Part shown: in pieces, positions 1 to 64,000 of the stretch
How the letters are laid out: every line of letters starts with the position of its first letter
How positions within the stretch are numbered: position 1 is the stretch's first letter
DNA from: Flavobacterium caseinilyticum
GTDB taxonomy: Bacteria; Bacteroidota; Bacteroidia; Flavobacteriales; Flavobacteriaceae
Length of the DNA stretch: 64,000 nucleotides
Direction: 5' to 3'
NCBI RefSeq assembly: GCF_004349085.1
Contig: NZ_SMFM01000001.1
Location: 682,001 to 746,000 of the forward strand
Made by a program: the position numbers and the translations under genes
The notes under the pieces: generated by a model
Seen by the model: the letters and a program-made list of their open reading frames with translations, nothing else
What the model was told of the DNA's origin: nothing
Databases searched by the model: none

Positions 1-322
1 CTTTTTGTACAGAAGCTAAGAACCCTAATCTGCCAGCATTTATCCCTAAAATAGGAATGCCGGAATCTCTTACTAATGTTGCTGCTCTCAGGATTGTTCC
101 ATCACCACCAATACTGATCAGCATATCAAAACTGGAGTCAAGTTCGGTGTGAGAGGTAAAGGTTTTATATTTTTTTTCTACAATCTTCCGTTCATTAAGC
201 ATCAACAAAAAATGAGATTCAATAATCATTTCTACATTATTTCTGTTAAAAAAAACAAAGATGTCGTTGATGATTGGTTCTGTGCTGTTTTGATAATATT
301 GGCCGTAAATAGCTACTTTCAT
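1..322 (-). CDS. nadK: NAD kinase, N-terminal part (runs off the window)
   Basis: ATP-dependent phosphorylation of NAD to NADP in the cytoplasm. The ATG lies at 320-322 and 107 codons are visible before the window edge. The family's diphosphate-binding motif GGDGT is at residues 72-76, followed by a typical ILGINAGRLGFLA segment. The gene lies 84 nt downstream of the CBS-domain gene on the same strand, so the two are probably co-transcribed. The C-terminal substrate-binding half is outside the window. The family call is firm because the motif and its surroundings match closely. Confidence 0.93.
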   Translation of the reverse strand, partial: MKVAIYGQYYQNSTEPIINDIFVFFNRNNVEMIIESHFLLMLNERKIVEKKYKTFTSHTELDSSFDMLISIGGDGTILRAATLVRDSGIPILGINAGRLGFLASVQK

Positions 323-406
323 CTTTCTTTAATCGTTAATTTGGTTATTTGGTTAATTGAGAGAATGGTTACGAATAACCGAATCAACAAATTTCCAAAT
401 AAGTGG

Positions 407-1066
407 TTAGATGTTAAGGTATTTTTCTAAATAATCAGAACGTTCCTTTAAGTTATTGATGTAATTGTCTTCTTGATGCTCAGAAATGATTTCGTAATTG
501 TACCTTCTGAAAGTCTGGATAATTTCGTTCATTGCGCCCAAAGTTATTTTCATGGTCACTTCCACGCTTTCAACATCTGCTTCAGAAATGAACAATCCTA
601 AAAGCTTGCCGTTATTGCTTTCGACAATTTGGGTAATCTGACTCATCGAGTAGTCTAAAATTGGTTTTCTAACCACAATGATTCCGCCCGGTTCTTTTAA
701 AAAAGGTGTTTCATGAAAAAATTTCATGATATCTTCAATTTCATAATAGCCTACGTAGGTGTTGTTTTCATCCAAAACAGGAACTAAATTAGTGTGATTT
801 TTTGCGAAGACTTCTAAAACATCCAGCCACATCGTATTTGTTCTGGTAAAAAATCCTTCCAGTGTAAAACGATAATCAGATGCTTTTTTATCACTTTCAA
901 AAGTCTCAATATCCTCGGATGCAATACTGCCAATGTAAACGCCCTCTTCGACAATTGGAAAATGTGAAAAGTGTAATTCACTAAAAAATTCTTGAATAGC
1001 CGCAATAGAATCTTGGCTGTCAATCGCTTTAAAGTCATTAGTGATATATTCTGTTATTTCTGTCAT
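407..1066 (-). CDS. CBS-domain protein
   Basis: This 219-residue cytosolic protein has a tandem pair of CBS domains, at about residues 5-55 and 65-125. The first contains the typical FSHFPIVE strand and the second NLVPVLDENNTYVGYYEIED. CBS pairs bind adenosyl nucleotides and regulate partner proteins. The C-terminal part (about 130-210) is a different alpha/beta region that could be an ACT-like fold; that is a guess. It precedes nadK in the same direction, so a link to nucleotide status is plausible but not shown. It is divergent from pdxJ across a 114-nt intergenic region. On the minus strand there is a -7-like TATTTTTG at 1099-1106. Confidence 0.85.
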   Translation of the reverse strand: MTEITEYITNDFKAIDSQDSIAAIQEFFSELHFSHFPIVEEGVYIGSIASEDIETFESDKKASDYRFTLEGFFTRTNTMWLDVLEVFAKNHTNLVPVLDENNTYVGYYEIEDIMKFFHETPFLKEPGGIIVVRKPILDYSMSQITQIVESNNGKLLGLFISEADVESVEVTMKITLGAMNEIIQTFRRYNYEIISEHQEDNYINNLKERSDYLEKYLNI

Positions 1067-1180
1067 AAATCAATCGGCAATATTTCATGCAAAATAATCA
1101 AAAATAAGCAAAATCTCCTAAGTTTTACTTTGTATTTTTGTTCCAAGTAAATACTAGTATCAAAATAAAAATACGTTTCA

Positions 1181-1894
1181 ATGACAAAATTAAGTGTAAA
1201 TATCAATAAAATAGCCACTTTACGTAATGCGCGCGGAGGAAATGTTCCCGATTTATTAAAAGTAGCAGCTGACATTCAAAAGTTCGGTGCCGAAGGAATC
1301 ACGATTCATCCGCGTCCGGATGAGCGTCACATTCGGTATCAGGATGCCCGAGATTTAAAGTCTGTCGTTTACACCGAGTATAATATTGAAGGAAATCCAG
1401 AACAAACATTTATCGATCTTGTTCTCGAAATAAAACCCACTCAAGTGACTTTGGTGCCAGATGCAATTGATGCCATCACGTCTAATGCAGGTTGGGATAC
1501 TATAAAACACGCTTCTTATTTAACCGAAATCGTTCAGGAATTTCAACGCAACGGAATCAGAACTTCTATTTTTGTAGATCCTGTTCTCGATATGATTGAA
1601 GGCGCAAAGAAAATTGGAACCGAAAGAATCGAATTGTACACCGAGGCATTTGCACATCAATATAGTTTAGGGAATCAAAACGGAATTTTGCCGTATACCC
1701 AATCGGCAATTTTGGCCAATGAGCTTGGATTAGGAATCAACGCAGGTCATGATTTGAGTTTGGATAATATTCAGTTTTTCAAACAAAATATTCCGGGATT
1801 ATTGGAAGTTTCTATAGGTCACGCATTAATTTCCGAAGCCATTTATTTAGGCTTGGATAATGTGGTAAATATGTATTTGCAAAAATTAAAATAA
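1181..1894 (+). CDS. pdxJ: Pyridoxine 5'-phosphate synthase
   Basis: PdxJ condenses 1-deoxy-xylulose 5-phosphate with 3-amino-2-oxopropyl phosphate to make pyridoxine 5'-phosphate, the last ring-closing step of the DXP-dependent vitamin B6 pathway. The 237-residue length is normal. Family signatures are visible: NINKIATLRNARGG near the N-terminus, the ITIHPRPDERHIRYQD block at about residues 41-56, and NAGHDLSLDN near the C-terminus. The ATG at 1181 gives a full-length family start. A -7-like TATTTTTG lies at 1133-1140. The gene is followed by a long hairpin (1901-1959). Confidence 0.96.
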   Translation: MTKLSVNINKIATLRNARGGNVPDLLKVAADIQKFGAEGITIHPRPDERHIRYQDARDLKSVVYTEYNIEGNPEQTFIDLVLEIKPTQVTLVPDAIDAITSNAGWDTIKHASYLTEIVQEFQRNGIRTSIFVDPVLDMIEGAKKIGTERIELYTEAFAHQYSLGNQNGILPYTQSAILANELGLGINAGHDLSLDNIQFFKQNIPGLLEVSIGHALISEAIYLGLDNVVNMYLQKLK

Positions 1895-1900
1895 AATTTC

Positions 1901-1959
1901 GCCACGAATTATACCAATTTTCACGAATTTGAGTGGTGGAAATTGGTGTAATTCGTGGC
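1901..1959. repeat. Long hairpin: 20-nt arms built on CCACGAATT
   Basis: The arms at 1901-1920 and 1940-1959 are complementary over 20 nt with a single G-U type difference, separated by a 19-nt loop that itself contains a further CACGAATT. It sits between pdxJ and the hydrolase gene. An A-run follows the right arm, with no strong T-run, so it is more like a dispersed hairpin repeat than a standard terminator. Confidence 0.75.
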
Positions 1960-1975
1960 TAAAAAAAAGTAAAAA

Positions 1976-2734
1976 ATGTTATATTCAAAAATAGAAGGAT
2001 CCGGTAAACCGCTTTTAATTCTGCATGGATTCTTGGGAATGTCTGATAATTGGAAAACACTCGGGACGCAGTTCGCGACTGATTTTCAAGTTCATATTCT
2101 CGATTTACGCAACCACGGACGAAGTTTGCATTCAGAAGAGTTCAGTTATGAAATCATGGCGCAGGATGTTTACGAGTATTGTCAGGCTCATAATTTAGAA
2201 AACATCAATATTATAGGGCATTCGATGGGCGGAAAAGTGGCAATGCTTTTAGCTACTACTCATTCGGAATTAGTGGATAAGTTAATTGTGGCTGATATTG
2301 GACCAAAATTTTATCCGCAACACCATCAGGATATTTTGGCGGGTTTGAACGCCGTAGATTTTTCCATAAAACCAAGCCGAAGTGATGTCGAAGAAATTAT
2401 GGAGAAGTATATTCCTGATTTTGGGACCAGACAATTCTTAATGAAAAATTTATTTTGGCAAGAGCCGGGACAATTGGCGTTCCGATTTAATTTGGCAGTT
2501 TTCGATCGTAAGATAGAAGAAATAGGGATTCCGTTACCGGAAAATTCCATTTTCGAAAAACCAACCTTGTTCATTCGTGGAGGAAATTCCAGATATATTT
2601 TGGATAGCGATTTCGAAAACATAAAAAAGCATTTTCCGGATTCAAGCATTGAAACAATCCCGAATGCAGGACATTGGCTTCATGCCGAAAACCCAGCCGA
2701 TTTCTATCAAAAGGCAACTTCTTTTTTAAAATAA
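1976..2734 (+). CDS. Alpha/beta-fold hydrolase (YbfF-like esterase)
   Basis: This 252-residue protein has the alpha/beta hydrolase fold. It shows the HGFLG oxyanion-region motif at residues 17-21, the nucleophile elbow GHSMGG with Ser83, and a C-terminal NAGHWLH with the catalytic His at about 233. Length and motif spacing resemble the small acyl-CoA thioesterase/esterase YbfF, but the natural substrate cannot be read from sequence. No signal peptide is seen, so it is probably cytoplasmic. Confidence 0.88.
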   Translation: MLYSKIEGSGKPLLILHGFLGMSDNWKTLGTQFATDFQVHILDLRNHGRSLHSEEFSYEIMAQDVYEYCQAHNLENINIIGHSMGGKVAMLLATTHSELVDKLIVADIGPKFYPQHHQDILAGLNAVDFSIKPSRSDVEEIMEKYIPDFGTRQFLMKNLFWQEPGQLAFRFNLAVFDRKIEEIGIPLPENSIFEKPTLFIRGGNSRYILDSDFENIKKHFPDSSIETIPNAGHWLHAENPADFYQKATSFLK

Positions 2735-2788
2735 ATTAATCAGATTTAATTTTTTCTTACATTTATTAAATCTTTAAAAAATAAAATC

Positions 2789-3133
2789 ATGAATTTACTG
2801 ATCAAAATTCTTATTACTTCAGGCTTGGTCTTGCTTATTGCGAACTTTATGCCGGGAGTTCATGTGGCTGGATTTACTACCGCATTAATTGTAGCCATTG
2901 TTCTAGGGTTGCTTAATATATTTATCAAACCAATATTAGTAATACTAACTTTACCGGTTACCATTCTTACTTTAGGATTGTTTTTATTGGTCATTAATGC
3001 GCTGATGATTTTGTTATGTACCAAAATTGTGGGTGGATTCAGCGTGGATACGTTTTGGACCGCCTTGTTTTTTAGTATTATATTGTCAGTTTTGCAGTCT
3101 ATAATGAATGGAATATTAGGCGAAGGAAAATAA
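2789..3133 (+). CDS. YvlD / 'phage holin family' small membrane protein
   Basis: This 114-residue protein is almost wholly hydrophobic and has about four membrane segments. The central GLLNIFIKPILVILTLPVTI matches the conserved core of the YvlD-type family that databases call phage_holin_4_2. Despite that name there are no phage genes nearby, and the family is widespread as a housekeeping membrane protein of unknown role. It stands alone between the hydrolase gene and the metal island. Confidence 0.8.
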   Translation: MNLLIKILITSGLVLLIANFMPGVHVAGFTTALIVAIVLGLLNIFIKPILVILTLPVTILTLGLFLLVINALMILLCTKIVGGFSVDTFWTALFFSIILSVLQSIMNGILGEGK

Positions 3134-3191
3134 AACGTTGTTTTTAACACGTATTTATGATTGAATTCCGGTTTTATTTGTGTCCAATTAA

Positions 3192-3199
3192 TACCTTTG
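3192..3199 (+). promoter_or_regulatory. -7 promoter element TACCTTTG
   Basis: The sequence matches the Bacteroidota -7 consensus TAnnTTTG, 20 nt upstream of the ATG of the Cys-rich exported protein that opens the metal island. I do not see a convincing -33 TTG at the expected 19-nt spacing, so the assignment is tentative. Confidence 0.45.
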
Positions 3200-3219
3200 T
3201 ACTCTATTAATAGAATATT

Positions 3220-3591
3220 ATGTCTAAAAAGTTTTACATATTGTTATTGGTTATGCTTGGTTTCTTTATGACACCAAGCGTAGCTTTTGCATGTGGAACA
3301 AAAGCAGACAAGTCTTGTTGCAAAAAAGAATCTCCTTCAAAGAAGGAGCAGAAAGACTGTTGCAAGAAAGAAAAAAAATCGAATGAAAGTTCGCATGACG
3401 GCTGTAATGGCGCTTGTAAGAATGTTTCTTGCGGTAGTTCAGCTTTTCATTTGGGTTTAACTTCGGTGTTTTATACCGAACTAAACAAGCAAGTTTTTAG
3501 TTTTTCTACTGAAAAACAAAATTATTATTACTCGGAAATGTTTATTTCTTCTCATTTTCGTTCTATTTGGCTTCCACCTAAAATAAGCTAA
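3220..3591 (+). CDS. Small Cys/Lys-rich exported protein, head of the metal island
   Basis: This 123-residue protein has a signal peptide ending near VAFA at residue 24. A Lys-rich segment follows with eight cysteines between about residues 25 and 70, including two CC pairs and C-x3-C/C-x3-C spacings, and the C-terminus reads SIWLPPKIS. Small proteins of this layout are common next to heavy-metal genes in Bacteroidota (compare the HYC_CC_PP type, though the HYC motif itself is absent). A periplasmic metal-binding or sensing role is inferred. A weak GACAG/CTGTC hairpin with a short T-run follows at about 3603-3624. Confidence 0.75.
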   Translation: MSKKFYILLLVMLGFFMTPSVAFACGTKADKSCCKKESPSKKEQKDCCKKEKKSNESSHDGCNGACKNVSCGSSAFHLGLTSVFYTELNKQVFSFSTEKQNYYYSEMFISSHFRSIWLPPKIS

Positions 3592-3745
3592 ATTCCTTCT
3601 GCGACAGCCTGGAAACTGTCTTTTTCAAAGCAAATTATGCTTTAACAATCATTAAATTTCAGTCGGATACAATTTGAAATGTAGCTAAATGTGCTATTTT
3701 TTTCAATGTTTTTTACGACTAATTCACCTCAAAATTATTCATACA

Positions 3746-4621
3746 ATGAACTCAATAAAAAAAATATTGATGGCAATAATCCTATTGCTTTCAGTTACAA
3801 TTGCAAGCGCGCAAATTAAAAATAGCAAGACAGAAACCGTTAAAATATACGGAAACTGTGAAATGTGTAAAAGCAAAATAGAAACTGCCGGAAATCTGAA
3901 AAAAGTAGCAAAAGTCGAGTGGAATAAAGATTCCAAAATGGCAACTCTTATATATGATTCGACCAAAACGAGCCAAGACGAAATTTTGAAACGTATTGCT
4001 TTAGCCGGATACGACAGCGATAAATTTCTTGCTCCGGATGCTACTTATGAGGCATTACATGGATGTTGTCAATATGATAGAGAAGCAAAAGTTATCGTTT
4101 CTACAGAGATGAAAATGGAAACTACTACTGCAGAAAATCATGCAAACCACGCCAATCATTCTGATGCTCTAGTTGCAAAACAACAAGTGGATACTAAATT
4201 AAAAGTTGTTTTTGATAGCTATTTTCTTTTGAAAGATGCTTTGGTGAAAACTGACGGAAAAGCTGCTGCTACTTTAGCTAAAGACGTTCTTACAGCATTA
4301 AATGCAGTAAAAATGGACGAGCTTGCGATGGATGCTCACATGATTTGGATGAAAGAAATGAAAGGTTTAATGACTGGTGCCAAGAATATTTCGGAGACTC
4401 AAGACATCAAACGTCAAAGAGAATTTTTTATTCCTTTTTCAAAATCGATGTACGAATTGATAAAAGTGGCTAAATACGAAACTCCGGTTTATCTTCAGTT
4501 TTGTCCTATGGCAAATGATGGTAAAGGTGCAAACTGGTTAAGCAAAGAGAATGCAGTTAAAAATCCTTATTACGGTTCTCAAATGATGACTTGCGGAAAA
4601 ACTGTCGAAACGATTCAATAA
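3746..4621 (+). CDS. Exported HMA-DUF3347 copper-binding protein
   Basis: I chose the ATG at 3746, which gives 291 residues and a clean signal peptide (cleavage near TIASAQ), over an in-frame ATG at 3689 that would add 19 residues ahead of it. Residues about 30-95 form a heavy-metal-associated domain with the CxxC pair Cys38/Cys41. A His-rich linker (NHANHANH) follows. Residues about 145-291 form a DUF3347 domain ending in the family hallmarks FCPMANDGKG and NPYYGSQMMTCG. It is the first gene of a tight operon: the thioredoxin-like gene begins 8 nt downstream. Likely role: periplasmic Cu(I) binding or transfer. Confidence 0.88.
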   Translation: MNSIKKILMAIILLLSVTIASAQIKNSKTETVKIYGNCEMCKSKIETAGNLKKVAKVEWNKDSKMATLIYDSTKTSQDEILKRIALAGYDSDKFLAPDATYEALHGCCQYDREAKVIVSTEMKMETTTAENHANHANHSDALVAKQQVDTKLKVVFDSYFLLKDALVKTDGKAAATLAKDVLTALNAVKMDELAMDAHMIWMKEMKGLMTGAKNISETQDIKRQREFFIPFSKSMYELIKVAKYETPVYLQFCPMANDGKGANWLSKENAVKNPYYGSQMMTCGKTVETIQ

Positions 4622-4629
4622 GTGATTAG

Positions 4630-5112
4630 ATGGAATTCAAAATAAAAAAAATAATGCTGTTATTCAGTTTGATAATCAGTATGTCAGCTGCAAATGCCCA
4701 AATGAAAATTGGAGACAGCTTGCCTAATTTTCAACTTAAAAACAATAAGGAAGTACTAGTAAATTTGGTTTCTCTTAAAGGAAAAACCATTTTAGTTGAT
4801 TTTTGGGCATCTTGGTGCGCGCCTTGTAGACTGGCTAATAAAAAACTAGCTCCTTTATACAATGAGTATAAAGATGACAATTTCGAAATTGTCGGGATTT
4901 CGCTGGATACGGACAAAATGAAATGGATGGCTGCTATTCAAAAAGATAAATTAGCTTACGAACAATTAATCGATACTAAAGGTTTTGATTCGAAATCAGC
5001 ATTACTTTTTGGAGTTGAACAGTTGCCAAGTGCTTATCTTTTTGATGCATCAGGAAAACTGGTTGCTATCAATCCTACTGAAGAACAAATTTTAATGCAA
5101 ATAAAAAATTAA
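4630..5112 (+). CDS. TlpA-like exported thioredoxin
   Basis: This 160-residue protein has a signal peptide (cleavage near SAANAQ, residue 24), then a thioredoxin/AhpC-TSA-type fold with the redox motif WASWCAPC (Cys63, Cys66) and the cis-Pro region QLPSAYLF. It belongs to the TlpA/ResA type of periplasmic thiol-disulfide proteins. It sits between two CxxC-containing HMA proteins with gaps of 8 and 7 nt, so a plausible job is keeping their metal-binding cysteines reduced. That is inference from context. A cytochrome c maturation role is less likely because no ccm genes are near. Confidence 0.88.
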   Translation: MEFKIKKIMLLFSLIISMSAANAQMKIGDSLPNFQLKNNKEVLVNLVSLKGKTILVDFWASWCAPCRLANKKLAPLYNEYKDDNFEIVGISLDTDKMKWMAAIQKDKLAYEQLIDTKGFDSKSALLFGVEQLPSAYLFDASGKLVAINPTEEQILMQIKN

Positions 5113-5119
5113 AACAAAA

Positions 5120-5650
5120 ATGAAAAATCTAAATTTAAAATCCATAAGTATCGCTTGTTTGGTTTTGATGACAAGCATACAATCCTATTCTCAAATTTCA
5201 AAAGCAGAAATTATGGCGACCGGTTTAACGTGTTCCATGTGTTCCAATGCTATAAACAAACAACTGAAAGCGATGGATGGTGTGGATAGCGTGAGTACTG
5301 ATTTGAATACAAATACCTTCACTGTTTATTTTAAAAAAGAAAGTAAAATAATGCCAAAAATGCTAAAAGAAGGTGTAGAAAAAGCAGGCTTTTTCATTGG
5401 TTCACTGGTAATTACAATGCCTTCAGAACACTTAAAAACTGAAGGTAATAAAACCATTTTAGTCAACGGTTCTACTTTCGTATTATTGAATGAGGAACCT
5501 AAAAACAGTGCAGGAGAAACAAAAGTGAGGGTTTTTGATAAAGGGTATGTCACTCAAAAAGAATATAAAAAACTCCTTAAGACCTTTTCAAAAATAGCTT
5601 CTTATCCATTAGATAGCGAAGATGATTATCATATCAAATCTGTGCTGTAA
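5120..5650 (+). CDS. Exported HMA-domain protein
   Basis: This 176-residue protein has a signal peptide to about residue 24, then one HMA domain (about 28-95) with the motif GLTCSMCS (Cys38 and Cys41, the same positions as in the HMA-DUF3347 protein two genes upstream). The C-terminal 80 residues have no domain I recognise. Its stop codon overlaps the start of the next gene by one base (TAATG), so the two are probably translationally coupled. Likely a periplasmic copper chaperone working with the barrel protein. Confidence 0.82.
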   Translation: MKNLNLKSISIACLVLMTSIQSYSQISKAEIMATGLTCSMCSNAINKQLKAMDGVDSVSTDLNTNTFTVYFKKESKIMPKMLKEGVEKAGFFIGSLVITMPSEHLKTEGNKTILVNGSTFVLLNEEPKNSAGETKVRVFDKGYVTQKEYKKLLKTFSKIASYPLDSEDDYHIKSVL

Positions 5651-6459
5651 TGAGAAAATTTTTAATCGTATTTACGTTTTTTCTTATTCAGGGAATATCG
5701 GCGCAGGAGCTTTTTGTGGTCACTGATCCGGCAAGCAACGTTCCTGCGGGTTCATTAGGAATTCGTTTGGCACAATCTATTTTTAAAGAACAAATGAAAT
5801 CAGGATATAGTTATCACCTCATGCCTGAAGTTACTTTGGGAATCAATAAGAATTTGATGGTGAGAACATCCCTATTTGTCAGTAATAGAAGTAATCAATT
5901 GGTAACTGAAGGCGCCAGTTTTTACGCTAAATATCGTTTCCTTTCTACCGATGATCTTCAAAGTCATTTTAGGATGGCAGCATTTGGAAGATATAGTTTT
6001 AATAATGCGGATATTCATCAGGAACAAATAGAAATTATGGGGCATAATACTGGTTTTGAAACTGGAATCGTGGCTACGCAGCTTATAAAAAAAGTGGCAA
6101 TTAGTGCTTCGGTTAGTTTCGAAAAAGCATTTGATAACAAGCCGGATTACAAATTTCCCGCAGCGCAAAGTGATAACGCCACTAATTATACATTGTCGTT
6201 CGGAAGGTTGATGTATCCAAAAAAATACACCAGTTTTAAGCAAACAAATATTAATACAATGTTGGAGTTTGTAGGACAAACATTAAACGAAAATGGAAAA
6301 TCGTATTTGGATATTGTGCCTTCCATTCAATTTATCATCAACAGCCAAGCACGAATTGATGTTGCTTACAGGCACGAATTATACAGTTCTATGTTGCGGT
6401 CTGCGCCAAATGGATTTTATCTAAATTTAGAATACAACTTTTTTAATATCATAAAATAA
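5650..6459 (+). CDS. Predicted outer-membrane beta-barrel protein of the copper operon
   Basis: This 269-residue protein has a signal peptide (cleavage after SAQ, residue 18) followed by alternating hydrophobic/aromatic segments typical of a small barrel. It ends in a strand with C-terminal aromatic residues (FYLNLEYNFFNIIK). It has no metal motif. It is the last gene of the four-gene operon that starts at 3746 and is coupled to the HMA gene through a TAATG overlap. I cannot assign a substrate; passage of copper or a chelator across the outer membrane is a hypothesis. Confidence 0.72.
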   Translation: MRKFLIVFTFFLIQGISAQELFVVTDPASNVPAGSLGIRLAQSIFKEQMKSGYSYHLMPEVTLGINKNLMVRTSLFVSNRSNQLVTEGASFYAKYRFLSTDDLQSHFRMAAFGRYSFNNADIHQEQIEIMGHNTGFETGIVATQLIKKVAISASVSFEKAFDNKPDYKFPAAQSDNATNYTLSFGRLMYPKKYTSFKQTNINTMLEFVGQTLNENGKSYLDIVPSIQFIINSQARIDVAYRHELYSSMLRSAPNGFYLNLEYNFFNIIK

Positions 6460-6529
6460 ATTAGACGACTTAAATTGATAGCAGTGAATAGCTGATTTAA
6501 ATAGAAGTCAATATAATCATAAAAACACC

Positions 6530-7267
6530 ATGAAGAAAATACTGTTTTTGTCTCTGATAGCTACTTTTTTGACGGTTTCGTGCAACCAAAAAGAGAAAGA
6601 AGAAACGACTTTGAATTCTGAGAAAACTGAAAAAATGGCTGAACTATACTCTTGTCCGATGCATTCTGAAGTTACTGGTGTTGCAGGAAGCGAATGTCCA
6701 GAATGCGGAATGGAGTTGACTGAAAAAGTTATTCCAACAACCTCAACTGAAAAAGAAGAAACTCCAGTTACTGTCGCTGACGTAACGGAAGAACCAAGCA
6801 CCATAATTAAAATAAGGAACGCTGACAAAGCAACTTTTCCAACTGATGCGATTGTTTCCAAGTATCTCAAAATTAAAAATGCATTGACCAAAGACGATTC
6901 AAAAGGAGCAGCTGCTGCAGCAAAAGAATTAATCGCTGCTTTGAATAACAGCAATTCCAGCTCTTTGGATACCAAATTAAAAAACAAATACAACGCTTTT
7001 GTCGGCGATGCCAAAGTGCATGTCAAACACATTGGCGAAAATGCAGGGAAAATGGAGCACCAAAGAGAATATTTCTCCTTATTGAGCCAGGATGTTTTTA
7101 GTTTAATAAAAGCATTTGGAACAAAACAAACGGTTTATCAGGATTACTGTCCAATGTATGGCGACGGAAAAACTGGGTATTGGATCAGTGAAACTAAAGA
7201 TGTGATTAACCCATATTATGGTTCTGAGATGCTGAATTGTGGCAATATTGTGCAAACGTTTCTCTAA
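6530..7267 (+). CDS. Lipoprotein with CPMH metal domain and DUF3347
   Basis: This 245-residue lipoprotein has the lipobox LTVSC (Cys18). Next comes a short heavy-metal-binding domain (about residues 40-66) of the form Y-x-CPMH...CPECGMEL. A Thr/Glu-rich linker follows, then a DUF3347 domain (about 100-245) ending in DYCPMYGDGK and NPYYGSEMLNCG. It is a paralogue of the DUF3347 protein at 3746 but replaces the HMA domain with a CPMH domain. It is probably anchored to a membrane, facing the periplasm, and binds copper. Confidence 0.87.
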   Translation: MKKILFLSLIATFLTVSCNQKEKEETTLNSEKTEKMAELYSCPMHSEVTGVAGSECPECGMELTEKVIPTTSTEKEETPVTVADVTEEPSTIIKIRNADKATFPTDAIVSKYLKIKNALTKDDSKGAAAAAKELIAALNNSNSSSLDTKLKNKYNAFVGDAKVHVKHIGENAGKMEHQREYFSLLSQDVFSLIKAFGTKQTVYQDYCPMYGDGKTGYWISETKDVINPYYGSEMLNCGNIVQTFL

Positions 7268-7377
7268 TTACTACGTGTGAATTATGTAATTAAGAATAAT
7301 AAAAGCACAACTGTTTGTCCATAATTTTTGGTACCTTTTACATATAGAAATTATTCTATAATTAATAAATAAATACG

Positions 7378-7695
7378 ATGAAAAAAATAGCTTTTGCAGC
7401 CTTAATGATGGCTACTGTAATGGTTTCCTGTAACCAAAAGAACAAGGAAAACTCAACAGATGATTCTCATCTGATGAATGATAACTCGACTATGATGAAT
7501 TCTGACTCCACTAACATGATGGATAATGATTCTACGATGATGAGCAATGACAATGAAATGATGAACAACAACGCAACAGTTTACGCTTGTCCGATGCATC
7601 CTGAAGTTCAGGGTAAATTGAATGACAAATGTCCAAAGTGCGGTATGAAATTAACTGAACCCGTTTCTGATGCTGCTGTAAAAAGCAACAAATAA
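7378..7695 (+). CDS. Met/Asn/Asp-rich lipoprotein with CPMHPE metal domain
   Basis: This 105-residue lipoprotein has the lipobox MVSC (Cys18). Residues about 28-65 are low complexity, rich in Met, Asn, Asp and Ser with repeated DSTMM/NEMM units. A heavy-metal-binding domain follows, YACPMHPEV...CPKCGMKL. Met clusters plus the Cys-rich module suggest Cu(I)/Ag(I) binding in the periplasm. Its 3' portion is the parent of a decayed copy found 0.6 kb downstream (8210-8368). Confidence 0.82.
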   Translation: MKKIAFAALMMATVMVSCNQKNKENSTDDSHLMNDNSTMMNSDSTNMMDNDSTMMSNDNEMMNNNATVYACPMHPEVQGKLNDKCPKCGMKLTEPVSDAAVKSNK

Positions 7696-7778
7696 ATTTA
7701 TAATATACAGATTATATTTGAAAACCGAACCAGCTTTATTATTCAAAAATTAATAAGGTTGGTTTAAAACAAACTGAG

Positions 7779-8099
7779 ATGAAACATACTTATAGTATTG
7801 AAGGGATGTCCTGCGATGGTTGTCGCTCCAAGGTCGAAAAAACCTTGAATTCTATTGCAGGTGTTGCAGCTATTGTTTCTTTGATTCCTCCAATGGCAAC
7901 AATAACGATGGATCAGCATATTGCCACCACTCAATTACAAGAGGCATTAACTGCTGAGGGGAACTATACAATTGCATTTAATGAACAAGCTGATGCTCGC
8001 GGAACTATTGAAGAACCAATCGAAAAATCATGTTGTAATGCTGTAAAACAAGAAGATAAAACAGTACAGAAATCATGTTGTAGCGCTACTGATTCATAA
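7779..8099 (+). CDS. Cytosolic HMA copper chaperone with CC-rich tail
   Basis: This 106-residue protein has no signal peptide. Residues 1-68 are an HMA domain with the motif GMSCDGC (Cys12, Cys15). The tail holds two KSCC motifs separated by a charged linker. The first 80 residues are strikingly similar to the N-terminus of the CopA ATPase encoded at 8446, including KHTY-I-GMSCDGCR-KVEKTLN and a shared KSCC, so the gene probably arose by duplication. Likely role: delivering Cu(I) to the ATPase. Confidence 0.88.
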   Translation: MKHTYSIEGMSCDGCRSKVEKTLNSIAGVAAIVSLIPPMATITMDQHIATTQLQEALTAEGNYTIAFNEQADARGTIEEPIEKSCCNAVKQEDKTVQKSCCSATDS

Positions 8100-8209
8100 G
8101 TTAAAACAAAAATAACGTTGCTTACAGCCGCTCAGGTTAAATACTACTTTTCGATAGATTGTGTAGGTAAAAAGGTTTCTGTAAACCAAGAGATTTCCCA
8201 GTTTACTAA

Positions 8210-8368
8210 ATGGATTTGGCACAAGAATTAGCATTAGTAAGCAGTTCGGCGATATATGCCTATCTTATGCATCCTGAAATGCAAGGCAAGTTGAATGATG
8301 AATGTCCCAAATATGAAATGAGATTAACGGAGTCTGTTGCAGAAAATACTCTAAAAAGCAACAAATAA
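8210..8368 (+). pseudogene. Decayed copy of the CPMHPE metal domain
   Basis: The reading frame from the ATG at 8210 encodes 52 residues ending in -KSNK. It aligns with the C-terminus of the lipoprotein at 7378: YAYLMHPEMQGKLNDECPKY here against YACPMHPEVQGKLNDKCPKC there, and both end in KSNK. Three of the defining metal-ligand positions are changed (CP to YL, and CG to YE), and the signal peptide and lipobox are missing. The rest of the gap 8100-8209 holds a short open stretch on the plus strand with no recognisable product. Confidence 0.75.
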
Positions 8369-8445
8369 AATAAGAATTTATCTTATTTAATTCTAATCAA
8401 CCTTATTTTAGATATAACGGTAAGGTTGATTAAAAATACACTAAA

Positions 8446-10980
8446 ATGAAGCATACCTATACTATTACCGGAATGTCATGTGATGGTTGTCGCACCAAAG
8501 TGGAAAAAACATTAAACGGTCTCGATGGGATTCAAGCTGTTGTTACTTTAGTTCCGCCAATAGCGACTATAACAATGGATAAACACATTCCCACTAAGCA
8601 ATTACAAGAGACTTTAACTGCCGCGGGGAACTATACCATTGAAATGAATACTGCTGTCGATTCTCAAGGGAACATTGATAAAACAGTCGAAAAATCGTGC
8701 TGCAGTTCGAATAAACCACAAGAAAAAGCAACCGTGCTTTTACCCAAAAATGCAAAAGGTAAATACTATTGCCCGATGCATTGTGAAGGTGAAAAAGTGT
8801 ATGATAAACCTGGAGATTGCCCGGTTTGTGGAATGGATTTGGTTAAAGAAGCTGCGACGGTAAGCAGTAAAATAATGTATACCTGTCCCATGCATCCCGA
8901 AGTTATCAATGAAGGCCCTGGTTCATGTCCTATTTGCGGAATGGATTTAGTGCCTATGGAGCCTACCGATGCCGAAGAAAATAAGGTGTATGATGACTTG
9001 GTACGCAAAATGAAAATAGCGGTAATTTTTACGGTTCCTATTTTTATTATTGCCATGTCGGATATGATTCCAAATAATCCATTAATGAAAATTATGGATA
9101 CTACGAAATGGAATTGGGTGCAACTAATTTTGTCGCTTCCGGTCGTTTTTTATGCCTGTTGGATGTTTTTTGAGCGTGCATGGAAATCCATTGTTACTTG
9201 GAATCTCAATATGTTTACCCTTATCGGAATTGGTTCTGGAGTAGCTTTTCTGTTTAGTTTGGTTGGATTATTTTTTCCAACGATTTTCCCGGACGAATTT
9301 AAAACACATAATGGCGCCGTTCATCTTTATTTTGAAGCGACAACTGTGATATTAACGTTGGTTTTACTGGGGCAGTTATTAGAAGCCAGAGCACATAGTC
9401 AAACTAGTGGCGCGATAAAAGAGCTTTTGAAATTAGCACCAACCGAAGCCACTTTGATTATCGAAGGAGCTGATAAAGTGATTTCAATTCACGACATCAA
9501 AAAAGGAGATTTGTTGCGTGTAAAACCGGGAGATAAAATTCCGGTTGATGGTAAAATTACAGATGGAGAAAGTACAATTGACGAATCAATGATTTCAGGG
9601 GAACCTATCCCCGTTGATAAAAAAATAGAAGATGCCGTTATAGCAGGAACAATAAACGGAAATAAATCTTTTGTCATGGTTGCCGAGAAAGTAGGTTCGG
9701 AAACCTTGCTTTCGCAAATTGTACAAATGGTAAATGACGCCAGTCGTTCTAGAGCACCAATCCAAAAATTAGCGGATAGAATCGCTAAATATTTCGTGCC
9801 GATAGTGGTAATTGTTTCTGTAGTTACATTTTTTGTTTGGGCAAAATTCGGACCGGAACCCGCACTGGTTTATGGATTTATTAATGCGATTGCCGTATTG
9901 ATAATTGCCTGTCCGTGTGCTTTGGGATTGGCTACGCCAATGTCAGTAATGGTCGGTGTTGGAAAAGGAGCTCAATCGGGAGTTTTGATAAAAAATGCCG
10001 AAGCACTGGAAAACATGAATAAAGTAAATGTTCTGATAACGGATAAAACAGGAACAATTACCGAGGGAAAACCTTCAGTGGAGAAAATTTATTCGTCGAA
10101 TAATCAGGAAGATGTTTTATTACAAAGCATCGCTTCATTAAATCAGTACAGTGAACACCCTTTGGCGCAAGCCGTAGTCAATTTTGCGAAAGCAAAAGAA
10201 GTTACATTAATCGAAGTAAAGGATTTTGAAGCGATTTCCGGCAAAGGAGTCATTGGAACGGTAACCAATAAAAAAGTAGCGCTTGGGAATAAAAAATTGA
10301 TGGAGCAAGTGAATGCCACTGTTTCGGATGAATTAGAAAATCAAATTATAGCTGAACAAAAACAAGGAAAAACGGTTTCTTACATTTCATTGGACGAAAT
10401 TGCGGTGGGATTTGTATCAATTACAGATGCCATAAAAGCAACAAGCGTCGAAGCGATAAAAGAACTGATGCGTCAGGGAGTTGAGGTAATCATGCTTACC
10501 GGAGATAATGAAAATACCGCAAAAGCAGTGGCGACACAGTTGAATTTAAGTTCGTTTAAAGCAAGTTGTTTGCCTGAAGACAAGCTGAAAGAAATTAAAC
10601 GACTGCAAGCTGAAGGAAAAATTGTAGCTATGGCTGGCGACGGAATCAACGATGCTCCGGCTTTGGCGCAAGCCGATGTTGGAATTGCGATGGGAACCGG
10701 AACTGATGTGGCTATTGAAAGTGCTAAAATTACGTTAGTGAAAGGTGATTTACAAGGAATCGTAAAAGCGAAAAACTTAAGTCATGCGGTGATGCGAAAT
10801 ATCAAGCAAAATTTATTCTTTGCCTTTTTCTATAATGTATTGGGAATTCCAATTGCCGCGGGTGTTTTGTATCCGTTTTTTGGAGTTTTGCTTTCGCCAA
10901 TGATTGCGGCTTTGGCAATGAGTTTCAGTTCGGTTTCAGTTATTGCAAATGCGTTGCGATTGAGAAATTTAAAGCTTTAA
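8446..10980 (+). CDS. copA: Cu(I)-exporting P1B-type ATPase with HMA + two CPMH domains
   Basis: Residues 1-68 are an HMA domain (GMSCDGC, Cys12/Cys15). Two heavy-metal-binding modules follow, at about 107-132 (YYCPMHCE...CPVCGMDL) and 143-168 (YTCPMHPE...CPICGMDL). Then comes the P-type ATPase core: transmembrane Cu site CPC at 489-491, phosphorylation motif DKTGT at Asp533, SEHPLA (His-Pro of the nucleotide domain) and GDGINDAPAL. CPC plus the HP motif indicates Cu(I)/Ag(I) specificity, exporting to the periplasm with ATP. The 844-residue length reflects the extra N-terminal modules. It shares an upstream repeat-derived sequence with the HMA gene at 7779. Confidence 0.96.
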   Translation: MKHTYTITGMSCDGCRTKVEKTLNGLDGIQAVVTLVPPIATITMDKHIPTKQLQETLTAAGNYTIEMNTAVDSQGNIDKTVEKSCCSSNKPQEKATVLLPKNAKGKYYCPMHCEGEKVYDKPGDCPVCGMDLVKEAATVSSKIMYTCPMHPEVINEGPGSCPICGMDLVPMEPTDAEENKVYDDLVRKMKIAVIFTVPIFIIAMSDMIPNNPLMKIMDTTKWNWVQLILSLPVVFYACWMFFERAWKSIVTWNLNMFTLIGIGSGVAFLFSLVGLFFPTIFPDEFKTHNGAVHLYFEATTVILTLVLLGQLLEARAHSQTSGAIKELLKLAPTEATLIIEGADKVISIHDIKKGDLLRVKPGDKIPVDGKITDGESTIDESMISGEPIPVDKKIEDAVIAGTINGNKSFVMVAEKVGSETLLSQIVQMVNDASRSRAPIQKLADRIAKYFVPIVVIVSVVTFFVWAKFGPEPALVYGFINAIAVLIIACPCALGLATPMSVMVGVGKGAQSGVLIKNAEALENMNKVNVLITDKTGTITEGKPSVEKIYSSNNQEDVLLQSIASLNQYSEHPLAQAVVNFAKAKEVTLIEVKDFEAISGKGVIGTVTNKKVALGNKKLMEQVNATVSDELENQIIAEQKQGKTVSYISLDEIAVGFVSITDAIKATSVEAIKELMRQGVEVIMLTGDNENTAKAVATQLNLSSFKASCLPEDKLKEIKRLQAEGKIVAMAGDGINDAPALAQADVGIAMGTGTDVAIESAKITLVKGDLQGIVKAKNLSHAVMRNIKQNLFFAFFYNVLGIPIAAGVLYPFFGVLLSPMIAALAMSFSSVSVIANALRLRNLKL

Positions 10981-11094
10981 ATGTTTAGTAATGAAAGGTT
11001 AATGTCAAATCAAAGAATATTTTCGTTTAAATAGTTTTTATTTTAGGTTGAGATAATAAATTCACTTTAAGTATAACAATTAAAATTCACAGTC

Positions 11095-11703
11095 ATGAAA
11101 ACACTAAAAAAAATTGCATTCGTACTGACTTTAAGTACTTTGATTTATTCCTGTCAGTCCAGTAAACAGGTTCTTTCGCAATCCGATAAAAAAATGGAAA
11201 TCATGAACACGATCGCTGACAGCAAAAGTATGTCAAAAGAGATGATGGATGTCATGATGAAAAGCGAAAATGGAAAAGCGATGATGGAGGAAATGATGAA
11301 AGAACATCATGCTAAAATGATGGGAATGATGAAAAAAGATCCTGAAATGAGAAAAAGCATGATGTCAGAAATGATGAAAGATAATCCGGAAATGATGAAA
11401 GAAAACCATGCTAATATGATGGCGATGATGAAAGAGAAACCGGAAATGATGCAAAATATGATGAAAGATATGATGAAAATGATGAAAGATAATCCAGAAA
11501 TGATGAATAGCATGATGTCAAAAATGATGGAATCATCAAAAGAAGACGATGCTATGATGTCCGGAATGTGTAAAGAGATGATGAAAAATGAAAAAATGAT
11601 GGATATGATGGAAAAAATGAAGAAAGAAAAAATGGACAGCAGTAAGATGAAAACAATGGATAAAAAAACGAAAAAGAAAGAAGATCATAAAGCGCATCAT
11701 TAA
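11095..11703 (+). CDS. Methionine-rich lipoprotein
   Basis: This 202-residue lipoprotein has the lipobox LIYSC (Cys20). The mature part is built of MM pairs spaced by short charged segments, e.g. KDNPEMMK and MMKEHHAKMM, and about 54 of 202 residues are Met (27%). Most MM pairs recur every 4-8 residues, consistent with an amphipathic helix or coil carrying a thioether face. The tail is Lys-rich and ends DHKAHH. Met clusters bind Cu(I)/Ag(I) in oxidising compartments, and it lies between copA and the multicopper oxidase, so a periplasmic copper sponge or relay is the likely role. I know of no named family for it. Confidence 0.82.
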   Translation: MKTLKKIAFVLTLSTLIYSCQSSKQVLSQSDKKMEIMNTIADSKSMSKEMMDVMMKSENGKAMMEEMMKEHHAKMMGMMKKDPEMRKSMMSEMMKDNPEMMKENHANMMAMMKEKPEMMQNMMKDMMKMMKDNPEMMNSMMSKMMESSKEDDAMMSGMCKEMMKNEKMMDMMEKMKKEKMDSSKMKTMDKKTKKKEDHKAHH

Positions 11704-11786
11704 TGATTATTTAGTCCTTTTATATTAAATATCGTGAATAGAATTAGGAGAATAAAATAATTCAATCAAAATTTAGAATTTTAAAA

Positions 11787-14429
11787 ATGAGAATAATAAT
11801 AACAATAGCATTCATACTTTCTATCTGTCCTTTTGTGCAAGCGGAAAATAAGAATGAAAGAAGTATTTCAAAAAAAATAGAGATTCTTCAGGTACAGCCT
11901 ACAACTTACACCTGTGTAATGCATCCTGAAATTCATGCCAACAAACCGGGAAAATGTCCCAAATGTGGCATGGATTTGATCAAGGAAAAAAGAAAACCTG
12001 TAAAAAAATCTGTGTCAAAAAAGCAAGTGCCAAAAGCAGTTGTAAAAAAAGCAGTACCTGTAAAAACAACCGTTAATGAATCTAAAACAACAACTGATGA
12101 TTTGCATAAAAATCACACAAGCGTTCTCACAGAAAATGCTAAAGTTATAGAAGAGCCAGTAAGAAAGATTGTTAAAAATGCTCCTTCGAGAACCGTTCGC
12201 TATGATTTATATGTTCGAGATACGATTGTCACTTTTGGTGATACACCCAAAAGAGCCATTGCCGTAAACGGACAAATTCCGATGCCAACACTCACGTTTA
12301 CCGAAGGCGATATTGCCGAAATTTACGTGCATAACGAATTAAATGAAGATACTTCGTTGCACTGGCACGGATTGTTTTTACCAAATAAAGAAGATGGTGT
12401 GCCGAATTTGACTCAAATGCCAATCAAGCCGAAAACGACGCATAAATATACGTTCCCTATTATTCAGCACGGAACGCATTGGTATCACAGTCACACAGGT
12501 TTGCAGGAGCAAATTGGGATGTACGGTTCTTTTGTGATGAATAAAAGAAACGAAGACCCGACTTTTAGAGCAGGAATTGATGATTTGCCAACCGTTCCCA
12601 TTATTCTGAGTGAATGGACCGATTTGAAACCGGAAAATGTACATCGGATGTTACACAATGCCACGGATTGGTTTGCGATTCAAAAAGGAACTACGCAGAG
12701 TTATTCAGAGGCTATAAAAGCAGGACATTTTAAAACCAAAGTCGCAAACGAATGGAAACGAATGAACGCCATGGATGTCAGTGATGTATATTACAATAAA
12801 TTCCTGATTAATGGTAAAAGTGAAAGTCAGCTTTCGCAATTTAAGGCTGGCGATAAAGTACGTTTAAGAATTTCCAATGGTGGTGCTTCTACCTATTTTT
12901 GGTTGAATTATGCCGGAGGAAAAATTACCGTGGTTGCCAGTGACGGGAATGATGTAGAACCTGTTGAAGTCGATCGATTAATCGTAGCCGTTTCTGAAAC
13001 CTATGATGTTGTTGTAACTATTCCTGCGGATAAAACATCGTATGAGTTTTTAGTGACTGCTGAGGATCGAACAAAATCGGCTTCGCTTTATTTGGGAGAT
13101 GGCATCAAGCAATTGGTTTCGCCTTTGCCAAAATTAAAGTATTTTGAAGGTATGAAGATGATGAACGGGATGATGAAAATGAATGGCGATTTAGATGATA
13201 TGGGTATGAAAATGTCACTGAATCAAATGGACATGAACGTGGTGATGTATCCAGAGATTACTGGTCCTGCAGCAATTAAAGGAGGAGTTCAAAAAGAAGG
13301 TGAAATGGATCATTCTTCGCATGACATGGGAAAAATGAAAATGGATGACTCTTCTCCAAAAAAAGAAGGTATGAAAATGACCGAAGCTGATTATAACAGT
13401 AATGAACTTTCAGAAATCACGACCTTGAATTATGCGATGCTAAAATCACCAACTAAAACAACATTACCCAAAGACGCACCGGTAAAAGAATTGCGGTTTG
13501 AATTATCAGGAAACATGAATCGCTATGTCTGGAGTCTGGATAATAAAGTAGTTTCGGAAGCCGATAAAATTCTAATTAAAAAAGGCGAGAATGTTCGAAT
13601 AGTACTTTTCAACGGTTCCATGATGCGTCACCCGATGCATTTACACGGACACGATTTTAGAGTGCTGAACGGAAAAGAAGAATACGCGCCGATGAAAAAC
13701 ATTATCGATATTATGCCGATGGAGACAGACACGCTTGAGTTTAATGCGAATGTTGAAGGCGATTGGTTTTTTCATTGTCACATTCTTTATCACATGATGG
13801 CCGGAATGGGAAGGGTTTTTAGTTATGAAAATCAAGAGCCAAATCCTTTAATTCCAAATCCGAAATTGGCGCAACGCAAATTATTTGCTGATGACAGAGC
13901 TTTCCATGTGATGGCCGAAAATGATTTTGCTACCAATGGAAACGATGGAATGTTGATGATTCAAAACACGCGTTGGAGTATTGGTACCGAATGGCGTTTG
14001 GGCTATACCAATCATCACGGGTACGAAACCGAAACGCACATTGGGCGATACATTGGGAAAATGCAATGGTTGATGCCGTTCATTGGTTTTGACTGGAGGT
14101 ACCGAAAAATGGAAATGGGAGAAACAGAAGAGAATCTTTTTGGTCAAACCAATACCAAAGACAATCGTGCTGTTTTCAGTGCCGGAGTCGAGTATACGTT
14201 ACCCATGCTCATCAAAGCACAAGCCGAAGTGTATACCGACGGGAATTTCAGGTTACAATTTGAACGTATGGATATCCCAGTTTCCAAAAGATTACGCATG
14301 AATTTAATGTGGAATACGGATTACGAATATATGGCCGGTTTGCGATATATTGTCAAAAGAAATTTTGGAATCACCACGCATTATGACAGCGATATGGGAA
14401 TGGGTTTTGGATTGAGTTTGAATTATTAA
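11787..14429 (+). CDS. Multicopper oxidase with N-terminal CPMH-like domain and C-terminal barrel-like domain
   Basis: The 880-residue product starts with a signal peptide (cleavage after VQA, residue 19) and a metal module YTCVMHPE...CPKCGMDL (about 40-66). A Lys/Val-rich linker leads to three cupredoxin domains with all four copper-ligand motifs: HWHG at about 192, HWYHSHTG, HPMHLHGHDF, and HCH-x3-H-x4-M at about 663-674. A Met-rich insertion (about 450-530) lies before the last cupredoxin domain. The last ~190 residues are a different region with aromatic-rich beta strands (e.g. WRLGYTNHH, FIGFDWRYRK) resembling CopB-type outer-membrane proteins. Likely role: periplasmic Cu(I) oxidation coupled to outer-membrane location. 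Confidence 0.9.
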   Translation: MRIIITIAFILSICPFVQAENKNERSISKKIEILQVQPTTYTCVMHPEIHANKPGKCPKCGMDLIKEKRKPVKKSVSKKQVPKAVVKKAVPVKTTVNESKTTTDDLHKNHTSVLTENAKVIEEPVRKIVKNAPSRTVRYDLYVRDTIVTFGDTPKRAIAVNGQIPMPTLTFTEGDIAEIYVHNELNEDTSLHWHGLFLPNKEDGVPNLTQMPIKPKTTHKYTFPIIQHGTHWYHSHTGLQEQIGMYGSFVMNKRNEDPTFRAGIDDLPTVPIILSEWTDLKPENVHRMLHNATDWFAIQKGTTQSYSEAIKAGHFKTKVANEWKRMNAMDVSDVYYNKFLINGKSESQLSQFKAGDKVRLRISNGGASTYFWLNYAGGKITVVASDGNDVEPVEVDRLIVAVSETYDVVVTIPADKTSYEFLVTAEDRTKSASLYLGDGIKQLVSPLPKLKYFEGMKMMNGMMKMNGDLDDMGMKMSLNQMDMNVVMYPEITGPAAIKGGVQKEGEMDHSSHDMGKMKMDDSSPKKEGMKMTEADYNSNELSEITTLNYAMLKSPTKTTLPKDAPVKELRFELSGNMNRYVWSLDNKVVSEADKILIKKGENVRIVLFNGSMMRHPMHLHGHDFRVLNGKEEYAPMKNIIDIMPMETDTLEFNANVEGDWFFHCHILYHMMAGMGRVFSYENQEPNPLIPNPKLAQRKLFADDRAFHVMAENDFATNGNDGMLMIQNTRWSIGTEWRLGYTNHHGYETETHIGRYIGKMQWLMPFIGFDWRYRKMEMGETEENLFGQTNTKDNRAVFSAGVEYTLPMLIKAQAEVYTDGNFRLQFERMDIPVSKRLRMNLMWNTDYEYMAGLRYIVKRNFGITTHYDSDMGMGFGLSLNY

Positions 14430-14534
14430 ATTCACAGAGTGAAACGTTTATCTCGTGAAGTACTGATGTCGGTGTAAACTATAAATCATCCTGTGGAGTC
14501 ATTAAGACACCCTCTAACATTTAAATTAGAAATT

Positions 14535-14672
14535 ATGTTGAATAACGATAATGGAGAAATGCACATGGGATCCTACATGTTTATGGGGATACATATTTTT
14601 TGGTGGTTTTCAATAATAGTGTTAGGGCTGTTATTATTGGCAGCAGCTCATAAGTACAGAAGAAAAAAATGA
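14535..14672 (+). CDS. Small Met/His membrane protein, 45 residues
   Basis: ATG at 14535, TGA at 14670-14672. The N-terminal 20 residues carry Met and His (NGEMHMGSYMFMGIH). One transmembrane helix follows (IFWWFSIIVLGLLLLAAA) and then a basic end KYRRKK that would place the C-terminus in the cytoplasm. It directly follows the multicopper oxidase on the same strand (105-nt gap). The Met/His content on the outer side suggests copper contact. No family recognised. Confidence 0.6.
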   Translation: MLNNDNGEMHMGSYMFMGIHIFWWFSIIVLGLLLLAAAHKYRRKK

Positions 14673-14773
14673 TTTTGAACGGGACATTTTCAATTTAAAA
14701 ATGTAAAATAACCTATTGTTTTGGTTGAAAGTGTGGGTGTAGGAACTGGAAAAGTTATCCTAAATATTTTAAT

Positions 14774-14803
14774 GTGTCTTACTATTGTATAACAGTAAGA
14801 CAC
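14774..14803. terminator. Hairpin between converging small genes
   Basis: A stem of GTGTCTTACT paired with AGTAAGACAC (10 nt, plus 2 more pairs after one mismatch) encloses a short loop, between the plus-strand gene ending at 14672 and the minus-strand gene ending at 14811. On the plus strand a TC/T-rich stretch follows about 15 nt later. It may act as a bidirectional terminator. Confidence 0.5.
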
Positions 14804-14810
14804 AATCAAA

Positions 14811-15017
14811 TCAATCTTTTTTATGTTGTTCCGTGTGATTTTGATTTCCGTGAATCGTATGGTCTCCCACATTCATTCCGTTTGACATTCCTATCATAAA
14901 GGCAGTAATGATCAGCATGATTTTTCTTTTTGCCCAAAGAATAGGGCGTTTAGGTTGCTCTAAACGTGCTTTATTGTTGTGTTTATACATGTTGTAAATG
15001 ATAAATGATTTAGACAT
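14811..15017 (-). CDS. Small membrane protein with His-rich tail
   Basis: This 68-residue product (or 59 residues if the second ATG at 14988-14990 is used) has a basic N-terminus RPILWAKRK, one hydrophobic segment IMLIITAFMIGMSNGM and a polar His-containing tail ending EQHKKD. Short proteins of this pattern occur in flavobacterial metal clusters, but I cannot name a family. It is 50 nt downstream of the exported protein at 15068 and probably in the same transcript. Confidence 0.55.
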   Translation of the reverse strand: MSKSFIIYNMYKHNNKARLEQPKRPILWAKRKIMLIITAFMIGMSNGMNVGDHTIHGNQNHTEQHKKD

Positions 15018-15067
15018 TTGGTATCATCTTTATGCTTGGAATTGCATAAATGCGTAGAAAGAAATTT

Positions 15068-15466
15068 CTAAGCTGTGTATAAACTTGTATAGGAGTTTCG
15101 GGAAGTAATCATCTCGTTTATGAAGATGTGTTGCATTGCAAATAAGCGTACTTTTTGATAAAGCAGCGTTTGTAATTTTAGTAACACCGGAATTTGAAGA
15201 CTATAACTATCTTGAAATTGGAGATAAGCTAAGTGAAATAAGAATCCCGTTTTTTCAAACTGATTTACCTGCTGAAACAGGAATAATTTCGAATAATTAC
15301 CGTTTAATTCCTTTCTCAGAACTACGTTCGAGAATTGGTAATAATCCGCTGAATTTGATGGAGAATTTAAAGCACCATCATTCACCATCATGCCAAAAGC
15401 AAGAAAAAGTGAAAGGAGATATTTTAAATATTTTGTCAATCTATTTATTTTAATTATTGCTTTCAA
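15068..15466 (-). CDS. Small exported protein of the metal island
   Basis: The frame encodes up to 132 residues. The N-terminus KYLLSLFLAFGMMVNDG looks like a signal peptide, and the tail ends SRNSYTSLYTA. The first codon here would be TTG at 15464-15466; a TTG nine codons further in (15437-15439) is also possible, so the start is uncertain. Two overlapping -7-like boxes (TACTTTTG on the minus strand) lie at 15464-15479, which favours the internal start. A plus-strand frame over the same bases (15136-15453) is less protein-like. Function unknown; grouped with the metal genes by position. Confidence 0.5.
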   Translation of the reverse strand: MKAIIKINRLTKYLKYLLSLFLAFGMMVNDGALNSPSNSADYYQFSNVVLRKELNGNYSKLFLFQQVNQFEKTGFLFHLAYLQFQDSYSLQIPVLLKLQTLLYQKVRLFAMQHIFINEMITSRNSYTSLYTA

Positions 15467-15670
15467 AAGTACAAAAGTAACGGTGAATTAAGGACTGTTT
15501 TTTATTTTTTGTGGTCACAAGTGGCACCTTCGCATTGGACTTTAGATTTGTTTTTTGAAAAATCAGCTTGTTAAGAAACAATCGTATTATTGATAAGTGT
15601 TAGTTCTGAATTGATTACAATTACCGAATGCAGTAGAGACTATTTTTATTTGAAGGTTTTTAGGTTTGGC

Positions 15671-15701
15671 TTTGTGCATCTCAAAAATAGCACTATTTTT
15701 G
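15671..15701 (+). promoter_or_regulatory. Promoter of tRNA-Glu
   Basis: TTTG at 15671-15674, a 19-nt spacer, then TATTTTTG at 15694-15701 reproduce the Bacteroidota housekeeping promoter consensus exactly. The tRNA begins 19 nt after the -7 element. Confidence 0.8.
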
Positions 15702-15720
15702 CACCCGCAATACAAAACAA

Positions 15721-15792
15721 GGCCCGTTCGTCTATCGGTTAGGACGCATGGTTTTCATCCATGTAAGAGCGGTTCGATTCCGCTACGGGCTA
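15721..15792 (+). tRNA. tRNA-Glu (anticodon TTC)
   Basis: The 72-nt sequence folds as a cloverleaf. The acceptor stem GGCCCGT pairs with ACGGGCT (one G-U), the D stem is GTCT/GGAC, the anticodon stem CATGG/CCATG carries the loop TTTTCAT with anticodon TTC, and the T stem is AGCGG/CCGCT with loop TTCGATT. The discriminator is A; the CCA end is not fully encoded. Confidence 0.95.
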
Positions 15793-15813
15793 CAATTCAT
15801 AAACAATTATCTT

Positions 15814-15847
15814 AAAAAGCCTCGAAAATAATTTTCGAGGCTTTTTT
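15814..15847 (+). terminator. Rho-independent terminator after tRNA-Glu
   Basis: A long perfect stem (AAAAAGCCTCGAAAAT with its complement ATTTTCGAGGCTTTTT) is followed by a T-run, 22 nt after the tRNA. Confidence 0.9.
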
Positions 15848-15968
15848 TATTGGTTTTGGCTGTTGTTCTTGTATTATTTCTTCATTAATGTGGGCGCAAA
15901 GTCAGAGAGATTTTCTCTGCTTTTACGACAAATTTATTCTTTGAAAGAACACTTTGTGGAGTACAGTA

Positions 15969-16442
15969 TTAATTAACAGTTCCACATCTAAAATTGTCAT
16001 GTTCTATATTTAATTTTTTAAACATCATTTCGAAGTCCTGTATTTTATTATTATATTTTGTTTTTCCGTATTTGAGGTAAATTGTTGTTTTTAAGTCACC
16101 TCTTATTATAAATTTCTTTTTATATGGTTTACATTTCCTTCCATAAAATTTCATGTAAATTCTATTATCGACAATGTCTTTAGGATTAATATAAAAAATG
16201 TCAATTCCATCAAAATCAGTACAACATTTTGCTTCGATTCTTTTACTGCCGGAGTATATTTCAGTAAATGTTCCAATTAAAGTGTCTCTAGTGTTTTTCT
16301 CAATAGTTAATAAATCAACTCTGAAGTCCTTTTTTATGTTTTCAGTTTGCCCAATTATAGATAGACTAAAAAGCAAAAATAATATGTAAATAATATTTTT
16401 CACTTCAAATGTTTTAAAACGTTTATTAGTTTTTATTTTCAC
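15969..16442 (-). CDS. Exported protein of unknown function (orphan gene 3 of the array)
   Basis: This 157-residue product has a hydrophobic segment at residues 17-31 (NIIYILFLLFSLSIIGQ) that looks like a signal peptide behind a basic N-terminus; the ATG at about 16440 is the only good start. The mature part is Lys- and Ile-rich with two cysteine-containing spots (KCCTDFDGIDIFYI and GRKCKPYKKK). No domain is recognised. It is the downstream-most of three co-oriented orphan genes. It could bind something extracellular or be a small immunity-type protein; neither is supported directly. Confidence 0.65.
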   Translation of the reverse strand: MKIKTNKRFKTFEVKNIIYILFLLFSLSIIGQTENIKKDFRVDLLTIEKNTRDTLIGTFTEIYSGSKRIEAKCCTDFDGIDIFYINPKDIVDNRIYMKFYGRKCKPYKKKFIIRGDLKTTIYLKYGKTKYNNKIQDFEMMFKKLNIEHDNFRCGTVN

Positions 16443-16477
16443 AATTATTTAAGGATTTTCTGTATGATTCAGATTTT

Positions 16478-16556
16478 TGGAGTTAGGTAGCCTAACTTGC
16501 ATATGGGTTTGAAATCAACCGCTGGCAAAGTCTCGCAATCTTGCTAAACTTTGTAG
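16478..16556 (-). other. Conserved-looking spacer between two orphan genes
   Basis: Between the lipoprotein gene and the next orphan gene lies a GC-richer block that includes a short inverted pair GTTAGGT/GCCTAAC (16480-16494) and a region with GCAAGATTGCGAGACTTTGC in the gene direction. It contains no reading frame. It differs in sequence from the spacer at 17157-17290 but occupies the equivalent position after a gene. Confidence 0.35.
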
Positions 16557-16562
16557 GATTTT

Positions 16563-17132
16563 TTAATTTATTTCAAGAAATTTGCTCACTTCACTATAAT
16601 AGTCAGAACCATAATATTTCATAAATTCTCCAGTAGGCTTAAGTATAAAAAAAGCTCTGCAATTTTCTTTTATTGTAAAAATATTTTTATTAAAAAATCC
16701 ACTATCTAAAATAAAAATTTTACTATTTTCAACATTTCTTTTATTTGGGTAATCTGTCGAATAAATAAAAAAATCTGTAGCATTATAATTTTTCGACATT
16801 CTAGCAGAAATTCTAATGCTATTATCAATTTCCGTTTTGGCAGAATTTTCTTTTAATCCATATTCATGACAATTATTGCCGTTTTGATGGTAATTAATTA
16901 ATATTGAATTTTTATCAGGAATTACTGTTTTCAATTCTGCAATAATACTTTTTCGAATTTCTTTGTATTCAACCTCATTTAACTTTCCATAGAAAGTTTT
17001 TCTACTCGCAATGTAATCTTTGTTTATTTTAGTGTTAATCTTACTGTTTACTTTATCATCAGTTTTCTTTTGAGTAGAACAAGACGATAAAAAAAATATT
17101 ATAATTAGAGGGTAATATTTAAGAATTTTCAT
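16563..17132 (-). CDS. Lipoprotein of unknown function (orphan gene 2 of the array)
   Basis: This 189-residue protein has a lipoprotein signal (LSSC, Cys18) and a mature part beginning STQKKTDD. The middle and end are Lys/Asn/Ile-rich with alternating hydrophobic strands (FFIYSTDY, KIFILDSGFF, CRAFFILKPTGEF). The pattern FFILKPTGEFMKYYG loosely recalls thioredoxin-like C-termini, but no CxxC is present, so I do not assign it. A long attC-like inverted repeat lies just upstream, with only about 24 nt to the ATG. Confidence 0.7.
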   Translation of the reverse strand: MKILKYYPLIIIFFLSSCSTQKKTDDKVNSKINTKINKDYIASRKTFYGKLNEVEYKEIRKSIIAELKTVIPDKNSILINYHQNGNNCHEYGLKENSAKTEIDNSIRISARMSKNYNATDFFIYSTDYPNKRNVENSKIFILDSGFFNKNIFTIKENCRAFFILKPTGEFMKYYGSDYYSEVSKFLEIN

Positions 17133-17156
17133 TTTTTAAATTTTTTATTAAATGAT

Positions 17157-17290
17157 ATACAACATTCTGGCGCTTGGCGAGATTGGGGATTCAAGATGCG
17201 GGATTTATCTGTTAAACACAAATTTTCCAAACACAAATCTATCCTTAAATTCAGCCCAAAACCCCAATCACGCCAAACGGCTGTTAGCGG
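17157..17290 (-). repeat. attC-like imperfect inverted repeat between orphan genes
   Basis: The arms 17172-17188 and 17262-17278 pair over 15 of 17 positions (core GGCG-GATTGGGG), separated by 73 nt. Outside them lie AAC-type (17283-17287 read on the minus strand as CTAAC) and GTT-type (17158-17163 read as GTTGTA) ends. Size (~134 nt), position directly after one gene's stop and before the next gene's start, and AAC...GTT ends all recall an integron attC site, although the 7-base core sites deviate from RYYYAAC/GTTRRRY. No integrase is in the window. Confidence 0.5.
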
Positions 17291-17321
17291 TTCGGGCATT
17301 TTTTGTGCTTCTTTTGTCATT

Positions 17322-17816
17322 TTATCCTGCTGATATAATAATTGTCATATAGTAATTTATGCAGTGCAATATTGTTAGTATTAATAATTCCTTATTGTCA
17401 AACTTGTCGAAGTTTTGGGTTGTTTCAATATTATAGTCATAGTTAAGTTTATTCCATTTAAAATCGGTTTCAGCAACCATTAACTCTCTTTTGTCTGTGT
17501 CAATTAAAACAAACTTACTACTCAAAAGTCCGTTAAGTTTTAGTAAAAAAGTATCTTCTTTGTTATCAAAAAAGGTTTTGATAATTATTCCTTTCCAACC
17601 CATTTTAAATTCTAATAAAGCTTTTGTGCCGTCTTTCAACTCAATTTTAGAGTCCCAAAAACCTTTTGGTTCAAGTTGATATTTTGCACCGTCAGACATT
17701 ATAATTTCAGCGTTGAAAGAATACCATTTTTCATAAATTAGTTCCCCAATTTTTTGATTGTCAAATGTTAAATTGAAATTTTGAGAATTTATCGAGTTTG
17801 CTTTGTATTGCCCCAT
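17322..17816 (-). CDS. Hypothetical protein (orphan gene 1 of the array)
   Basis: This 164-residue protein has no signal peptide. Its sequence is a series of short beta-strand-like stretches (ELIYEKWYSFNAEIIM, YQLEPKGFWDSKIEL, ALLEFKMGWKGIIIKT, FVLIDTDKRELMVAE) followed by a hydrophobic C-terminal helix (LLILTILHCINYYMTIII) that may be a tail anchor. The strand pattern faintly recalls tubby/LURP-one type barrels; this is a weak impression only. First gene of the three-gene orphan array. Confidence 0.65.
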   Translation of the reverse strand: MGQYKANSINSQNFNLTFDNQKIGELIYEKWYSFNAEIIMSDGAKYQLEPKGFWDSKIELKDGTKALLEFKMGWKGIIIKTFFDNKEDTFLLKLNGLLSSKFVLIDTDKRELMVAETDFKWNKLNYDYNIETTQNFDKFDNKELLILTILHCINYYMTIIISAG

Positions 17817-18004
17817 AGATGTTACTTGATTAAATGGTGATTTTTGAGTTCGGTTTTGCCTGACCGCTAACTTTCAAGTAGCAGATACAAATTAGCGCTT
17901 ATACATCCGATTGTGGTTGGCTTTGCGCTACCTTGTTTTGTTTTATCTTTCTTCAAATATATAAATAAATTATTACAAAATTTCAAAGCAACTTTTTATT
18001 CTTG
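17817..18004. other. Gene-free stretch upstream of the orphan array
   Basis: It holds a GC-richer block at about 17845-17935 with CCGCTAAC, TTAGCG and TTTGCGCTAC motifs (short inverted elements around AGCGCT), then an AT-rich stretch that may contain the array's promoter. It has no credible reading frame. The block occupies the same position relative to the first orphan gene as the attC-like element does relative to the second. Confidence 0.4.
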
Positions 18005-18140
18005 AAAACCACGGCCCGCGTGAAGGATGGCAGTGAAAATCCTTTTATGAAGCGTAGCGCAATAAAAGATTATAACGAACAGCCTGACCCAAAGTTGCCA
18101 GGAGGAACGACGAAGCAATCTGCAGGGACACGCCCAAATT
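18005..18140 (-). repeat. Dispersed intergenic element, copy 1
   Basis: Read on the minus strand it starts GGGCGTGTCCC, continues with GGTCAGGCTGTTCGTTATAA and ends with AAAAGGATTTTCACTGCCAT. Related modules (GCT-TTC-GYTRYAATC and AAAGGATTTYCRCTGC) recur at 19768-19912 on the plus strand and 57901-57990 on the minus strand. A 64-codon frame over it (17996-18190) is not a credible gene. Confidence 0.7.
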
Positions 18141-18203
18141 ATTTTCCTTTTCCAGCCTGTGATTTTGTCAAATAACTGTCTAAAATTCAAAATGGTAAAA
18201 AGC

Positions 18204-18234
18204 TTGTTTGGGTTGCAAAAATTTTATAATTTTG
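18204..18234 (+). promoter_or_regulatory. Promoter of the trigger factor gene
   Basis: TTG at 18204-18206, a 20-nt spacer, and TAATTTTG at 18227-18234, 34 nt upstream of the tig ATG; this is one base longer than the ideal Bacteroidota spacing. Confidence 0.6.
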
Positions 18235-18268
18235 CAGTCCAATTTTATTATGTAAATTAAAGAAGAAG

Positions 18269-19594
18269 ATGGATATCAAAAGAGTAGCAATAGACGCTGT
18301 GACGGAAACAATTGTAATGACTGTTGTTCACATGGATTACAAAGGACAAGTTGCAAAAAGAATAAACGAAAAAATGCCTTTGGCAACTGTTAAGGGATTT
18401 AGAAAAGGGGCTGTGCCTAAAGATCTTGTTGAAAAACAATACGGTAAAGGGATTAAACAAGAAGAAGTTCAGAAAGTTGTTGATTTGGCTCTAGAGCGTT
18501 TCGTACAATCAGAAAGATTAAACCTTCTTGGAACGCCACTTGCTAACGTAAACGAAGACTTTGATTGGAGTGCTGAAGAATTGGTTTTTGAATATGAAAT
18601 AGGATTGGTTCCTAATTTCGAATTGGATCTTGAAGCTAAAAACGACATCGTAAAATATGTGGTTACTGCTGACGATAAATTAATCGACGGTCAAGTGGAA
18701 AGAATCCAAAAACAATTTGGAACTGCAATTCCTCAAGAAGTTGTTGCTGCAGATTCAGATGTAACGGGAACATTCACAAACGAAGAAAAAGGAATTAATA
18801 ATGCTACCACTATTGCTGCTGATCTTTTCAAAGACAAAGCGACTTTTGACTTGTTCATAGGTAAAAAAGTAGGTGATGTAGTGACTGTAAATACGAAAGG
18901 TTTATTTGAAGACGACCACCAATTGATGGACGTGATGAAAGTAAGTCATGATGATGTTCACGGTTTAGAGGTTGATGTAAACTTCACAATCGAAGCAATC
19001 AACACTGCTGAATTAGCTGAATTGAACCAAGAATTGTTCGACAAATTGTTTGGAGCTGGAACTGTTTCTTCACTAGAAGAATTGAAAGCTAAAATCAAAG
19101 AAGATGCTGAAAATCAATTTGCACAGCAAGCGGACCAAAAATTATTAGGTGATGTTACTGAGTTTTTAATCGAAAGCACAAAATTTGATTTACCTGTTGA
19201 ATTCCTTAAAAAATGGTTGCAAACTGTTGGTGAGAAAAAATTATCTCCTGAGGAAGCTGAAGTAGAATATGCACGTTCTGAAAAAGGATTGCGTTTTCAA
19301 TTGATCGAAGGTAGAGCAATGGCTCAATCTGACATCAAAATCACTTTTGAAGACTTGAAAACATTCACTACAAAAAATATCCGTCAGCAAATGGCGCAGT
19401 TCGGGCAAACAAATCCTACTGACGAAGAAGTTCAAGGAATTGTAGCTAGAGTTTTGTCTAACCAAGACGAAGTAAAAAGACTTTCGGACCAAGTTGTTGC
19501 TGAGAAATTATTGGAATTGTTCAAAGAGAAAGCAAATCCTACTACTAAAGAAGTGACTTACGATGAATTTATCGCTGCTTCTTACGGAGAATAA
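18269..19594 (+). CDS. tig: Trigger factor, ribosome-associated chaperone
   Basis: Trigger factor binds the ribosome exit tunnel and shields nascent chains. The 441-residue product has the ribosome-docking signature GFRKGAVP at residues 43-50, followed by the long helical chaperone domain rich in Glu/Lys; the central peptidyl-prolyl isomerase-like region is weakly conserved, as in other Bacteroidota. It lies directly upstream of clpP and clpX in the same orientation, the arrangement seen in many bacteria, but a terminator and a dispersed element now separate tig from clpP. Confidence 0.95.
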   Translation: MDIKRVAIDAVTETIVMTVVHMDYKGQVAKRINEKMPLATVKGFRKGAVPKDLVEKQYGKGIKQEEVQKVVDLALERFVQSERLNLLGTPLANVNEDFDWSAEELVFEYEIGLVPNFELDLEAKNDIVKYVVTADDKLIDGQVERIQKQFGTAIPQEVVAADSDVTGTFTNEEKGINNATTIAADLFKDKATFDLFIGKKVGDVVTVNTKGLFEDDHQLMDVMKVSHDDVHGLEVDVNFTIEAINTAELAELNQELFDKLFGAGTVSSLEELKAKIKEDAENQFAQQADQKLLGDVTEFLIESTKFDLPVEFLKKWLQTVGEKKLSPEEAEVEYARSEKGLRFQLIEGRAMAQSDIKITFEDLKTFTTKNIRQQMAQFGQTNPTDEEVQGIVARVLSNQDEVKRLSDQVVAEKLLELFKEKANPTTKEVTYDEFIAASYGE

Positions 19595-19705
19595 ATCAGA
19601 GTTTGTACTGTCGTAAAGTCGAAAGTCAAAAGCCCTAAGAGCGAGAGATTATTAAAATTTTATGATTTGATTACAGATACGAAACAATAAAAAATAGTTA
19701 TATTT

Positions 19706-19740
19706 GAGCGTCAGAAAAAATATTTTTTGGCGCTCTTTTA
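19706..19740 (+). terminator. Terminator-like hairpin after tig
   Basis: GAGCG pairs with CGCTC, extended inward by an AAAAAATATTTTTT palindrome, and is followed by TTTTATTT. It lies about 110 nt after the tig stop. Confidence 0.65.
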
Positions 19741-19767
19741 TTTGAATTTATCCTGAATTGATTTTAG

Positions 19768-19912
19768 GAGCAAATCCAGCTATTCGTTGCAAGTTTTTTC
19801 ATCTCGTTTACTTTTTTCTAAACAAGAAAAGGAGCTTCCTTTGGTCGCTCTTTTCCTGCAAGAAAAAATTGTAACGTGATTTCAAAAAGCTTTTCACTGC
19901 TATCTGGGCTAA
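19768..19912 (+). repeat. Dispersed intergenic element, copy 2
   Basis: It begins GGAGCAAATCC, has AGCTATTCGTTGCAAG near its 5' end, a partial hairpin GAAAAGGAGC/GCTCTTTTC in the middle, and AAAAAGCTTTTCACTGCTAT then GGGCTA at its 3' end. These ends match the modules of the copies at 18005 and 57901. It fills most of the 392-nt gap between tig and clpP. Confidence 0.65.
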
Positions 19913-19945
19913 ACAAAAAAGAGAAGAGTTATAGGTTCTGTCAAG

Positions 19946-19980
19946 AATTCATAACTCATAATTCATAACTCATAACTTAT
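19946..19980 (+). repeat. Five 7-nt tandem repeats just before the clpP start
   Basis: AATTCAT, AACTCAT, AATTCAT, AACTCAT and AACTTAT lie end to end and finish 6 nt before the clpP ATG. No Shine-Dalgarno-like GGAGG is present in this leader. Confidence 0.85.
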
Positions 19981-19986
19981 AAAAAG

Positions 19987-20661
19987 ATGAACTACGGTAA
20001 AGAATTTAAAAAATTTGCTACAAAGGACCACGGCGTAAACTCTATGTATTACGATAAAATCGTAGGCGCAATGACTCCTAAAAACATGACTCCATATATT
20101 ATTGAAGAACGTCAGTTGAATATTTCACAATTAGACGTTTTCTCCAGATTGATGATGGATAGAATTATATTCTTGGGAACAGGAATTGACGACCAAATTG
20201 CAAACATCGTTCAAGCACAGTTATTGTTCCTTGAAAGCGCCGATGCTTCTAAGGATATTCAGATTTATTTGAACTCTCCAGGAGGAAGCGTTTACGCAGG
20301 ATTGGGGATTTATGACACAATGCAATACATCAAACCAGATGTAGCAACAATTTGTACAGGAATGGCAGCTTCTATGGGAGCAGTGTTATTATGTGCAGGA
20401 GCAGCTGGAAAACGTTCGGCATTGCCACATTCAAGAGTAATGATTCACCAGCCATCAGGCGGAGCGCAAGGAGTTGCCACTGATATGGAAATCAACTTAC
20501 GCGAAATGTTGAAACTGAAAGATGAGTTGTACAAAATTATATCTCAGCACTCGGGGCAAACTTTCGATAAAGTTCATACGGATAGTGAACGTGACTACTG
20601 GATGAAAGCAGATGAAGCAAAAGCATACGGAATGATTGATGAGGTTTTAATAAGAGGATAA
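19987..20661 (+). CDS. clpP: ATP-dependent Clp protease, proteolytic subunit
   Basis: ClpP is a tetradecameric serine protease that degrades proteins unfolded by ClpX or ClpA. The 224-residue product carries the catalytic triad Ser129 (in AASMGAVLL), His154 (in MIHQPSGG) and Asp203 (in DSERDYWM). Its N-terminal ~35 residues are longer than in E. coli but usual for flavobacteria. clpX follows 86 nt downstream, so an operon is likely even though period-7 repeats fill the gap. Confidence 0.97.
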   Translation: MNYGKEFKKFATKDHGVNSMYYDKIVGAMTPKNMTPYIIEERQLNISQLDVFSRLMMDRIIFLGTGIDDQIANIVQAQLLFLESADASKDIQIYLNSPGGSVYAGLGIYDTMQYIKPDVATICTGMAASMGAVLLCAGAAGKRSALPHSRVMIHQPSGGAQGVATDMEINLREMLKLKDELYKIISQHSGQTFDKVHTDSERDYWMKADEAKAYGMIDEVLIRG

Positions 20662-20673
20662 AAATAGTTACAA

Positions 20674-20738
20674 GTTTAAGGTTTAAGGTTTAAGGTTGCC
20701 GCGGGAACTTTAAACTTTAAACTTTTTAAACTTTAAAC
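20674..20738. repeat. Inverted arrays of 7-nt repeats between clpP and clpX
   Basis: Three GTTTAAG units (20674-20694) face AACTTTA units (20706-20712, 20713-20719, a 9-nt variant, and 20729-20735) across a CCGCGGG-containing loop. The two arms are roughly complementary and can form a hairpin. The right arm ends about 10 nt before the clpX ATG. Confidence 0.8.
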
Positions 20739-20747
20739 AAAAAAAGA

Positions 20748-21980
20748 ATGGCAAAAGTAGTATTAGAGTGTTCGTTTTGTGGAAGAAAGAAGCCAGAAAC
20801 CCAATTGTTGATTGCTGGTATAAATGCACATATTTGTGATAAATGTATCGAACAAGCTCACGGAATCGTTTTAGAGGAATTAAAATCCAGCGGAAGTTCC
20901 AAACTGGTTGGAGATTTGATTTTGAAAAAACCAAAAGAAATCAGAGCGTTCTTGGATCAATATGTAATTGGACAGGACCAAACTAAAAAAGTAATGTCGG
21001 TTGCGGTTTACAATCACTACAAACGTTTGATGCAACAGCAATTAGACGATGAGGTTGAGATTGAAAAAAGTAACATCATCATGGTGGGACAAACAGGAAC
21101 AGGAAAAACATTGGTGGCTAAAACCATTGCAAAAATGTTGGATGTGCCTCTGGCTATTGTCGATGCGACAGTATTAACTGAAGCAGGTTATGTTGGGGAA
21201 GATGTTGAAAGTATTTTGACGCGTCTACTTCAAGCTGCGGATTATGATGTTGCCAAAGCAGAACGCGGAATTGTATTCATTGACGAGATAGATAAAATTG
21301 CACGTAAAAGTGACAATCCGTCTATTACGCGTGACGTTTCCGGTGAAGGGGTGCAACAAGCATTATTGAAATTATTGGAAGGAACCGTTGTGAATGTGCC
21401 ACCAAAAGGAGGACGCAAGCACCCGGACCAAAAATTTGTTGAGGTAAATACACAAAACATTTTGTTTATCGCCGGTGGTGCTTTTGATGGAATCGAAAGA
21501 ATTATTTCGAAACGATTGAATCGTCAGGCCGTTGGTTATTCGACTTCAAAAAATGTGGATAATATCGATAAAGACAATTTGTTGCAATACATTATTCCAA
21601 AAGACATCAAAGATTTTGGATTGATTCCGGAGATTATTGGTCGTTTACCAGTTTTGACACACATGGATCCTTTAGACAGAGAAACCTTGCGTGCGATTTT
21701 GACACAACCTAAAAATGCATTAATCAAACAATACGAGAAATTGTTTTTGATGGATGAAGTAACTTTTACCATTACAGATGAAGCCTTAGATTTTATTGTG
21801 GATAAAGCATTAGAATACAAATTAGGAGCTCGTGGATTACGTTCATTATGTGAAGCTATCTTAACCGATGCGATGTATGAATTACCAAGTTCTGAGGATA
21901 AAATATTAGAAATTGATGTGGATTACGCTAAAGAAACGTTGAATAAAAATTTATTGAAACGTTTGGAGATTGCATCATAA
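20748..21980 (+). CDS. clpX: ATP-dependent Clp protease, ATP-binding subunit ClpX
   Basis: AAA+ unfoldase partner of ClpP. The 410-residue product has the N-terminal zinc-binding domain with Cys8, Cys11, Cys30 and Cys33, Walker A GQTGTGKT at about 114-121, Walker B with FIDEIDK, the pore region, and the sensor-2 motif GARGLRS. The length is normal. A terminator follows at 22005-22037. Confidence 0.98.
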
Positions 21981-22004
21981 AAAATGCATTTTTCTTAAAA
22001 ATAC

Positions 22005-22037
22005 AAACCTGTTCATTCATTTGGACAGGTTTTTTTA
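22005..22037 (+). terminator. Rho-independent terminator after clpX
   Basis: AAACCTGT pairs with ACAGGTTT around a short loop, followed by a run of Ts, 25 nt after the clpX stop. Confidence 0.85.
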
Positions 22038-22142
22038 TGGGGAAATTACACTATTTGCTATTGTTTGAAAAAAGGAGCAATATTTTTTTTTATCAACGTC
22101 AGATTGTCGATTTTTGTCCATTCTAAATCAAATATATACAAA

Positions 22143-23381
22143 ATGCAAATAGAAGATGTAGAGGTAATTTTACTAAAAGTTTCAGGTCAGGACAAACCCG
22201 GAGTAACCGCTGGTTTGACATCCATCTTGGCGAATTATGATGCTATTATTTTAGACATCGGTCAAGCAGATATTCATGATACACTCTCTTTAGGTATTTT
22301 ATTTGAAATAAAAGCGGGTTCTTCTTCCGCTCCTGTTCTGAAAGATTTATTGTTTAAAGCCTATGAATTGGGTGTGAAGGTAAAGTTCATACCGATTTCT
22401 ATTGCGGATTACGAAATATGGGTCAAAGGGCAACGCAAGCAACGCTATAGCATTAATGTTTTGGGTGAGACATTAACTGCTGTACAACTGGCAGCGGTAA
22501 CCAAAATACTATCCAACCAAAATTTGAATATTGACGCAATCAAAAGATTAACCGGCAGGGTTTCTATTTTGGAGAAAGATGAATTTCCGCGTTCCTGCAT
22601 ACAATTATCGGTAACGGGAACCATTGTAGATAAAACGTTTATGACGGCGAGTTTTATGGAAATTTCCAGAACATTGGATGTGGATATTTCTTTTCAGGAA
22701 GACAATATGTACCGAAGAAACCGTCGCTTAGTATGTTTTGATATGGATTCGACATTAATTCAAACCGAAGTGATTGATGAACTGGCTGAATTGGCTGGAG
22801 TGGGTGAGCAAGTACGAGCTATCACAGAAGCAGCGATGAATGGCGAAATTGATTTTAGCGAAAGCTTCAAGCAACGTATGGCGTTGTTGGAAGGTTTGAG
22901 CGAGGATGTGCTGCAAACAGTTGCTGAAAATCTGCCTATAACAAAAGGAGCGCATCGCTTAATGAAAGCCTTAAAATATTACGGCTATAAAACCGCTATT
23001 TTATCCGGAGGGTTTACCTTTTTTGGAAAATACCTGCAAAAGGAATTAGGGATTGATTATGTTCACGCCAATGAATTGGAAATCAAAGACGGAAAATTGA
23101 CGGGTAATTATTTAGGCGAAATTGTTGATGGTAAAAAGAAAGCAGAATACCTTCAAGCCATTGCTGATAAAGAAGGCATTCACATCAATCAAACTATTGC
23201 GGTAGGTGATGGCGCTAATGATTTGCCAATGTTGAATTTGGCAGGTTTAGGAATTGCTTTTCATGCCAAACCTACGGTAAAAGAAAAAGCAGAAAGTTCT
23301 ATTTCCAGCTTAGGTCTGGACGGTGTTTTGTATCTTTTAGGCTACCACGACAGGCATATTGATATGATGGAGGAGGAGTAA
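22143..23381 (+). CDS. serB: Phosphoserine phosphatase with N-terminal ACT domains
   Basis: The last step of serine synthesis, hydrolysing phosphoserine. I start at the ATG at 22143 (412 residues) because an upstream in-frame ATG at 22065 adds 26 residues unlike the family. Residues 1-170 hold two ACT-type regulatory domains. The HAD catalytic domain follows with motif I DMDSTLI, the substrate-region motif SGGF and motif IV GDGANDLPML. The ACT domains suggest serine feedback. Confidence 0.94.
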   Translation: MQIEDVEVILLKVSGQDKPGVTAGLTSILANYDAIILDIGQADIHDTLSLGILFEIKAGSSSAPVLKDLLFKAYELGVKVKFIPISIADYEIWVKGQRKQRYSINVLGETLTAVQLAAVTKILSNQNLNIDAIKRLTGRVSILEKDEFPRSCIQLSVTGTIVDKTFMTASFMEISRTLDVDISFQEDNMYRRNRRLVCFDMDSTLIQTEVIDELAELAGVGEQVRAITEAAMNGEIDFSESFKQRMALLEGLSEDVLQTVAENLPITKGAHRLMKALKYYGYKTAILSGGFTFFGKYLQKELGIDYVHANELEIKDGKLTGNYLGEIVDGKKKAEYLQAIADKEGIHINQTIAVGDGANDLPMLNLAGLGIAFHAKPTVKEKAESSISSLGLDGVLYLLGYHDRHIDMMEEE

Positions 23382-23402
23382 TTATATAATTATAAAATAA
23401 TA

Positions 23403-23443
23403 AAAAGGGCTGTTCCGCAATCATTTTTGGATAGCCTTTTTTT
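23403..23443 (+). terminator. Terminator after serB
   Basis: AAAAAGG-CT and AGCCTTTTTTT form an imperfect stem around a loop containing TTCCGCAATC, followed by Ts, 21 nt after the serB stop. Confidence 0.7.
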
Positions 23444-23473
23444 AGGCTTTAACGGTAAACGCTTTTTCAGGTT

Positions 23474-23647
23474 TTAGTCATGTTTGCTGGTCGGGAGATT
23501 TTCAGATTCCTTAGGTTTAATTCTATTCGCTAGTTCTGAATAATATTTTATTTTAAGTACAAGTGTTTTTCGAACTAATAAATACAAATCAATCAAAATA
23601 ATTAAAATTAAAAGTGCTGCAACAAAATAGGCGATGTTTTCTATCAT
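23474..23647 (-). CDS. Small single-span membrane protein, 57 residues
   Basis: ATG at 23645-23647, stop at 23474-23476. The N-terminus is one long hydrophobic helix (IAYFVAALLILIILIDLYLLV) followed by a basic segment and a polar tail ending SKHD. Start and composition look like a genuine small membrane protein, but I cannot name a family. It fills most of the gap between serB and the lipoprotein gene at 23696, on the same strand as the latter. Confidence 0.5.
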   Translation of the reverse strand: MIENIAYFVAALLILIILIDLYLLVRKTLVLKIKYYSELANRIKPKESENLPTSKHD

Positions 23648-23695
23648 GATGTTAATTTAATTTTTTGATCTGGATATGCAAATAAAAACTGCACA

Positions 23696-23914
23696 TTAAG
23701 TGAGTGTTTGTTTAAGAGAATAACTTTTATATTTAGAATACTTATTTGGTAAGGTATAAAACGCTACAGTAATTTTATGCTTTATTTTTTGAGGCTGTTC
23801 AAATGTTTGTTTTTCGGGAGATTTACAAATTCCTCTGGCTCCACAACGCATTCTGTGCGGTCCACATGAACTTATTATAAAAAGTGTAATCAAGATGTAG
23901 AAGGTGTTTTTCAT
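23696..23914 (-). CDS. Small Cys-containing lipoprotein
   Basis: This 72-residue product has a lipoprotein signal (IISSC, Cys17) and a mature N-terminus GPHRMRCGARGIC with two further cysteines, then a basic tail. Short lipoproteins with an RCG.RGIC-like core are familiar in flavobacteria but have no assigned function. It begins 11 nt after the GH3-family gene ends, so the two may be co-transcribed. Confidence 0.6.
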   Translation of the reverse strand: MKNTFYILITLFIISSCGPHRMRCGARGICKSPEKQTFEQPQKIKHKITVAFYTLPNKYSKYKSYSLKQTLT

Positions 23915-23925
23915 CTTTTCAATTT

Positions 23926-25449
23926 TTATACAGTATGAAACTGCATACTTTTCAGTTGTTCCAAATAATCTCTTTGGTTAGAAAGTCTTGGGATCTTATG
24001 TTGTCCGCCCAATTTGTCACGGTCTTTTAACCAATCATAAAACAAATTTTTCCGCGCTACATTGATTACTAACGGATTTAATGTCATGTTGTTGTAGCGT
24101 TTCGCTTCATAATCTGAATTTAAAGATTGTATGGATTCATCTAATGCTTTTTGGAATTGCGATACATCAGCAGGAGGGTTTTTAAATTCAATCATCCATT
24201 CATGGGCGCCTTTTTCTTTGCCCTCCATAAATATTGGAGCAACGGTGTAATCAACTACTTCCGTTTGGGTCATTTTACACGCTTTGGCAATAGCCTGATC
24301 GGTATTTTCGACCATCAATTCTTCTCCAAAAACATTAATGTGATGCTTGGTTCTTCCCGTTACCCGAATTCGGTACGGATTCAACGAGGTGAAACGAACG
24401 GTATCGCCTATCAAATAGCGCCACAAACCAGAATTGGTAGTAATCACCAAAGCATAATTTTTGAACAATTCCACATCTGCCAATCGAATTACTTTTTGTT
24501 CCGGTGTCCCAAAAGTATCCATTGGAATGAACTCATAGAAAATTCCGTAGTCCAACATTAACAATAGATCACTGGAATTATTTAAATCCTGAATGGCAAA
24601 AAAGCCTTCAGAAGCATTGTATATTTCGTAATATTTAAACTCTTTTTTAGGGAGTATTTTTTTGTATTGTTCTCGGTATGGTTCGAAATTTACGCCTCCG
24701 TGAAAGTAGACTTCTAAGTTTGGCCAAAGTTCTAATAAATTTCCTTTTCCGGTTTCTTCCAGCATTTTGTTCATTAAAACCAACATCCAAGAAGGAACTC
24801 CGGCGAAACTGGTTACATTTTCGTTTTTTGTTTCGTTTATAATCGCAGCAATTTTCGTTTCCCATTCGCTCATTAAGGAAATTTTGTTGCTCGGCGTACT
24901 GCTGAACTCCGCCCAAATAGGCATGTTTTCAATTAAAATTGCGGATAAATCTCCAAAAAATGTATTGTTGTCTTCATAGATTTGAGAACTTCCGCCAAGA
25001 CGCAGACTTTTTCCAAGAAAAAGTTCGGAATCTTCGTTGTTGTTTAAGTACATGCATAGCAAATCCTTACTGCCTTTGTAATGACAATCTTCTAAGGCTT
25101 CATTGCTTACTGGAATAAATTTACTTTTGGCATTGGTTGTACCGCTTGATTTGGCGAACCATTTTATTGGTGTTTCCCAAAAAACATTTTGTTCTCCTTT
25201 GCGGGTTCGTTCAATAAGCGGTTGTAAATCTTCGTAGGTCGAAATAGGAATTCTTTCGGCAAATGTCGCGTAGGAATGTATCGATGCATACTCATATTCT
25301 TTGCCTAATGCAGTGTTTTTAGAGGACTTAATTAAATTCATAAGCAATTCTTCCTGAACCTCATTTGGATATTTTAGGAAGAGTTCGATCTGATGAATTC
25401 TTTGTTTAAGAACCCAAGAGGCAAACGAATTGATTATGGTTAGCGGCAT
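23926..25449 (-). CDS. GH3-family acyl-adenylating enzyme
   Basis: This 507-residue protein belongs to the GH3 (auxin-responsive promoter) family of the acyl-adenylate-forming superfamily. Plant members conjugate amino acids to acyl substrates. The ATP-binding P-loop-like segment KSSGTTNAKSKFIPVS lies near residue 100, with YNASEGFFA and WRYLIGDTVRF further on. Bacteroidota commonly carry one copy; the substrate is unknown. Its start codon is preceded by four 7-nt tandem repeats. Confidence 0.9.
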   Translation of the reverse strand: MPLTIINSFASWVLKQRIHQIELFLKYPNEVQEELLMNLIKSSKNTALGKEYEYASIHSYATFAERIPISTYEDLQPLIERTRKGEQNVFWETPIKWFAKSSGTTNAKSKFIPVSNEALEDCHYKGSKDLLCMYLNNNEDSELFLGKSLRLGGSSQIYEDNNTFFGDLSAILIENMPIWAEFSSTPSNKISLMSEWETKIAAIINETKNENVTSFAGVPSWMLVLMNKMLEETGKGNLLELWPNLEVYFHGGVNFEPYREQYKKILPKKEFKYYEIYNASEGFFAIQDLNNSSDLLLMLDYGIFYEFIPMDTFGTPEQKVIRLADVELFKNYALVITTNSGLWRYLIGDTVRFTSLNPYRIRVTGRTKHHINVFGEELMVENTDQAIAKACKMTQTEVVDYTVAPIFMEGKEKGAHEWMIEFKNPPADVSQFQKALDESIQSLNSDYEAKRYNNMTLNPLVINVARKNLFYDWLKDRDKLGGQHKIPRLSNQRDYLEQLKSMQFHTV

Positions 25450-25451
25450 TT

Positions 25452-25479
25452 TTAAATTATGAATTATGAATTGTGAGTT
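25452..25479 (-). repeat. Four 7-nt tandem repeats before the GH3 gene start
   Basis: On the minus strand the units AACTCAC, AATTCAT, AATTCAT and AATTTAA end 2 nt before the ATG. They match the unit type found before clpP, on a gene of the opposite orientation. Confidence 0.8.
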
Positions 25480-25543
25480 ATAACTTTACCAAAAATAACA
25501 AAATTTGTTTAACTGTTGCGTTAAACCCGAAACTTTAATCACA

Positions 25544-26338
25544 ATGACATACGAAGGCGTACTTACAAAAATGCAGACCGAATTTGCAAACCCAATTCAA
25601 TATTACTTGGTTTTTGAGAATAGTTTTTTGAATGTGAATCAGTTGTTAAATAAAGAGCTGGAAATCAATTTTGTGGGGTACCAATGTTTGAATTGCGGGA
25701 AGAAGAAAAAAATTTTTCGTCAGGGATTTTGTTATGATTGCTTTTATTCCAGCGCAGCTGTTGGAGATTGGATTATGAAACCGGAATTGAGTACCGCGCA
25801 TCTTGGAATTGAAGATAGGGATTTGGCGTATGAAGAGAAAGTGCAGTTGAAACCGCATATTGTTTATCTAGCTTTGTCTAGTGAAGTCAAAGTAGGAGTG
25901 ACCAGAAAAACGCAAATGCCAACTCGATGGATTGATCAGGGCGCAACCCAAGCGATTTCGATTGTGGAAGTTCCGAATCGCTATTTAGCAGGAATTACGG
26001 AGGTGGCGCTGAAGAATCATTATGCCGATAAAACGAATTGGAGAAAAATGCTCTCGAATAATGTCGAACAAATCGACTTAATCGCGGAACGATTGAAGGT
26101 TGAGAATTTGATTCCAACGGAAGTTCAGGATTATTTCTATTCGCAGAAGAATGATTTATATGAGATGCATTATCCTGTATTGCATTATCCAACTAAAGTA
26201 AACAGTTTAAGCTTAGATAAAATACCACAGTTTCAAGGAAAACTTACCGGAATAAAAGGACAATACTTGCTTTTTGAAGATGGAACGGTTTTTAATATCC
26301 GTGGTTCAGAAGGCTATGTAGTAACTATTAATGTATAA
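25544..26338 (+). CDS. DUF2797 protein
   Basis: I take the ATG at 25544 (264 residues) rather than the in-frame ATG at 25505, because MTYEGVLTKM is the family-like start. A zinc-ribbon-like cluster CLNCGKKKK...GFCYDC lies at about residues 46-66. Then comes a region with HIVYLALSSEVKVGVTRK, typical of DUF2797, which resembles a GIY-YIG-like strand arrangement. Function is unknown. The gene is divergent from the GH3 gene. Confidence 0.87.
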   Translation: MTYEGVLTKMQTEFANPIQYYLVFENSFLNVNQLLNKELEINFVGYQCLNCGKKKKIFRQGFCYDCFYSSAAVGDWIMKPELSTAHLGIEDRDLAYEEKVQLKPHIVYLALSSEVKVGVTRKTQMPTRWIDQGATQAISIVEVPNRYLAGITEVALKNHYADKTNWRKMLSNNVEQIDLIAERLKVENLIPTEVQDYFYSQKNDLYEMHYPVLHYPTKVNSLSLDKIPQFQGKLTGIKGQYLLFEDGTVFNIRGSEGYVVTINV

Positions 26339-26356
26339 AAAAATATAGCTTTTTTA

Positions 26357-26420
26357 AACCATTAAGGAATTAAGTTTCATTAAGATTTAGCGCTTAATTT
26401 TTCTTAATTCCTTAATGGTT
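26357..26420. repeat. 18-nt perfect inverted repeat (AACCATTAAGGAATTAAG)
   Basis: The arms 26357-26374 and 26403-26420 are perfectly complementary, with a 28-nt loop that repeats TTAAG/CTTAA motifs. It lies between the converging DUF2797 and AsmA genes. It may terminate transcription, but it lacks a strong T-run and looks like a dispersed hairpin. Confidence 0.8.
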
Positions 26421-26470
26421 AAATTCCTAATATAAATTGTTTCTGTAACATATTTTTGAACCGACTATTC

Positions 26471-29089
26471 TTATTGAACTTCTGGTGCAACCGGCTCTTC
26501 CGTTTTTTTCTTTTTATTAAATAATCCATTTAGTAATGCTGCGGCCTTAGCTTTTACCTCTTCTTTTGTTGCGGGAGTTGCAGGAGTAGCCGTTTTTGTA
26601 GTGTCACTTGGTTTTTTATTTTTATTGATATAATCCGTCAAAGCCGAGGTTCCTTGTTTTACCAGTCTGTCTTTTTGTTGGTTTACTAATTGAGTAGTCA
26701 ATTTAGTTACCGCACTGTTGATATCGGTTGTGATTTTTGGATTTGTAAAATTACCCACTAATACGGCATTTATCGGAAAGCTTTCTAATTTCGCAGCATC
26801 AGCAGCAGATAATTTTGCTATTAATGCATTCGCTTCTGAACCAAGATATTTAGCGGGAACATCAAATTTCAGATTGTAGTTCATACTTTGGTCAAAGCCA
26901 TGCGTTCCTCCAATTGTTGCCTTAATGTCTTTGTATTTGATGTCAAATGGTTTTACATTCACTTTTCCATCTTTGAACGTGATTGCTGCTTTCAAATCAT
27001 TCAAATTAATTTTACTCACATCAATGAATTTCAAATTAGCACCTAAAGCGGTCAGCAAAGTCGAATTACTCGAATTCACAGTTGTAGAAAGCAGTTGTCC
27101 CAATAAATCTCCAGTCAGCGTTTTCAAGTCAGGAGTAAATTCGGTAGCATCAAGATTTCCGTTCAATTTGATGCTTGAATTTAATTTTCCGTTTATGATT
27201 CCAGCAATTGGCGCAATTTTTTTCAACATATCCAGTTGGGTAAACGACTGCGCAATATCGACTTGATTTAATTTTAAATCCATATTAAAAACTGGCGTTT
27301 TTCCTTTCGTGGAAACAGCTCCATTCACGCCAATTGTTCCTCCAAAAATTGAGGTTTTTACATTTTCTAAAGTTACTTTTTCATCTTTCACAATCAGTTT
27401 TCCCGAAACATCTTTCAGAGTCAAATTGTCATATAAAACCGTAGTCGCTTTTGCGGTAAGCGTACAATTTAAGAAAGCAGGAATCTTCATTGCCTCTGCT
27501 TTTTTAGAGGAAGTTTTTGTAGTTTCAGCGGTTGTCATAAAATCATCAACGGCCAATTGTTTAGAGTTCATGTTGAAGTTTCCTTTCAATTCTTGATTTC
27601 TAAATATAAATCCGTAAAAATTCTCTAAAACTCCCGTTACACTAATGTCGCTTTTTCCTGTAGTCGCATTCAGTTCTTTCAAATTGACTTGACTAGGATT
27701 AAACTGTACCAAAGCATTGCTGATATTCATTGTTTTGCCATTCTCATCTACATAGTTGAAACCGGACAAACTCATGGTTCCCGCATTATTTATATTTTGA
27801 TACTGACTTTTCTCTACAGATTGCATATCAAATTTTGTAGTTACATCAGCGTTTAAAATTCCTGATAATGCTTTATCCAGCTTTATAGGATATGCTTTAG
27901 AAAGATTGGCTAAATTAATAGTTCCTTTTAAAGCGGCGTCAACGATTGCATTTTGAGTGATGTTTCGGATGTTTGCTTTTGCATTAAAAACATCCTGGTC
28001 AATTTTGAAAGAGAGCTTATCCAAGTTAATATACGTGTCATTTAGAATCCCTGTTTCGTTGATGATTTTAGTATCAATAACGATGTTTTGAACTGTTTTC
28101 GGTAAGTTAGGATACTTAAAAGAGGCGTTATTGGAAGCGATTTCGATATTAAATTTTGGTACCGTAGTATCAGAATACAAACCTTTAGCAGAACCAGTCA
28201 CCGTAAAATCTCCGGTTGTTTTTACGTTGTCTAAACTTGCGGCATATGCTGCAGGGATAATTCCCAAGAAATTTTTGAACGAAGAAGTTGGCGTTTTAAA
28301 TTTCAAATCGTATTCCTGTCCGGCTTCCACCATTTGAATAAAACCATCAAATTCCAACGGTAATTGATTGATTAATGCTTTATTTTCTTTGAAGGTGTAT
28401 TTACTTTTTTCTAAATCAATTCCCAAAACTGCGTCCAGTGTCAAGGCAATATCTTTCATGTAATTTACTTTATCCATGTCCAAAGTGATTTTTGCAGTTG
28501 ACTTAGTAACCAAATCTAATTTTTGTGCTGCAAAATCTCCTACACCTTCATGATTAATACTATCGATTACCATTTTGATTTTAGATTTTTCATCAAAGTA
28601 GCGAAACTTGAAATTCGCAATAGAATAATTCTTAATCTTCAATGATAACGGATCACTTTTGCCGCCTTTTTCATTTTCTTTGTTTTTTAATGCGATATCG
28701 TAATTCCCGATTCCATCTTTATTAAAAATGATATTGATCAATCCATTTTTTGAAGTTACTCCGTCAATATTAATGGCTTCCTCTTTGCCTTTGAATAATT
28801 CTTTGATGGACATTTTCAAATCCACTTCGCCTAATGAAACTAATGTATCGCCCTCAAAAGGAGCATTGTTTACAATCACTAGTTGTTCCAGCGAAACATT
28901 TGCATTTGGAAAACTTTTGATTAAACTTAAATCCACATCCGAAAAAGTAACTCGTGCATCTACTTTTTCATTGATAGCCTCGGCAATTTTAGCTTTTATT
29001 TGATCTTCAAAAAAGTATGGGATAGCAAATAAAGCGATTAAGAATAAGATAATCAGGACTCCAATAATTTTTAAAATTGTTTTTAGCAT
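26471..29089 (-). CDS. AsmA-like / DUF748-type inner-membrane-anchored protein
   Basis: This 872-residue protein has one N-terminal transmembrane helix (about residues 5-26), then a very long repetitive beta-rich region. The AsmA N-terminal signature KIAEAINEKVDARVTFSDVDLSLIKSFPNANVSL starts near residue 33, and an AsmA C-terminal region is at about 560-780. The tail (about 800-872) is Lys/Pro/Ala/Thr-rich. Members of this superfamily bridge the periplasm and move phospholipids; that role is inferred from the family. It is probably a monocistronic gene. Confidence 0.88.
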   Translation of the reverse strand: MLKTILKIIGVLIILFLIALFAIPYFFEDQIKAKIAEAINEKVDARVTFSDVDLSLIKSFPNANVSLEQLVIVNNAPFEGDTLVSLGEVDLKMSIKELFKGKEEAINIDGVTSKNGLINIIFNKDGIGNYDIALKNKENEKGGKSDPLSLKIKNYSIANFKFRYFDEKSKIKMVIDSINHEGVGDFAAQKLDLVTKSTAKITLDMDKVNYMKDIALTLDAVLGIDLEKSKYTFKENKALINQLPLEFDGFIQMVEAGQEYDLKFKTPTSSFKNFLGIIPAAYAASLDNVKTTGDFTVTGSAKGLYSDTTVPKFNIEIASNNASFKYPNLPKTVQNIVIDTKIINETGILNDTYINLDKLSFKIDQDVFNAKANIRNITQNAIVDAALKGTINLANLSKAYPIKLDKALSGILNADVTTKFDMQSVEKSQYQNINNAGTMSLSGFNYVDENGKTMNISNALVQFNPSQVNLKELNATTGKSDISVTGVLENFYGFIFRNQELKGNFNMNSKQLAVDDFMTTAETTKTSSKKAEAMKIPAFLNCTLTAKATTVLYDNLTLKDVSGKLIVKDEKVTLENVKTSIFGGTIGVNGAVSTKGKTPVFNMDLKLNQVDIAQSFTQLDMLKKIAPIAGIINGKLNSSIKLNGNLDATEFTPDLKTLTGDLLGQLLSTTVNSSNSTLLTALGANLKFIDVSKINLNDLKAAITFKDGKVNVKPFDIKYKDIKATIGGTHGFDQSMNYNLKFDVPAKYLGSEANALIAKLSAADAAKLESFPINAVLVGNFTNPKITTDINSAVTKLTTQLVNQQKDRLVKQGTSALTDYINKNKKPSDTTKTATPATPATKEEVKAKAAALLNGLFNKKKKTEEPVAPEVQ

Positions 29090-29230
29090 AATTCGATTCT
29101 CTTTAGATTTATATATTCAGCAAAAATGATGCCCGCTCTCCACAAAAATAGTGGATTATAATTTATGGAGTCTGTATTCATTTTACAAATAGCAGGATCT
29201 ATCAGTAGAATTTGCATTTTAGATTTAAAA

Positions 29231-29266
29231 AAAAAATCCGTTTAAATGATTATTTAAACGGATTTT
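29231..29266. terminator. Terminator downstream of sppA
   Basis: AAAATCCGTTTAAAT and its complement ATTTAAACGGATTTT form a perfect 15-nt stem around a 5-6 nt loop, with A/T runs on both sides. It sits 20 nt past the sppA stop (minus strand). Confidence 0.85.
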
Positions 29267-29285
29267 CATCGGATATTTTTATAAA

Positions 29286-31046
29286 TTAGTTGATGTTGAT
29301 TTCAAATGGCATGATGGCTTGAATTCCTTTTCGTGCTTGCAGTTTTTTTATTTCCTGCATCATACGATAATTTTCTTCACCAATTTCTTCTTTTATGAAA
29401 TCAGCTTTTGATTTTGCGAAAGGAAGATTAGCTAAAAGATCATCGAAATTTTTCTCATATTCCGGATAGTTTTGGGTGCGGTAACTTTTTGTTTTTGCCA
29501 AAGAAGCTGCTTTTGCAATTGCATCATCTAAGCCTCCAATTTTGTCGACAAGTCCAATTTTCAATGCTTCTGAACCAGTCCAAACTCTTCCTTGTGCGAT
29601 AGCATCTACTTGTGCGAATGTCATTTTTCGACCTTTAGCTACGTGTGTTACAAAAGTTTTATAAATGTGCTCTACGCCTTCTAAAGTAACGGCTTTGAAT
29701 TTTTCATCTATTGGAACAAAAGGGCTATAATTAGCCGAATTTTCATGAGTTTTCACTTGTTCTGTGTAAATTCCTATTTTAGTTGCCAATGGTGTAAAGT
29801 TTGGTAATATTCCAAAAACGCCTATAGAACCGGTGATTGTATTTTCTTCGGCAAATATAGTGTTGGCATTACACGCAATATAATACCCGCCTGAAGCCGC
29901 ATAATTCCCCATCGAAACCACGATCGGTTTAACTTTCTTTGTCAACTCAATTTCTCTCCAAATCAAATCTGAGGTCAAAGCACTTCCTCCTGGGCTGTCA
30001 ATACGAAGTACAATTGCTTTTACATTTTTGTTTTTTCGAGCCTCTTGCAATGAGCGACGCATTGAACCTTCACCAATCACATTCACATCACCTTCGCCTC
30101 CCATAATTTCTCCTTGAGCGTAAATTATGGCAATTTCGTCTTTACTGTCGAAAGTTTGAGATGTAGTAGCAATTTTTTGAGCATAATCTACAACAGATAC
30201 TTTGTTGTAATCTTCGTCATTGCCCACTTTAAGAGCTTTTTTTATAGCATTATGATACACATCTTCATAAGCAATAATGTCAATTAATTTTTGGGATTTT
30301 GCCATTTCTGGAGTTCGAGCAAGTAGTCCGGTGGCAATTTGATTCAATTGAGCTACTGATATATTTCTGCTTTTAGAAATGTCAGCGGTGATAGAACTCC
30401 AAACTGAATTTAATAGTGCAGTAGTTTGCTCTCTGTTGGCATCACTCATTTTATTCTCTAAAAATGGCTCGACAGCACTTTTATATTTTCCGTGACGGAT
30501 TACTTCCATTTTTAATCCTGATTTTTCCTGAAAATCTTTAAAAAACATAATCTCAGATGACAATCCCTTGAAATCCATGTCTCCAACTGGATTTATGTAT
30601 ATTGGACTGGCAACAGAATTTAGATAATATTCTTTTTGAGAATACGAATTAGCATAAGCCATGACGAATTTTCCTGATTTTTTGAAGCTTTCCAAAGCAT
30701 CTCTTAAGGCTTTGCTTTGTGCCATGCCCAATGATGAAGCATTGTTCAATATAGAAATACCTTTTATGTCATTGTCTGTTTCGGCTTCTTCAATAGCATT
30801 AATGATATCTGATAAACCTACTTTTTTGTTCTCTGAAAAAATAGTCATCCATGGATCTTTGTATTTTCCGGCATAGTCGTTTCTGATGTCTTCCAAATTT
30901 AATTCGATAACAGAATTATTTTTCACCTTAACGCCTTCAGATTCACCACCAAATATAGCTCCTATAAGGATGATTCCAAAAAAGGACAACATGAAAAAAA
31001 CAAAAATACCGATAATGGTCGCTAATACATTCCCTAAAAATTTCAT
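29286..31046 (-). CDS. sppA: Signal peptide peptidase SppA, long (67K) type
   Basis: A membrane-bound serine protease that digests cleaved signal peptides. The 586-residue length and two tandem SppA/S49 halves fit the 67K type. It has an N-terminal helix (about 8-32), the first-half catalytic Lys region RHGKYKSAVEPF, and the second-half nucleophile in YAASGGYYIAC. SPGGSALTSDLIWREI is the conserved crotonase-like segment. No partner genes are evident. Confidence 0.95.
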   Translation of the reverse strand: MKFLGNVLATIIGIFVFFMLSFFGIILIGAIFGGESEGVKVKNNSVIELNLEDIRNDYAGKYKDPWMTIFSENKKVGLSDIINAIEEAETDNDIKGISILNNASSLGMAQSKALRDALESFKKSGKFVMAYANSYSQKEYYLNSVASPIYINPVGDMDFKGLSSEIMFFKDFQEKSGLKMEVIRHGKYKSAVEPFLENKMSDANREQTTALLNSVWSSITADISKSRNISVAQLNQIATGLLARTPEMAKSQKLIDIIAYEDVYHNAIKKALKVGNDEDYNKVSVVDYAQKIATTSQTFDSKDEIAIIYAQGEIMGGEGDVNVIGEGSMRRSLQEARKNKNVKAIVLRIDSPGGSALTSDLIWREIELTKKVKPIVVSMGNYAASGGYYIACNANTIFAEENTITGSIGVFGILPNFTPLATKIGIYTEQVKTHENSANYSPFVPIDEKFKAVTLEGVEHIYKTFVTHVAKGRKMTFAQVDAIAQGRVWTGSEALKIGLVDKIGGLDDAIAKAASLAKTKSYRTQNYPEYEKNFDDLLANLPFAKSKADFIKEEIGEENYRMMQEIKKLQARKGIQAIMPFEININ

Positions 31047-31184
31047 AATTATATTTTTTTAATATGTCGCAAAAAACATAGAAATGTTACAAACGATTGG
31101 TTAGAATTTCCAAGTTTAATTATCGGCATAGGATGCAAATATATTGCTAATTCTAAAATTCTTTTAGTTAATTTGCACCCAATT

Positions 31185-32321
31185 ATGAAATCACAACATC
31201 AGGTCATTTTATCGATAGGAAGCAATCAAGGCAATCGTTTGGAAAACATCGAGCGTTGTTTGAAATTGATACATCAAGAAATTGGGACTGTAATAAAAGT
31301 TTCGAAATTGTATGAGACTCCGGCTTGGGGTTTTGAAAGCGATGCTTTTTATAATTGTGCGTTGGTTTTACACACTTTTACGTCAGCTCATAAAATTTTG
31401 GCTCAGGTTTTAAAAATCGAAAAACGTTTGGGGCGCTTGCGAAATAAAACCCAAGAATACCAATCGCGTACCATTGATATTGATTTGATTGCATTCGACT
31501 CAGAAATTATTACTACGGAAAAACTTCAAATTCCACATCCTTTGATGCAAAATAGGAATTTTGTTTTGTTGCCCATTCAAGATTTGAATTTAGATTGGAA
31601 ACATCCGATTCTTCAAAAAAATATTTCGGAATTATTAGTTTTGTCACCGGATGAGAGTGTTTGTACAGAAGTTCAGAATTTGGTTAATCCTCTGCAAAGT
31701 ATCCCGTTGGAGCAATTTAATTATGTAGCTTTCGAGGGAAATATTGGAGCAGGAAAAACAACGTTGGCTACAAAAATTTCCGAGGATTTTAATGCGAAAA
31801 CAGTATTGGAACGTTTTGCTGATAATCCTTTTTTACCCAAATTTTATAAAGATCAGAACCGTTACGCGTTTCCGCTTGAAATGTCTTTTTTAGCGGATAG
31901 ATACCAACAATTATCCGATGATTTAGCGCAATTTGATTTGTTTAAAGACTTTCTAGTTGCAGATTATCATATTTTTAAGTCTTTGATTTTTGCAAAAATA
32001 ACACTTGCCGAAGATGAGTATCGTTTGTATCGTAATCTTTTTGATATCATTTACAGAGAAATGCCAAAACCGGATTTGTACATTTATTTGTACCAAAATT
32101 CAGAAAGGCTGCTGCAAAATATTAAGAAACGCGGCAGAAGCTACGAACAAAAAATCCCAGCTGAATATTTAGACAAAATCAATAGCGGTTATCTGGATTA
32201 TATTAAATCACAAACTGATTTGAATGTTCTTATTATTGATGTTTCGGATCGAGATTTTGTAAAAAATCAAGAAGATTATCTTTTTATTTTAGATGAAATT
32301 CAAAAGAAGATTCAGGTTTAG
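31185..32321 (+). CDS. folK: Fusion: FolK (HPPK) + deoxynucleoside kinase
   Basis: I use the ATG at 31185 (378 residues); a TTG four codons upstream is less likely. Residues 1-155 are 6-hydroxymethyl-7,8-dihydropterin pyrophosphokinase: SIGSNQGNR, YETPAWGF, RTIDIDLI and HPLMQNRNFVLLP are all present. After a linker, residues 175-378 are a deoxynucleoside kinase: P-loop EGNIGAGKTT, ERFADNPFLPKFY, an ERS/NRD-like region and KRGRSYE lid residues. The fusion joins folate synthesis to deoxynucleotide salvage; it is known in flavobacteria. The last 50 nt are duplicated at 34826-34880. Confidence 0.93.
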   Translation: MKSQHQVILSIGSNQGNRLENIERCLKLIHQEIGTVIKVSKLYETPAWGFESDAFYNCALVLHTFTSAHKILAQVLKIEKRLGRLRNKTQEYQSRTIDIDLIAFDSEIITTEKLQIPHPLMQNRNFVLLPIQDLNLDWKHPILQKNISELLVLSPDESVCTEVQNLVNPLQSIPLEQFNYVAFEGNIGAGKTTLATKISEDFNAKTVLERFADNPFLPKFYKDQNRYAFPLEMSFLADRYQQLSDDLAQFDLFKDFLVADYHIFKSLIFAKITLAEDEYRLYRNLFDIIYREMPKPDLYIYLYQNSERLLQNIKKRGRSYEQKIPAEYLDKINSGYLDYIKSQTDLNVLIIDVSDRDFVKNQEDYLFILDEIQKKIQV

Positions 32322-32339
32322 GATTTGAAGATTGGTGAA

Positions 32340-34520
32340 TTATCTTTTTAGGGAAAAATGACCTCTTTTTTCAGGGCTGTTTCTGTCAATTTTTAATACA
32401 TACCAATAATCGGAAGCGGGTAACAGCTTCTTATTAAAAGTTCCGTCCCACGATGGTTTAGCTGCGTTTAGTTTCGTAATGAATTTACCATAACGATCAA
32501 AGATGCCCACTTCAGCTTTAGGATAATTGACTAATCCTTTTATTTCCCATACGTCATTATAGGAATCATTGTTAGGGGTGAAAAATTTCGGAGCAATCAA
32601 TACTATAAAAGATTCACTGTCAATTCCGCATGAATTTATTTCTCTAGCATAGGCTGTTTGTAAGCCGCTTACCACATTGAAAAATACATTCGAGCTTTGA
32701 TAATTAATCCCGTCAACAGAATATTCAAAATAATCTTTTGGGTTTTTTAAATAAATTACAACAGTGGTTTCATTAACATCAATTCGGTCGATTTCTGGAG
32801 TGTCATGTTCAATTACAGTGATCTTTTTGGTGCTGCTACAGTTGGCGCTATTTGTTACCGTTACGTTATAAATGCCTGGAGCAGTAACCTGAATTGTCTT
32901 CGTGGTTTCGCCGGTTGACCATGAATACGTCATATCAGGGATTGCTGCATCAAGGATTAAACTACCGGATTCACAAAGTATTAATTCCTCGTCCGTAACT
33001 ACGAGAGTATCGTAAATTAGGATGTCAACAGCAATCCGATTCCCGTTTGTACATCCGTTATTTACCGCTTCGGCATAATAAGTGGTGTTTTGTGTTATAT
33101 TGGGTAAAGTCAGACTTGTTCCAGTTCCTATGATAGCGCTGCTAGTTAAGTTCGAATACCAATTTACAGTTCCAATAGTGGTAGTTGCTTGAATAGTTAC
33201 AGCTCCTGGTCCACATCTTGAAACGGGATTGTTCGTTGATGTTATGTTAGGAATAGCATGTATTGTTGCGGTAATAGCTGTTCTGTTATTTGAACATCCT
33301 GCTTCTACATAATAAGTTGTTGTTGTATTTAAAGAAGGGGTTCTATACGTATTGCCGGTGTATACTAAATTTCCAAACCTTGCCGCATCATACCAATTGA
33401 TCGTTCCGCCGGACGCTGTTGCTTGCAATGTCACAGTTCCTGGTCCGCAATTTGAAGCGGGAGCAGTAGCTGTAATTTTAGGAATTATCATCGTGGTACT
33501 GGTTGAAATTTCAAGAATTGGATCACCAAGCATGCCGCCGTATTCTACAACATACCCTTTGGGTTGGTAATTTCCGCTTGTGTCACCATTTACTTGTAAA
33601 TCATTCCAGGAACCGGATATTCCAATACCTGGCGCAGTTATGTGAGCATAATGTTCTATACCGTTACTGTTATTTGGTTCATTAGTATTCCAAAGCGCAA
33701 ATTGATTAGGTGATGCCGAGCCACTGATTCCGCCATTCCAAAAAACAGTTCCGGTACCACCATTTGCAAGGCCTTCGGGACCTGTTACCCATTTCCATAC
33801 TCCTTCTGTTTCGGCATCACTACCGCCAATCCATCCTGCTCCATTAGCCTGTTCTCCTGCTAATTGCGCTTCATCAGCTGCGGTGATTGTTGCTAAATAT
33901 CCTTTAAGTCCAAAATACTCCCTCGTTTCCGCAGCTGCTTTTGCGGCTGTCCAGCTAATGCCTATGTTGCGGAAATATTCATAATAGTGGCCATTTCTAG
34001 GTAAATAATTGGCTGCTCCAAGGGTAATAGAAAAAGTCCTGCTTCCAGACGGAGTCGTAGAGGAATTGGTAAAAACAACATCTTTGATCGCATTTACAAA
34101 GTCGGCATAAAGTACTTTTTCGGGTGAATTAGCACTGAATAATTTCAGTTTTCCTTCAAGAGGACTCCATTCAGTGACGATATTTGAGTGGAGTGTGGGA
34201 TTAGCTAATTCAACTTTATCCTGTCCGTTTACATATCCTGTGGAAATTTGGATATAAATAGCTTCGGTTCCGATATCGGTGGCATCTGAGCCAGTTATGG
34301 TAACATCGGTTACTATGTTTACTGAAGTTCCGGGACAGTAAATTTGATTGCCTGTCGCTGTAATTCTGGGGGCATCAGCCGTGATAGATGATTTTAATAC
34401 TTTTCTAGGAATAACAGCGCTGTCTTTTTTTAGGGTGTAAATGGGAATGGCTGAATAGTTAGCCATTGGTACAAATAATAAAAAAGCTATTGTTATTTTC
34501 AAGAAAGTATTAATTCTCAT
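32340..34520 (-). CDS. T9SS-secreted C-type-lectin / Ig-like protein (copy A)
   Basis: This 726-residue surface protein has a signal peptide (1-24) and a beta-rich N-terminal region with YCPGTSVNIVTDVTITG. Next is a C-type lectin-like domain (about 175-325; GAGWIGGSDAETEGVWKWVTGPEG, FALWNTNEPNN, YAHITA). Then come two Ig-like repeats beginning CGPG (about 350-500), a PKD-like segment, and a type IX secretion sorting domain type B at the end (FFTPNNDSYNDVWEIKGL ... SDYWYVLKI...GHFSLKR). It probably binds glycans at the cell surface. It is a paralogue of the gene at 34893 and part of a segmental duplication. Confidence 0.92.
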   Translation of the reverse strand: MRINTFLKITIAFLLFVPMANYSAIPIYTLKKDSAVIPRKVLKSSITADAPRITATGNQIYCPGTSVNIVTDVTITGSDATDIGTEAIYIQISTGYVNGQDKVELANPTLHSNIVTEWSPLEGKLKLFSANSPEKVLYADFVNAIKDVVFTNSSTTPSGSRTFSITLGAANYLPRNGHYYEYFRNIGISWTAAKAAAETREYFGLKGYLATITAADEAQLAGEQANGAGWIGGSDAETEGVWKWVTGPEGLANGGTGTVFWNGGISGSASPNQFALWNTNEPNNSNGIEHYAHITAPGIGISGSWNDLQVNGDTSGNYQPKGYVVEYGGMLGDPILEISTSTTMIIPKITATAPASNCGPGTVTLQATASGGTINWYDAARFGNLVYTGNTYRTPSLNTTTTYYVEAGCSNNRTAITATIHAIPNITSTNNPVSRCGPGAVTIQATTTIGTVNWYSNLTSSAIIGTGTSLTLPNITQNTTYYAEAVNNGCTNGNRIAVDILIYDTLVVTDEELILCESGSLILDAAIPDMTYSWSTGETTKTIQVTAPGIYNVTVTNSANCSSTKKITVIEHDTPEIDRIDVNETTVVIYLKNPKDYFEYSVDGINYQSSNVFFNVVSGLQTAYAREINSCGIDSESFIVLIAPKFFTPNNDSYNDVWEIKGLVNYPKAEVGIFDRYGKFITKLNAAKPSWDGTFNKKLLPASDYWYVLKIDRNSPEKRGHFSLKR

Positions 34521-34551
34521 ACGATACGGTATTGCAAAGTCTATTTTTTTT

Positions 34552-34828
34552 CTATTTTGGCCATTTCATCTTTTGAAATAAATCCCAAACCACAATTCCC
34601 GCACTTACCGAAATATTCAAAGAATGTTTGGTGCCTAATTGTGGAATTTCGATGGAGCCATCGCACAATGCAACTGCTTCTTGCGAAACACCATAGACTT
34701 CGTTTCCAAAAACCAAAGCATATTTTTCTCCCTTTTGAACCTCAAAATTTTGAAGAAAAATAGCGCTTTCCACTTGTTCTATAGCAAGTGTCATTACATT
34801 TTCTGCTTTTAATTTTTCGATAACTTCA
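34552..34828 (-). pseudogene. 3' fragment of a TrmH/SpoU RNA methyltransferase gene
   Basis: It encodes the last ~90 residues of a SpoU-type methyltransferase, nearly co-linear with the C-terminus of the intact gene at 36443: both contain IEIPQLGTKHSLNISVS and GIVVWDLFQKM, and the reading frame continues upstream as LLEVIEKLKAENVMTLAIEQVE. It has no N-terminal half and no start. Similarity to the full gene ends at about 34826, where folK-like sequence begins. The fragment keeps the SAM-binding knot, so it might still be translated from an internal start, but it cannot be a normal enzyme. Confidence 0.9.
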
Positions 34829-34880
34829 AGAAGATTATGTTTACATTTTAGATGAAATTCAGAAAAAGATTAGTAAATAA
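34826..34880 (+). pseudogene. 3' tail of a duplicated folK-dNK gene
   Basis: In frame it reads EDYVYILDEIQKKISK then TAA. The true end of the folK-dNK gene at 32270-32321 reads EDYLFILDEIQKKIQV then TAG. The nucleotide sequence around GATGAAATTCA and the preceding GAAGATTAT match with few changes. It sits immediately against the trmH fragment and marks the duplication junction. Confidence 0.88.
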
Positions 34881-34892
34881 AATTAGATTGAG

Positions 34893-36407
34893 TTATCTTT
34901 TAAGAGAAAAATGTCCTCTTCTTTCAGGACTTACCGCATCAATTTTTAACACATACCAATAATCGGTAGCTGGCATTAATTTTTTATTATAGGTGCCGTC
35001 CCACGATAACTTGCGGCCATCTAGTTTGATTATAAATTTTCCATATCTGTCAAAAATAGTTACCTCTGCTTCGGGAAAAATATCAATTAATCCTTCTATT
35101 TCCCAAAAATCATTATACGAGTCATTGTTTGGGGTGAAAAACGGTGGAATTTTTATGAAAAAAAAGATTTCGCTGTCAGTCCCGCAGGAATTAAAACCTC
35201 GTACATAAGCAGTTTGTAGGCCTCCGCGAACATTGAAAAAAATATTTGAACTTTGATAATTAATACCGTCTACAGAATATTCATAATAAGACTGTGGATT
35301 TTTAACATTAATAATGATATTATTAGTGTTTACCTCAACATTGATGATTTCGGGGAAAGAAATTATTGTCATAGAAGTACTTGTGGCAACATTAATTGGA
35401 GAATCTCCAGGCATTCCGCCATACTCTACAATATATCCCTGTGGATGATAATCAGGATTTATACCGCCTCCTGTATTTGGCAAATCATTCCATGAACCTA
35501 GAATAGCGAGAGGTCCTGGTTTTGTTATATGGGCATAATTTTCACTGCCATCAACATTGTTGGGTTCCCCAGCGTTCCAAAAAGCAAAGTTAGGGGTGGA
35601 GCCATTGCTACGGCCATCCCAGAAAAGAGTTCCTTTTTCTGGTCCGGTTACCCAATACCATTTTCCTTCATTTCCCTCATCACTTCCGCCAATCCATCCG
35701 GCACCCGATGTGAGTTTACCCGCTATAGCGGCTTCCTCTGCATCCGTTATAGTTACTAAGTATCCTTTTCTTCCATAATAAGTCTTTGTTTCAGCAGCTA
35801 TTTTTGCGTCGGTCCAATTTATTAGGTAATCAGAGATAAATTCGTAGTGATGGCCATTACTTGATAAATAGTTAGTCTCGTCTATGACGATTGAAAAAGT
35901 TCGATTACCTGATGGTGCGGCTGTAGAATTGCTAAATTCTACGTCTTTTATGGCACTTACCAAGTCAGTGTATAACGCTTTCGTTCCTGATGCAGAACTG
36001 GATAATTCTAGTTTTCCTGTATCTGCATTCCAATTTGAAGTGATTGCGGGATGAGTGCCCATCAGTCTCAATTGATCTTCTCCATTCACATAACCGGAAG
36101 AGATTTGAATATAAATTGAGCCGATGCCAGTATCGTCAGGATCGGTTATGGTAACATCGGTTACTATTTTCATTGAAGTTCCCGGACAGTAATATTGATT
36201 GCCGCTGGCAATAATAACAGGAGGAGCCTCATTAAGTGATAATCGAGGATTTTCTGTATCAAAATTAGTGCTGAAAGAAGCTATTTTTACTGTTGATTCA
36301 AAATCATTACTTTTTTGTATTGAATTCAAACAAACTGCGGAATAAGATGCCGTTTGAGCTAACAATAAAAACGGAAATATGATTTTCAAAAAATTATAAA
36401 TTTTCAT
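34893..36407 (-). CDS. T9SS-secreted C-type-lectin protein (copy B)
   Basis: This 504-residue product is a paralogue of the protein at 32340. It has a signal peptide, the same N-terminal beta region (YCPGTSMKIVTDVTITDP), a C-type-lectin-like domain (GAGWIGGSDEGNEGKWYWVTGPE, FAFWNAGEPNN, YAHIT) and a C-terminal T9SS type B domain (FFTPNNDSYNDFWEIEGL). It lacks the two Ig-like repeats and PKD-like part of copy A, joining the lectin region to the NPQSYYEYSVDGINYQ segment. It is followed by the intact trmH gene. Confidence 0.92.
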   Translation of the reverse strand: MKIYNFLKIIFPFLLLAQTASYSAVCLNSIQKSNDFESTVKIASFSTNFDTENPRLSLNEAPPVIIASGNQYYCPGTSMKIVTDVTITDPDDTGIGSIYIQISSGYVNGEDQLRLMGTHPAITSNWNADTGKLELSSSASGTKALYTDLVSAIKDVEFSNSTAAPSGNRTFSIVIDETNYLSSNGHHYEFISDYLINWTDAKIAAETKTYYGRKGYLVTITDAEEAAIAGKLTSGAGWIGGSDEGNEGKWYWVTGPEKGTLFWDGRSNGSTPNFAFWNAGEPNNVDGSENYAHITKPGPLAILGSWNDLPNTGGGINPDYHPQGYIVEYGGMPGDSPINVATSTSMTIISFPEIINVEVNTNNIIINVKNPQSYYEYSVDGINYQSSNIFFNVRGGLQTAYVRGFNSCGTDSEIFFFIKIPPFFTPNNDSYNDFWEIEGLIDIFPEAEVTIFDRYGKFIIKLDGRKLSWDGTYNKKLMPATDYWYVLKIDAVSPERRGHFSLKR

Positions 36408-36442
36408 GCTATAAAAGTATAACTATTCTCAGTTAAAAAAAA

Positions 36443-36979
36443 TTATTTTGACCAATTCATTTTTTGAAATAGATCCCAAACTACAATACCTGTGCTTACT
36501 GAAATGTTCAATGAATGTTTTGTGCCTAATTGTGGAATTTCGATACTATTATCACACATTCTAATTGCGTCCTGAGAAACTCCATGCACTTCATTTCCAA
36601 AAATTAAAGCATACTTTTTTCCCTTTTCAACTTCAAAGTCTTGAAGATAAATCGAACTTTCTACTTGTTCGATAGCTAATACAGTTGTATCTGCTTTTTT
36701 TAATTGTTCAATTACATCAATTACATTACTTCTATATTCCCAAGCTACGGTTTCAGTAGCACCAAGAGCTGTCTTATGAATTTCCTTGTTTGGCGGACTC
36801 GCAGTAATTCCACATAAATATATTTTTTCAATCAAAAATGCATCTGCAGTTCGGAATACGGAACCAATGTTATGTAAACTGCGAATGTCATCTAAAACTA
36901 AAATAAGAGGTGTTTTTTTGGATTCTTTAAAGTCCTCAATAGATTTTCTTTCTAGTTCGCTGTTTTCTAATTTTCTCAT
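36443..36979 (-). CDS. SpoU/TrmH-family RNA 2'-O-methyltransferase
   Basis: This 178-residue enzyme of the SPOUT class uses SAM for ribose methylation of RNA. Motifs: LVLDDIRSLHNIGSVFRTAD at about 26-45, the middle motif IFGNEVHGVS, and the trefoil-knot motif IEIPQLGTKHSLNISVSTG. It is small, lacking the N-terminal extension of rRNA-specific members; the target (tRNA or rRNA) is not clear. A truncated copy lies at 34552. Confidence 0.92.
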   Translation of the reverse strand: MRKLENSELERKSIEDFKESKKTPLILVLDDIRSLHNIGSVFRTADAFLIEKIYLCGITASPPNKEIHKTALGATETVAWEYRSNVIDVIEQLKKADTTVLAIEQVESSIYLQDFEVEKGKKYALIFGNEVHGVSQDAIRMCDNSIEIPQLGTKHSLNISVSTGIVVWDLFQKMNWSK

Positions 36980-36998
36980 ATTTTGTTAATTGTTCAAA

Positions 36999-37032
36999 AA
37001 AAAAGCTTCCAAAGTGAATGGAAGCTTTTTTT
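36999..37032 (-). terminator. Terminator of the DUF1573 gene
   Basis: AAAAAGCTTCCA and TGGAAGCTTTTT form a 12-bp stem with a short loop and a T-run on the minus strand, about 20 nt after the DUF1573 stop. Confidence 0.85.
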
Positions 37033-37049
37033 CTTATATCAGTTTAAAA

Positions 37050-37496
37050 CTAGCTTTTTGAAGCTTCAGCGGCTAAAACATTTCCTTTTATTGTCAATGT
37101 TTTATTTGGTGTAGCTGCATTAGTGGTTAAAGTCACTGTTTTTGTGAAAGCTTGCCCTGCTCTTGAAGTATCATATTTTACTCCAATAACCCCTTTTGCG
37201 CCTGGAGCAATTGGTTCTTTAGGATACGTTGGAACCGTGCATCCGCATGAACCTTGAGCACTAGTTATGATTAATGGTTTATTTCCATTATTAGTAAAAA
37301 CAAATTCACGTTTCCCATCAGAGTTATAGGCAACAGTCCCATAATCAATTGTTTCAGTTACAAAAATCATTCCAGCACCATTTACTTTTGCAGTACTTAG
37401 TTTAGCTGTAGTTTTTACTTTTTTTGTAGTTTCTTGTGCATTAGAAGTAGCAACTCCCAAAACAACTAGCATAGCTAGAGTAATTATTTTTTTCAT
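37050..37496 (-). CDS. DUF1573 periplasmic protein
   Basis: This 148-residue protein has a signal peptide (cleavage near SNAQ, residue 20) and an Ig-like beta-sandwich of the DUF1573 type: FVTETIDYGTVAYNSDGKREF, ...LIITSAQGSCGCTVPTYPKEPIAPGAKGVIGV. The Gly/Cys-rich SCGCTVP motif is the family hallmark. Function unknown; abundant in Bacteroidota envelopes. Probably monocistronic. Confidence 0.88.
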   Translation of the reverse strand: MKKIITLAMLVVLGVATSNAQETTKKVKTTAKLSTAKVNGAGMIFVTETIDYGTVAYNSDGKREFVFTNNGNKPLIITSAQGSCGCTVPTYPKEPIAPGAKGVIGVKYDTSRAGQAFTKTVTLTTNAATPNKTLTIKGNVLAAEASKS

Positions 37497-37653
37497 GTCT
37501 ATTTCTATTTATATGTGTTTACAAATTTATATAAAAAATAGAAACTAGTCTAGAAAATTTTCTTAAATAATGCTTAATTTTTTGAAGTATGTACTTATTT
37601 ATTTTAAAATCTATAAATTCGCTGATATTTTTCATTTTTTAATAATAAGACCA

Positions 37654-40260
37654 TTGGCATCTACAGATAAAATAGTTAAGGAGACACCGTTAATGAAACA
37701 ATACAATGAGATCAAAAGGAAGTATCCGGATGCCTGTTTGTTGTTTCGTGTTGGCGATTTTTATGAGACATTTGGAGAAGACGCTGTTCGTGCTTCTAAA
37801 ATATTAGGAATTGTGTTAACCAAGCGTGGAGCGGGTTCTGAGACAGAAACTGCCCTTGCCGGTTTTCCGCATCATTCCTTGAATACGTATTTGCCTAAAT
37901 TAGTCAAAGCAGGTCTTCGTGTGGCAATTTGTGACCAGCTTGAAGATCCAAAAATGACTAAAACCATCGTAAAGCGTGGTGTTACGGAACTAGTAACTCC
38001 GGGGGTTTCTATGAATGATGAGGTGTTGAATTCTAAAACTAATAATTTCTTGGCTTCCATTTATTTTGCCAATAAATCTATAGGAATTTCCTTTCTCGAT
38101 GTTTCTACAGGAGAATTTTTAACAGCACAAGGAAACGCCGAATATATTGATAAATTGTTGCAGAATTTTAATCCAAGTGAAGTTCTGATTCCCAAAAATA
38201 ATAAGAGTGATTTCCGAGAAATTTTCGGGGACGATTATCATAGTTTTTATCTGGAAGATTGGATTTACCAAGAAGATTACGCATTTGAAACCCTGACCAA
38301 GCATTTTCAGACAATTTCCCTGAAAGGTTTTGGAATCGAAGAATTGAAAGAAGGAATTATCGCTTCGGGAGCCATTTTATATTATTTATCCGAAACACAG
38401 CATAATAAAGTACAGCATATCACAGCGATTCAGCGCATTGCAGAAGATGCTTACGTATGGATGGACCGATTCACCATTCGCAACCTTGAATTATACCACA
38501 GTTATAATCCAAACGCGGTGACGCTGCTGGACGTGATTGATAAAACGCTTTCGCCAATGGGCGGTCGTTTGCTGAAACGTTGGTTGGCGTTACCATTAAA
38601 AGACAGCCATAAAATTCAAAGTCGGCACCAAGTGGTTTCTTATTTAAAAGAAAATCAAAGTGTTTTAAAAAATATTCAGAATCAAATCAAGCAAATTTCT
38701 GATTTGGAACGCTTGATTTCGAAAATTGCAGCCGGAAAAGTATCGCCTCGAGAAGTAGTTTATCTGAAAGAATCGTTGGATGCTATTATTCCAATAAAAA
38801 CCTTGGCGTTAGAAAGTCCTCAAGAAGCCGTAAAAGTAATTGGAGACAGTTTACACAGTTGCGAATTGCTGCGGGAGAAAATCAAAACCGTTTTAAATCA
38901 AGATGCGCCTGTGGCTATTGCCAAAGGAAATGCGATTGCTAAGGGAATCAATGCCGAATTAGATGAATTACGGGCAATATCAACTTCTGGAAAAGAATTT
39001 TTGGAAGGAATCGAAAAACGAGAATCACAACTAACGGGGATCTCCTCTTTGAAAATTTCCTTTAATAACGTTTTTGGATATTACATTGAAGTTAGGAACC
39101 TGCACAAGGATAAAGTTCCTACGGAATGGATTCGGAAGCAAACTTTGGTAAATGCGGAACGTTATATTACCGAAGAATTAAAAGAATACGAAACGAAAAT
39201 CCTGGGTGCTGAAGAGAAAATTCATAAAATAGAAGTAGAATTGTTCGAACAATTAGTCAGTTGGATTTCTACGTATATCAAGCCGGTTCAGATGAATGCT
39301 AATCTGGTGGCGCAACTGGATTGTTTATGTTCATTCACTCAATTGGCTATCGAAAATAAATACGTTTGTCCTGAACTTGACGAAACATTCGAACTGGAAA
39401 TCAAAAACGGAAGACATCCTGTTATCGAAAAACAATTGCCGGTTGGCATGCCTTATATTGCCAATGATGTTTTCTTAGATAGAGAAACGCAGCAATTAAT
39501 TATGATTACGGGTCCAAATATGTCCGGAAAGTCAGCTATTTTGCGTCAAACAGCTTTGATTGTGCTATTGTGTCAAATGGGAAGTTTTGTTCCGGCAGAC
39601 AGCGTGAGAATGGGAATTGTGGATAAAATATTCACCAGAGTAGGAGCAAGTGATAATATTTCGATGGGCGAATCTACTTTTATGGTCGAAATGAACGAAA
39701 CAGCATCTATATTAAATAATATTTCTGATAGAAGTTTAGTGCTTTTAGACGAAATTGGAAGAGGAACGAGCACATATGACGGAATCTCCATCGCATGGGC
39801 CATTGCAGAATTCTTGCACGAACATCCCTCAAAACCGAAGACATTGTTCGCTACGCATTATCATGAGCTCAATGAAATGAGTCAATCGTTGCCTAGAATT
39901 CAGAATTACAATGTGGCTGTCAAAGAATTGAAAGATACTGTGCTTTTTATTCGAAAATTGGTCAAAGGAGGAAGTGCGCATAGTTTTGGAATACACGTAG
40001 CGAAAATGGCCGGAATGCCTCAGATTGTAATTTTGAAAGCACAGAAACTTTTAAAGAAGTTAGAAAAAAATCATTCTAGCGATGCGCTGAACGGAATTAA
40101 AGCTGCAAAGGATGAATTGCAAATGAGCTTCTTTAATCTGGATGATCCATTATTGGAAGAAATCAAGGAAGAGATTTTGAATCTGGATATAAATACCATT
40201 ACGCCTATGGAAGCACTGATGAAATTGAATGAAATTAAAAGAATGTTGACCAGAAAATAA
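37654..40260 (+). CDS. mutS: DNA mismatch repair protein MutS
   Basis: ATP-dependent recognition of mismatches. The core begins KIVKETPLMKQYNEIKRKYPDACLLFRVGDFYETFGEDA with the mismatch-contacting Phe-x-Glu (FYETFG). Walker A GPNMSGKSAI is present at about residue 615 of a 868-residue protein, with DEIGRGTSTYDG (Walker B/signature) and ATHYHEL. I start at TTG 37654 (MASTDK-like start typical of flavobacteria). An in-frame ATG at 37570 would add 28 hydrophobic residues unlike MutS. The exact start is uncertain. Confidence 0.96.
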   Translation: MASTDKIVKETPLMKQYNEIKRKYPDACLLFRVGDFYETFGEDAVRASKILGIVLTKRGAGSETETALAGFPHHSLNTYLPKLVKAGLRVAICDQLEDPKMTKTIVKRGVTELVTPGVSMNDEVLNSKTNNFLASIYFANKSIGISFLDVSTGEFLTAQGNAEYIDKLLQNFNPSEVLIPKNNKSDFREIFGDDYHSFYLEDWIYQEDYAFETLTKHFQTISLKGFGIEELKEGIIASGAILYYLSETQHNKVQHITAIQRIAEDAYVWMDRFTIRNLELYHSYNPNAVTLLDVIDKTLSPMGGRLLKRWLALPLKDSHKIQSRHQVVSYLKENQSVLKNIQNQIKQISDLERLISKIAAGKVSPREVVYLKESLDAIIPIKTLALESPQEAVKVIGDSLHSCELLREKIKTVLNQDAPVAIAKGNAIAKGINAELDELRAISTSGKEFLEGIEKRESQLTGISSLKISFNNVFGYYIEVRNLHKDKVPTEWIRKQTLVNAERYITEELKEYETKILGAEEKIHKIEVELFEQLVSWISTYIKPVQMNANLVAQLDCLCSFTQLAIENKYVCPELDETFELEIKNGRHPVIEKQLPVGMPYIANDVFLDRETQQLIMITGPNMSGKSAILRQTALIVLLCQMGSFVPADSVRMGIVDKIFTRVGASDNISMGESTFMVEMNETASILNNISDRSLVLLDEIGRGTSTYDGISIAWAIAEFLHEHPSKPKTLFATHYHELNEMSQSLPRIQNYNVAVKELKDTVLFIRKLVKGGSAHSFGIHVAKMAGMPQIVILKAQKLLKKLEKNHSSDALNGIKAAKDELQMSFFNLDDPLLEEIKEEILNLDINTITPMEALMKLNEIKRMLTRK

Positions 40261-40329
40261 TTTATTATGTTTTAAAGCGGAGGTTATCAGAACATTAACT
40301 TTAATCTTTGATTTTTTTATAAAAAAGGC

Positions 40330-40359
40330 TTGTATTATTCAATAAATGTCCTAAATTTG
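40330..40359 (+). promoter_or_regulatory. Promoter of the tRNA-Gly / tRNA-Leu pair
   Basis: TTG at 40330-40332, a 19-nt spacer and TAAATTTG at 40352-40359 fit the Bacteroidota consensus, 49 nt upstream of tRNA-Gly. Confidence 0.75.
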
Positions 40360-40408
40360 CATCCGCAATACAGAACAAGTATCGCGGTTCTTTCTAAGAA
40401 TTGAAAAT

Positions 40409-40484
40409 GCGAAAATAGCTCAGTTGGTAGAGCGCGACCTTGCCAAGGTCGAGGTCGCGGGTTCGAGCCCCGTTTTTCGCTCCA
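40409..40484 (+). tRNA. tRNA-Gly (anticodon GCC)
   Basis: The 76-nt sequence forms a cloverleaf with acceptor stem GCGAAAA/TTTTCGC, anticodon stem CGACC/GGTCG around TTGCCAA (anticodon GCC), T loop TTCGAGC, and an encoded CCA end. Confidence 0.97.
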
Positions 40485-40496
40485 ACACCACATAAT

Positions 40497-40582
40497 GCTC
40501 GGATGGTGAAATTGGTAGACACGCTGGACTTAAAATCCAGTGAACAGCAATGTTCGTGCGGGTTCAAGTCCCGCTCTGAGTA
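40497..40582 (+). tRNA. tRNA-Leu (anticodon TAA)
   Basis: This class II tRNA has a long variable arm (TGAACAGCAATGTTCGT region). The acceptor stem GCTCGGA pairs with TCTGAGT through G-U pairs, and the anticodon stem CTGGA/TCCAG carries the loop CTTAAAA (anticodon TAA). It follows tRNA-Gly by 12 nt. Confidence 0.95.
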
Positions 40583-40584
40583 CT

Positions 40585-40618
40585 AAAAAAGCTTCAAACT
40601 ATGTTTGGAGCTTTTTTT
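40585..40618 (+). terminator. Terminator after the tRNA pair
   Basis: AAAAAGCT-CAAAC pairs with GTTTG-AGCTTTTT around a 3-nt loop and is followed by Ts, directly after tRNA-Leu. Confidence 0.85.
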
Positions 40619-40686
40619 ATTTACGGGAATTTTTATCTGATAATAAAGAGGTTTTTACAGAAGCGAATTCTAAACTCCACGTTGAA

Positions 40687-40714
40687 AATCTAAAATCTGC
40701 AATCTAAAATCTAA
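40687..40714 (+). repeat. Four 7-nt tandem repeats before the DUF1508 gene
   Basis: AATCTAA, AATCTGC, AATCTAA, AATCTAA end to end, followed by AATTTC and then the ATG at 40721. It is the fourth example in the window of period-7 repeats that abut a start codon. Confidence 0.85.
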
Positions 40715-40720
40715 AATTTC

Positions 40721-41068
40721 ATGGGTGCTTTTGTAATTAGTAAAAGATATAATGACGAATACAAATTTGTTTTTACTTCCAGAAAGGGAAAGGTTGTTTT
40801 TACAAGCTTAAGTTATGAACTGAAGTTTGAGTGTGAAGACGATATTGAAAGGTTCAAAGAAAATATGGAATCGGCTAGCTTTTTAAAATTCAAGTCTTCT
40901 AGTGGGAAGTTCTATTTTAAATTAATGTTAGCAGGCAACCATTTTGCAACAAGCAGAAAATATACTACTTCGTTGCGTTTGCAAAAAGGAATTGATGAAA
41001 TTGTACGCTTTGGAGTACTATCGGAAACATTAGACTTTTCAGTTAATGATTTTGTTTTTATAGATTGA
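40721..41068 (+). CDS. DUF1508 (YegP-like) small protein
   Basis: This 115-residue cytosolic protein starts MGAFVISKRYNDEYKFVFTSRKGKVVFTS, the DUF1508 'YegP' pattern, and has a second, weaker repeat of the same fold at about 60-110 (KFKSSSGKFYFKLMLAGNHFATSRKYTT). Function unknown. It sits after the tRNA pair with its own upstream tandem repeat, so it may be a separate transcript. A terminator follows. Confidence 0.85.
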   Translation: MGAFVISKRYNDEYKFVFTSRKGKVVFTSLSYELKFECEDDIERFKENMESASFLKFKSSSGKFYFKLMLAGNHFATSRKYTTSLRLQKGIDEIVRFGVLSETLDFSVNDFVFID

Positions 41069-41089
41069 TTTTTATATAAATGAAGACAT

Positions 41090-41130
41090 AAAAAAGAGAG
41101 TCTCGGCTAATTGGTGAGAATCTCTTTTTT
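41090..41130 (+). terminator. Terminator after the DUF1508 gene
   Basis: AAAAAAGAGA-TCTC pairs with GAGA-TCTCTTTTTT around the loop GGCTAATTGGT and ends in Ts. Confidence 0.8.
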
Positions 41131-41209
41131 GTTTTATAACATAAAGCCAACATAGCTTTGCAGTAAATAACCCAAATTAATTGAAATGACGTAAAAAATA
41201 AAAACAAAA

Positions 41210-41240
41210 AAAAAGCTACGCAATGCGTAGCTTGTTTTTT
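41210..41240 (-). terminator. Terminator of the small lipoprotein gene
   Basis: AGCTACGCA and TGCGTAGCT form a 9-bp stem with a 1-nt centre, flanked by A/T runs on both sides, 18 nt after the stop of the minus-strand lipoprotein gene. Confidence 0.75.
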
Positions 41241-41257
41241 TTCTGTAATTTTAAAAA

Positions 41258-41449
41258 TTACTTAACTTCTGGAGTAACAGCAGTTGTGTCAGTAACAGTA
41301 ATTGTAGAGTCAGTAACTACAGCAACAGTGTCAAGAACTACAGCAGTAGTGTCTACAGATACAGTGTCTTCAGCAGGAGCGTCAGCTTTTTTACATGATA
41401 CAACAGTTAATACAGCAACAGCAGCTAAACTTAAAAATACTTTTTTCAT
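41258..41449 (-). CDS. Small Thr/Val/Asp-rich lipoprotein
   Basis: This 63-residue product has a lipobox (VVSC, Cys19), mature start KKADAPAEDT, and a repetitive DTxxVxxDT tail. The low-complexity repeated VDTTAVVLDTVAVVTDST is typical of short flavobacterial envelope lipoproteins with no known function. A start at 41449 and a terminator downstream support it as a real monocistronic gene. Confidence 0.75.
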   Translation of the reverse strand: MKKVFLSLAAVAVLTVVSCKKADAPAEDTVSVDTTAVVLDTVAVVTDSTITVTDTTAVTPEVK

Positions 41450-41642
41450 CTTAATTTAATATAAAAGGTTAATTATTAATTCGTGGCAAAGATATAAATT
41501 TTTTAATATGTAAAATATTTTTTTATTTTTTTTTTAAAAAATAATATTTTTTGACAACGACGAAACAAATTACAATTATTATGCCAGTAAAGCCAAAGAG
41601 TTAATTAATGTCTGATGTCATTGTCAAGTTCTTTGTTTTGGG

Positions 41643-43817
41643 CTATTTTTGCTTTAATGTTTTCTTTTTCAGTGATTTACTTTTCTTAGGATGAACTAAT
41701 TTTAGCTCATTTATCAGGTTCGTAGCGCCTGCATATTTATCCATAATAAACAAAATATAGCGCACATCTACCATAATATTTCTGCAAATGCTTGGATCGT
41801 AATAGATATCACTCATTGTTCCTTCCCAAACTCTGTCAAAATTAAGTCCAATTAAGTTTCCGTTAGCGTCAATTGCCGGACTTCCGGAATTGCCTCCTGT
41901 AGTATGATTAGTTCCAATAAAGCAAACTGGCATTTTGCCATTTTCGCCATACTGTCCGTAATCTTTGGCGTTGTATAAGTCCACTAATTTTTTAGGAACA
42001 TCAAATTCATAATCTCCCGGGATATATTTTTCCATAACACCGTCTAAATAGGTTATTGGAGAATAGATCGTAGCATCTTTAGGTTCGTATCCTTGCACTT
42101 TTCCGTACGTTACCCGCAAAGTACTGTTGGCATCAGGAAATATGCGACTTTCTGTATTCAATTCCAATTGGGCTTTCATATAGGTGCGCTGCAATGCAGT
42201 TATCTTTAAGTTGATTTCGTCGTATTTTGGCGCAACTTCTTTCGAATATATATCGGCTAATTCTTTTACCAAAATGAATCCCGGATCATTATTTAAATTC
42301 GTTAAAACAGTTCGGGTATCACCTGACAGCAATTGTTTTAGGCCAGCATAATTCTGAAGTTTGGATTTGGTGTATATTTCCGAAGCCAAATTTTTAGCGT
42401 TTACGTTTGACAAACTTTTCGGTAAAAACTGTTTTGGAGCTTTTGTCGCATATAATTCAATCAGTTGCTCAAAAACTTTCTCATCAACAGTTGCATTGAA
42501 ATTTTTATAAAAATCAGCCAATCCCGTTATTAAATTGTTTTTTCTGTCGGTGAAAGACTGTTCTCCTTTGGTTTTATAAACTTGTTCCAATTGGTACAAT
42601 TTGTAACCCGTACTAAGCAATTCGGTATTGCGCAACACCACTTCCGTGAAATATTCTCTTGCTACCGCATAGGGAGCGATTTCTTCATAGTTTTTGTCAA
42701 AATCAGCCAACAGCGTTCCATACTCTTTTTCTTTGCCCGCTTTTATTATTTTTTGCTGAAAAGCTTTTTCAGTTTCTCTTTTTACGGCAACAGCATTTGA
42801 TTTTTTTAATCCTTGCGTTTCGCCAATCCATTTTTTCCAATAATTTGCAATACTAGCATATTTTGAAGCATATTGAATTTTAATCGCATTGTCTTTACGC
42901 ATAAACCCATCGGCAACTTTCAATGCTTTGTCTCTGATTTCAATTTTTGCAGGATTCAGTTCGTTTACAATTTGTTCAATCGCAATCGAAGGCAAATATT
43001 CATTTGTCTTTCCCGGGTATCCAAATACCAATGTAAAATCATCTTCGGCTACTCCATCTAATGAAATCGGCAAGAAATGCTTCGGAGTGTAAGGCACGTT
43101 GTCTTTTGAATAAGCAGCCGGACGATTGTTTTTGTCAGCATAAATTCTAAACAAAGAAAAATCTCCAGTATGACGCGGCCAAACCCAGTTGTCAGTATCA
43201 GAACCGAATTTCCCAATAGAGGAAGGCGGAGCGCCTACTAAACGTACATCAGTAAAGGTTTCCGTTACAAATAGCATGTATTGATTGCCTTCGTAAAAGG
43301 TGCGAATTTTGTTTTCCTGCCAACTTTCCTTTGGCAATGAACTTGATAATGCTGAAATATTTTCTTGAATTTTCTTTTGCTTTTCGGCTTCGTTGCTCAT
43401 GGTAGCCGTTCCTTCCAGAACCATAGTGGTTACATCTTCAATTTTCACCATAAAAGTAACAGTCAAACCTTCATTTGGCAGTTCTTCTTCCATTTTGTAA
43501 GCCCAAAATCCGTCGGTCAGGTAATCATTGTCAACGGTGGAATGTGATTGAATTTGTGAAAATCCGCAATGATGATTGGTCAGGATCAGTCCCTTTGGGG
43601 AAATAACTTCAGCGGTACAACCTCCGTTAAAATGCGGAACTGCATCTTTCATGCTCGACTGATTTACATCATAAATGTCTTTTACGGACATTTTCATGCC
43701 CAGATTTTTCATTTCGGTTTCATTCATTCCTTTCAACAGTGAAGGAATCCACATGCCGCCTTGCTGGGCTTGCGTCTGAATGACAAATAGTAATAAGAAT
43801 AATTTTAAGAATTTCAT
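41643..43817 (-). CDS. S46 dipeptidyl peptidase (DPP7/DPP11 type)
   Basis: This 724-residue protein has a signal peptide (1-18) and the S46 family catalytic set: LTNHHCGF (His82/83), and GGNSGSPAID with Ser at about 644. The specificity region NFDRVWEGTMSDIYYDP has Arg in the position where DPP11-type enzymes hold an Arg (preferring Asp/Glu at P1) instead of the Gly of DPP7; this is my reading and needs a proper alignment. It is probably periplasmic and cleaves dipeptides for amino acid catabolism. Confidence 0.92.
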   Translation of the reverse strand: MKFLKLFLLLFVIQTQAQQGGMWIPSLLKGMNETEMKNLGMKMSVKDIYDVNQSSMKDAVPHFNGGCTAEVISPKGLILTNHHCGFSQIQSHSTVDNDYLTDGFWAYKMEEELPNEGLTVTFMVKIEDVTTMVLEGTATMSNEAEKQKKIQENISALSSSLPKESWQENKIRTFYEGNQYMLFVTETFTDVRLVGAPPSSIGKFGSDTDNWVWPRHTGDFSLFRIYADKNNRPAAYSKDNVPYTPKHFLPISLDGVAEDDFTLVFGYPGKTNEYLPSIAIEQIVNELNPAKIEIRDKALKVADGFMRKDNAIKIQYASKYASIANYWKKWIGETQGLKKSNAVAVKRETEKAFQQKIIKAGKEKEYGTLLADFDKNYEEIAPYAVAREYFTEVVLRNTELLSTGYKLYQLEQVYKTKGEQSFTDRKNNLITGLADFYKNFNATVDEKVFEQLIELYATKAPKQFLPKSLSNVNAKNLASEIYTKSKLQNYAGLKQLLSGDTRTVLTNLNNDPGFILVKELADIYSKEVAPKYDEINLKITALQRTYMKAQLELNTESRIFPDANSTLRVTYGKVQGYEPKDATIYSPITYLDGVMEKYIPGDYEFDVPKKLVDLYNAKDYGQYGENGKMPVCFIGTNHTTGGNSGSPAIDANGNLIGLNFDRVWEGTMSDIYYDPSICRNIMVDVRYILFIMDKYAGATNLINELKLVHPKKSKSLKKKTLKQK

Positions 43818-43840
43818 GGTATTAAATTTAGAGTGTAATT

Positions 43841-44287
43841 TTATTTGATTTTGTACTTCATCAATTGCCTTTTGTGGAATTCAAAACCGTTGGCAATATA
43901 CAATTTTTGCGCTTTTTCATTGTGCGGTTCTACTTCCAGGTAAATCAATTTTAACGATAATTTGTGAGTTTCGTTTTTAATAAACGCAATAGCTTTGCTG
44001 CCAATTCCTTTTCCACGTGCTTTTTCAGTCACGTACAATTCATCTAGAAAAGCAATTCTTCCTTGGTATTCAAAACTAAAAACGAATGTCAAAATAATAT
44101 AGCCTACAATTTCATTGTCAGATGAAATGAGCCAAGCTTTGCCAAGGTCTTCATTGGAAATAAATTCTTCAAACAAAGCTTTAGAAACGTCGCTTTTAAT
44201 GGGGTAATTATCGATGGCATAGAAGTCCTGCATCATGGAGACGACGGTTTCTATATCTGAAAGTGTTAGGATTTTAAATTCAATCAT
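43841..44287 (-). CDS. GNAT-family N-acetyltransferase
   Basis: This 148-residue protein of the GNAT fold has the acetyl-CoA-binding motif EKARGKGIGSKAIAFI at about residues 86-101. It overlaps the waaA coding end by 8 nt (44280-44287), so the two are co-transcribed. The substrate is unknown; its partner suggests an envelope-related or stress role, but this is inference. Confidence 0.85.
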   Translation of the reverse strand: MIEFKILTLSDIETVVSMMQDFYAIDNYPIKSDVSKALFEEFISNEDLGKAWLISSDNEIVGYIILTFVFSFEYQGRIAFLDELYVTEKARGKGIGSKAIAFIKNETHKLSLKLIYLEVEPHNEKAQKLYIANGFEFHKRQLMKYKIK

Positions 44288-45518
44288 TCAGAATATTTTT
44301 TAAAATGATGGCGGTGGCGCCTTTATTCATTTGTACGAAAGTGCTGGATATATGGCCTTTCTCTTGTCGTATGTCATCATTGCGTATTAAGTTTTCAAGA
44401 GCTTCATTTAATTCTTTTTGATTGTTAACTGAGACACAGGCTTCCAAATTGGCTAGCGCAATTGCTTCTGCAAAATGCGAATAGTTGGGTCCAATAACGA
44501 TTGGAACGCCAAAAGTTGCAGGTTCTAATATATTGTGAACTCCGGGATTCCCGAAACCGCCGCCCACATAAGCAATATCTGCATAACTGTAAATTTTTGT
44601 CAAAATTCCAATGGTGTCAATTATGAAAACATCGAAATCAGCCAATTGCTTTCCTTCTTTTTCAGAAAATAAAACAGTTTTTTTGGTGATGCTGTTTTTT
44701 AATTGTTGTATTTGTTCGTCCTTAATATTATGGGGCGCAATAATAAATTTGACATTGAATGCATTCGAATTAATAAAATTCACTAACAAATCTTCATCTT
44801 TTGGCCATGAACTTCCCACCACAATAGTTAATGTATTGTCTTTGAAATCAGATATAAAATCCAGGGAATTGTCCTTTTCTAAAATTGCAACAACTCGATC
44901 AAATCGCGTGTCTCCGGAAACAGCAACATTTGTTTTGCCTATTTGCTGCAGTAGCTTTTTGGAAGTTTCATTTTGAACAAAAAAGTAAGTGAAAGCATCC
45001 AGCGCGTCTCTGTAAAAACCGCCGTACCATTTGAAAAACAGCTGATTTTCTCTAAGAATTCCAGAAATTAGATAGGTTTTGGTATTTGAGTTTTTGAGTT
45101 CGGCCAAATAATTCGGCCAGTATTCATATTTAATGAAAAACACTAAATCCGGGTGAATGAGTTTCACAAATTGTTTTGCATTTTTCTTAGTATCCAAAGG
45201 CAAATACACCGTAACATCAGCAACAGTATTGTTTTTACGAACTTCATAACCCGAAGGAGAGAAAAAAGTAACCACGATTTTGTGAGAAGGAAATTGCTCT
45301 TTTATCTTTTCAATCACCGGTAAACCTTGCTCGTATTCACCCAAAGAAGCGGCATGAAACCAGATTGTTTTGTCAGTAGGTTTTATTTTTTGTTCCAAAA
45401 GAGGGAAAACTACTTTCCTGCCATCTACAAAAAGTTTCATTTTTGGACTGAAAAGTGCTATGATTTTTAATAAAAATCCAGCAAATTGCACCATTAAATT
45501 ATATAGAAAAAGCATCAT
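44280..45518 (-). CDS. waaA: 3-deoxy-D-manno-octulosonic acid (Kdo) transferase
   Basis: This 412-residue enzyme transfers Kdo to lipid A precursor at the inner membrane. It has an N-terminal hydrophobic anchor (about 1-20) and the GT30 pattern: WFHAASLGEYEQGLPVIEKI at about 50-69, SWPKDEDLLVNF, DTIGILTKIYSYADIAYVGGGFGNPGVHNILEPA. The C-terminal half is the nucleotide-sugar-binding domain. A GNAT gene follows in overlap. Confidence 0.95.
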   Translation of the reverse strand: MMLFLYNLMVQFAGFLLKIIALFSPKMKLFVDGRKVVFPLLEQKIKPTDKTIWFHAASLGEYEQGLPVIEKIKEQFPSHKIVVTFFSPSGYEVRKNNTVADVTVYLPLDTKKNAKQFVKLIHPDLVFFIKYEYWPNYLAELKNSNTKTYLISGILRENQLFFKWYGGFYRDALDAFTYFFVQNETSKKLLQQIGKTNVAVSGDTRFDRVVAILEKDNSLDFISDFKDNTLTIVVGSSWPKDEDLLVNFINSNAFNVKFIIAPHNIKDEQIQQLKNSITKKTVLFSEKEGKQLADFDVFIIDTIGILTKIYSYADIAYVGGGFGNPGVHNILEPATFGVPIVIGPNYSHFAEAIALANLEACVSVNNQKELNEALENLIRNDDIRQEKGHISSTFVQMNKGATAIILKNILND

Positions 45519-45646
45519 TAAAATTTTTGGGGCTAAAATACGTTTTCTTTATATGAATTTCTTCCGCAGTAATATTTAAATTTTAGTTGTCAGGAACTCC
45601 CTGTTTTATTTCATTGGAATATTATCTTTTTTTACTGTGGGTTGCA

Positions 45647-45676
45647 TTGGTTTCAACTCATAAATAACTATTTTTG
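45647..45676 (+). promoter_or_regulatory. Promoter of the DegT-galE pair
   Basis: TTG at 45647-45649, 19-nt spacer, TATTTTTG at 45669-45676: an exact-spacing fit to the Bacteroidota consensus, 71 nt before the DegT ATG. Confidence 0.65.
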
Positions 45677-45747
45677 TTCTTCGTTTTAAGAAAGTATTTC
45701 TGGTTTTTAATAACGGAAATCTTTCGAACATTAAACAAAAAATTGCA

Positions 45748-46878
45748 ATGAAAAAAATCCAAATGGTTGACTTAAAAAGTCAATATGAAAAAATAAAAGA
45801 TACCGTTAATATTTCTATTCAGGAAGTTTTAGACACTAACACTTACATTAATGGACCTCAAGTTCATCAATTTCAAAAATCATTAGAAGAATATCTGGAT
45901 GTAAAACACGTAATTCCTTGTGCAAATGGAACCGATGCGTTGCAAATTGCCATGATGGGACTGGATTTAAAACCCGGCGATGAGGTAATCACTGCCGATT
46001 TTACTTTTGCTGCGACAGTGGAAGTGATTGCTTTGTTGCAATTGACTCCCGTTTTAGTGGATGTAGATTTATACAATATGAATATTTCCATTGAAGGAAT
46101 CAAAAAAGCGATTACGCCAAAAACAAAGGCAATTGTGCCGGTACATTTGTTTGGTCGTGCCGCCAATATGGAGGCTATCATGGCTATCGCCAAAGAATAT
46201 AACTTATACGTTATCGAAGATAATGCGCAAGCGATTGGCGCCAACTGTAAATTTTCGGATGGGACTAAAAAGAAAGCGGGAACGATTGGACATGTAGGAG
46301 CGACTTCATTTTTTCCTTCCAAAAATCTTGGATGTTACGGAGACGGAGGAGCGATTTTCACGAATGATGATGCTTTGGCGCATAAACTTCGCGGAATTGT
46401 AAATCACGGAATGTACGAGCGATACCATCATGATGTTGTAGGTGTGAATTCAAGATTAGACAGCATTCAGGCTGCGGTTTTAAATGCTAAATTGCCTTTA
46501 TTAGATCAATATGGAAGAGCCAGACAAGATGCAGCCAGAAAATATTCAGCGGCTTTCGAAGGGCATAAAAATATCGTTGCGCCAAGTATTTGTGATATTT
46601 GCGACTGTCACGTTTTTCATCAATATACGTTGCGAATCATTGATGCTGACAGGAATGGCTTGATGCAGCATTTATTAGACAAAGGAATTCCTTGCGCTAT
46701 TTATTACCCAATTCCATTGCATTCGCAAAAAGCCTACGCTGATTCTCGTTACAAAGAAGAAGATTTTCCGGTAACCAATAAATTAGTGACGGAAGTACTT
46801 TCATTGCCGATGCATACTGAATTAGATGAGGAGCAAATTAAATTCATTACCGACAGTGTTTTAGAATTTTTGAAATAA
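45748..46878 (+). CDS. DegT/DnrJ/EryC1/StrS-family sugar aminotransferase
   Basis: This 376-residue PLP enzyme of the family that makes amino sugars for surface glycans. It has the family start KKIQMVDLKSQYEKIKDTVN, and the PLP region SFFPSKNLGCYGDGGAIFTND with the catalytic Lys (of SKNLG). It lies 50 nt upstream of galE on the same strand, so the pair may act in nucleotide-sugar synthesis. No other polysaccharide genes are adjacent, so the substrate is open. Confidence 0.93.
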   Translation: MKKIQMVDLKSQYEKIKDTVNISIQEVLDTNTYINGPQVHQFQKSLEEYLDVKHVIPCANGTDALQIAMMGLDLKPGDEVITADFTFAATVEVIALLQLTPVLVDVDLYNMNISIEGIKKAITPKTKAIVPVHLFGRAANMEAIMAIAKEYNLYVIEDNAQAIGANCKFSDGTKKKAGTIGHVGATSFFPSKNLGCYGDGGAIFTNDDALAHKLRGIVNHGMYERYHHDVVGVNSRLDSIQAAVLNAKLPLLDQYGRARQDAARKYSAAFEGHKNIVAPSICDICDCHVFHQYTLRIIDADRNGLMQHLLDKGIPCAIYYPIPLHSQKAYADSRYKEEDFPVTNKLVTEVLSLPMHTELDEEQIKFITDSVLEFLK

Positions 46879-46928
46879 TAGTTTGAAAACCGGATTGCCG
46901 GAATTTATAAATAAAAAATAAATATTAA

Positions 46929-47942
46929 ATGAAAATACTAGTAACAGGAGGTTTGGGTTTCATAGGATCTCATACTGTAGTTGAATTGCAAAAAGAAGGT
47001 TATGAAGTCATAGTGGTAGATAATTTATTGAACACCTCATTGAATGTTTTGGATGGAATTCAAAATATTACAGGAATAGTTCCTGCATTCGAAAAGTTAG
47101 ACTTAAGGGAGAAGGACAAAGTGCAGGATTTCTTCAAAAGACATGCTGATATTTCAGGTGTCATTCATTTTGCAGCTTCGAAAGCAGTGGGCGAAAGTGT
47201 TGAAAATCCATTGTTATATTATGAAAATAATATCAATGCGTTAGTTTATGTTTTGCAGGAATTACAGAAAAAACCGGAGGCAAATTTCATTTTCAGCTCG
47301 TCTTGTACAGTTTATGGTCAGGCCGAAAAAATGCCAATTACCGAAAACGCGCCAGTACAGCAGCCAATTTCTCCTTACGGGAATACCAAAAAAATAGGTG
47401 AAGAAATCATCACAGATGTGACCAAAGTAAGTAATATTAATGCCATTTTATTGCGTTATTTCAATCCCATCGGATCTCATCCATCAGCGGAAATTGGGGA
47501 ATTACCTATTGGAGTTCCTCAGAATTTAGTGCCGTTTATTACGCAAACCGGTTTTGGCTTGCGTAAAGAATTAGCTGTTTATGGAGACGATTATCCAACA
47601 CCGGATGGAACTGCAGTTCGTGATTACATTCACGTAGTCGATTTGGCGAAAGCCCATGTAATCGCTTTACAACGCTTATTGAACAAAAAAAACACGGAAA
47701 AAGTAGAAACCTTTAATTTGGGAACCGGAACCGGAAGCTCTGTTTTAGAAGTGATCCATACTTTCGAAAAAGTGAGTGGTAAAAAATTACCATATAAAAT
47801 TGTAGGTCGTAGAGAAGGAGACATCACTTCAGCTTACGCCAATACTGATAAAGCGAACGATGTTTTGGGATGGAAAGCGCAATCTACGCTCGAACAAGCC
47901 ATGGCAAGCGCCTGGAAATGGGAACAGAAAATTCGTTCCTAA
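46929..47942 (+). CDS. galE: UDP-glucose 4-epimerase
   Basis: This 337-residue short-chain dehydrogenase/reductase has the NAD motif GGLGFIGSHT (residues 7-16), the catalytic SSSCTVYG and YGNTKK (Tyr-x3-Lys) motifs, and SYANTDKA near the end. It interconverts UDP-Glc and UDP-Gal. It is the downstream partner of the DegT aminotransferase gene. A 28-nt perfect palindrome follows the stop. Confidence 0.95.
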   Translation: MKILVTGGLGFIGSHTVVELQKEGYEVIVVDNLLNTSLNVLDGIQNITGIVPAFEKLDLREKDKVQDFFKRHADISGVIHFAASKAVGESVENPLLYYENNINALVYVLQELQKKPEANFIFSSSCTVYGQAEKMPITENAPVQQPISPYGNTKKIGEEIITDVTKVSNINAILLRYFNPIGSHPSAEIGELPIGVPQNLVPFITQTGFGLRKELAVYGDDYPTPDGTAVRDYIHVVDLAKAHVIALQRLLNKKNTEKVETFNLGTGTGSSVLEVIHTFEKVSGKKLPYKIVGRREGDITSAYANTDKANDVLGWKAQSTLEQAMASAWKWEQKIRS

Positions 47943-47954
47943 AGATGCACGATA

Positions 47955-47982
47955 GTAGAGATGCACTGCAGTGCATCTCTAC
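47955..47982. repeat. 28-nt perfect palindrome (GTAGAGATGCACTG + complement)
   Basis: The whole 28 nt equals its own reverse complement, with no loop. A close copy, GTAGAGATGCACTG followed by a variant right arm, occurs at 59299-59325. It lies between galE and fabD (converging). Confidence 0.9.
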
Positions 47983-48055
47983 AAAAATATATTCAGAATC
48001 CTGAATTATCACAATGATAATTTGGGATTTGCAGTTTTATAAGATATTCGAAAAT

Positions 48056-48931
48056 CTATGCATTTGCAGTAACCGCTTCTTTATCAATTTTCCCAATCAA
48101 TCCAGCTAATACTTTTCCAGGACCAACTTCAGTAAATAGAGAAGCTCCGTCTTTAATCATTTGTTGAACCGATTGTGTCCATTTTACAGGTGCTGTTAAT
48201 TGGATAATTAAATTCTTCTTGATTTCGCTTGGATCTGAAACTGCAGTAGCCGTTACATTTTGATATACCGGACAAATAGGAGTAGAGAAAGTGGTTGCTT
48301 CAATAGCTGCAGCCAATTCTTCTCTTGCAGGTTCCATCATTGGAGAATGAAAAGCACCTCCAACGGGCAATAATAAAGCGCGTTTTGCACCGGCTGTTTT
48401 CATTGCTTCACATGCTTTTTCTACTGCTGATGTTTCTCCAGAAATCACTAATTGCCCTGGGCAGTTGTAATTTGCAGCTACTACAATTCCGTCAATTGAA
48501 GCGCAAACTTCTTCAACGATATTGTCAGCCAATCCTAAAACGGCTGCCATAGTCGAAGGTTTTATTTCGCAGGCTTTTTGCATTGCCAAAGCTCTTTGTG
48601 AAACTAATTTTAATCCGTCTTCAAAGGATAAAGCGCCGTTCGCCACTAAAGCTGAGAATTCACCTAATGAATGTCCGGCTACCATTTCTGGTTTAAAATC
48701 TTCACCTAATGTTTTTGCTAAAATCACCGAATGTAAGAAAACGGCCGGTTGCGTTACTTTGGTTTCTTTTAATTCTTCGGCAGTTCCTTCAAACATGATA
48801 TCTGTAATGCGGAAACCCAAAATTTCATTGGCTTTTTCGAATAATTCTTTTGCAAGTGCAGAATTTTCATATAAGTCTTTACCCATTCCTGTGAATTGTG
48901 CGCCTTGACCTGGAAATACGTATGCTTTCAT
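48056..48931 (-). CDS. fabD: Malonyl-CoA:ACP transacylase
   Basis: FabD loads malonyl groups onto acyl carrier protein at the start of fatty acid synthesis. The 291-residue product has PGQGAQFTGMGKDLYE at the N-terminus, the catalytic GHSLGEFSAL (Ser at about 86-92), and a C-terminal GPGKVLAGLIGKI. There are no other fab genes in this window, so it stands apart from its usual cluster. A -7-like TATTTTTG (minus strand) lies at 48989-48996. Confidence 0.95.
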   Translation of the reverse strand: MKAYVFPGQGAQFTGMGKDLYENSALAKELFEKANEILGFRITDIMFEGTAEELKETKVTQPAVFLHSVILAKTLGEDFKPEMVAGHSLGEFSALVANGALSFEDGLKLVSQRALAMQKACEIKPSTMAAVLGLADNIVEEVCASIDGIVVAANYNCPGQLVISGETSAVEKACEAMKTAGAKRALLLPVGGAFHSPMMEPAREELAAAIEATTFSTPICPVYQNVTATAVSDPSEIKKNLIIQLTAPVKWTQSVQQMIKDGASLFTEVGPGKVLAGLIGKIDKEAVTANA

Positions 48932-49084
48932 GTGTCTAATTTAAGATTGAAAAATGTATGGATTGAAAAATCAATTTCAATCGGGATGCAAAAATACTAT
49001 TTTTTACGGTATTTAAAACTATCGCTATAAGTCGTTTTGCTATCGAAAAAGAGCATTCGGTTTTCAAAAAAATATTTAAGCCAA

Positions 49085-49115
49085 AAAAAATCCACCCCAA
49101 TTAATGGAGTGGATT
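49085..49115 (-). terminator. Terminator of the bestrophin gene
   Basis: AATCCACCCC pairs with GGAGTGGATT (one G-U) around an AATTAAT loop, followed on the minus strand by TTTTTTTT, 19 nt after the bestrophin stop. Confidence 0.8.
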
Positions 49116-49133
49116 AGCACTAAAATCAAAATA

Positions 49134-50084
49134 CTAAAGAACGAAATACGTGTTCTTTAACGGTTGAATCGGTTGATTTGCTGTTTGAAATGAATAATAT
49201 TCTTCTTCAAACTCATCTCTATATTCGTTTACCATTTGCATAAGGTTTTTTTCAATTGTATTCGAAATAGCACTTACAGGAGTATCTGTAGGTCTGTTTT
49301 CAAATGGATCCTGCAAATGAATGGCCATTTTTTCGATTAGGAAAAAAGCGGCAGCAATGGTTGTCACTAGGGGAATTTGAAGCCAACCAATGTTATTTAT
49401 CAACCCAAAAGGCAGCAGAATTATAAACAAACACAGCGCAAACCTAATATACATGCTGTAAGTTGTTGGGAAAATTGTGTTTTTTATACGCTCACATTTA
49501 CCCATCGAATCACACAATCTCGATAATGTATTATCTATCTCTACCTGTTGGTAGACTTTAATTTTACCGGTATTGAGTGCTTTTTTTAAATCTTTGGCAT
49601 GTAATAGTAAAATAGCGTTGGGAACATGTTTGTGTTTTTTTACAAATCGCAATTCATCTTCATCCAGTAAATTTTTTAATGGTTTTATAGGGTCTTTTTC
49701 TCTAAGTGATTGTCCAAGACTATAACACCATGCTGCTTGTCTTTTTGCAAATTTTTCTTTAAAATTGTTTGCCTGAACTGAAAAATCTGGATCATCATAA
49801 AAAATAATGATTTGGCGTAATAACGTCCTGGAATCGTTGACAATAGAACCCCAGATTATTCTTGCTTCCCACCAGCGGTCATATGCTTGGTTCGATTTGA
49901 ATGCCAGTAGTAATGAAATAATGGTTCCAATTATTGTAGGAATCGCAATAGGAATATTGGTTGATATAGTCTCGAAGAAATAATGAAACATTTGAAAGGA
50001 AATACAAAACACAATGACTAATGCCAATTCGGTTTTTATTTTACCCAACACATATTTCATTGGAATTTTTTTATTTAATAGCAT
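49134..50084 (-). CDS. Bestrophin-family anion channel
   Basis: This 316-residue inner-membrane protein has several hydrophobic helices and the family motif AFKSNQAYDRWWEARIIWGSIVNDSR at about 63-88. Bacterial bestrophins form pentameric chloride-permeable channels. The gene ends the run of RR, HK, USP-like protein and bestrophin, all in the same direction, with a terminator beyond it; the run could be one regulated operon, with gaps of 2, 80 and 39 nt. Confidence 0.9.
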   Translation of the reverse strand: MLLNKKIPMKYVLGKIKTELALVIVFCISFQMFHYFFETISTNIPIAIPTIIGTIISLLLAFKSNQAYDRWWEARIIWGSIVNDSRTLLRQIIIFYDDPDFSVQANNFKEKFAKRQAAWCYSLGQSLREKDPIKPLKNLLDEDELRFVKKHKHVPNAILLLHAKDLKKALNTGKIKVYQQVEIDNTLSRLCDSMGKCERIKNTIFPTTYSMYIRFALCLFIILLPFGLINNIGWLQIPLVTTIAAAFFLIEKMAIHLQDPFENRPTDTPVSAISNTIEKNLMQMVNEYRDEFEEEYYSFQTANQPIQPLKNTYFVL

Positions 50085-50123
50085 ATACTTTGGATTAAAA
50101 TTTTAAACAATCATCTGATTTTC

Positions 50124-50831
50124 CTAGTAAATCTCCTCGTATAATGAAAGAATTGGTAATCCAAGTAACTCGTTAAGTGCTGCTTTTTCTTTCTTTAATA
50201 GTTTTAATTTCTTTGGCTTTCTGGTTTCAATCAAGATGTTGATGTTGTTTTTAGATATTGTATCGCTCAAAAAAGGTTGGCTTTCATTGGTTTCGCTTTC
50301 ACTCACAATTTTCAAAGAAAAAAGTGTATTGACATAAGCTTGCAAATCTTCAGCATGAAGGTGTGAATCTGAATTTTTAATGTACAAAGCCTGGCTGAAT
50401 ATGTCTTGGTCAAAGTTTGCATTAGTGTGCAGAATCGGACATTTGCTGTTAGAAATAATTTGGATGCAAAAGGAATTGATTTTCTTTTTCGAGGCTTTAA
50501 AAGAAGGAGTTATAATGGTTAAACCAATGTTGAAATGGCTTACTAAATTTTTAAAAACCGGTGAAGAAATTCCGTATTGATGATGGATTTTTAAACTGCA
50601 ATTTTTAGTTTCCGAAATGATTTGGCGGCACACATCCAAAACATTTTCTTGGGTAGAGTTTAAGCCTGTATTGATGTTTCGCAATAAACTGGCAGAGGAA
50701 AACGTGTCAGGAATATCTTCGAGTAACATTAGTGTGAGCTGACATTGATTGCCATTAGCAGAATTTATAGCCGTTTTTACTGCATTGATGGTGTCGTTTT
50801 GTAAAGTCGATGGGATAAGAATATTTTTCAT
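50124..50831 (-). CDS. Universal-stress-protein-like protein
   Basis: This 235-residue protein opens MKNILIPSTLQNDTINAVKTAI, typical of the nucleotide-binding UspA fold, and shows a second, diverged half (about 120-235). The usual GxxGxGxxS/T nucleotide motif is not visible, so nucleotide binding is doubtful. It is a poor match to named USPs, so I assign the fold only. It lies between the histidine kinase and bestrophin genes. Confidence 0.65.
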   Translation of the reverse strand: MKNILIPSTLQNDTINAVKTAINSANGNQCQLTLMLLEDIPDTFSSASLLRNINTGLNSTQENVLDVCRQIISETKNCSLKIHHQYGISSPVFKNLVSHFNIGLTIITPSFKASKKKINSFCIQIISNSKCPILHTNANFDQDIFSQALYIKNSDSHLHAEDLQAYVNTLFSLKIVSESETNESQPFLSDTISKNNINILIETRKPKKLKLLKKEKAALNELLGLPILSLYEEIY

Positions 50832-50911
50832 ATGTATTAGATTTGATTTCTTTATACATACAAAATAACAGTACCCAGTTTATGGCAACCTTAAATTAAA
50901 ATTAGAATATT

Positions 50912-52300
50912 CTAAGATTTCACATTAGAATTTCTAATGTTGGCAGTTTTAAAAGTAATATTTACAACAGTGCCTTTATCGGGTTCAGATTGTATTTGAA
51001 GTTCGCCATTGTGCATTCGGATAATTTTCTTCGCAAGTGGCAGTCCTAATCCATAACCATTATATTTTGAGGCTTTTTTACCTCGAAAGAAAGGCTCGTA
51101 AAGATGTGGAATATCTTCTGCGGGAATACCGATTCCAATATCAGTAATTGAAATTTTTATGGTTGAATTGTTGACGGATAAAGTAACAAATACCGTTTCG
51201 TTATCTGAATATTTTACGCCATTGGCAATGATGTTATTTAACGAAAGTTCTAATAAAGATTTGTTACATGGGATTTCCAGCAAGCTTGGGTCACTTGGAA
51301 TTTTCTGGATTTTAATCGTTACTCTGTTATTGGGATAAATTTTATCAATATCTGATTTTACGTCCATTAAAAGTTCATCGATTCTAACCGTATCTAATAA
51401 TTGTTTTTTGCCGTCATAACCGGTTTGTGTTAGTTTCAAAAGACTTTCCGTAAGATCGCCAAGTCGGGATGCCTGACTGTGAATGTTTTCTAATGAAGTG
51501 ATGTAATCCGCAACATTTCGTTCTTTCAAAAGCATGATTTCTGCTTCGGCAATTATGGTAGTCACGGGAGTTTTTAGTTCATGTGATGCATTATTGATGA
51601 AATTTGCCTGAATTTCAAAGGAGGTTTCCAATCGGTCTAACATGTTGTTAAAAGTCTTTGTCAAATCGCCAATTTCATCCGAACTTTTAGTCTCAGGAAG
51701 TCGATTGTGAAGATTTGATGCACTAATTATTTTTACTTCATCTGTAATTCGTGCTACTGGATTAATCACTCTTCTGGCCAGAAATCTACCTAGAAAATAC
51801 GCCAATAATATAAAAGCCAGTCCTCCAAAAAAGAGAATTTGAATAATATAAATGCTGCTAACATTTCCCCTGCGGTCTATTGCAGTAATGATTACAATAT
51901 ATTTTTGATTGGATTCCGTAAAAGTTTGGGCATAAAAATAACGATTATTATCCTCAATCCAATTCGAACCATTTGCCATTACTTTCGAATAAAAATCAGC
52001 CGGTAAATCAAGATCAGTGTTGTATTCAAAGGTGTTTTTTCCGCTGACTTTTAAAACATAATTATTCTCATCAATCAGTTCTTCAAGTCCGTTGGCTTTG
52101 AATTCTTTGAAATAACGGGTTTTTATAGGATCATTTTGATAATGAATCGACGCCACAATTTTAGCCCGATCTTGTAATCTTTTCAAAAAATGATATTGGT
52201 TATTTTGTTTGAACAAGAAAAAAACCACCAAGCTTAATAAAAGTGTGCTGAGGGTAGAAAGCGCAATGTAGGTAAAGGTAATTTTTTTCTTAATCTGCAT
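50912..52300 (-). CDS. Sensor histidine kinase (HAMP, HisKA, HATPase)
   Basis: A 462-residue membrane kinase with transmembrane segments at about 9-30 and 150-172 flanking a ~120-residue periplasmic sensor domain, a HAMP region (about 173-230), the dimerisation/phosphoacceptor motif NASHELKTPV with His240, and ATP-binding boxes NIIANGVKYSD, DIGIGIP, GYGLGLPLAKKI. It starts 2 nt after the response regulator stop. It probably phosphorylates that regulator; signal unknown, though the genes downstream suggest ion or envelope stress. Confidence 0.93.
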   Translation of the reverse strand: MQIKKKITFTYIALSTLSTLLLSLVVFFLFKQNNQYHFLKRLQDRAKIVASIHYQNDPIKTRYFKEFKANGLEELIDENNYVLKVSGKNTFEYNTDLDLPADFYSKVMANGSNWIEDNNRYFYAQTFTESNQKYIVIITAIDRRGNVSSIYIIQILFFGGLAFILLAYFLGRFLARRVINPVARITDEVKIISASNLHNRLPETKSSDEIGDLTKTFNNMLDRLETSFEIQANFINNASHELKTPVTTIIAEAEIMLLKERNVADYITSLENIHSQASRLGDLTESLLKLTQTGYDGKKQLLDTVRIDELLMDVKSDIDKIYPNNRVTIKIQKIPSDPSLLEIPCNKSLLELSLNNIIANGVKYSDNETVFVTLSVNNSTIKISITDIGIGIPAEDIPHLYEPFFRGKKASKYNGYGLGLPLAKKIIRMHNGELQIQSEPDKGTVVNITFKTANIRNSNVKS

Positions 52301-52302
52301 TT

Positions 52303-52977
52303 TTATAGTTTCAATACATAACCTAAACCTTTCATGGTATGAATTAGTTTAGTTTCGTATGGTTTGTCAATTTTTTTTCTCAAATAGTTGATGTAAACAT
52401 CAATCACATTAGTATTCATATCAAAATTAATATTCCAAACATTGTCTAATAGTTGTTCACGGGATAAAATTGTCTCAGAGTTAATGGCCAGGTAATGTAA
52501 AAGCTTAAATTCTTTGGCCGTCAGTATAATAGTGTCTCCATTTCTGGTTACCGATTTTGTTTTCGAATTGATTTGAAGATCAGCAATAGTGATGATTTCA
52601 TTCGGTTTTTGTACTTGGCCCGCCCGTCTGGAAAGTGCGTTGACCCTTGCGTCAAGTTCCAGAAATTTAAAGGGTTTTAATAGATAATCATCAGCTCCGG
52701 AATTCAATCCGTTTATTATATTTTCAGTGCTTCCTAAAGCGGTTAACAGCAAAATGGGCACAAAGTTTTTTGCGGCTCGCAAACGTCTGCAAATTTCAAT
52801 TCCATTAATATCAGGCAACATCACGTCTAATACCACCACATCAAAATGGTGGTTCCAAAGCAAATCTAATGCAGTTGTTCCGTCAAGAGCAACACTTACA
52901 TCGTGATTGTTTTCTGTAAATCCTTTGCGGATAATTGACGAAAGATTTGGCTCATCTTCAACTATTAATAACTTCAT
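52303..52977 (-). CDS. OmpR-family response regulator
   Basis: I use the ATG at 52975-52977 (224 residues), since the frame extends upstream with 22 residues unlike the family. It has a receiver domain with acidic residues near residue 7-9 and the phosphoacceptor Asp51 (VLDVMLPD), plus a C-terminal winged-helix DNA-binding domain (SREQLLDNVWN...VDVYINYLRKKID). It pairs with the kinase gene 2 nt downstream. On the opposite strand, 225 nt away, is the large unknown membrane protein, which it may control. Confidence 0.94.
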   Translation of the reverse strand: MKLLIVEDEPNLSSIIRKGFTENNHDVSVALDGTTALDLLWNHHFDVVVLDVMLPDINGIEICRRLRAAKNFVPILLLTALGSTENIINGLNSGADDYLLKPFKFLELDARVNALSRRAGQVQKPNEIITIADLQINSKTKSVTRNGDTIILTAKEFKLLHYLAINSETILSREQLLDNVWNINFDMNTNVIDVYINYLRKKIDKPYETKLIHTMKGLGYVLKL

Positions 52978-53202
52978 TATGACTACTATTTCTACAAATC
53001 TAATAATTAAACTTTTATTTTTTTTCCAAAATACTTTCGCCAAACCAATATTAACAAAATCTTATAGTTAGTTTAAAGCTCTATTTTCGGCTTTTATATC
53101 CAAATTTGAAAGTTATTTTTTGGGTTCAGTAATAATTTATTAAGACTTTGTTTTGTAACGTTTTTTGTTTTTCATTACTAATGGAATATAAAAAATAGCG
53201 TT

Positions 53203-54846
53203 ATGAAAAAGATAGTTGGTATTGTTTTCTTGTTCCTTTTTGGTTTTTTCTTGTTTTACAACAACTTGCCTGTAGTTAATTACGGTTTTGTTGGCTTTGC
53301 GTTTATTTTGCTGCTATTAGTAATTCTTGGAATAGTTTTTTCTCTGGGGCTCACAGTTTCGCAGCAAACCAAACAGGTCAAGATGGTTTCCAAGCCTAAC
53401 AAAATTTTATTTGTTTTGGTAGGATTACTTTTAGTGTACTGTATTCTGCTGCCTTTTGTTACCAGTCTAAAAATGTTTCGCAGCGATGCGTATCAAAAAT
53501 TAATAGGCGAGGTTAAAAACGGACAAAAAATAACCAATCATATCGCTCCAATATCAATTGATAAAATCAGAGTGGTCGATGAGGAACTAGCCCATCTTTT
53601 GGGAGAGAAAATTTTAGGTTCACAACCAGCTTTAGGAAGTCAGGTAGAATTAGGTGATTTTTGTATCCAAAAAGTAAACAACAACCTATACTGGGTTGCG
53701 CCATTATTGCATTCGGGTTTTTTAAAATGGTTTAACAACCAAGAAGGAACTGCGGGATATGTTATGGTTTCCGCAACCAATGAACGCGATGTGAAATTAG
53801 TTCAGAATGTAGCAGGGAAAGACATTAAGATTAAATACCAGGAAGGCGCCTATTTTCAAAGTGATATTCACAGACATGTTTATTTTAACGGAAATGCTAC
53901 GGTTGGTCTGGCAGATTTTAGTTTTGAAATCGATGATGCTGGAAATCCGTTTTGGATTGTTACGAAATATGGAAAAAAAATTGGTTTCTCCGGAAAAGAA
54001 GCTATCGGAGTTATTGTGGTTGATGCGCAATCTGGTGTTATAAATGAATATTCAATTGCTAAAACACCAAAGTGGGTGGACCGAATTCAGCCTTTGGATT
54101 TCATCGAAGATCAATTGAATGATTGGGGTGAATATGTACACGGATATTGGAATTTTTCTAATCAGGATAAACTTCAAATTACGGAGGGAATGACATTGGT
54201 TTACGGAAAAGATAATAAATCGTATTGGTATACGGGATTGACTTCCGTTGGGAAAGAGGAATCTGCGGTAGGTTTTGTTTTGGTGGATACCAGAACTAAA
54301 GAAACTACTTTTTATAAACAAAGTGGCGCAACGGAATATGCTGCTCAAAGTTCGGCACAAGGGAAAGTTCAGGAGAAAGGGTATAAAGCATCGTTGCCTA
54401 TTCCGTACAATATCAATAACATTCCCACTTATGTAATGACGCTCAAAGACGCCGGTGGATTAGTTAAAATGTTTGCGATGGTTGCTATCTCAGATTATAC
54501 GATTGTGGGTGTGGGTAATACAATGCGGGAAACCTTGACTTCGTTTAAAAACGTCTATAATATGGCCGATAATAAAATAAATCCAGACAGTGTTTCCAAT
54601 AAAAAATCGCTGAAATCAGTGGTGACTAGAATCCAGAATGATGTAAAAAACGGGAATAGTTTTTATTATTTCAAGGTTAAAGATTATCCTAATATTTTTG
54701 TAGGTTCTTCACAAATCTCGAATCAATTGCCAGTGACCATGGTGGGCGACAGTGTCACAATTTCTTTCGATGTAGATTTAGAAGAAGTCATAGATATATC
54801 AACTTTTGAGAATAGTAATCTCAAATTGAGTATGAAATCCAATTAA
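53203..54846 (+). CDS. Large membrane protein of unknown function
   Basis: This 547-residue protein has three hydrophobic segments in its first 90 residues (3-18, 27-48, 68-90). A long soluble, probably periplasmic, region follows with repeated beta-strand-like stretches (e.g. NLYWVAPLLHSG, FWIVTKYGKK, SYWYTGLTSVGKEESAVGFVLVDTRT). The two halves of this region look similar to each other. No catalytic motif or named family is recognised. It faces a two-component system in the opposite direction across 225 nt, suggesting shared regulation. A terminator follows. Confidence 0.75.
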   Translation: MKKIVGIVFLFLFGFFLFYNNLPVVNYGFVGFAFILLLLVILGIVFSLGLTVSQQTKQVKMVSKPNKILFVLVGLLLVYCILLPFVTSLKMFRSDAYQKLIGEVKNGQKITNHIAPISIDKIRVVDEELAHLLGEKILGSQPALGSQVELGDFCIQKVNNNLYWVAPLLHSGFLKWFNNQEGTAGYVMVSATNERDVKLVQNVAGKDIKIKYQEGAYFQSDIHRHVYFNGNATVGLADFSFEIDDAGNPFWIVTKYGKKIGFSGKEAIGVIVVDAQSGVINEYSIAKTPKWVDRIQPLDFIEDQLNDWGEYVHGYWNFSNQDKLQITEGMTLVYGKDNKSYWYTGLTSVGKEESAVGFVLVDTRTKETTFYKQSGATEYAAQSSAQGKVQEKGYKASLPIPYNINNIPTYVMTLKDAGGLVKMFAMVAISDYTIVGVGNTMRETLTSFKNVYNMADNKINPDSVSNKKSLKSVVTRIQNDVKNGNSFYYFKVKDYPNIFVGSSQISNQLPVTMVGDSVTISFDVDLEEVIDISTFENSNLKLSMKSN

Positions 54847-54850
54847 TGAC

Positions 54851-54890
54851 AAAGGGCTTAAAGAATTTTTCTTTAAGCCCTTTTTTTATT
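54851..54890. terminator. Bidirectional terminator
   Basis: AAAGGGCTTAAAGAA and TTCTTTAAGCCCTTT form a 15-bp stem with a 3-nt loop, flanked by A/T-rich runs on both sides. It serves the converging genes ending at 54846 and 54886. Confidence 0.9.
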
Positions 54891-55203
54891 TTTTTGGCAA
54901 TACTTTAAAGGAAGTAGCTTTGAATCGATTGTCCACTACTTTACCCACAACTTCCGCTTTTTTTATAACTGTACAAAAACCGTCATTAGCATGCGCATCG
55001 CCATGAGAGTCGATAGAACTGCCATCAACAAAATAAGATTTTCCGTCAATGCGGACGGCTAACTCACAACCATGACCTTCCATCCCAAACTGGCATTGGC
55101 CACAGGAGGCTTCGACAATTTGAGGTTTTGGTTCTTCTTTTTTTTCCTGAGCACTAGCAAGGGTTGCGGAGAACAAAATAGCTAAGTATAGTATCTTTTT
55201 CAT
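54886..55203 (-). CDS. Exported Cys-rich protein (DUF6370-like)
   Basis: This 105-residue protein has a signal peptide (cleavage near ASAQ, residue 18), then PQIVEASCGQCQFGMEGHGCELAVRIDGKSYFVDGS with four cysteines in all. The C-x2-C and GHGC pattern resembles small Bacteroidota proteins of DUF6370, possibly metal or redox related. Function unknown. It lies next to the DUF983 gene, 39 nt apart on the same strand. Confidence 0.7.
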   Translation of the reverse strand: MKKILYLAILFSATLASAQEKKEEPKPQIVEASCGQCQFGMEGHGCELAVRIDGKSYFVDGSSIDSHGDAHANDGFCTVIKKAEVVGKVVDNRFKATSFKVLPKK

Positions 55204-55242
55204 AATGATTTAAATTTTAGTGTAGCTAAGATACTCGTTTTT

Positions 55243-55605
55243 TTACATCGAATAATTTTTAAACATGTAAATCCACAATAATCTCGAAAGACGAATATTG
55301 ATAGAAGCCATTGCAATAATCACCACAGCAATAATTGGAATGATTCGTAAATCGAAAGTTTCGGTAAAGAAGAATTGGGCAATAACATAGGTAGCAATTG
55401 CTTGTGCTACTGTTAAACCATAGTTGACATACATTGCTCCAAAAAAGTAACCGGGTTCTTTTTCGAATTTATAGTTGCAGTGAGAGCAATATTCATTCAT
55501 TTTAGGGAATCCAAAATTGAAAAATATACTTTTTTCATTGAATACTTTGCCCTTTTCACAGTGAGGACAATCGTTATTTAGGATATGGATAATTGAATTT
55601 GACAT
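55243..55605 (-). CDS. DUF983 membrane protein with zinc-ribbon-like motif
   Basis: I use the ATG at 55603-55605 (120 residues) because MIKIITM in front is unlike the family. Two CxxC-type pairs (CPHCEKGK and YCSHCNY) are followed by EPGYFFGAMYVNYG and two transmembrane segments (about 65-85, 89-110). This is the DUF983 pattern. Function unknown; often near cytochrome or membrane genes. It is in the same direction as the Cys-rich protein gene. Confidence 0.85.
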   Translation of the reverse strand: MSNSIIHILNNDCPHCEKGKVFNEKSIFFNFGFPKMNEYCSHCNYKFEKEPGYFFGAMYVNYGLTVAQAIATYVIAQFFFTETFDLRIIPIIAVVIIAMASINIRLSRLLWIYMFKNYSM

Positions 55606-55697
55606 CGTTATTATTTTTATCAAAGGTATTTCTTATTCATGTCATGGATGTTTTCTATATTCGCTAATTATAGCACAATAAAGACATTTAGAGTAAA

Positions 55698-56561
55698 ATG
55701 AAAAAATATCCTATTTATAATATTCAGCGGTTTAACTGTACTTCAGTGAATAGTGATTTGTATATTAATACCTTTAAAAATCACTTGATTGACCATAGTT
55801 TTGTTGAGGAACCGCATCGTCATAATTCGTATGTTTTGGTCTTTTTTACCAAAGGTTCGGGAACACATGAAATTGATTTTGATGTGTTTACGATTCAGCT
55901 GGGAAGTATTTTTTTTCTGCAACCCGGACAAATGCACCATTGGAATTTATCTGATGACGTGGAAGGATTTGTAATTTTCTATTCGCAGGAAATGTATAAT
56001 CTTTATTTTGGACAAAAAACAATCGCCGACTATCCATTTTATTCCTCGGTGGACAATAAACCGGAAATGGTTTTTGATTCAACCGAATTAAAAATGATTC
56101 TGCCTTATTTTGAAAGTCTGATTGCAGAAACACAATTGAATCAGCTTTTGAAGCAAGATAAAATAATGAATTTGTTGGATATTATTCACATTGAAATTGC
56201 CCGAAAATATAGTGAAACACATTTGCACGAAGCACATTTGTATAATGTGAAAATTAAAAATTTTGAAGTGCTTTTAGAACAAAACTTTAAAACAGAAAAA
56301 GCACCTTTTTTCTACGCTTCACAACTCAATATTACTTTGAAACACTTGAACAGGATTTGCAATGAAATGTTGCAAAAAACCACAACTGAAGTGATTACAG
56401 ACAGAATTATCCTTGAAGCGAAACGCATGCTGATGGATAAAAAGTTTACTGTCAATGAAATTGCAACTCGATTAGGCTTCGATGATTATTCGTATTTTAC
56501 ACGTTTGTTCAAAAAAAATACTGGAATGACTCCGACGAACTTTCGCATTTTAAAAAAGTAA
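55698..56561 (+). CDS. AraC-family transcriptional regulator
   Basis: This 287-residue regulator has an N-terminal cupin-like sensing domain (EEPHRHNSYVLVFFTKGSGTHEID ... FFLQPGQMHHW) and a C-terminal pair of helix-turn-helix motifs (INLKHLNRICNEM-like and TVNEIATRLGFDDYSYFTRLFKKNTGMTPTNFR). The cupin binds a small ligand. It faces the DUF983 gene across a 92-nt gap and may regulate it. Its target cannot be told from sequence alone. Confidence 0.92.
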   Translation: MKKYPIYNIQRFNCTSVNSDLYINTFKNHLIDHSFVEEPHRHNSYVLVFFTKGSGTHEIDFDVFTIQLGSIFFLQPGQMHHWNLSDDVEGFVIFYSQEMYNLYFGQKTIADYPFYSSVDNKPEMVFDSTELKMILPYFESLIAETQLNQLLKQDKIMNLLDIIHIEIARKYSETHLHEAHLYNVKIKNFEVLLEQNFKTEKAPFFYASQLNITLKHLNRICNEMLQKTTTEVITDRIILEAKRMLMDKKFTVNEIATRLGFDDYSYFTRLFKKNTGMTPTNFRILKK

Positions 56562-56592
56562 TGGGGGATGAATGTCGTTTCTTTAAGACGTG

Positions 56593-56650
56593 TGTCAAGT
56601 CGATCGCAGTCGAGACTAACCGTTTAGTTTCGACTGCGCTCGACTTGACA
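56593..56650. repeat. 58-nt inverted repeat built on GTCGA / TCGAC
   Basis: Arms of about 27 nt (TGTCAAGTCGA...and its complement ...TCGACTTGACA) pair with two mismatches around a CGT centre. It lies between the converging AraC and purT genes. It has no strong T-run, so it is a repeat rather than a plain terminator. Confidence 0.8.
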
Positions 56651-56667
56651 ATATTATCGATAATAAA

Positions 56668-57828
56668 TTACGAGTGCACGGTAACTAAACTAGCTGCTTT
56701 CTTCGCTTTTTCTACCACTTCTTCAATTGGAGTTTCTAAAGTATCACTTACTAAAGCCACAGCCATTCTTCGGTACGGTCTTGAAGTTGGTTTGCCAAAG
56801 ATTCTGAAATCCGTTTTTGGTAAGGAAGCAATGTTTTCTAGTCCGGAATAGGTTGGATTTGTTGAATTTTCCGAAGCTAAAATTACAGCGCTCGCTCCCG
56901 CTTTTTCTAATGTAATTTCGAAAATAGGTAAACTCAAAATAGCTCTTAAATGCAGTTCGAATTCGTTGAAGTTTTGAGTTCCGGCTAATGTTACCATTCC
57001 GGTATCATGAGGTCGAGGCGATAATTCCGAGAAATAAACGCCATCATCAGTCAAGAAAAATTCGACTCCAAAAAGTCCTGCGCCACCCAAAGCTTCGGTT
57101 ACTTTTTCGGCCATATCTTGCGCTTCATACAAATCCTTGTCTGATATTCTGGCGGGTTGCCAGCTTTCCTGATAATCGCCACGTTCTTGACGGTGACCAA
57201 TTGGCGCACAAAAAAGTGTTGGTTTGTTATTTTGTACCACCGTTAATAATGTGATTTCCGAATTAAATTTGACGAAAGCTTCTACAATTACTTCTACCAC
57301 ATCGCCACGTGAACCTTCCACGGCATAATTCCATGCTTTTTCTATATCCGCTTCGGTTTTTATGGTTGATTGTCCTTTTCCGGACGATGACATTAAGGGT
57401 TTTACTACGCAGGGCATTCCAACGGCTTCAACACCTTTTTGCAATTCCTCGGCAGTGGTTGCGTAGCGATACTTGGCGGTTTTTAAACCTAATCCTTTGA
57501 ATGCTAAATCCCGGATTGCTTTCCTATTCATCGTGAAGTTTGCCGCTTTCGCAGAGGGAACTACGGTGATACCTTGTTTCTCGTAATCATAAAAACGTTC
57601 GGTTCTAATAGCTTCTATTTCAGGAACGATGAAGTCTGGTTTGTGTTTGGCGACGATTTTGTCTAACGCATTTCCGTCCAACATATTGATGACTTCAAAA
57701 TCATGGGCAACTTGCATTGCTGGAGCATTTTCGTAACTGTCCACCGCGATTACGATTTGTCCGATGCGTTGTGCGGCGATTGTAAATTCTTTTCCTAATT
57801 CGCCTGAGCCTAGCAGTAGTATTTTCAT
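56668..57828 (-). CDS. purT: Formate-dependent phosphoribosylglycinamide formyltransferase
   Basis: PurT makes formyl-GAR from formate, ATP and GAR in purine synthesis. The 386-residue ATP-grasp enzyme begins [22 protein letters not shown], continues [16 protein letters not shown], and has the ATP-grasp regions [13 protein letters not shown] and [31 protein letters not shown]. It stands alone; no other pur genes are visible. Confidence 0.94.
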
Positions 57829-57900
57829 TTTTTTGAAGTTTAAAGATGCTTGATTGTATGAAAGCGATTAAAATTGTAAGTAAAAATAGTGTTTTTTTTG

Positions 57901-57990
57901 CGTAAGGGAGTGCAGCGGAAATCCTTTGTATTTTTTCTTTAAAAATATAAAGATTGCAGCGGAAAGCCCGACCCTTGTGGTCACGCCCAA
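57901..57990 (-). repeat. Dispersed intergenic element, copy 3
   Basis: On the minus strand it begins GGGCGTGACCAC, then GGGTCGGGCTTTCCGCTGC, and later AAAGGATTTCCGCTGCACTC. The order and ends match the copies at 18005-18140 and 19768-19912. TTTCCGCTGCAATC and TTTCCGCTGCACTC are also direct repeats inside it. It lies upstream of purT, between purT and the aminotransferase gene. Confidence 0.75.
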
Positions 57991-57997
57991 AAACAAC

Positions 57998-58030
57998 AAA
58001 ACCCCAAGGATATCTTGAGGCTTTGATGGT
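57998..58030 (-). terminator. Terminator of the aspartate-type aminotransferase gene
   Basis: CCTCAAG and CTTGGGG pair around GATAT and are followed on the minus strand by TTTTGTTGTTTTT, 50 nt after the gene's stop. Confidence 0.65.
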
Positions 58031-58080
58031 ATTGTAAGTTGGATTTTTGACTTTCCAACTTTCGATTTTATGAGATTTGA

Positions 58081-59268
58081 CTATAGTGCCAAAGCATCTT
58101 TGATTCTTTTTAATGCTTCTTTCAAGATCTCGTCGCTGGTTGCGTATGAGAAACGGATACAGTCAGGATTTCCAAAAGCGTCACCTGTTACCGTTGCTAT
58201 GTTAGCTTCGGCCAAAAGGTACATTGAAAGATCCATTGCATTTTTGATTTCGGTTCCTTTTAATGTTTTTCCGAAGAAAGAAGAAACGTCCGGGAATACG
58301 TAAAAAGCTCCTTCGGGAACGTTGATTTTTACTCCTGGAATTTCTTTTAATAATCCTACCACTAAATCTCTACGGCTATGGAAAGCATCAACCATGTATT
58401 TTAAGACACTTGGATCAGCATCTACAGCAGTTATCGTTGCGCGTTGTGCGATAGAATTTGCTCCTGAGGTTACTTGACCTTGAATTTTTGTACACGCTTT
58501 AGCGATGAATTCTGGCGCGCCAATATATCCAATTCTCCATCCTGTCATGGCGAAAGCTTTAGCAACTCCATTTACAGTGATTGTTCTTTCTAACATTCCC
58601 GGGATCGAGGCGATGCTGCAAAAAGTCCCTGAGAAATTGATGTGTTCGTAAATTTCGTCAGCAACAACATATACATGCGGGTATTTTTCCAAGACTTTAA
58701 CAAGAGCCGTTAATTCTGCTCTATTATATACAGATCCACTTGGGTTACAAGGAGAACTGAACCACATCATTTTTGTTTTTGGCGTGATTGCCGCTTCTAA
58801 TTGTTCTGGTGTGATTTTAAAATCAGTATCTACAGATGTTGGAACTTCTACAGGAACACCACCAGATAATTTTACAATTTCGAAATAAGAAACCCAGTAA
58901 GGTGCCGGTAAAATTACCTCGTCACCATCGTTTAGCATTACTTGTGCAATATTGTATAAAGATTGTTTTGCTCCAGTTGAAACTACAATTTGAGACGGTT
59001 TGTAGTCTAAATCATTGTCTCTTTTGAATTTTCTGCAGATGGCTTCTTTTAATTCAGCATACCCTTCTACTGGAGAATAAGTACTGTAATTTTCATCAAT
59101 CGCTTTTTTCGCTGCTTCTTTGATAAAGTCAGGCGTATTAAAGTCAGGTTCGCCTAAACTTAAGCTGATAATGTCTTTTCCTTGTGCTTTTAATTCTCTG
59201 GCCAAAGCCGCCATTGCTAGTGTCTGTGATGTTGCTAGATTGTTAATTCTATCGGATAATGGATTCAT
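58081..59268 (-). CDS. Aspartate-type PLP-dependent aminotransferase
   Basis: This 395-residue class I aminotransferase has LSLGEPDFNTPDFIKEAAKKAI near the N-terminus, NPSGSVYNRAEL, the PLP-binding Lys in TVNGVAKAFAMTGWRIGYIG, and a C-terminal RFSYATSDEILKEALKRI. The exact donor (aspartate, or related) cannot be told by eye. It is preceded by a copy of the 28-nt palindrome family. Confidence 0.93.
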   Translation of the reverse strand: MNPLSDRINNLATSQTLAMAALARELKAQGKDIISLSLGEPDFNTPDFIKEAAKKAIDENYSTYSPVEGYAELKEAICRKFKRDNDLDYKPSQIVVSTGAKQSLYNIAQVMLNDGDEVILPAPYWVSYFEIVKLSGGVPVEVPTSVDTDFKITPEQLEAAITPKTKMMWFSSPCNPSGSVYNRAELTALVKVLEKYPHVYVVADEIYEHINFSGTFCSIASIPGMLERTITVNGVAKAFAMTGWRIGYIGAPEFIAKACTKIQGQVTSGANSIAQRATITAVDADPSVLKYMVDAFHSRRDLVVGLLKEIPGVKINVPEGAFYVFPDVSSFFGKTLKGTEIKNAMDLSMYLLAEANIATVTGDAFGNPDCIRFSYATSDEILKEALKRIKDALAL

Positions 59269-59298
59269 TGTAATAGGTTGTAGTTAGTTTGTTCAGTC

Positions 59299-59325
59299 GT
59301 AGAGATGCACTGCGGTACATCTCTA
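59299..59325. repeat. Second copy of the GTAGAGATGCA palindrome family
   Basis: GTAGAGATGCACTG is followed by CGGTACATCTCTA, which differs from the perfect right arm at 47955-47982 by a few bases. It lies between the aminotransferase gene and the desaturase gene. Confidence 0.85.
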
Positions 59326-59337
59326 GGGGGTATATGA

Positions 59338-60432
59338 TTATGTAAGTTCCGGTTTCATTCCTAATTCTTTCAGATGCTTGAAATGGGCAACAACGGCGCT
59401 TCGCATCGTTTTGTATTCGTAATAAGGCAAATTGCATTCCTGCGCAGTTTCTTTTACGATACTGGCAATTTTACCGTAATGTACGTGACTGATATTTGGG
59501 AAAATGTGGTGCTCAATCTGGTGATTTAATCCGCCAGTGTACCAGTTTACGATTTTGTTTTTTGGAGCAAAATTCGTAGTGGTAAACAATTGGTGTATCG
59601 CCCAAGTATTGTCCATTTCGCCTAATTCATTTGGAGATGGGTTGGTAGTTTCTTCCACAACGTGCGCCAATTGGAACACAACACTTAGTATTAAACCAGC
59701 TGTGTAATGCATCACGAAGAAACCAATAAGCACTTTCCACCACGTGATTCCAATCACGATTGGTAAAACAATCCATATAGAAACGTAGATTACTTTTGTA
59801 ATTATTAAAGTCGTCCACAATGTTTTTGGGCTTTTTGCTTCGCCATATGATAATTTTCTTTTCAAGTAGCTTCTCATCTGTCTGAAGTCAGTTGTGATAG
59901 CCCAGTTGAATGTTAATAATCCGTATAGGAAAACCGAATAATATTGTTGAAAACGGTGAAAATTATACCATTTTGCTTCTTTAGTAAAACGGATTACACG
60001 TCCGGCATCTAAATCCTCATCATGTCCGGGAATGTTCGTGTAGGTGTGATGTAAAACATTGTGTTGAACTTGCCAGTTGTATACATTTCCTGCCAAAACA
60101 TAAATAGTTCCGCCCATGAATTTGTTGACCCAAGTTTTGTTAGAATACGACCCATGATTTCCATCGTGCATCACATTCATTCCGACTCCAGCCATTCCAA
60201 TTCCCATAACGATGGTCAACAGAAGATGTGCCCAAAATGGCATACCAAGTGTCAGAATTAAAAAATAAGGCGCAAGAAAAACAGAAAACAAAATTATAGT
60301 TTTCAAATACAGTTTCCAGTTGCCTGTCTTTGGGATGTTGTTCTCTTTAAAGTAGTTGTTAACACGTGAGTTAAGTGTTCTAAAAAACTTTAAGCTGTCT
60401 TGCTTGGCAAATGTTGGTGCATTATTATTCAT
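59338..60432 (-). CDS. Membrane fatty-acid desaturase
   Basis: This 364-residue membrane di-iron desaturase has the three histidine boxes HDGNH, HNVLHHTYTN and NHQIEHHIFPN, and hydrophobic helices between them (e.g. about 47-90, 175-195 and 215-250). Membership of the acyl-lipid/acyl-CoA desaturase family is clear; regiospecificity is not. A TACCTTTG -7-like box lies upstream (60450-60457, minus strand). Confidence 0.93.
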   Translation of the reverse strand: MNNNAPTFAKQDSLKFFRTLNSRVNNYFKENNIPKTGNWKLYLKTIILFSVFLAPYFLILTLGMPFWAHLLLTIVMGIGMAGVGMNVMHDGNHGSYSNKTWVNKFMGGTIYVLAGNVYNWQVQHNVLHHTYTNIPGHDEDLDAGRVIRFTKEAKWYNFHRFQQYYSVFLYGLLTFNWAITTDFRQMRSYLKRKLSYGEAKSPKTLWTTLIITKVIYVSIWIVLPIVIGITWWKVLIGFFVMHYTAGLILSVVFQLAHVVEETTNPSPNELGEMDNTWAIHQLFTTTNFAPKNKIVNWYTGGLNHQIEHHIFPNISHVHYGKIASIVKETAQECNLPYYEYKTMRSAVVAHFKHLKELGMKPELT

Positions 60433-60538
60433 ATATTTTCAATAAAGTTCAAAGGTAATTATTATAAATTTTTCGATATACAAAATTGGGATAAATATTT
60501 TAACTGTAAAGTATTACTTTTGTTAAAAAAAATAATAG

Positions 60539-61168
60539 ATGGACGAGATTCTTAAGTATTTTCCTAATTTAACTGATATTCAGAGAGAGCAGTTCGAAAA
60601 GCTGGATTTTTTATACCATGATTGGAATGAAAAAATCAATGTTATTTCGAGAAAAGATATAGATGCTTTGTACACCAAACATATTTTGCATTCATTGGGA
60701 ATCGCCAAAATTATAAATTTTGAACCGGGTACTTATGTTCTTGATGTGGGTACCGGTGGTGGATTTCCAGGAATTCCATTAGCGATTCTTTTTCCGGAAA
60801 CACGTTTTTATTTGATTGATATTATTGCCAAAAAAATAAAAGTGGTTCAAGCTGTTGCCGAAGGTTTAGAGTTGAAGAATGTAAAAGCCGAACAAATGCG
60901 TGCCGAAAATGTGAAAGGTGATTTCGATTTTATCGTAAGTCGTGCCGTAACTAATATGCCGGATTTTGTTTCTTGGGTAAAAACCAAAATCAAAAAGAAC
61001 AACAAACACGAATTGAAAAACGGAATTCTTTATTTGAAGGGAGGAGATTTAACCGAAGAATTGAAGGATTTTCCAAAAGCTACAGAATACAATCTTGCTG
61101 ATTTCTTCGAAGATGAATTCTTTGAAACTAAGAAAGTGGTGCATTTGCCGATGAAGTTTCAATTATAG
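60539..61168 (+). CDS. rsmG: 16S rRNA (guanine-527-N7)-methyltransferase
   Basis: This 209-residue SAM-dependent methyltransferase modifies G527 of 16S rRNA. Motif I VLDVGTGGGFPGIPLAILFPE lies at about 63-83, with LIDIIAKKIKVVQAVAEGLEL and FDFIVSRAVTNMPDFVSW after it. The length is normal. It is divergent from the desaturase gene, with a TACTTTTG -7-like box at 60515-60522. Confidence 0.95.
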   Translation: MDEILKYFPNLTDIQREQFEKLDFLYHDWNEKINVISRKDIDALYTKHILHSLGIAKIINFEPGTYVLDVGTGGGFPGIPLAILFPETRFYLIDIIAKKIKVVQAVAEGLELKNVKAEQMRAENVKGDFDFIVSRAVTNMPDFVSWVKTKIKKNNKHELKNGILYLKGGDLTEELKDFPKATEYNLADFFEDEFFETKKVVHLPMKFQL

Positions 61169-61256
61169 TCTTAAGTTCATTACGAGGAACGCAGAAATCA
61201 CATTTATTGCTCTCGTTATGCGATTGTTTCGTTGCATGCAATGATATTCAAAAACA

Positions 61257-61302
61257 AAACCCACAAGATTTCAAATCAATTTGAATGTTGTGGGTTTTTA
61301 TT
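61257..61302. terminator. Bidirectional terminator
   Basis: AAACCCACAA pairs with TTGTGGGTTT, extended inward by a second stem TTCAAAT/ATTTGAA, and is followed by TTATTTT. It is between the converging rsmG and pruA genes. Confidence 0.85.
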
Positions 61303-61331
61303 TTAGTTCCCCTGTTGGGGGTTAAGGGGAT

Positions 61332-62960
61332 TTATTCTCCTAAAAACGGGTATCTATAGTCTACAGGCGTTACAAAAGTTTCTTTTATTGTTCTTGCCGA
61401 AGTCCAACGCAATAAGTTTTGCATAGAACCTGCTTTGTCATTGGTTCCAGACCCTCTTGCTCCACCAAAGGGTTGCATTCCAACAACTGCTCCTGTAGGT
61501 TTGTCATTGATGTAGAAGTTACCGGCTGCGTTTTGTAACGCAATTGTAGCTTCTTCAATCGCATAACGATCTTGGCTAAATACCGCACCTGTTAAAGCGT
61601 ACTCAGAAGTAGTATCAACTAACTTTAAAGTCTCATGCCATTTTGCATCTTCGTATACATAAATAGTAACTACAGGTCCGAACAATTCGGTTTCCATTGT
61701 AGTGTATTTTGGGTTTGTAGTCAAGATAACTGTTGGTTCGATGAAATATCCTTTTGATTTATCATACTTTCCACCAATGATAACCTCTGCATCATTATCT
61801 TTTTTAGCTTGGTCAATAAAACGAGCTAATTTATCGAATGAAGTTTCAGAAATAACAGCAGTAATAAAGTTACTCATGTCTTCTGGCGATCCCATTTTCA
61901 TTGATTTTAAATCGGCTTCTAATTGTTCTTTTACTGCTGGCCATAAACTTTGTGGAACATAAATACGGGAAGCAGCACTACATTTTTGACCTTGGTACTC
62001 AAAAGCACCACGAGCAATTCCTGTACTTACTTGTTTTGAATTAGCAGAAGGATGTGCAATGATAAAATCTTTTCCACCAGTTTCTCCTACGATTCTTGGG
62101 TACGTTTTATACTTGCTTATATTGGTTCCAATTTTTGCCCAAATGTCATTAAAAACGCCAGTAGATCCTGTGAAGTGCACTCCTGCAAAATCTGGACTTG
62201 CTAGTAAGGTTTCGGTGATCATTCCAGAGTCGCCCATAACCATGTTGATGACACCATCAGGTAATCCTGCTTCTTTAAAAATTTGCATCAATAAATTTGC
62301 AGAGTATACTTGTGTTGCTGCTGGTTTCCAAACTACTACATTCCCCATTAAGGCAGCGCTTGTTGGCAAGTTTCCTGCAATGGCAGTAAAGTTGAACGGA
62401 GTAATCGCATAAACAAATCCTTCTAAAGGTCTGTACTCTACACGGTTCCACATGTCTGAAGTAGACTTAGGTTGCTCGCTGTAAATTTGGGTCATGTATT
62501 GTACGTTGAAACGTAAAAAGTCAATTAATTCACATGAAGCATCGATCTCTGCTTGATAAATTGTTTTGGATTGCGCAATCATGGTTGCAGCATTAATTTT
62601 TGCTCTGTAAGGACCTGCTAATAATTCAGCTGCTTTTAGGAAAATTCCAGCACGTTGTTCCCATGCCATATTTGCCCAAGCGGTTTTAGCTTGAAGTGCT
62701 GTTGCAATCGCGTCTTCAATATGTGATTTTTGAGCTTGGTGGTATGTTCCAACGATGTGTTTATGATCATGTGGTGCCGACATTGTTTTAGTATCTCCTG
62801 TTCTAACTTCTTGGTTTCCGATATAAAGAGGAACGTCAATTTTAGAATTCCACATTGCTGCATAGGCTGCATCAACAGCTGCTCTTTCAGGAGAGTTAGG
62901 TGCGTAGCTCTTTACAGGCTCGTTTACCGCTTTTGGTACGTGAAAAAATCCTTTTAACAT
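61332..62960 (-). CDS. pruA: L-glutamate gamma-semialdehyde dehydrogenase (P5C dehydrogenase)
   Basis: PruA oxidises glutamate semialdehyde (from pyrroline-5-carboxylate) to glutamate in proline breakdown. The 542-residue length and the monofunctional form suit Bacteroidota. It has the aldehyde dehydrogenase motifs FNFTAIAGNLP, VVWKPAATQV, the Glu in RIVGETGGKDF, the catalytic Cys in GQKCSAASRIYVP, and a C-terminal GGARGSGTNDKAGSMQNLLRW. Its promoter region (62961-63254, 294 nt) has a TACTTTTG -7-like box (63015-63022) but no clear gene. Confidence 0.95.
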   Translation of the reverse strand: MLKGFFHVPKAVNEPVKSYAPNSPERAAVDAAYAAMWNSKIDVPLYIGNQEVRTGDTKTMSAPHDHKHIVGTYHQAQKSHIEDAIATALQAKTAWANMAWEQRAGIFLKAAELLAGPYRAKINAATMIAQSKTIYQAEIDASCELIDFLRFNVQYMTQIYSEQPKSTSDMWNRVEYRPLEGFVYAITPFNFTAIAGNLPTSAALMGNVVVWKPAATQVYSANLLMQIFKEAGLPDGVINMVMGDSGMITETLLASPDFAGVHFTGSTGVFNDIWAKIGTNISKYKTYPRIVGETGGKDFIIAHPSANSKQVSTGIARGAFEYQGQKCSAASRIYVPQSLWPAVKEQLEADLKSMKMGSPEDMSNFITAVISETSFDKLARFIDQAKKDNDAEVIIGGKYDKSKGYFIEPTVILTTNPKYTTMETELFGPVVTIYVYEDAKWHETLKLVDTTSEYALTGAVFSQDRYAIEEATIALQNAAGNFYINDKPTGAVVGMQPFGGARGSGTNDKAGSMQNLLRWTSARTIKETFVTPVDYRYPFLGE

Positions 62961-63254
62961 ATTTTTAAAATTATAAAATTAGAAAATGGGTGTTGTGTCT
63001 TGGTAACTAAAGCACAAAAGTACGAAGGTTTCTTTAAAGAAATGATATTTTCGAGCTAAACTAAAGGCGATAAAAAGGAATAGTCGTGTGGTAGCCCTGA
63101 TAACAATGGAAAGCTTTTTGTGGTCTCATTATATTTTTTCTTGTGAAATAAGAGCGACTTTAGAAGCTCCTTATTTTACTTAGAAAAAAATAAAGGAGAG
63201 GACAAAAACTTGAAATGGATAGCAGGATAGGCTCAAAAGGAAACTAATAAAAAG

Positions 63255-63641
63255 CTAGTTTAACGCGAATGGTGCGCACAACCTGAAAGTAGGCACAATC
63301 ACCTTAAAGTTTCTGGTTGAGGTAAAGTTAATCATGTTGAAGTGTCCTTTCATGGCTCCATAAGGAGAGGAGAGTAAACAGCCGGAACTGTAGGTGTGAA
63401 ATTCTCCAGGTTTTAAAACTGGTTTTTTTCCAATTACACCTTCGCCGTCTACAACTTCAGTATCATTTAACGAGTCAGAAATTTCCCAATGACGAGAAAT
63501 CAATTGAACGGAATCCTTACTGTGATTTTCAATTGTGATGACATAACTAAAAGCAAAGTGAATTTTATAGTTTTTGAAGTAAGTACCCTCAAAACTTGTC
63601 AATACCGAAATTTTTATACCTCTTGTTATTTGAGAAACCAT
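63255..63641 (-). CDS. apaG: ApaG domain protein
   Basis: This 128-residue protein has the ApaG beta-sandwich pattern: ITRGIKISVLTSFEGTYF at the N-terminus, TIENHSKDSVQLISRHWEISDSLN, and the GGG-like ending GVIGKKPVLKPGEFHTYSSGC...GAMKGHF. ApaG is linked with Co/Mg efflux in enterobacteria; its biochemical role is unsettled. It is downstream of the T9SS plug gene on the same strand. Confidence 0.93.
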   Translation of the reverse strand: MVSQITRGIKISVLTSFEGTYFKNYKIHFAFSYVITIENHSKDSVQLISRHWEISDSLNDTEVVDGEGVIGKKPVLKPGEFHTYSSGCLLSSPYGAMKGHFNMINFTSTRNFKVIVPTFRLCAPFALN

Positions 63642-63721
63642 GTTAAAGGGATGAATATGTGATTATTATTGACAAATTTACAAAAAAACGGTATCGTTTT
63701 GTTAAAATTCGGAAAACTTTT

Positions 63722-64000
63722 TTAGTTAATTATATTTATGGAACTCGCAATTCCTTTCCCAACAACTCTGTCATATCGGTCGATGTTTTCTCTGTAATAA
63801 ACGAGTAGGGTATAATCGTTTTCCGTCTGATAAAAATTTCCGTCAATCGCATTTTCATAATCAATCACTCCTTTTTCGTCCGCCACAGTGTATTGGTAGT
63901 TTGTGAACCCCTGTTTTATTAAAATGGCTTTTTCATACAGTCCCTTTTGTGCATTATAATCCATTTTGTATTCGGGCGTTACATTATAATTATTGAAACT
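63722..64000 (-). CDS. C-terminal end of a T9SS plug (DUF5103-like) protein, runs off the window
   Basis: The frame is open from the right edge (SFNNYNVTPEYKMDYNAQKG...) to a stop at 63722-63724. The pattern DYNAQKGLYEKAILIKQGFTNYQY and ...VGKGIASSIN resembles the C-terminal end of DUF5103, the domain described as the type IX secretion plug protein. The start lies outside the window. It fits with the T9SS substrates at 32340 and 34893. Confidence 0.75.
   Translation of the reverse strand, partial: SFNNYNVTPEYKMDYNAQKGLYEKAILIKQGFTNYQYTVADEKGVIDYENAIDGNFYQTENDYTLLVYYRENIDRYDRVVGKGIASSINIIN

Follow-up and report, generated by a model that had tools for sequence, protein, structure and literature searches.

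A second lectin gene at the dNK-trmH interval of Flavobacterium caseinilyticum, probably imported by one-sided illegitimate joining

The window, a 64,000-nucleotide stretch of Flavobacterium caseinilyticum DNA (contig NZ_SMFM01000001.1, positions 682,001 to 746,000, forward strand), contains folK-dNK, lectin A, a 3' fragment of trmH, a 3' tail of dNK, lectin B and an intact trmH, in that order (Table 1). This order was confirmed over the whole interval, and every gene and fragment listed in an earlier note on this sequence lay where it had been placed. The earlier note had explained the arrangement by a single tandem duplication, after which the copies diverged, and the parallel diagonal that it looked for was present as four pairs of direct repeats, far above chance: 32255-32312/34814-34871 (83%), 32613-32798/35169-35354 (70%), 33774-33953/35637-35816 (71%) and 34553-34847/36444-36738 (295 nt, 77%). 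The bases 34833-34836, counted with the end of the trmH fragment, could instead be the first ones of the dNK tail.

Table 1. Features between folK-dNK and mutS, with positions in the window.
Feature	Position	Strand	Basis or remark
folK-dNK, resident, left flank	31173..32321	+	Pfam HPPK and dNK matches
Resident lectin A, a secreted C-type-lectin-like protein	32340..34520	-	726 aa ending in a T9SS type B sorting domain; Ig_7 matched twice
Resident trmH, 3' remnant	34552..34836	-	~codons 86-178 plus stop
Illegitimate junction, TCAAGAA common to resident trmH and incoming dNK end	34826..34832	.	relatives' trmH and dNK
Incoming dNK gene, 3' tail	34833..34880	+	reads ..EDYVYILDEIQKKISK*
Incoming lectin B, a secreted C-type-lectin-like protein	34893..36407	-	504 aa ending in a T9SS type B sorting domain; Ig_7 not matched
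Intact SpoU/TrmH-family methyltransferase	36443..36979	-	3' part (to ~36730) incoming
Interval expected to contain the homologous right-hand crossover	36730..37640	.	identity and private-rate changes
Right-flank DUF1573 gene, consistent with a resident origin	37050..37496	-	aa identity and private changes
mutS, resident right flank	37570..40260	+	aa identity and private changes

We examined 94 loci of relatives, namely the best 80 of 115 from a contig scan with lectin B and 14 that were fetched. trmH and dNK lay within 9 kb of each other in 65 of them (51/80 and 14/14); as L036 and L198 are identical, these represent 64 different contigs. In these 65 loci, the two genes flank an interval without scraps, which is the unduplicated order that had been anticipated for close relatives. 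An ORF of more than 200 aa was found inside the interval in 63 of the 65, and trmH matches by blastn inside the interval did not exceed 30 nt in any of them. At the genome level, trmH DNA was matched in 389 of 398 genomes of the genus, and two matches occurred only in the window's own genome and in G124, whose second match is at a contig end.

Both lectins end in the T9SS type B sorting domain TIGR04131 (110.9 and 104.4 bits; curated cut-off 35), and in this they resemble T9SS type B secreted proteins with a C-type-lectin-like domain. The motif EPN...WND was present in both and in all 114 distinct domains of relatives. For Pfam Lectin_C, lectin B scored 21.2 bits, under the gathering cut-off of 22.6, and no match was listed for lectin A; phmmer aligned lectin B with langerin domains (E 5e-7). 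Pfam Ig_7 matched twice in lectin A and not at all in lectin B, in agreement with the Ig-like repeats described before. Lectin B is a short form, as the shortest ORF above 200 aa in the 65 relatives' intervals has 686 aa when a split gene in L049 is set aside. Asked by the earlier note whether it was gained or lost, the Ig-like part is probably ancestral.

The left flank is resident. Its dNK shared 97-99% aa identity with G236, G214, G241, L036, G177 and G299, and folK-dNK was 90-91% identical in nucleotides to G214 and G236. Compared with eight relatives, 8/651 nt of dNK and 7/495 of folK were private to the window.

The trmH fragment, judged from its sequence, is a remnant of the resident gene. 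It shared 94.7% aa and 89.7% nt identity with the trmH of Flavobacterium sp. 11 (L036; dS 0.57) and 90% nt with that of G236, but 77.3% nt with the intact copy in the same window (dS 0.93, NG86). Its reading frame is open, and only 6/282 nt were private against the eight relatives, including position 34833, which is part of the join. Against G236, G241 and L036, dS was 0.53-0.57 and dN 0.025-0.034, giving a dN/dS of ~0.04-0.06; folK, dNK and mutS gave a similar dS of 0.45-0.74 against the same relatives. In a tree of 42 rows, the fragment fell in a clade of seven (97.3/94), with the intact gene outside. The decay of the fragment that would be expected under the duplication model was sought, and none was seen. 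With 6/282 private changes and a dN/dS of ~0.04-0.06, it does not look like the leftover of a duplication within this genome that is old enough to account for the 23% divergence of the two copies.

The intact trmH is the sole full-length copy in the genome. It matched SpoU_methylase (PF00588) and scored 79.8 bits against the TrmH equivalog NF008295, below the curated cut-off of 227. Its DNA had no close donor among the 398 Flavobacterium genomes, the best match being 82% nt. In the 3' part, 29/282 nt were private against the eight relatives, compared with 6/282 in the fragment (Fisher 7e-5); when each of the eight relatives was taken as the focal genome for the same part, the private rate was 0.4-4.3%. 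At least this 3' part (to ~36730) is thus foreign, from a lineage outside the sampled genomes. Against G236, G241 and L036, its dN was 0.139-0.162 and the dS of the 5' part 1.30-1.49. Synonymous distance alone is not decisive, because the values for the intact gene against the seven nearest relatives (dS 1.1-1.5 in the 5' part; 0.8-1.0 in the 3' part) are within the spread among those relatives (0.29-2.18 and 0.22-1.19, respectively).

Farther right, private changes amounted to 11/246 nt in the trmH 5' part (relatives' range 0-5.7%) and to 20/441 in DUF1573, equal to the 20/441 of G236 (relatives' range 0-8.0%). As both rates are inside the relatives' ranges, the 5' part of trmH and DUF1573 may each be resident; DUF1573 shared 84-89% aa with nine relatives of the resident group versus 71-76% with five others. 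mutS was 95-98% identical in aa to G236, G214, G241, L036, G177 and G299, with 47/2604 nt private against the eight relatives. In 60-nt blocks, identity between the window and G236 was 63-88% up to ~37640 and 92-97% in the next four blocks, and the private rate fell at ~36723 and again past ~37520. The passage into resident mutS is collinear and in register, and a homologous crossover would lie somewhere in 36730-37640.

The lectins divide in the same manner. Lectin A was 86% identical in nucleotides to G214 over 2034 nt and, in a tree of 34 rows, fell within the resident group (95.9/99, 96.7/98, 98.7/100), in a five-row clade with G214, G028, G236 and G109 (95.9/99). Lectin B was outside this group on a long branch (0.58), and its ancestry is non-resident; no close donor was found in the 398 Flavobacterium genomes or in the best 80 of the 115 loci, the best match being ~62-63% aa. 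Sisterhood of the two copies was examined in trees of different sizes. In the fully searched sets, whose rows were chosen by similarity to both copies but with the larger trees already known, holding the fragment and the intact trmH together gave p-AU 0.011 and p-SH 0.078 (42 rows), and sisterhood of the lectins was rejected (34 rows; delta lnL 54.7, p-AU 1e-4). In the larger sets, sisterhood was not rejected for trmH (127 rows, bootstrap not settled; p-AU 0.123) or for the lectins (116 rows, short search; p-AU 0.676), where the constrained tree scored better. Phylogeny and identity together show that the lectin and trmH copies differ in ancestry and were already distinct when they met.

At the join, the microhomology claimed by the earlier note was present, but it is longer than the TCAA given there, which was too short because the dNK end had been compared with the intact trmH, the wrong copy. 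At this position, TCAAGAA is present in the fragment's relatives G236, G109 and G177, and CAAGAA in L036 and G241; the dNK ends of close relatives likewise read TCAAGAA. Beyond the shared block, 12/48 nt of the dNK tail disagreed with the end of the resident dNK, the first at 34839, the seventh base past the block, so that the tail is already non-resident there. An origin of the tail within this genome was rejected on these differences. Ungapped scores were 31/42 for the own dNK end and 35/42 for the best relative. Compared with the 6/282 private changes of the fragment, which is of the same age, the 12/48 gave a Fisher value of 2.3e-7, although the measures behind these counts are not fully equivalent. 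The KKISK ending of the tail is also present in L204 (G293).

We consider it likely that one import event by homology-facilitated illegitimate recombination (HFIR) produced this locus. The incoming piece would have come from the chromosome of another Flavobacterium-like lineage, ending inside dNK and running through the lectin into trmH. On the trmH/DUF1573/mutS side, it would have been joined in register by homology, as the collinearity suggests, whereas its dNK end would have been joined to the middle of the resident trmH via TCAAGAA. The last ~93 codons of the resident trmH would thereby remain as the fragment. Its first ~85 codons would have been lost if the crossover was upstream of trmH, or would survive as the 5' part of today's intact gene if the crossover was inside it. 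The net gain would be a second lectin gene, of which a use to the host may be supposed.

A two-step history is the strongest competitor, although we judge it unlikely: a tandem duplication at TCAAGAA, followed by overwriting of the right copy (dNK tail, lectin and 3' part of trmH) through foreign homologous recombination. It predicts the identical junction, and alleles seem to be exchanged frequently here; in G214, for example, the 3' end of trmH is more distant than its flanks and the lectin has a leucine-rich N-terminus. However, with the dNK tail non-resident from 34839, the overwriting tract must end a few bases from the junction, where donor homology stops, and two events are needed in a short time because the fragment has hardly changed (6/282). 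Very improbable is the import of a block already rearranged in a relative and reaching from the fragment and tail through lectin B to the intact trmH. The direct search for the junction, which leaves such a reading some room, extended to 60 genomes, and only the window's own covered the join; but the affinities of lectin A and the fragment run on from those of the resident flanks (86% nt to G214 and 90% to G236, beside 90-91% for folK-dNK).

Two further histories have hardly any probability left. A duplication in a common ancestor, kept here and collapsed elsewhere by recombination between the trmH pieces, would suit the age of the copies (dS 0.93) and could return relatives to a single trmH, but many independent collapses would be required, the 65 intervals hold no trmH match above 30 nt, and the fragment must have escaped decay throughout. 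The in-genome duplication with later divergence accounts for the order of the pieces and the microhomology, and the 127- and 116-row tests are compatible with it, but it fails on the undecayed fragment, which is nearer to the L036 trmH than to the intact copy, on the rejected sisterhood in the fully searched trees, and on the grouping of the fragment and lectin A, but not of the intact trmH and lectin B, with resident sequences.

HFIR, our preferred reading, is an already known mechanism, and the locus is a well-preserved natural example. It is known from Streptococcus pneumoniae, Acinetobacter baylyi and Pseudomonas stutzeri and from E. coli conjugation (PMC3240628), incoming DNA being joined by homology at one end and illegitimately at the other. 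Here, too, foreign DNA is inserted with a microhomologous illegitimate junction at one end. The described cases are laboratory events with linear molecules that have homology at one end only, whereas this is a natural Flavobacterium event: the incoming piece is homologous throughout, and one of its ends was misplaced in joining. The described outcome includes a loss of recipient DNA; in this locus, the 5' part of trmH may be the resident's own. In Vibrio cholerae, displacement of T6SS effector-immunity modules leaves orphan immunity genes, for which a process similar to HFIR has been proposed (PMC5361080). In both, a conserved neighbour anchors an imported module and an old resident piece stays beside it; however, the cargo here is a lectin instead of an effector-immunity pair, and what is kept is a whole old lectin and a dead fragment of a housekeeping gene. 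Pneumococcal transformation merodiploids also hold a chromosomal segment in two copies, but these are tandem duplications of ~100-900 kb at long repeats (PMC3784515), unlike the ~2-2.8 kb of foreign DNA joined at ~7 bp. To judge by their titles, none of the papers found on illegitimate recombination in Flavobacterium concerned such an event in the genus. The locus provides a natural case of one-sided illegitimate joining there.

The entry route of the incoming piece can only be inferred. In HFIR, linear DNA is integrated in a RecA-dependent manner. Matches to Competence (PF03772) and DNA_processg_A (PF02481) are present in the genome, as they are in 10/14 and 11/14 control genomes, respectively, and F. 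johnsoniae was reported to lack natural competence in the conditions used (PMC7965970).

A gene pair that looks tandem and carries scraps of flanking genes can thus be the trace of an import. The scrap reveals the resident copy, and the same check can be applied to any tandem repeat that has cut into the genes beside it. More tentatively, and with the balance somewhat against it, the dNK-trmH interval of Flavobacterium could be an exchange site for secreted lectins, where conserved flanks admit foreign alleles that usually replace the resident one and are sometimes, as in this window, added by one-sided illegitimate joining. If so, lectin arrays would be built through import, not duplication.

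Several short matches were also recorded in the relatives' loci. trmH matches of 26-30 nt in L037, L039, L065, L067 and L076 were taken as chance, and an exact 20-nt dNK match in every locus was discarded as a meaningless overlap of query and subject. Matches of 20-28 nt to the dNK end occurred in eight loci (L039, L042, L049, L053, L060, L071, L073 and L102), and L106 carries a 59-nt repeat of its own dNK end.

The gene order described in the earlier note, with pieces of trmH and dNK lying between two lectin genes, was confirmed at 31173-40260 of the window (contig C1 682001-746000 of the 3.84 Mb genome), and the parallel diagonal between the two halves of the locus is present as seven families of direct repeats (54-295 nt, 70-87% identity). 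The name trmH here denotes a SpoU_methylase protein (PF00588) below the TrmH equivalog score. However, the history proposed there, a single tandem duplication whose copies diverged later, was not borne out. Given the trees, the private bases and the trmH fragment lying nearer a relative's gene, we replaced it with an import that would have left a resident remnant behind.

Order and coordinates of the features at the lectin locus
Feature	Position	Strand	Length
folK-dNK (own dNK)	31173..32321	+	
lectin A	32340..34520	-	726 aa
trmH 3' fragment	34552..34836	-	
dNK 3' tail	34833..34880	+	
lectin B	34893..36407	-	504 aa
intact trmH	36443..36979	-	
DUF1573		-	
mutS		+	

The closest relatives found (genomes G236, G214, G241, G177 and G299, and Flavobacterium sp. 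11) shared 97-99% aa identity in dNK and 95-98% in mutS; the locus of Flavobacterium sp. 11, L036, is on the same contig as G331 (L198). Against G236, G241 and L036, the trmH fragment gave dS of 0.53-0.57 and dN of 0.025-0.034, and folK, dNK and mutS gave dS of 0.45-0.74; for intact trmH, dS was 1.30-1.49 in the 5' part and dN was 0.139-0.162 in the 3' part. Considering that the relatives reach such dS among themselves (0.29-2.18 in the 5' part and 0.22-1.19 in the 3' part of trmH), dS alone is not decisive for residency, and other lineages have also exchanged trmH. Private bases give a clearer measure. Compared with eight relatives, the resident stretches carried 7/495 (folK), 8/651 (dNK), 57/1993 (lectin A), 6/282 (trmH fragment) and 47/2604 (mutS) private bases, whereas the part of intact trmH equivalent to the fragment carried 29/282 (Fisher 7e-5 against the fragment). 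When each of the eight relatives was used as the focal genome, 0.4-4.3% of the bases were private in the same trmH part. The 5' part of intact trmH (11/246) and DUF1573 (20/441) remained inside the relatives' ranges of 0-5.7% and 0-8.0%, respectively. Together with this control, the private bases argue that the trmH fragment and lectin A are the continuation of the resident chromosome and that the 3' part of intact trmH is not; its 5' part could be either. The fragment was 89.7% identical (nt) to L036 versus only 77.3% to the intact copy. In a further relative (L202, G028), folK was near the window (dS 0.33) and mutS was far (dS 1.91; 234/2604 private bases), which suggests an exchange of mutS, or of the region around it, in that genome as well.

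A DNA tree with 42 rows for the trmH 3' part placed the fragment in a seven-member clade (SH-aLRT 97.3, bootstrap 94) that excludes the intact gene, and a protein tree with 34 rows for the lectin domain grouped lectin A with G214, G028, G236 and G109 (95.9/99) and put lectin B elsewhere; the rows of both were chosen by similarity, after larger trees had already been run. Forcing the copies together as closest relatives cost 12.9 lnL units for trmH (p-AU 0.011, p-SH 0.078) and 54.7 for the lectins (p-AU 1e-4). Such sisterhood was not rejected in a larger, rougher 127-row trmH test whose bootstrap had not settled (50.3 lnL units, p-AU 0.123), nor in a 116-row lectin test with a short search, where the constrained tree beat the free tree (p-AU 0.676). 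We place the weight on the fully searched trees, the private bases and the greater closeness of the fragment to L036 than to the intact copy, which point to separate ancestry.

One import is the simplest account. It would have joined homologously on the trmH/DUF1573/mutS side, where the gene order is in register, and illegitimately within resident trmH, at TCAAGAA. Read on the window strand, codons 86-88 of trmH are TCAAGAAC in G236, G109 and G177 and CAAGAAC in L036 and G241; dNK terminates with TCAAGAAGATTAT in G236, L036 and G177, and the sequence at the join in the window is CGATAACTTCAAGAAGATTATGTTTAC. By this comparison, the block common to trmH and dNK at the join is TCAAGAA (34826-34832), so a short microhomology stands but is longer than the TCAA first claimed. 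In 60-nt blocks, identity to G236 stayed at 63-88% as far as ~37640 and rose to 92-97% over the next four, but the private-base excess already stops near 36723, at roughly trmH codon 86. A right crossover upstream of trmH would have removed the first ~85 resident codons; with one inside trmH, these codons would now make up the 5' part of intact trmH, and the event would be nearly a pure insertion.

Few-base microhomologies are typical of homology-facilitated illegitimate recombination (HFIR). As for the route of DNA entry, Competence and DprA-type genes are present in the genome but are widespread, and F. johnsoniae reportedly lacks natural competence in the conditions used in PMC7965970. HFIR in which one end joins homologously and the other illegitimately, as proposed here, was described for S. 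pneumoniae, A. baylyi and P. stutzeri (PMC3240628); PMC5361080 proposes a mechanism akin to HFIR for V. cholerae T6SS arrays, in which old immunity genes stay behind. The mechanism is already known, and the window locus would be a well-preserved natural case.

Past TCAAGAA, the dNK tail reads EDYVYILDEIQKKISK* and the genome's own dNK end EDYLFILDEIQKKIQV*; they disagree at 12 of 48 nt, with 34839 as the first mismatch. Across the 112 loci that have a dNK end, the KKISK ending occurred only in L204 (G293) and DYVY only in L049. The tail was most likely already different on arrival, since the fragment, made useless by the same event, has ~2% private changes.

Lectin B was scanned against the species-genome collection, and trmH and dNK bounded an interval within 9 kb in 51 of the 80 loci used (best 80 of 115 relatives) and in 14/14 additional loci from relatives chosen by similar trmH. 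These 65 intervals (172-7171 nt across relatives) held one ORF >200 aa in 59 cases, two in four and none in two, and no trmH match >30 nt was found inside any of them; the unduplicated flank order that the earlier note had proposed to look for is thus present in relatives. The window's junction, searched directly in 60 genomes, was covered only by the window's own. DNA matches to trmH occurred in 389/398 genus genomes, with two matches listed only for the window's genome and for G124, whose second match lies at a contig end in an 86% complete assembly. L200 (G299) and L208 (G004) have intervals of just 172 and 625 nt with no ORF >200 aa, so in these two genomes the lectin is dispensable cargo. 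In L062, L104 and L209, two large lectin-matching ORFs adjoin, and trmH or dNK scraps were not found there. L049 (Flavobacterium difficile), one of the four two-ORF intervals, has a split lectin frame (410 + 231 aa), perhaps a broken gene. L106 (Flavobacterium potami) shows a small duplication of its own: 59 nt of the dNK 3' end recur locally, at 97% identity and within some 130 nt of the first copy.

Both lectins carry a T9SS type B sorting domain (110.9 and 104.4 bits) and the EPN...WND pair, a mark of calcium-dependent, mannose-type sugar binding that was found in 114/114 distinct relatives' domains. Lectin B matched langerin domains in PDB (E 5e-7) and was below the Pfam Lectin_C cut-off. 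The Ig-like part is present in A and absent from B, as had been noted; as to gain or loss, the most likely history is loss along the lineage of B and not gain along that of A, because B is the short form and the relatives' interval ORFs, except in the split L049, reach at least 686 aa. In L205 (G214, 8223-9358), a leucine-rich-repeat N-terminus precedes the lectin domain instead of the usual one, and the G214 trmH 3' end is 83% identical (nt) to the resident fragment versus ~90% for the flanks, which probably reflects a further exchange at this locus. The variation seen here suggests that surface lectins may be exchanged at this locus more generally.
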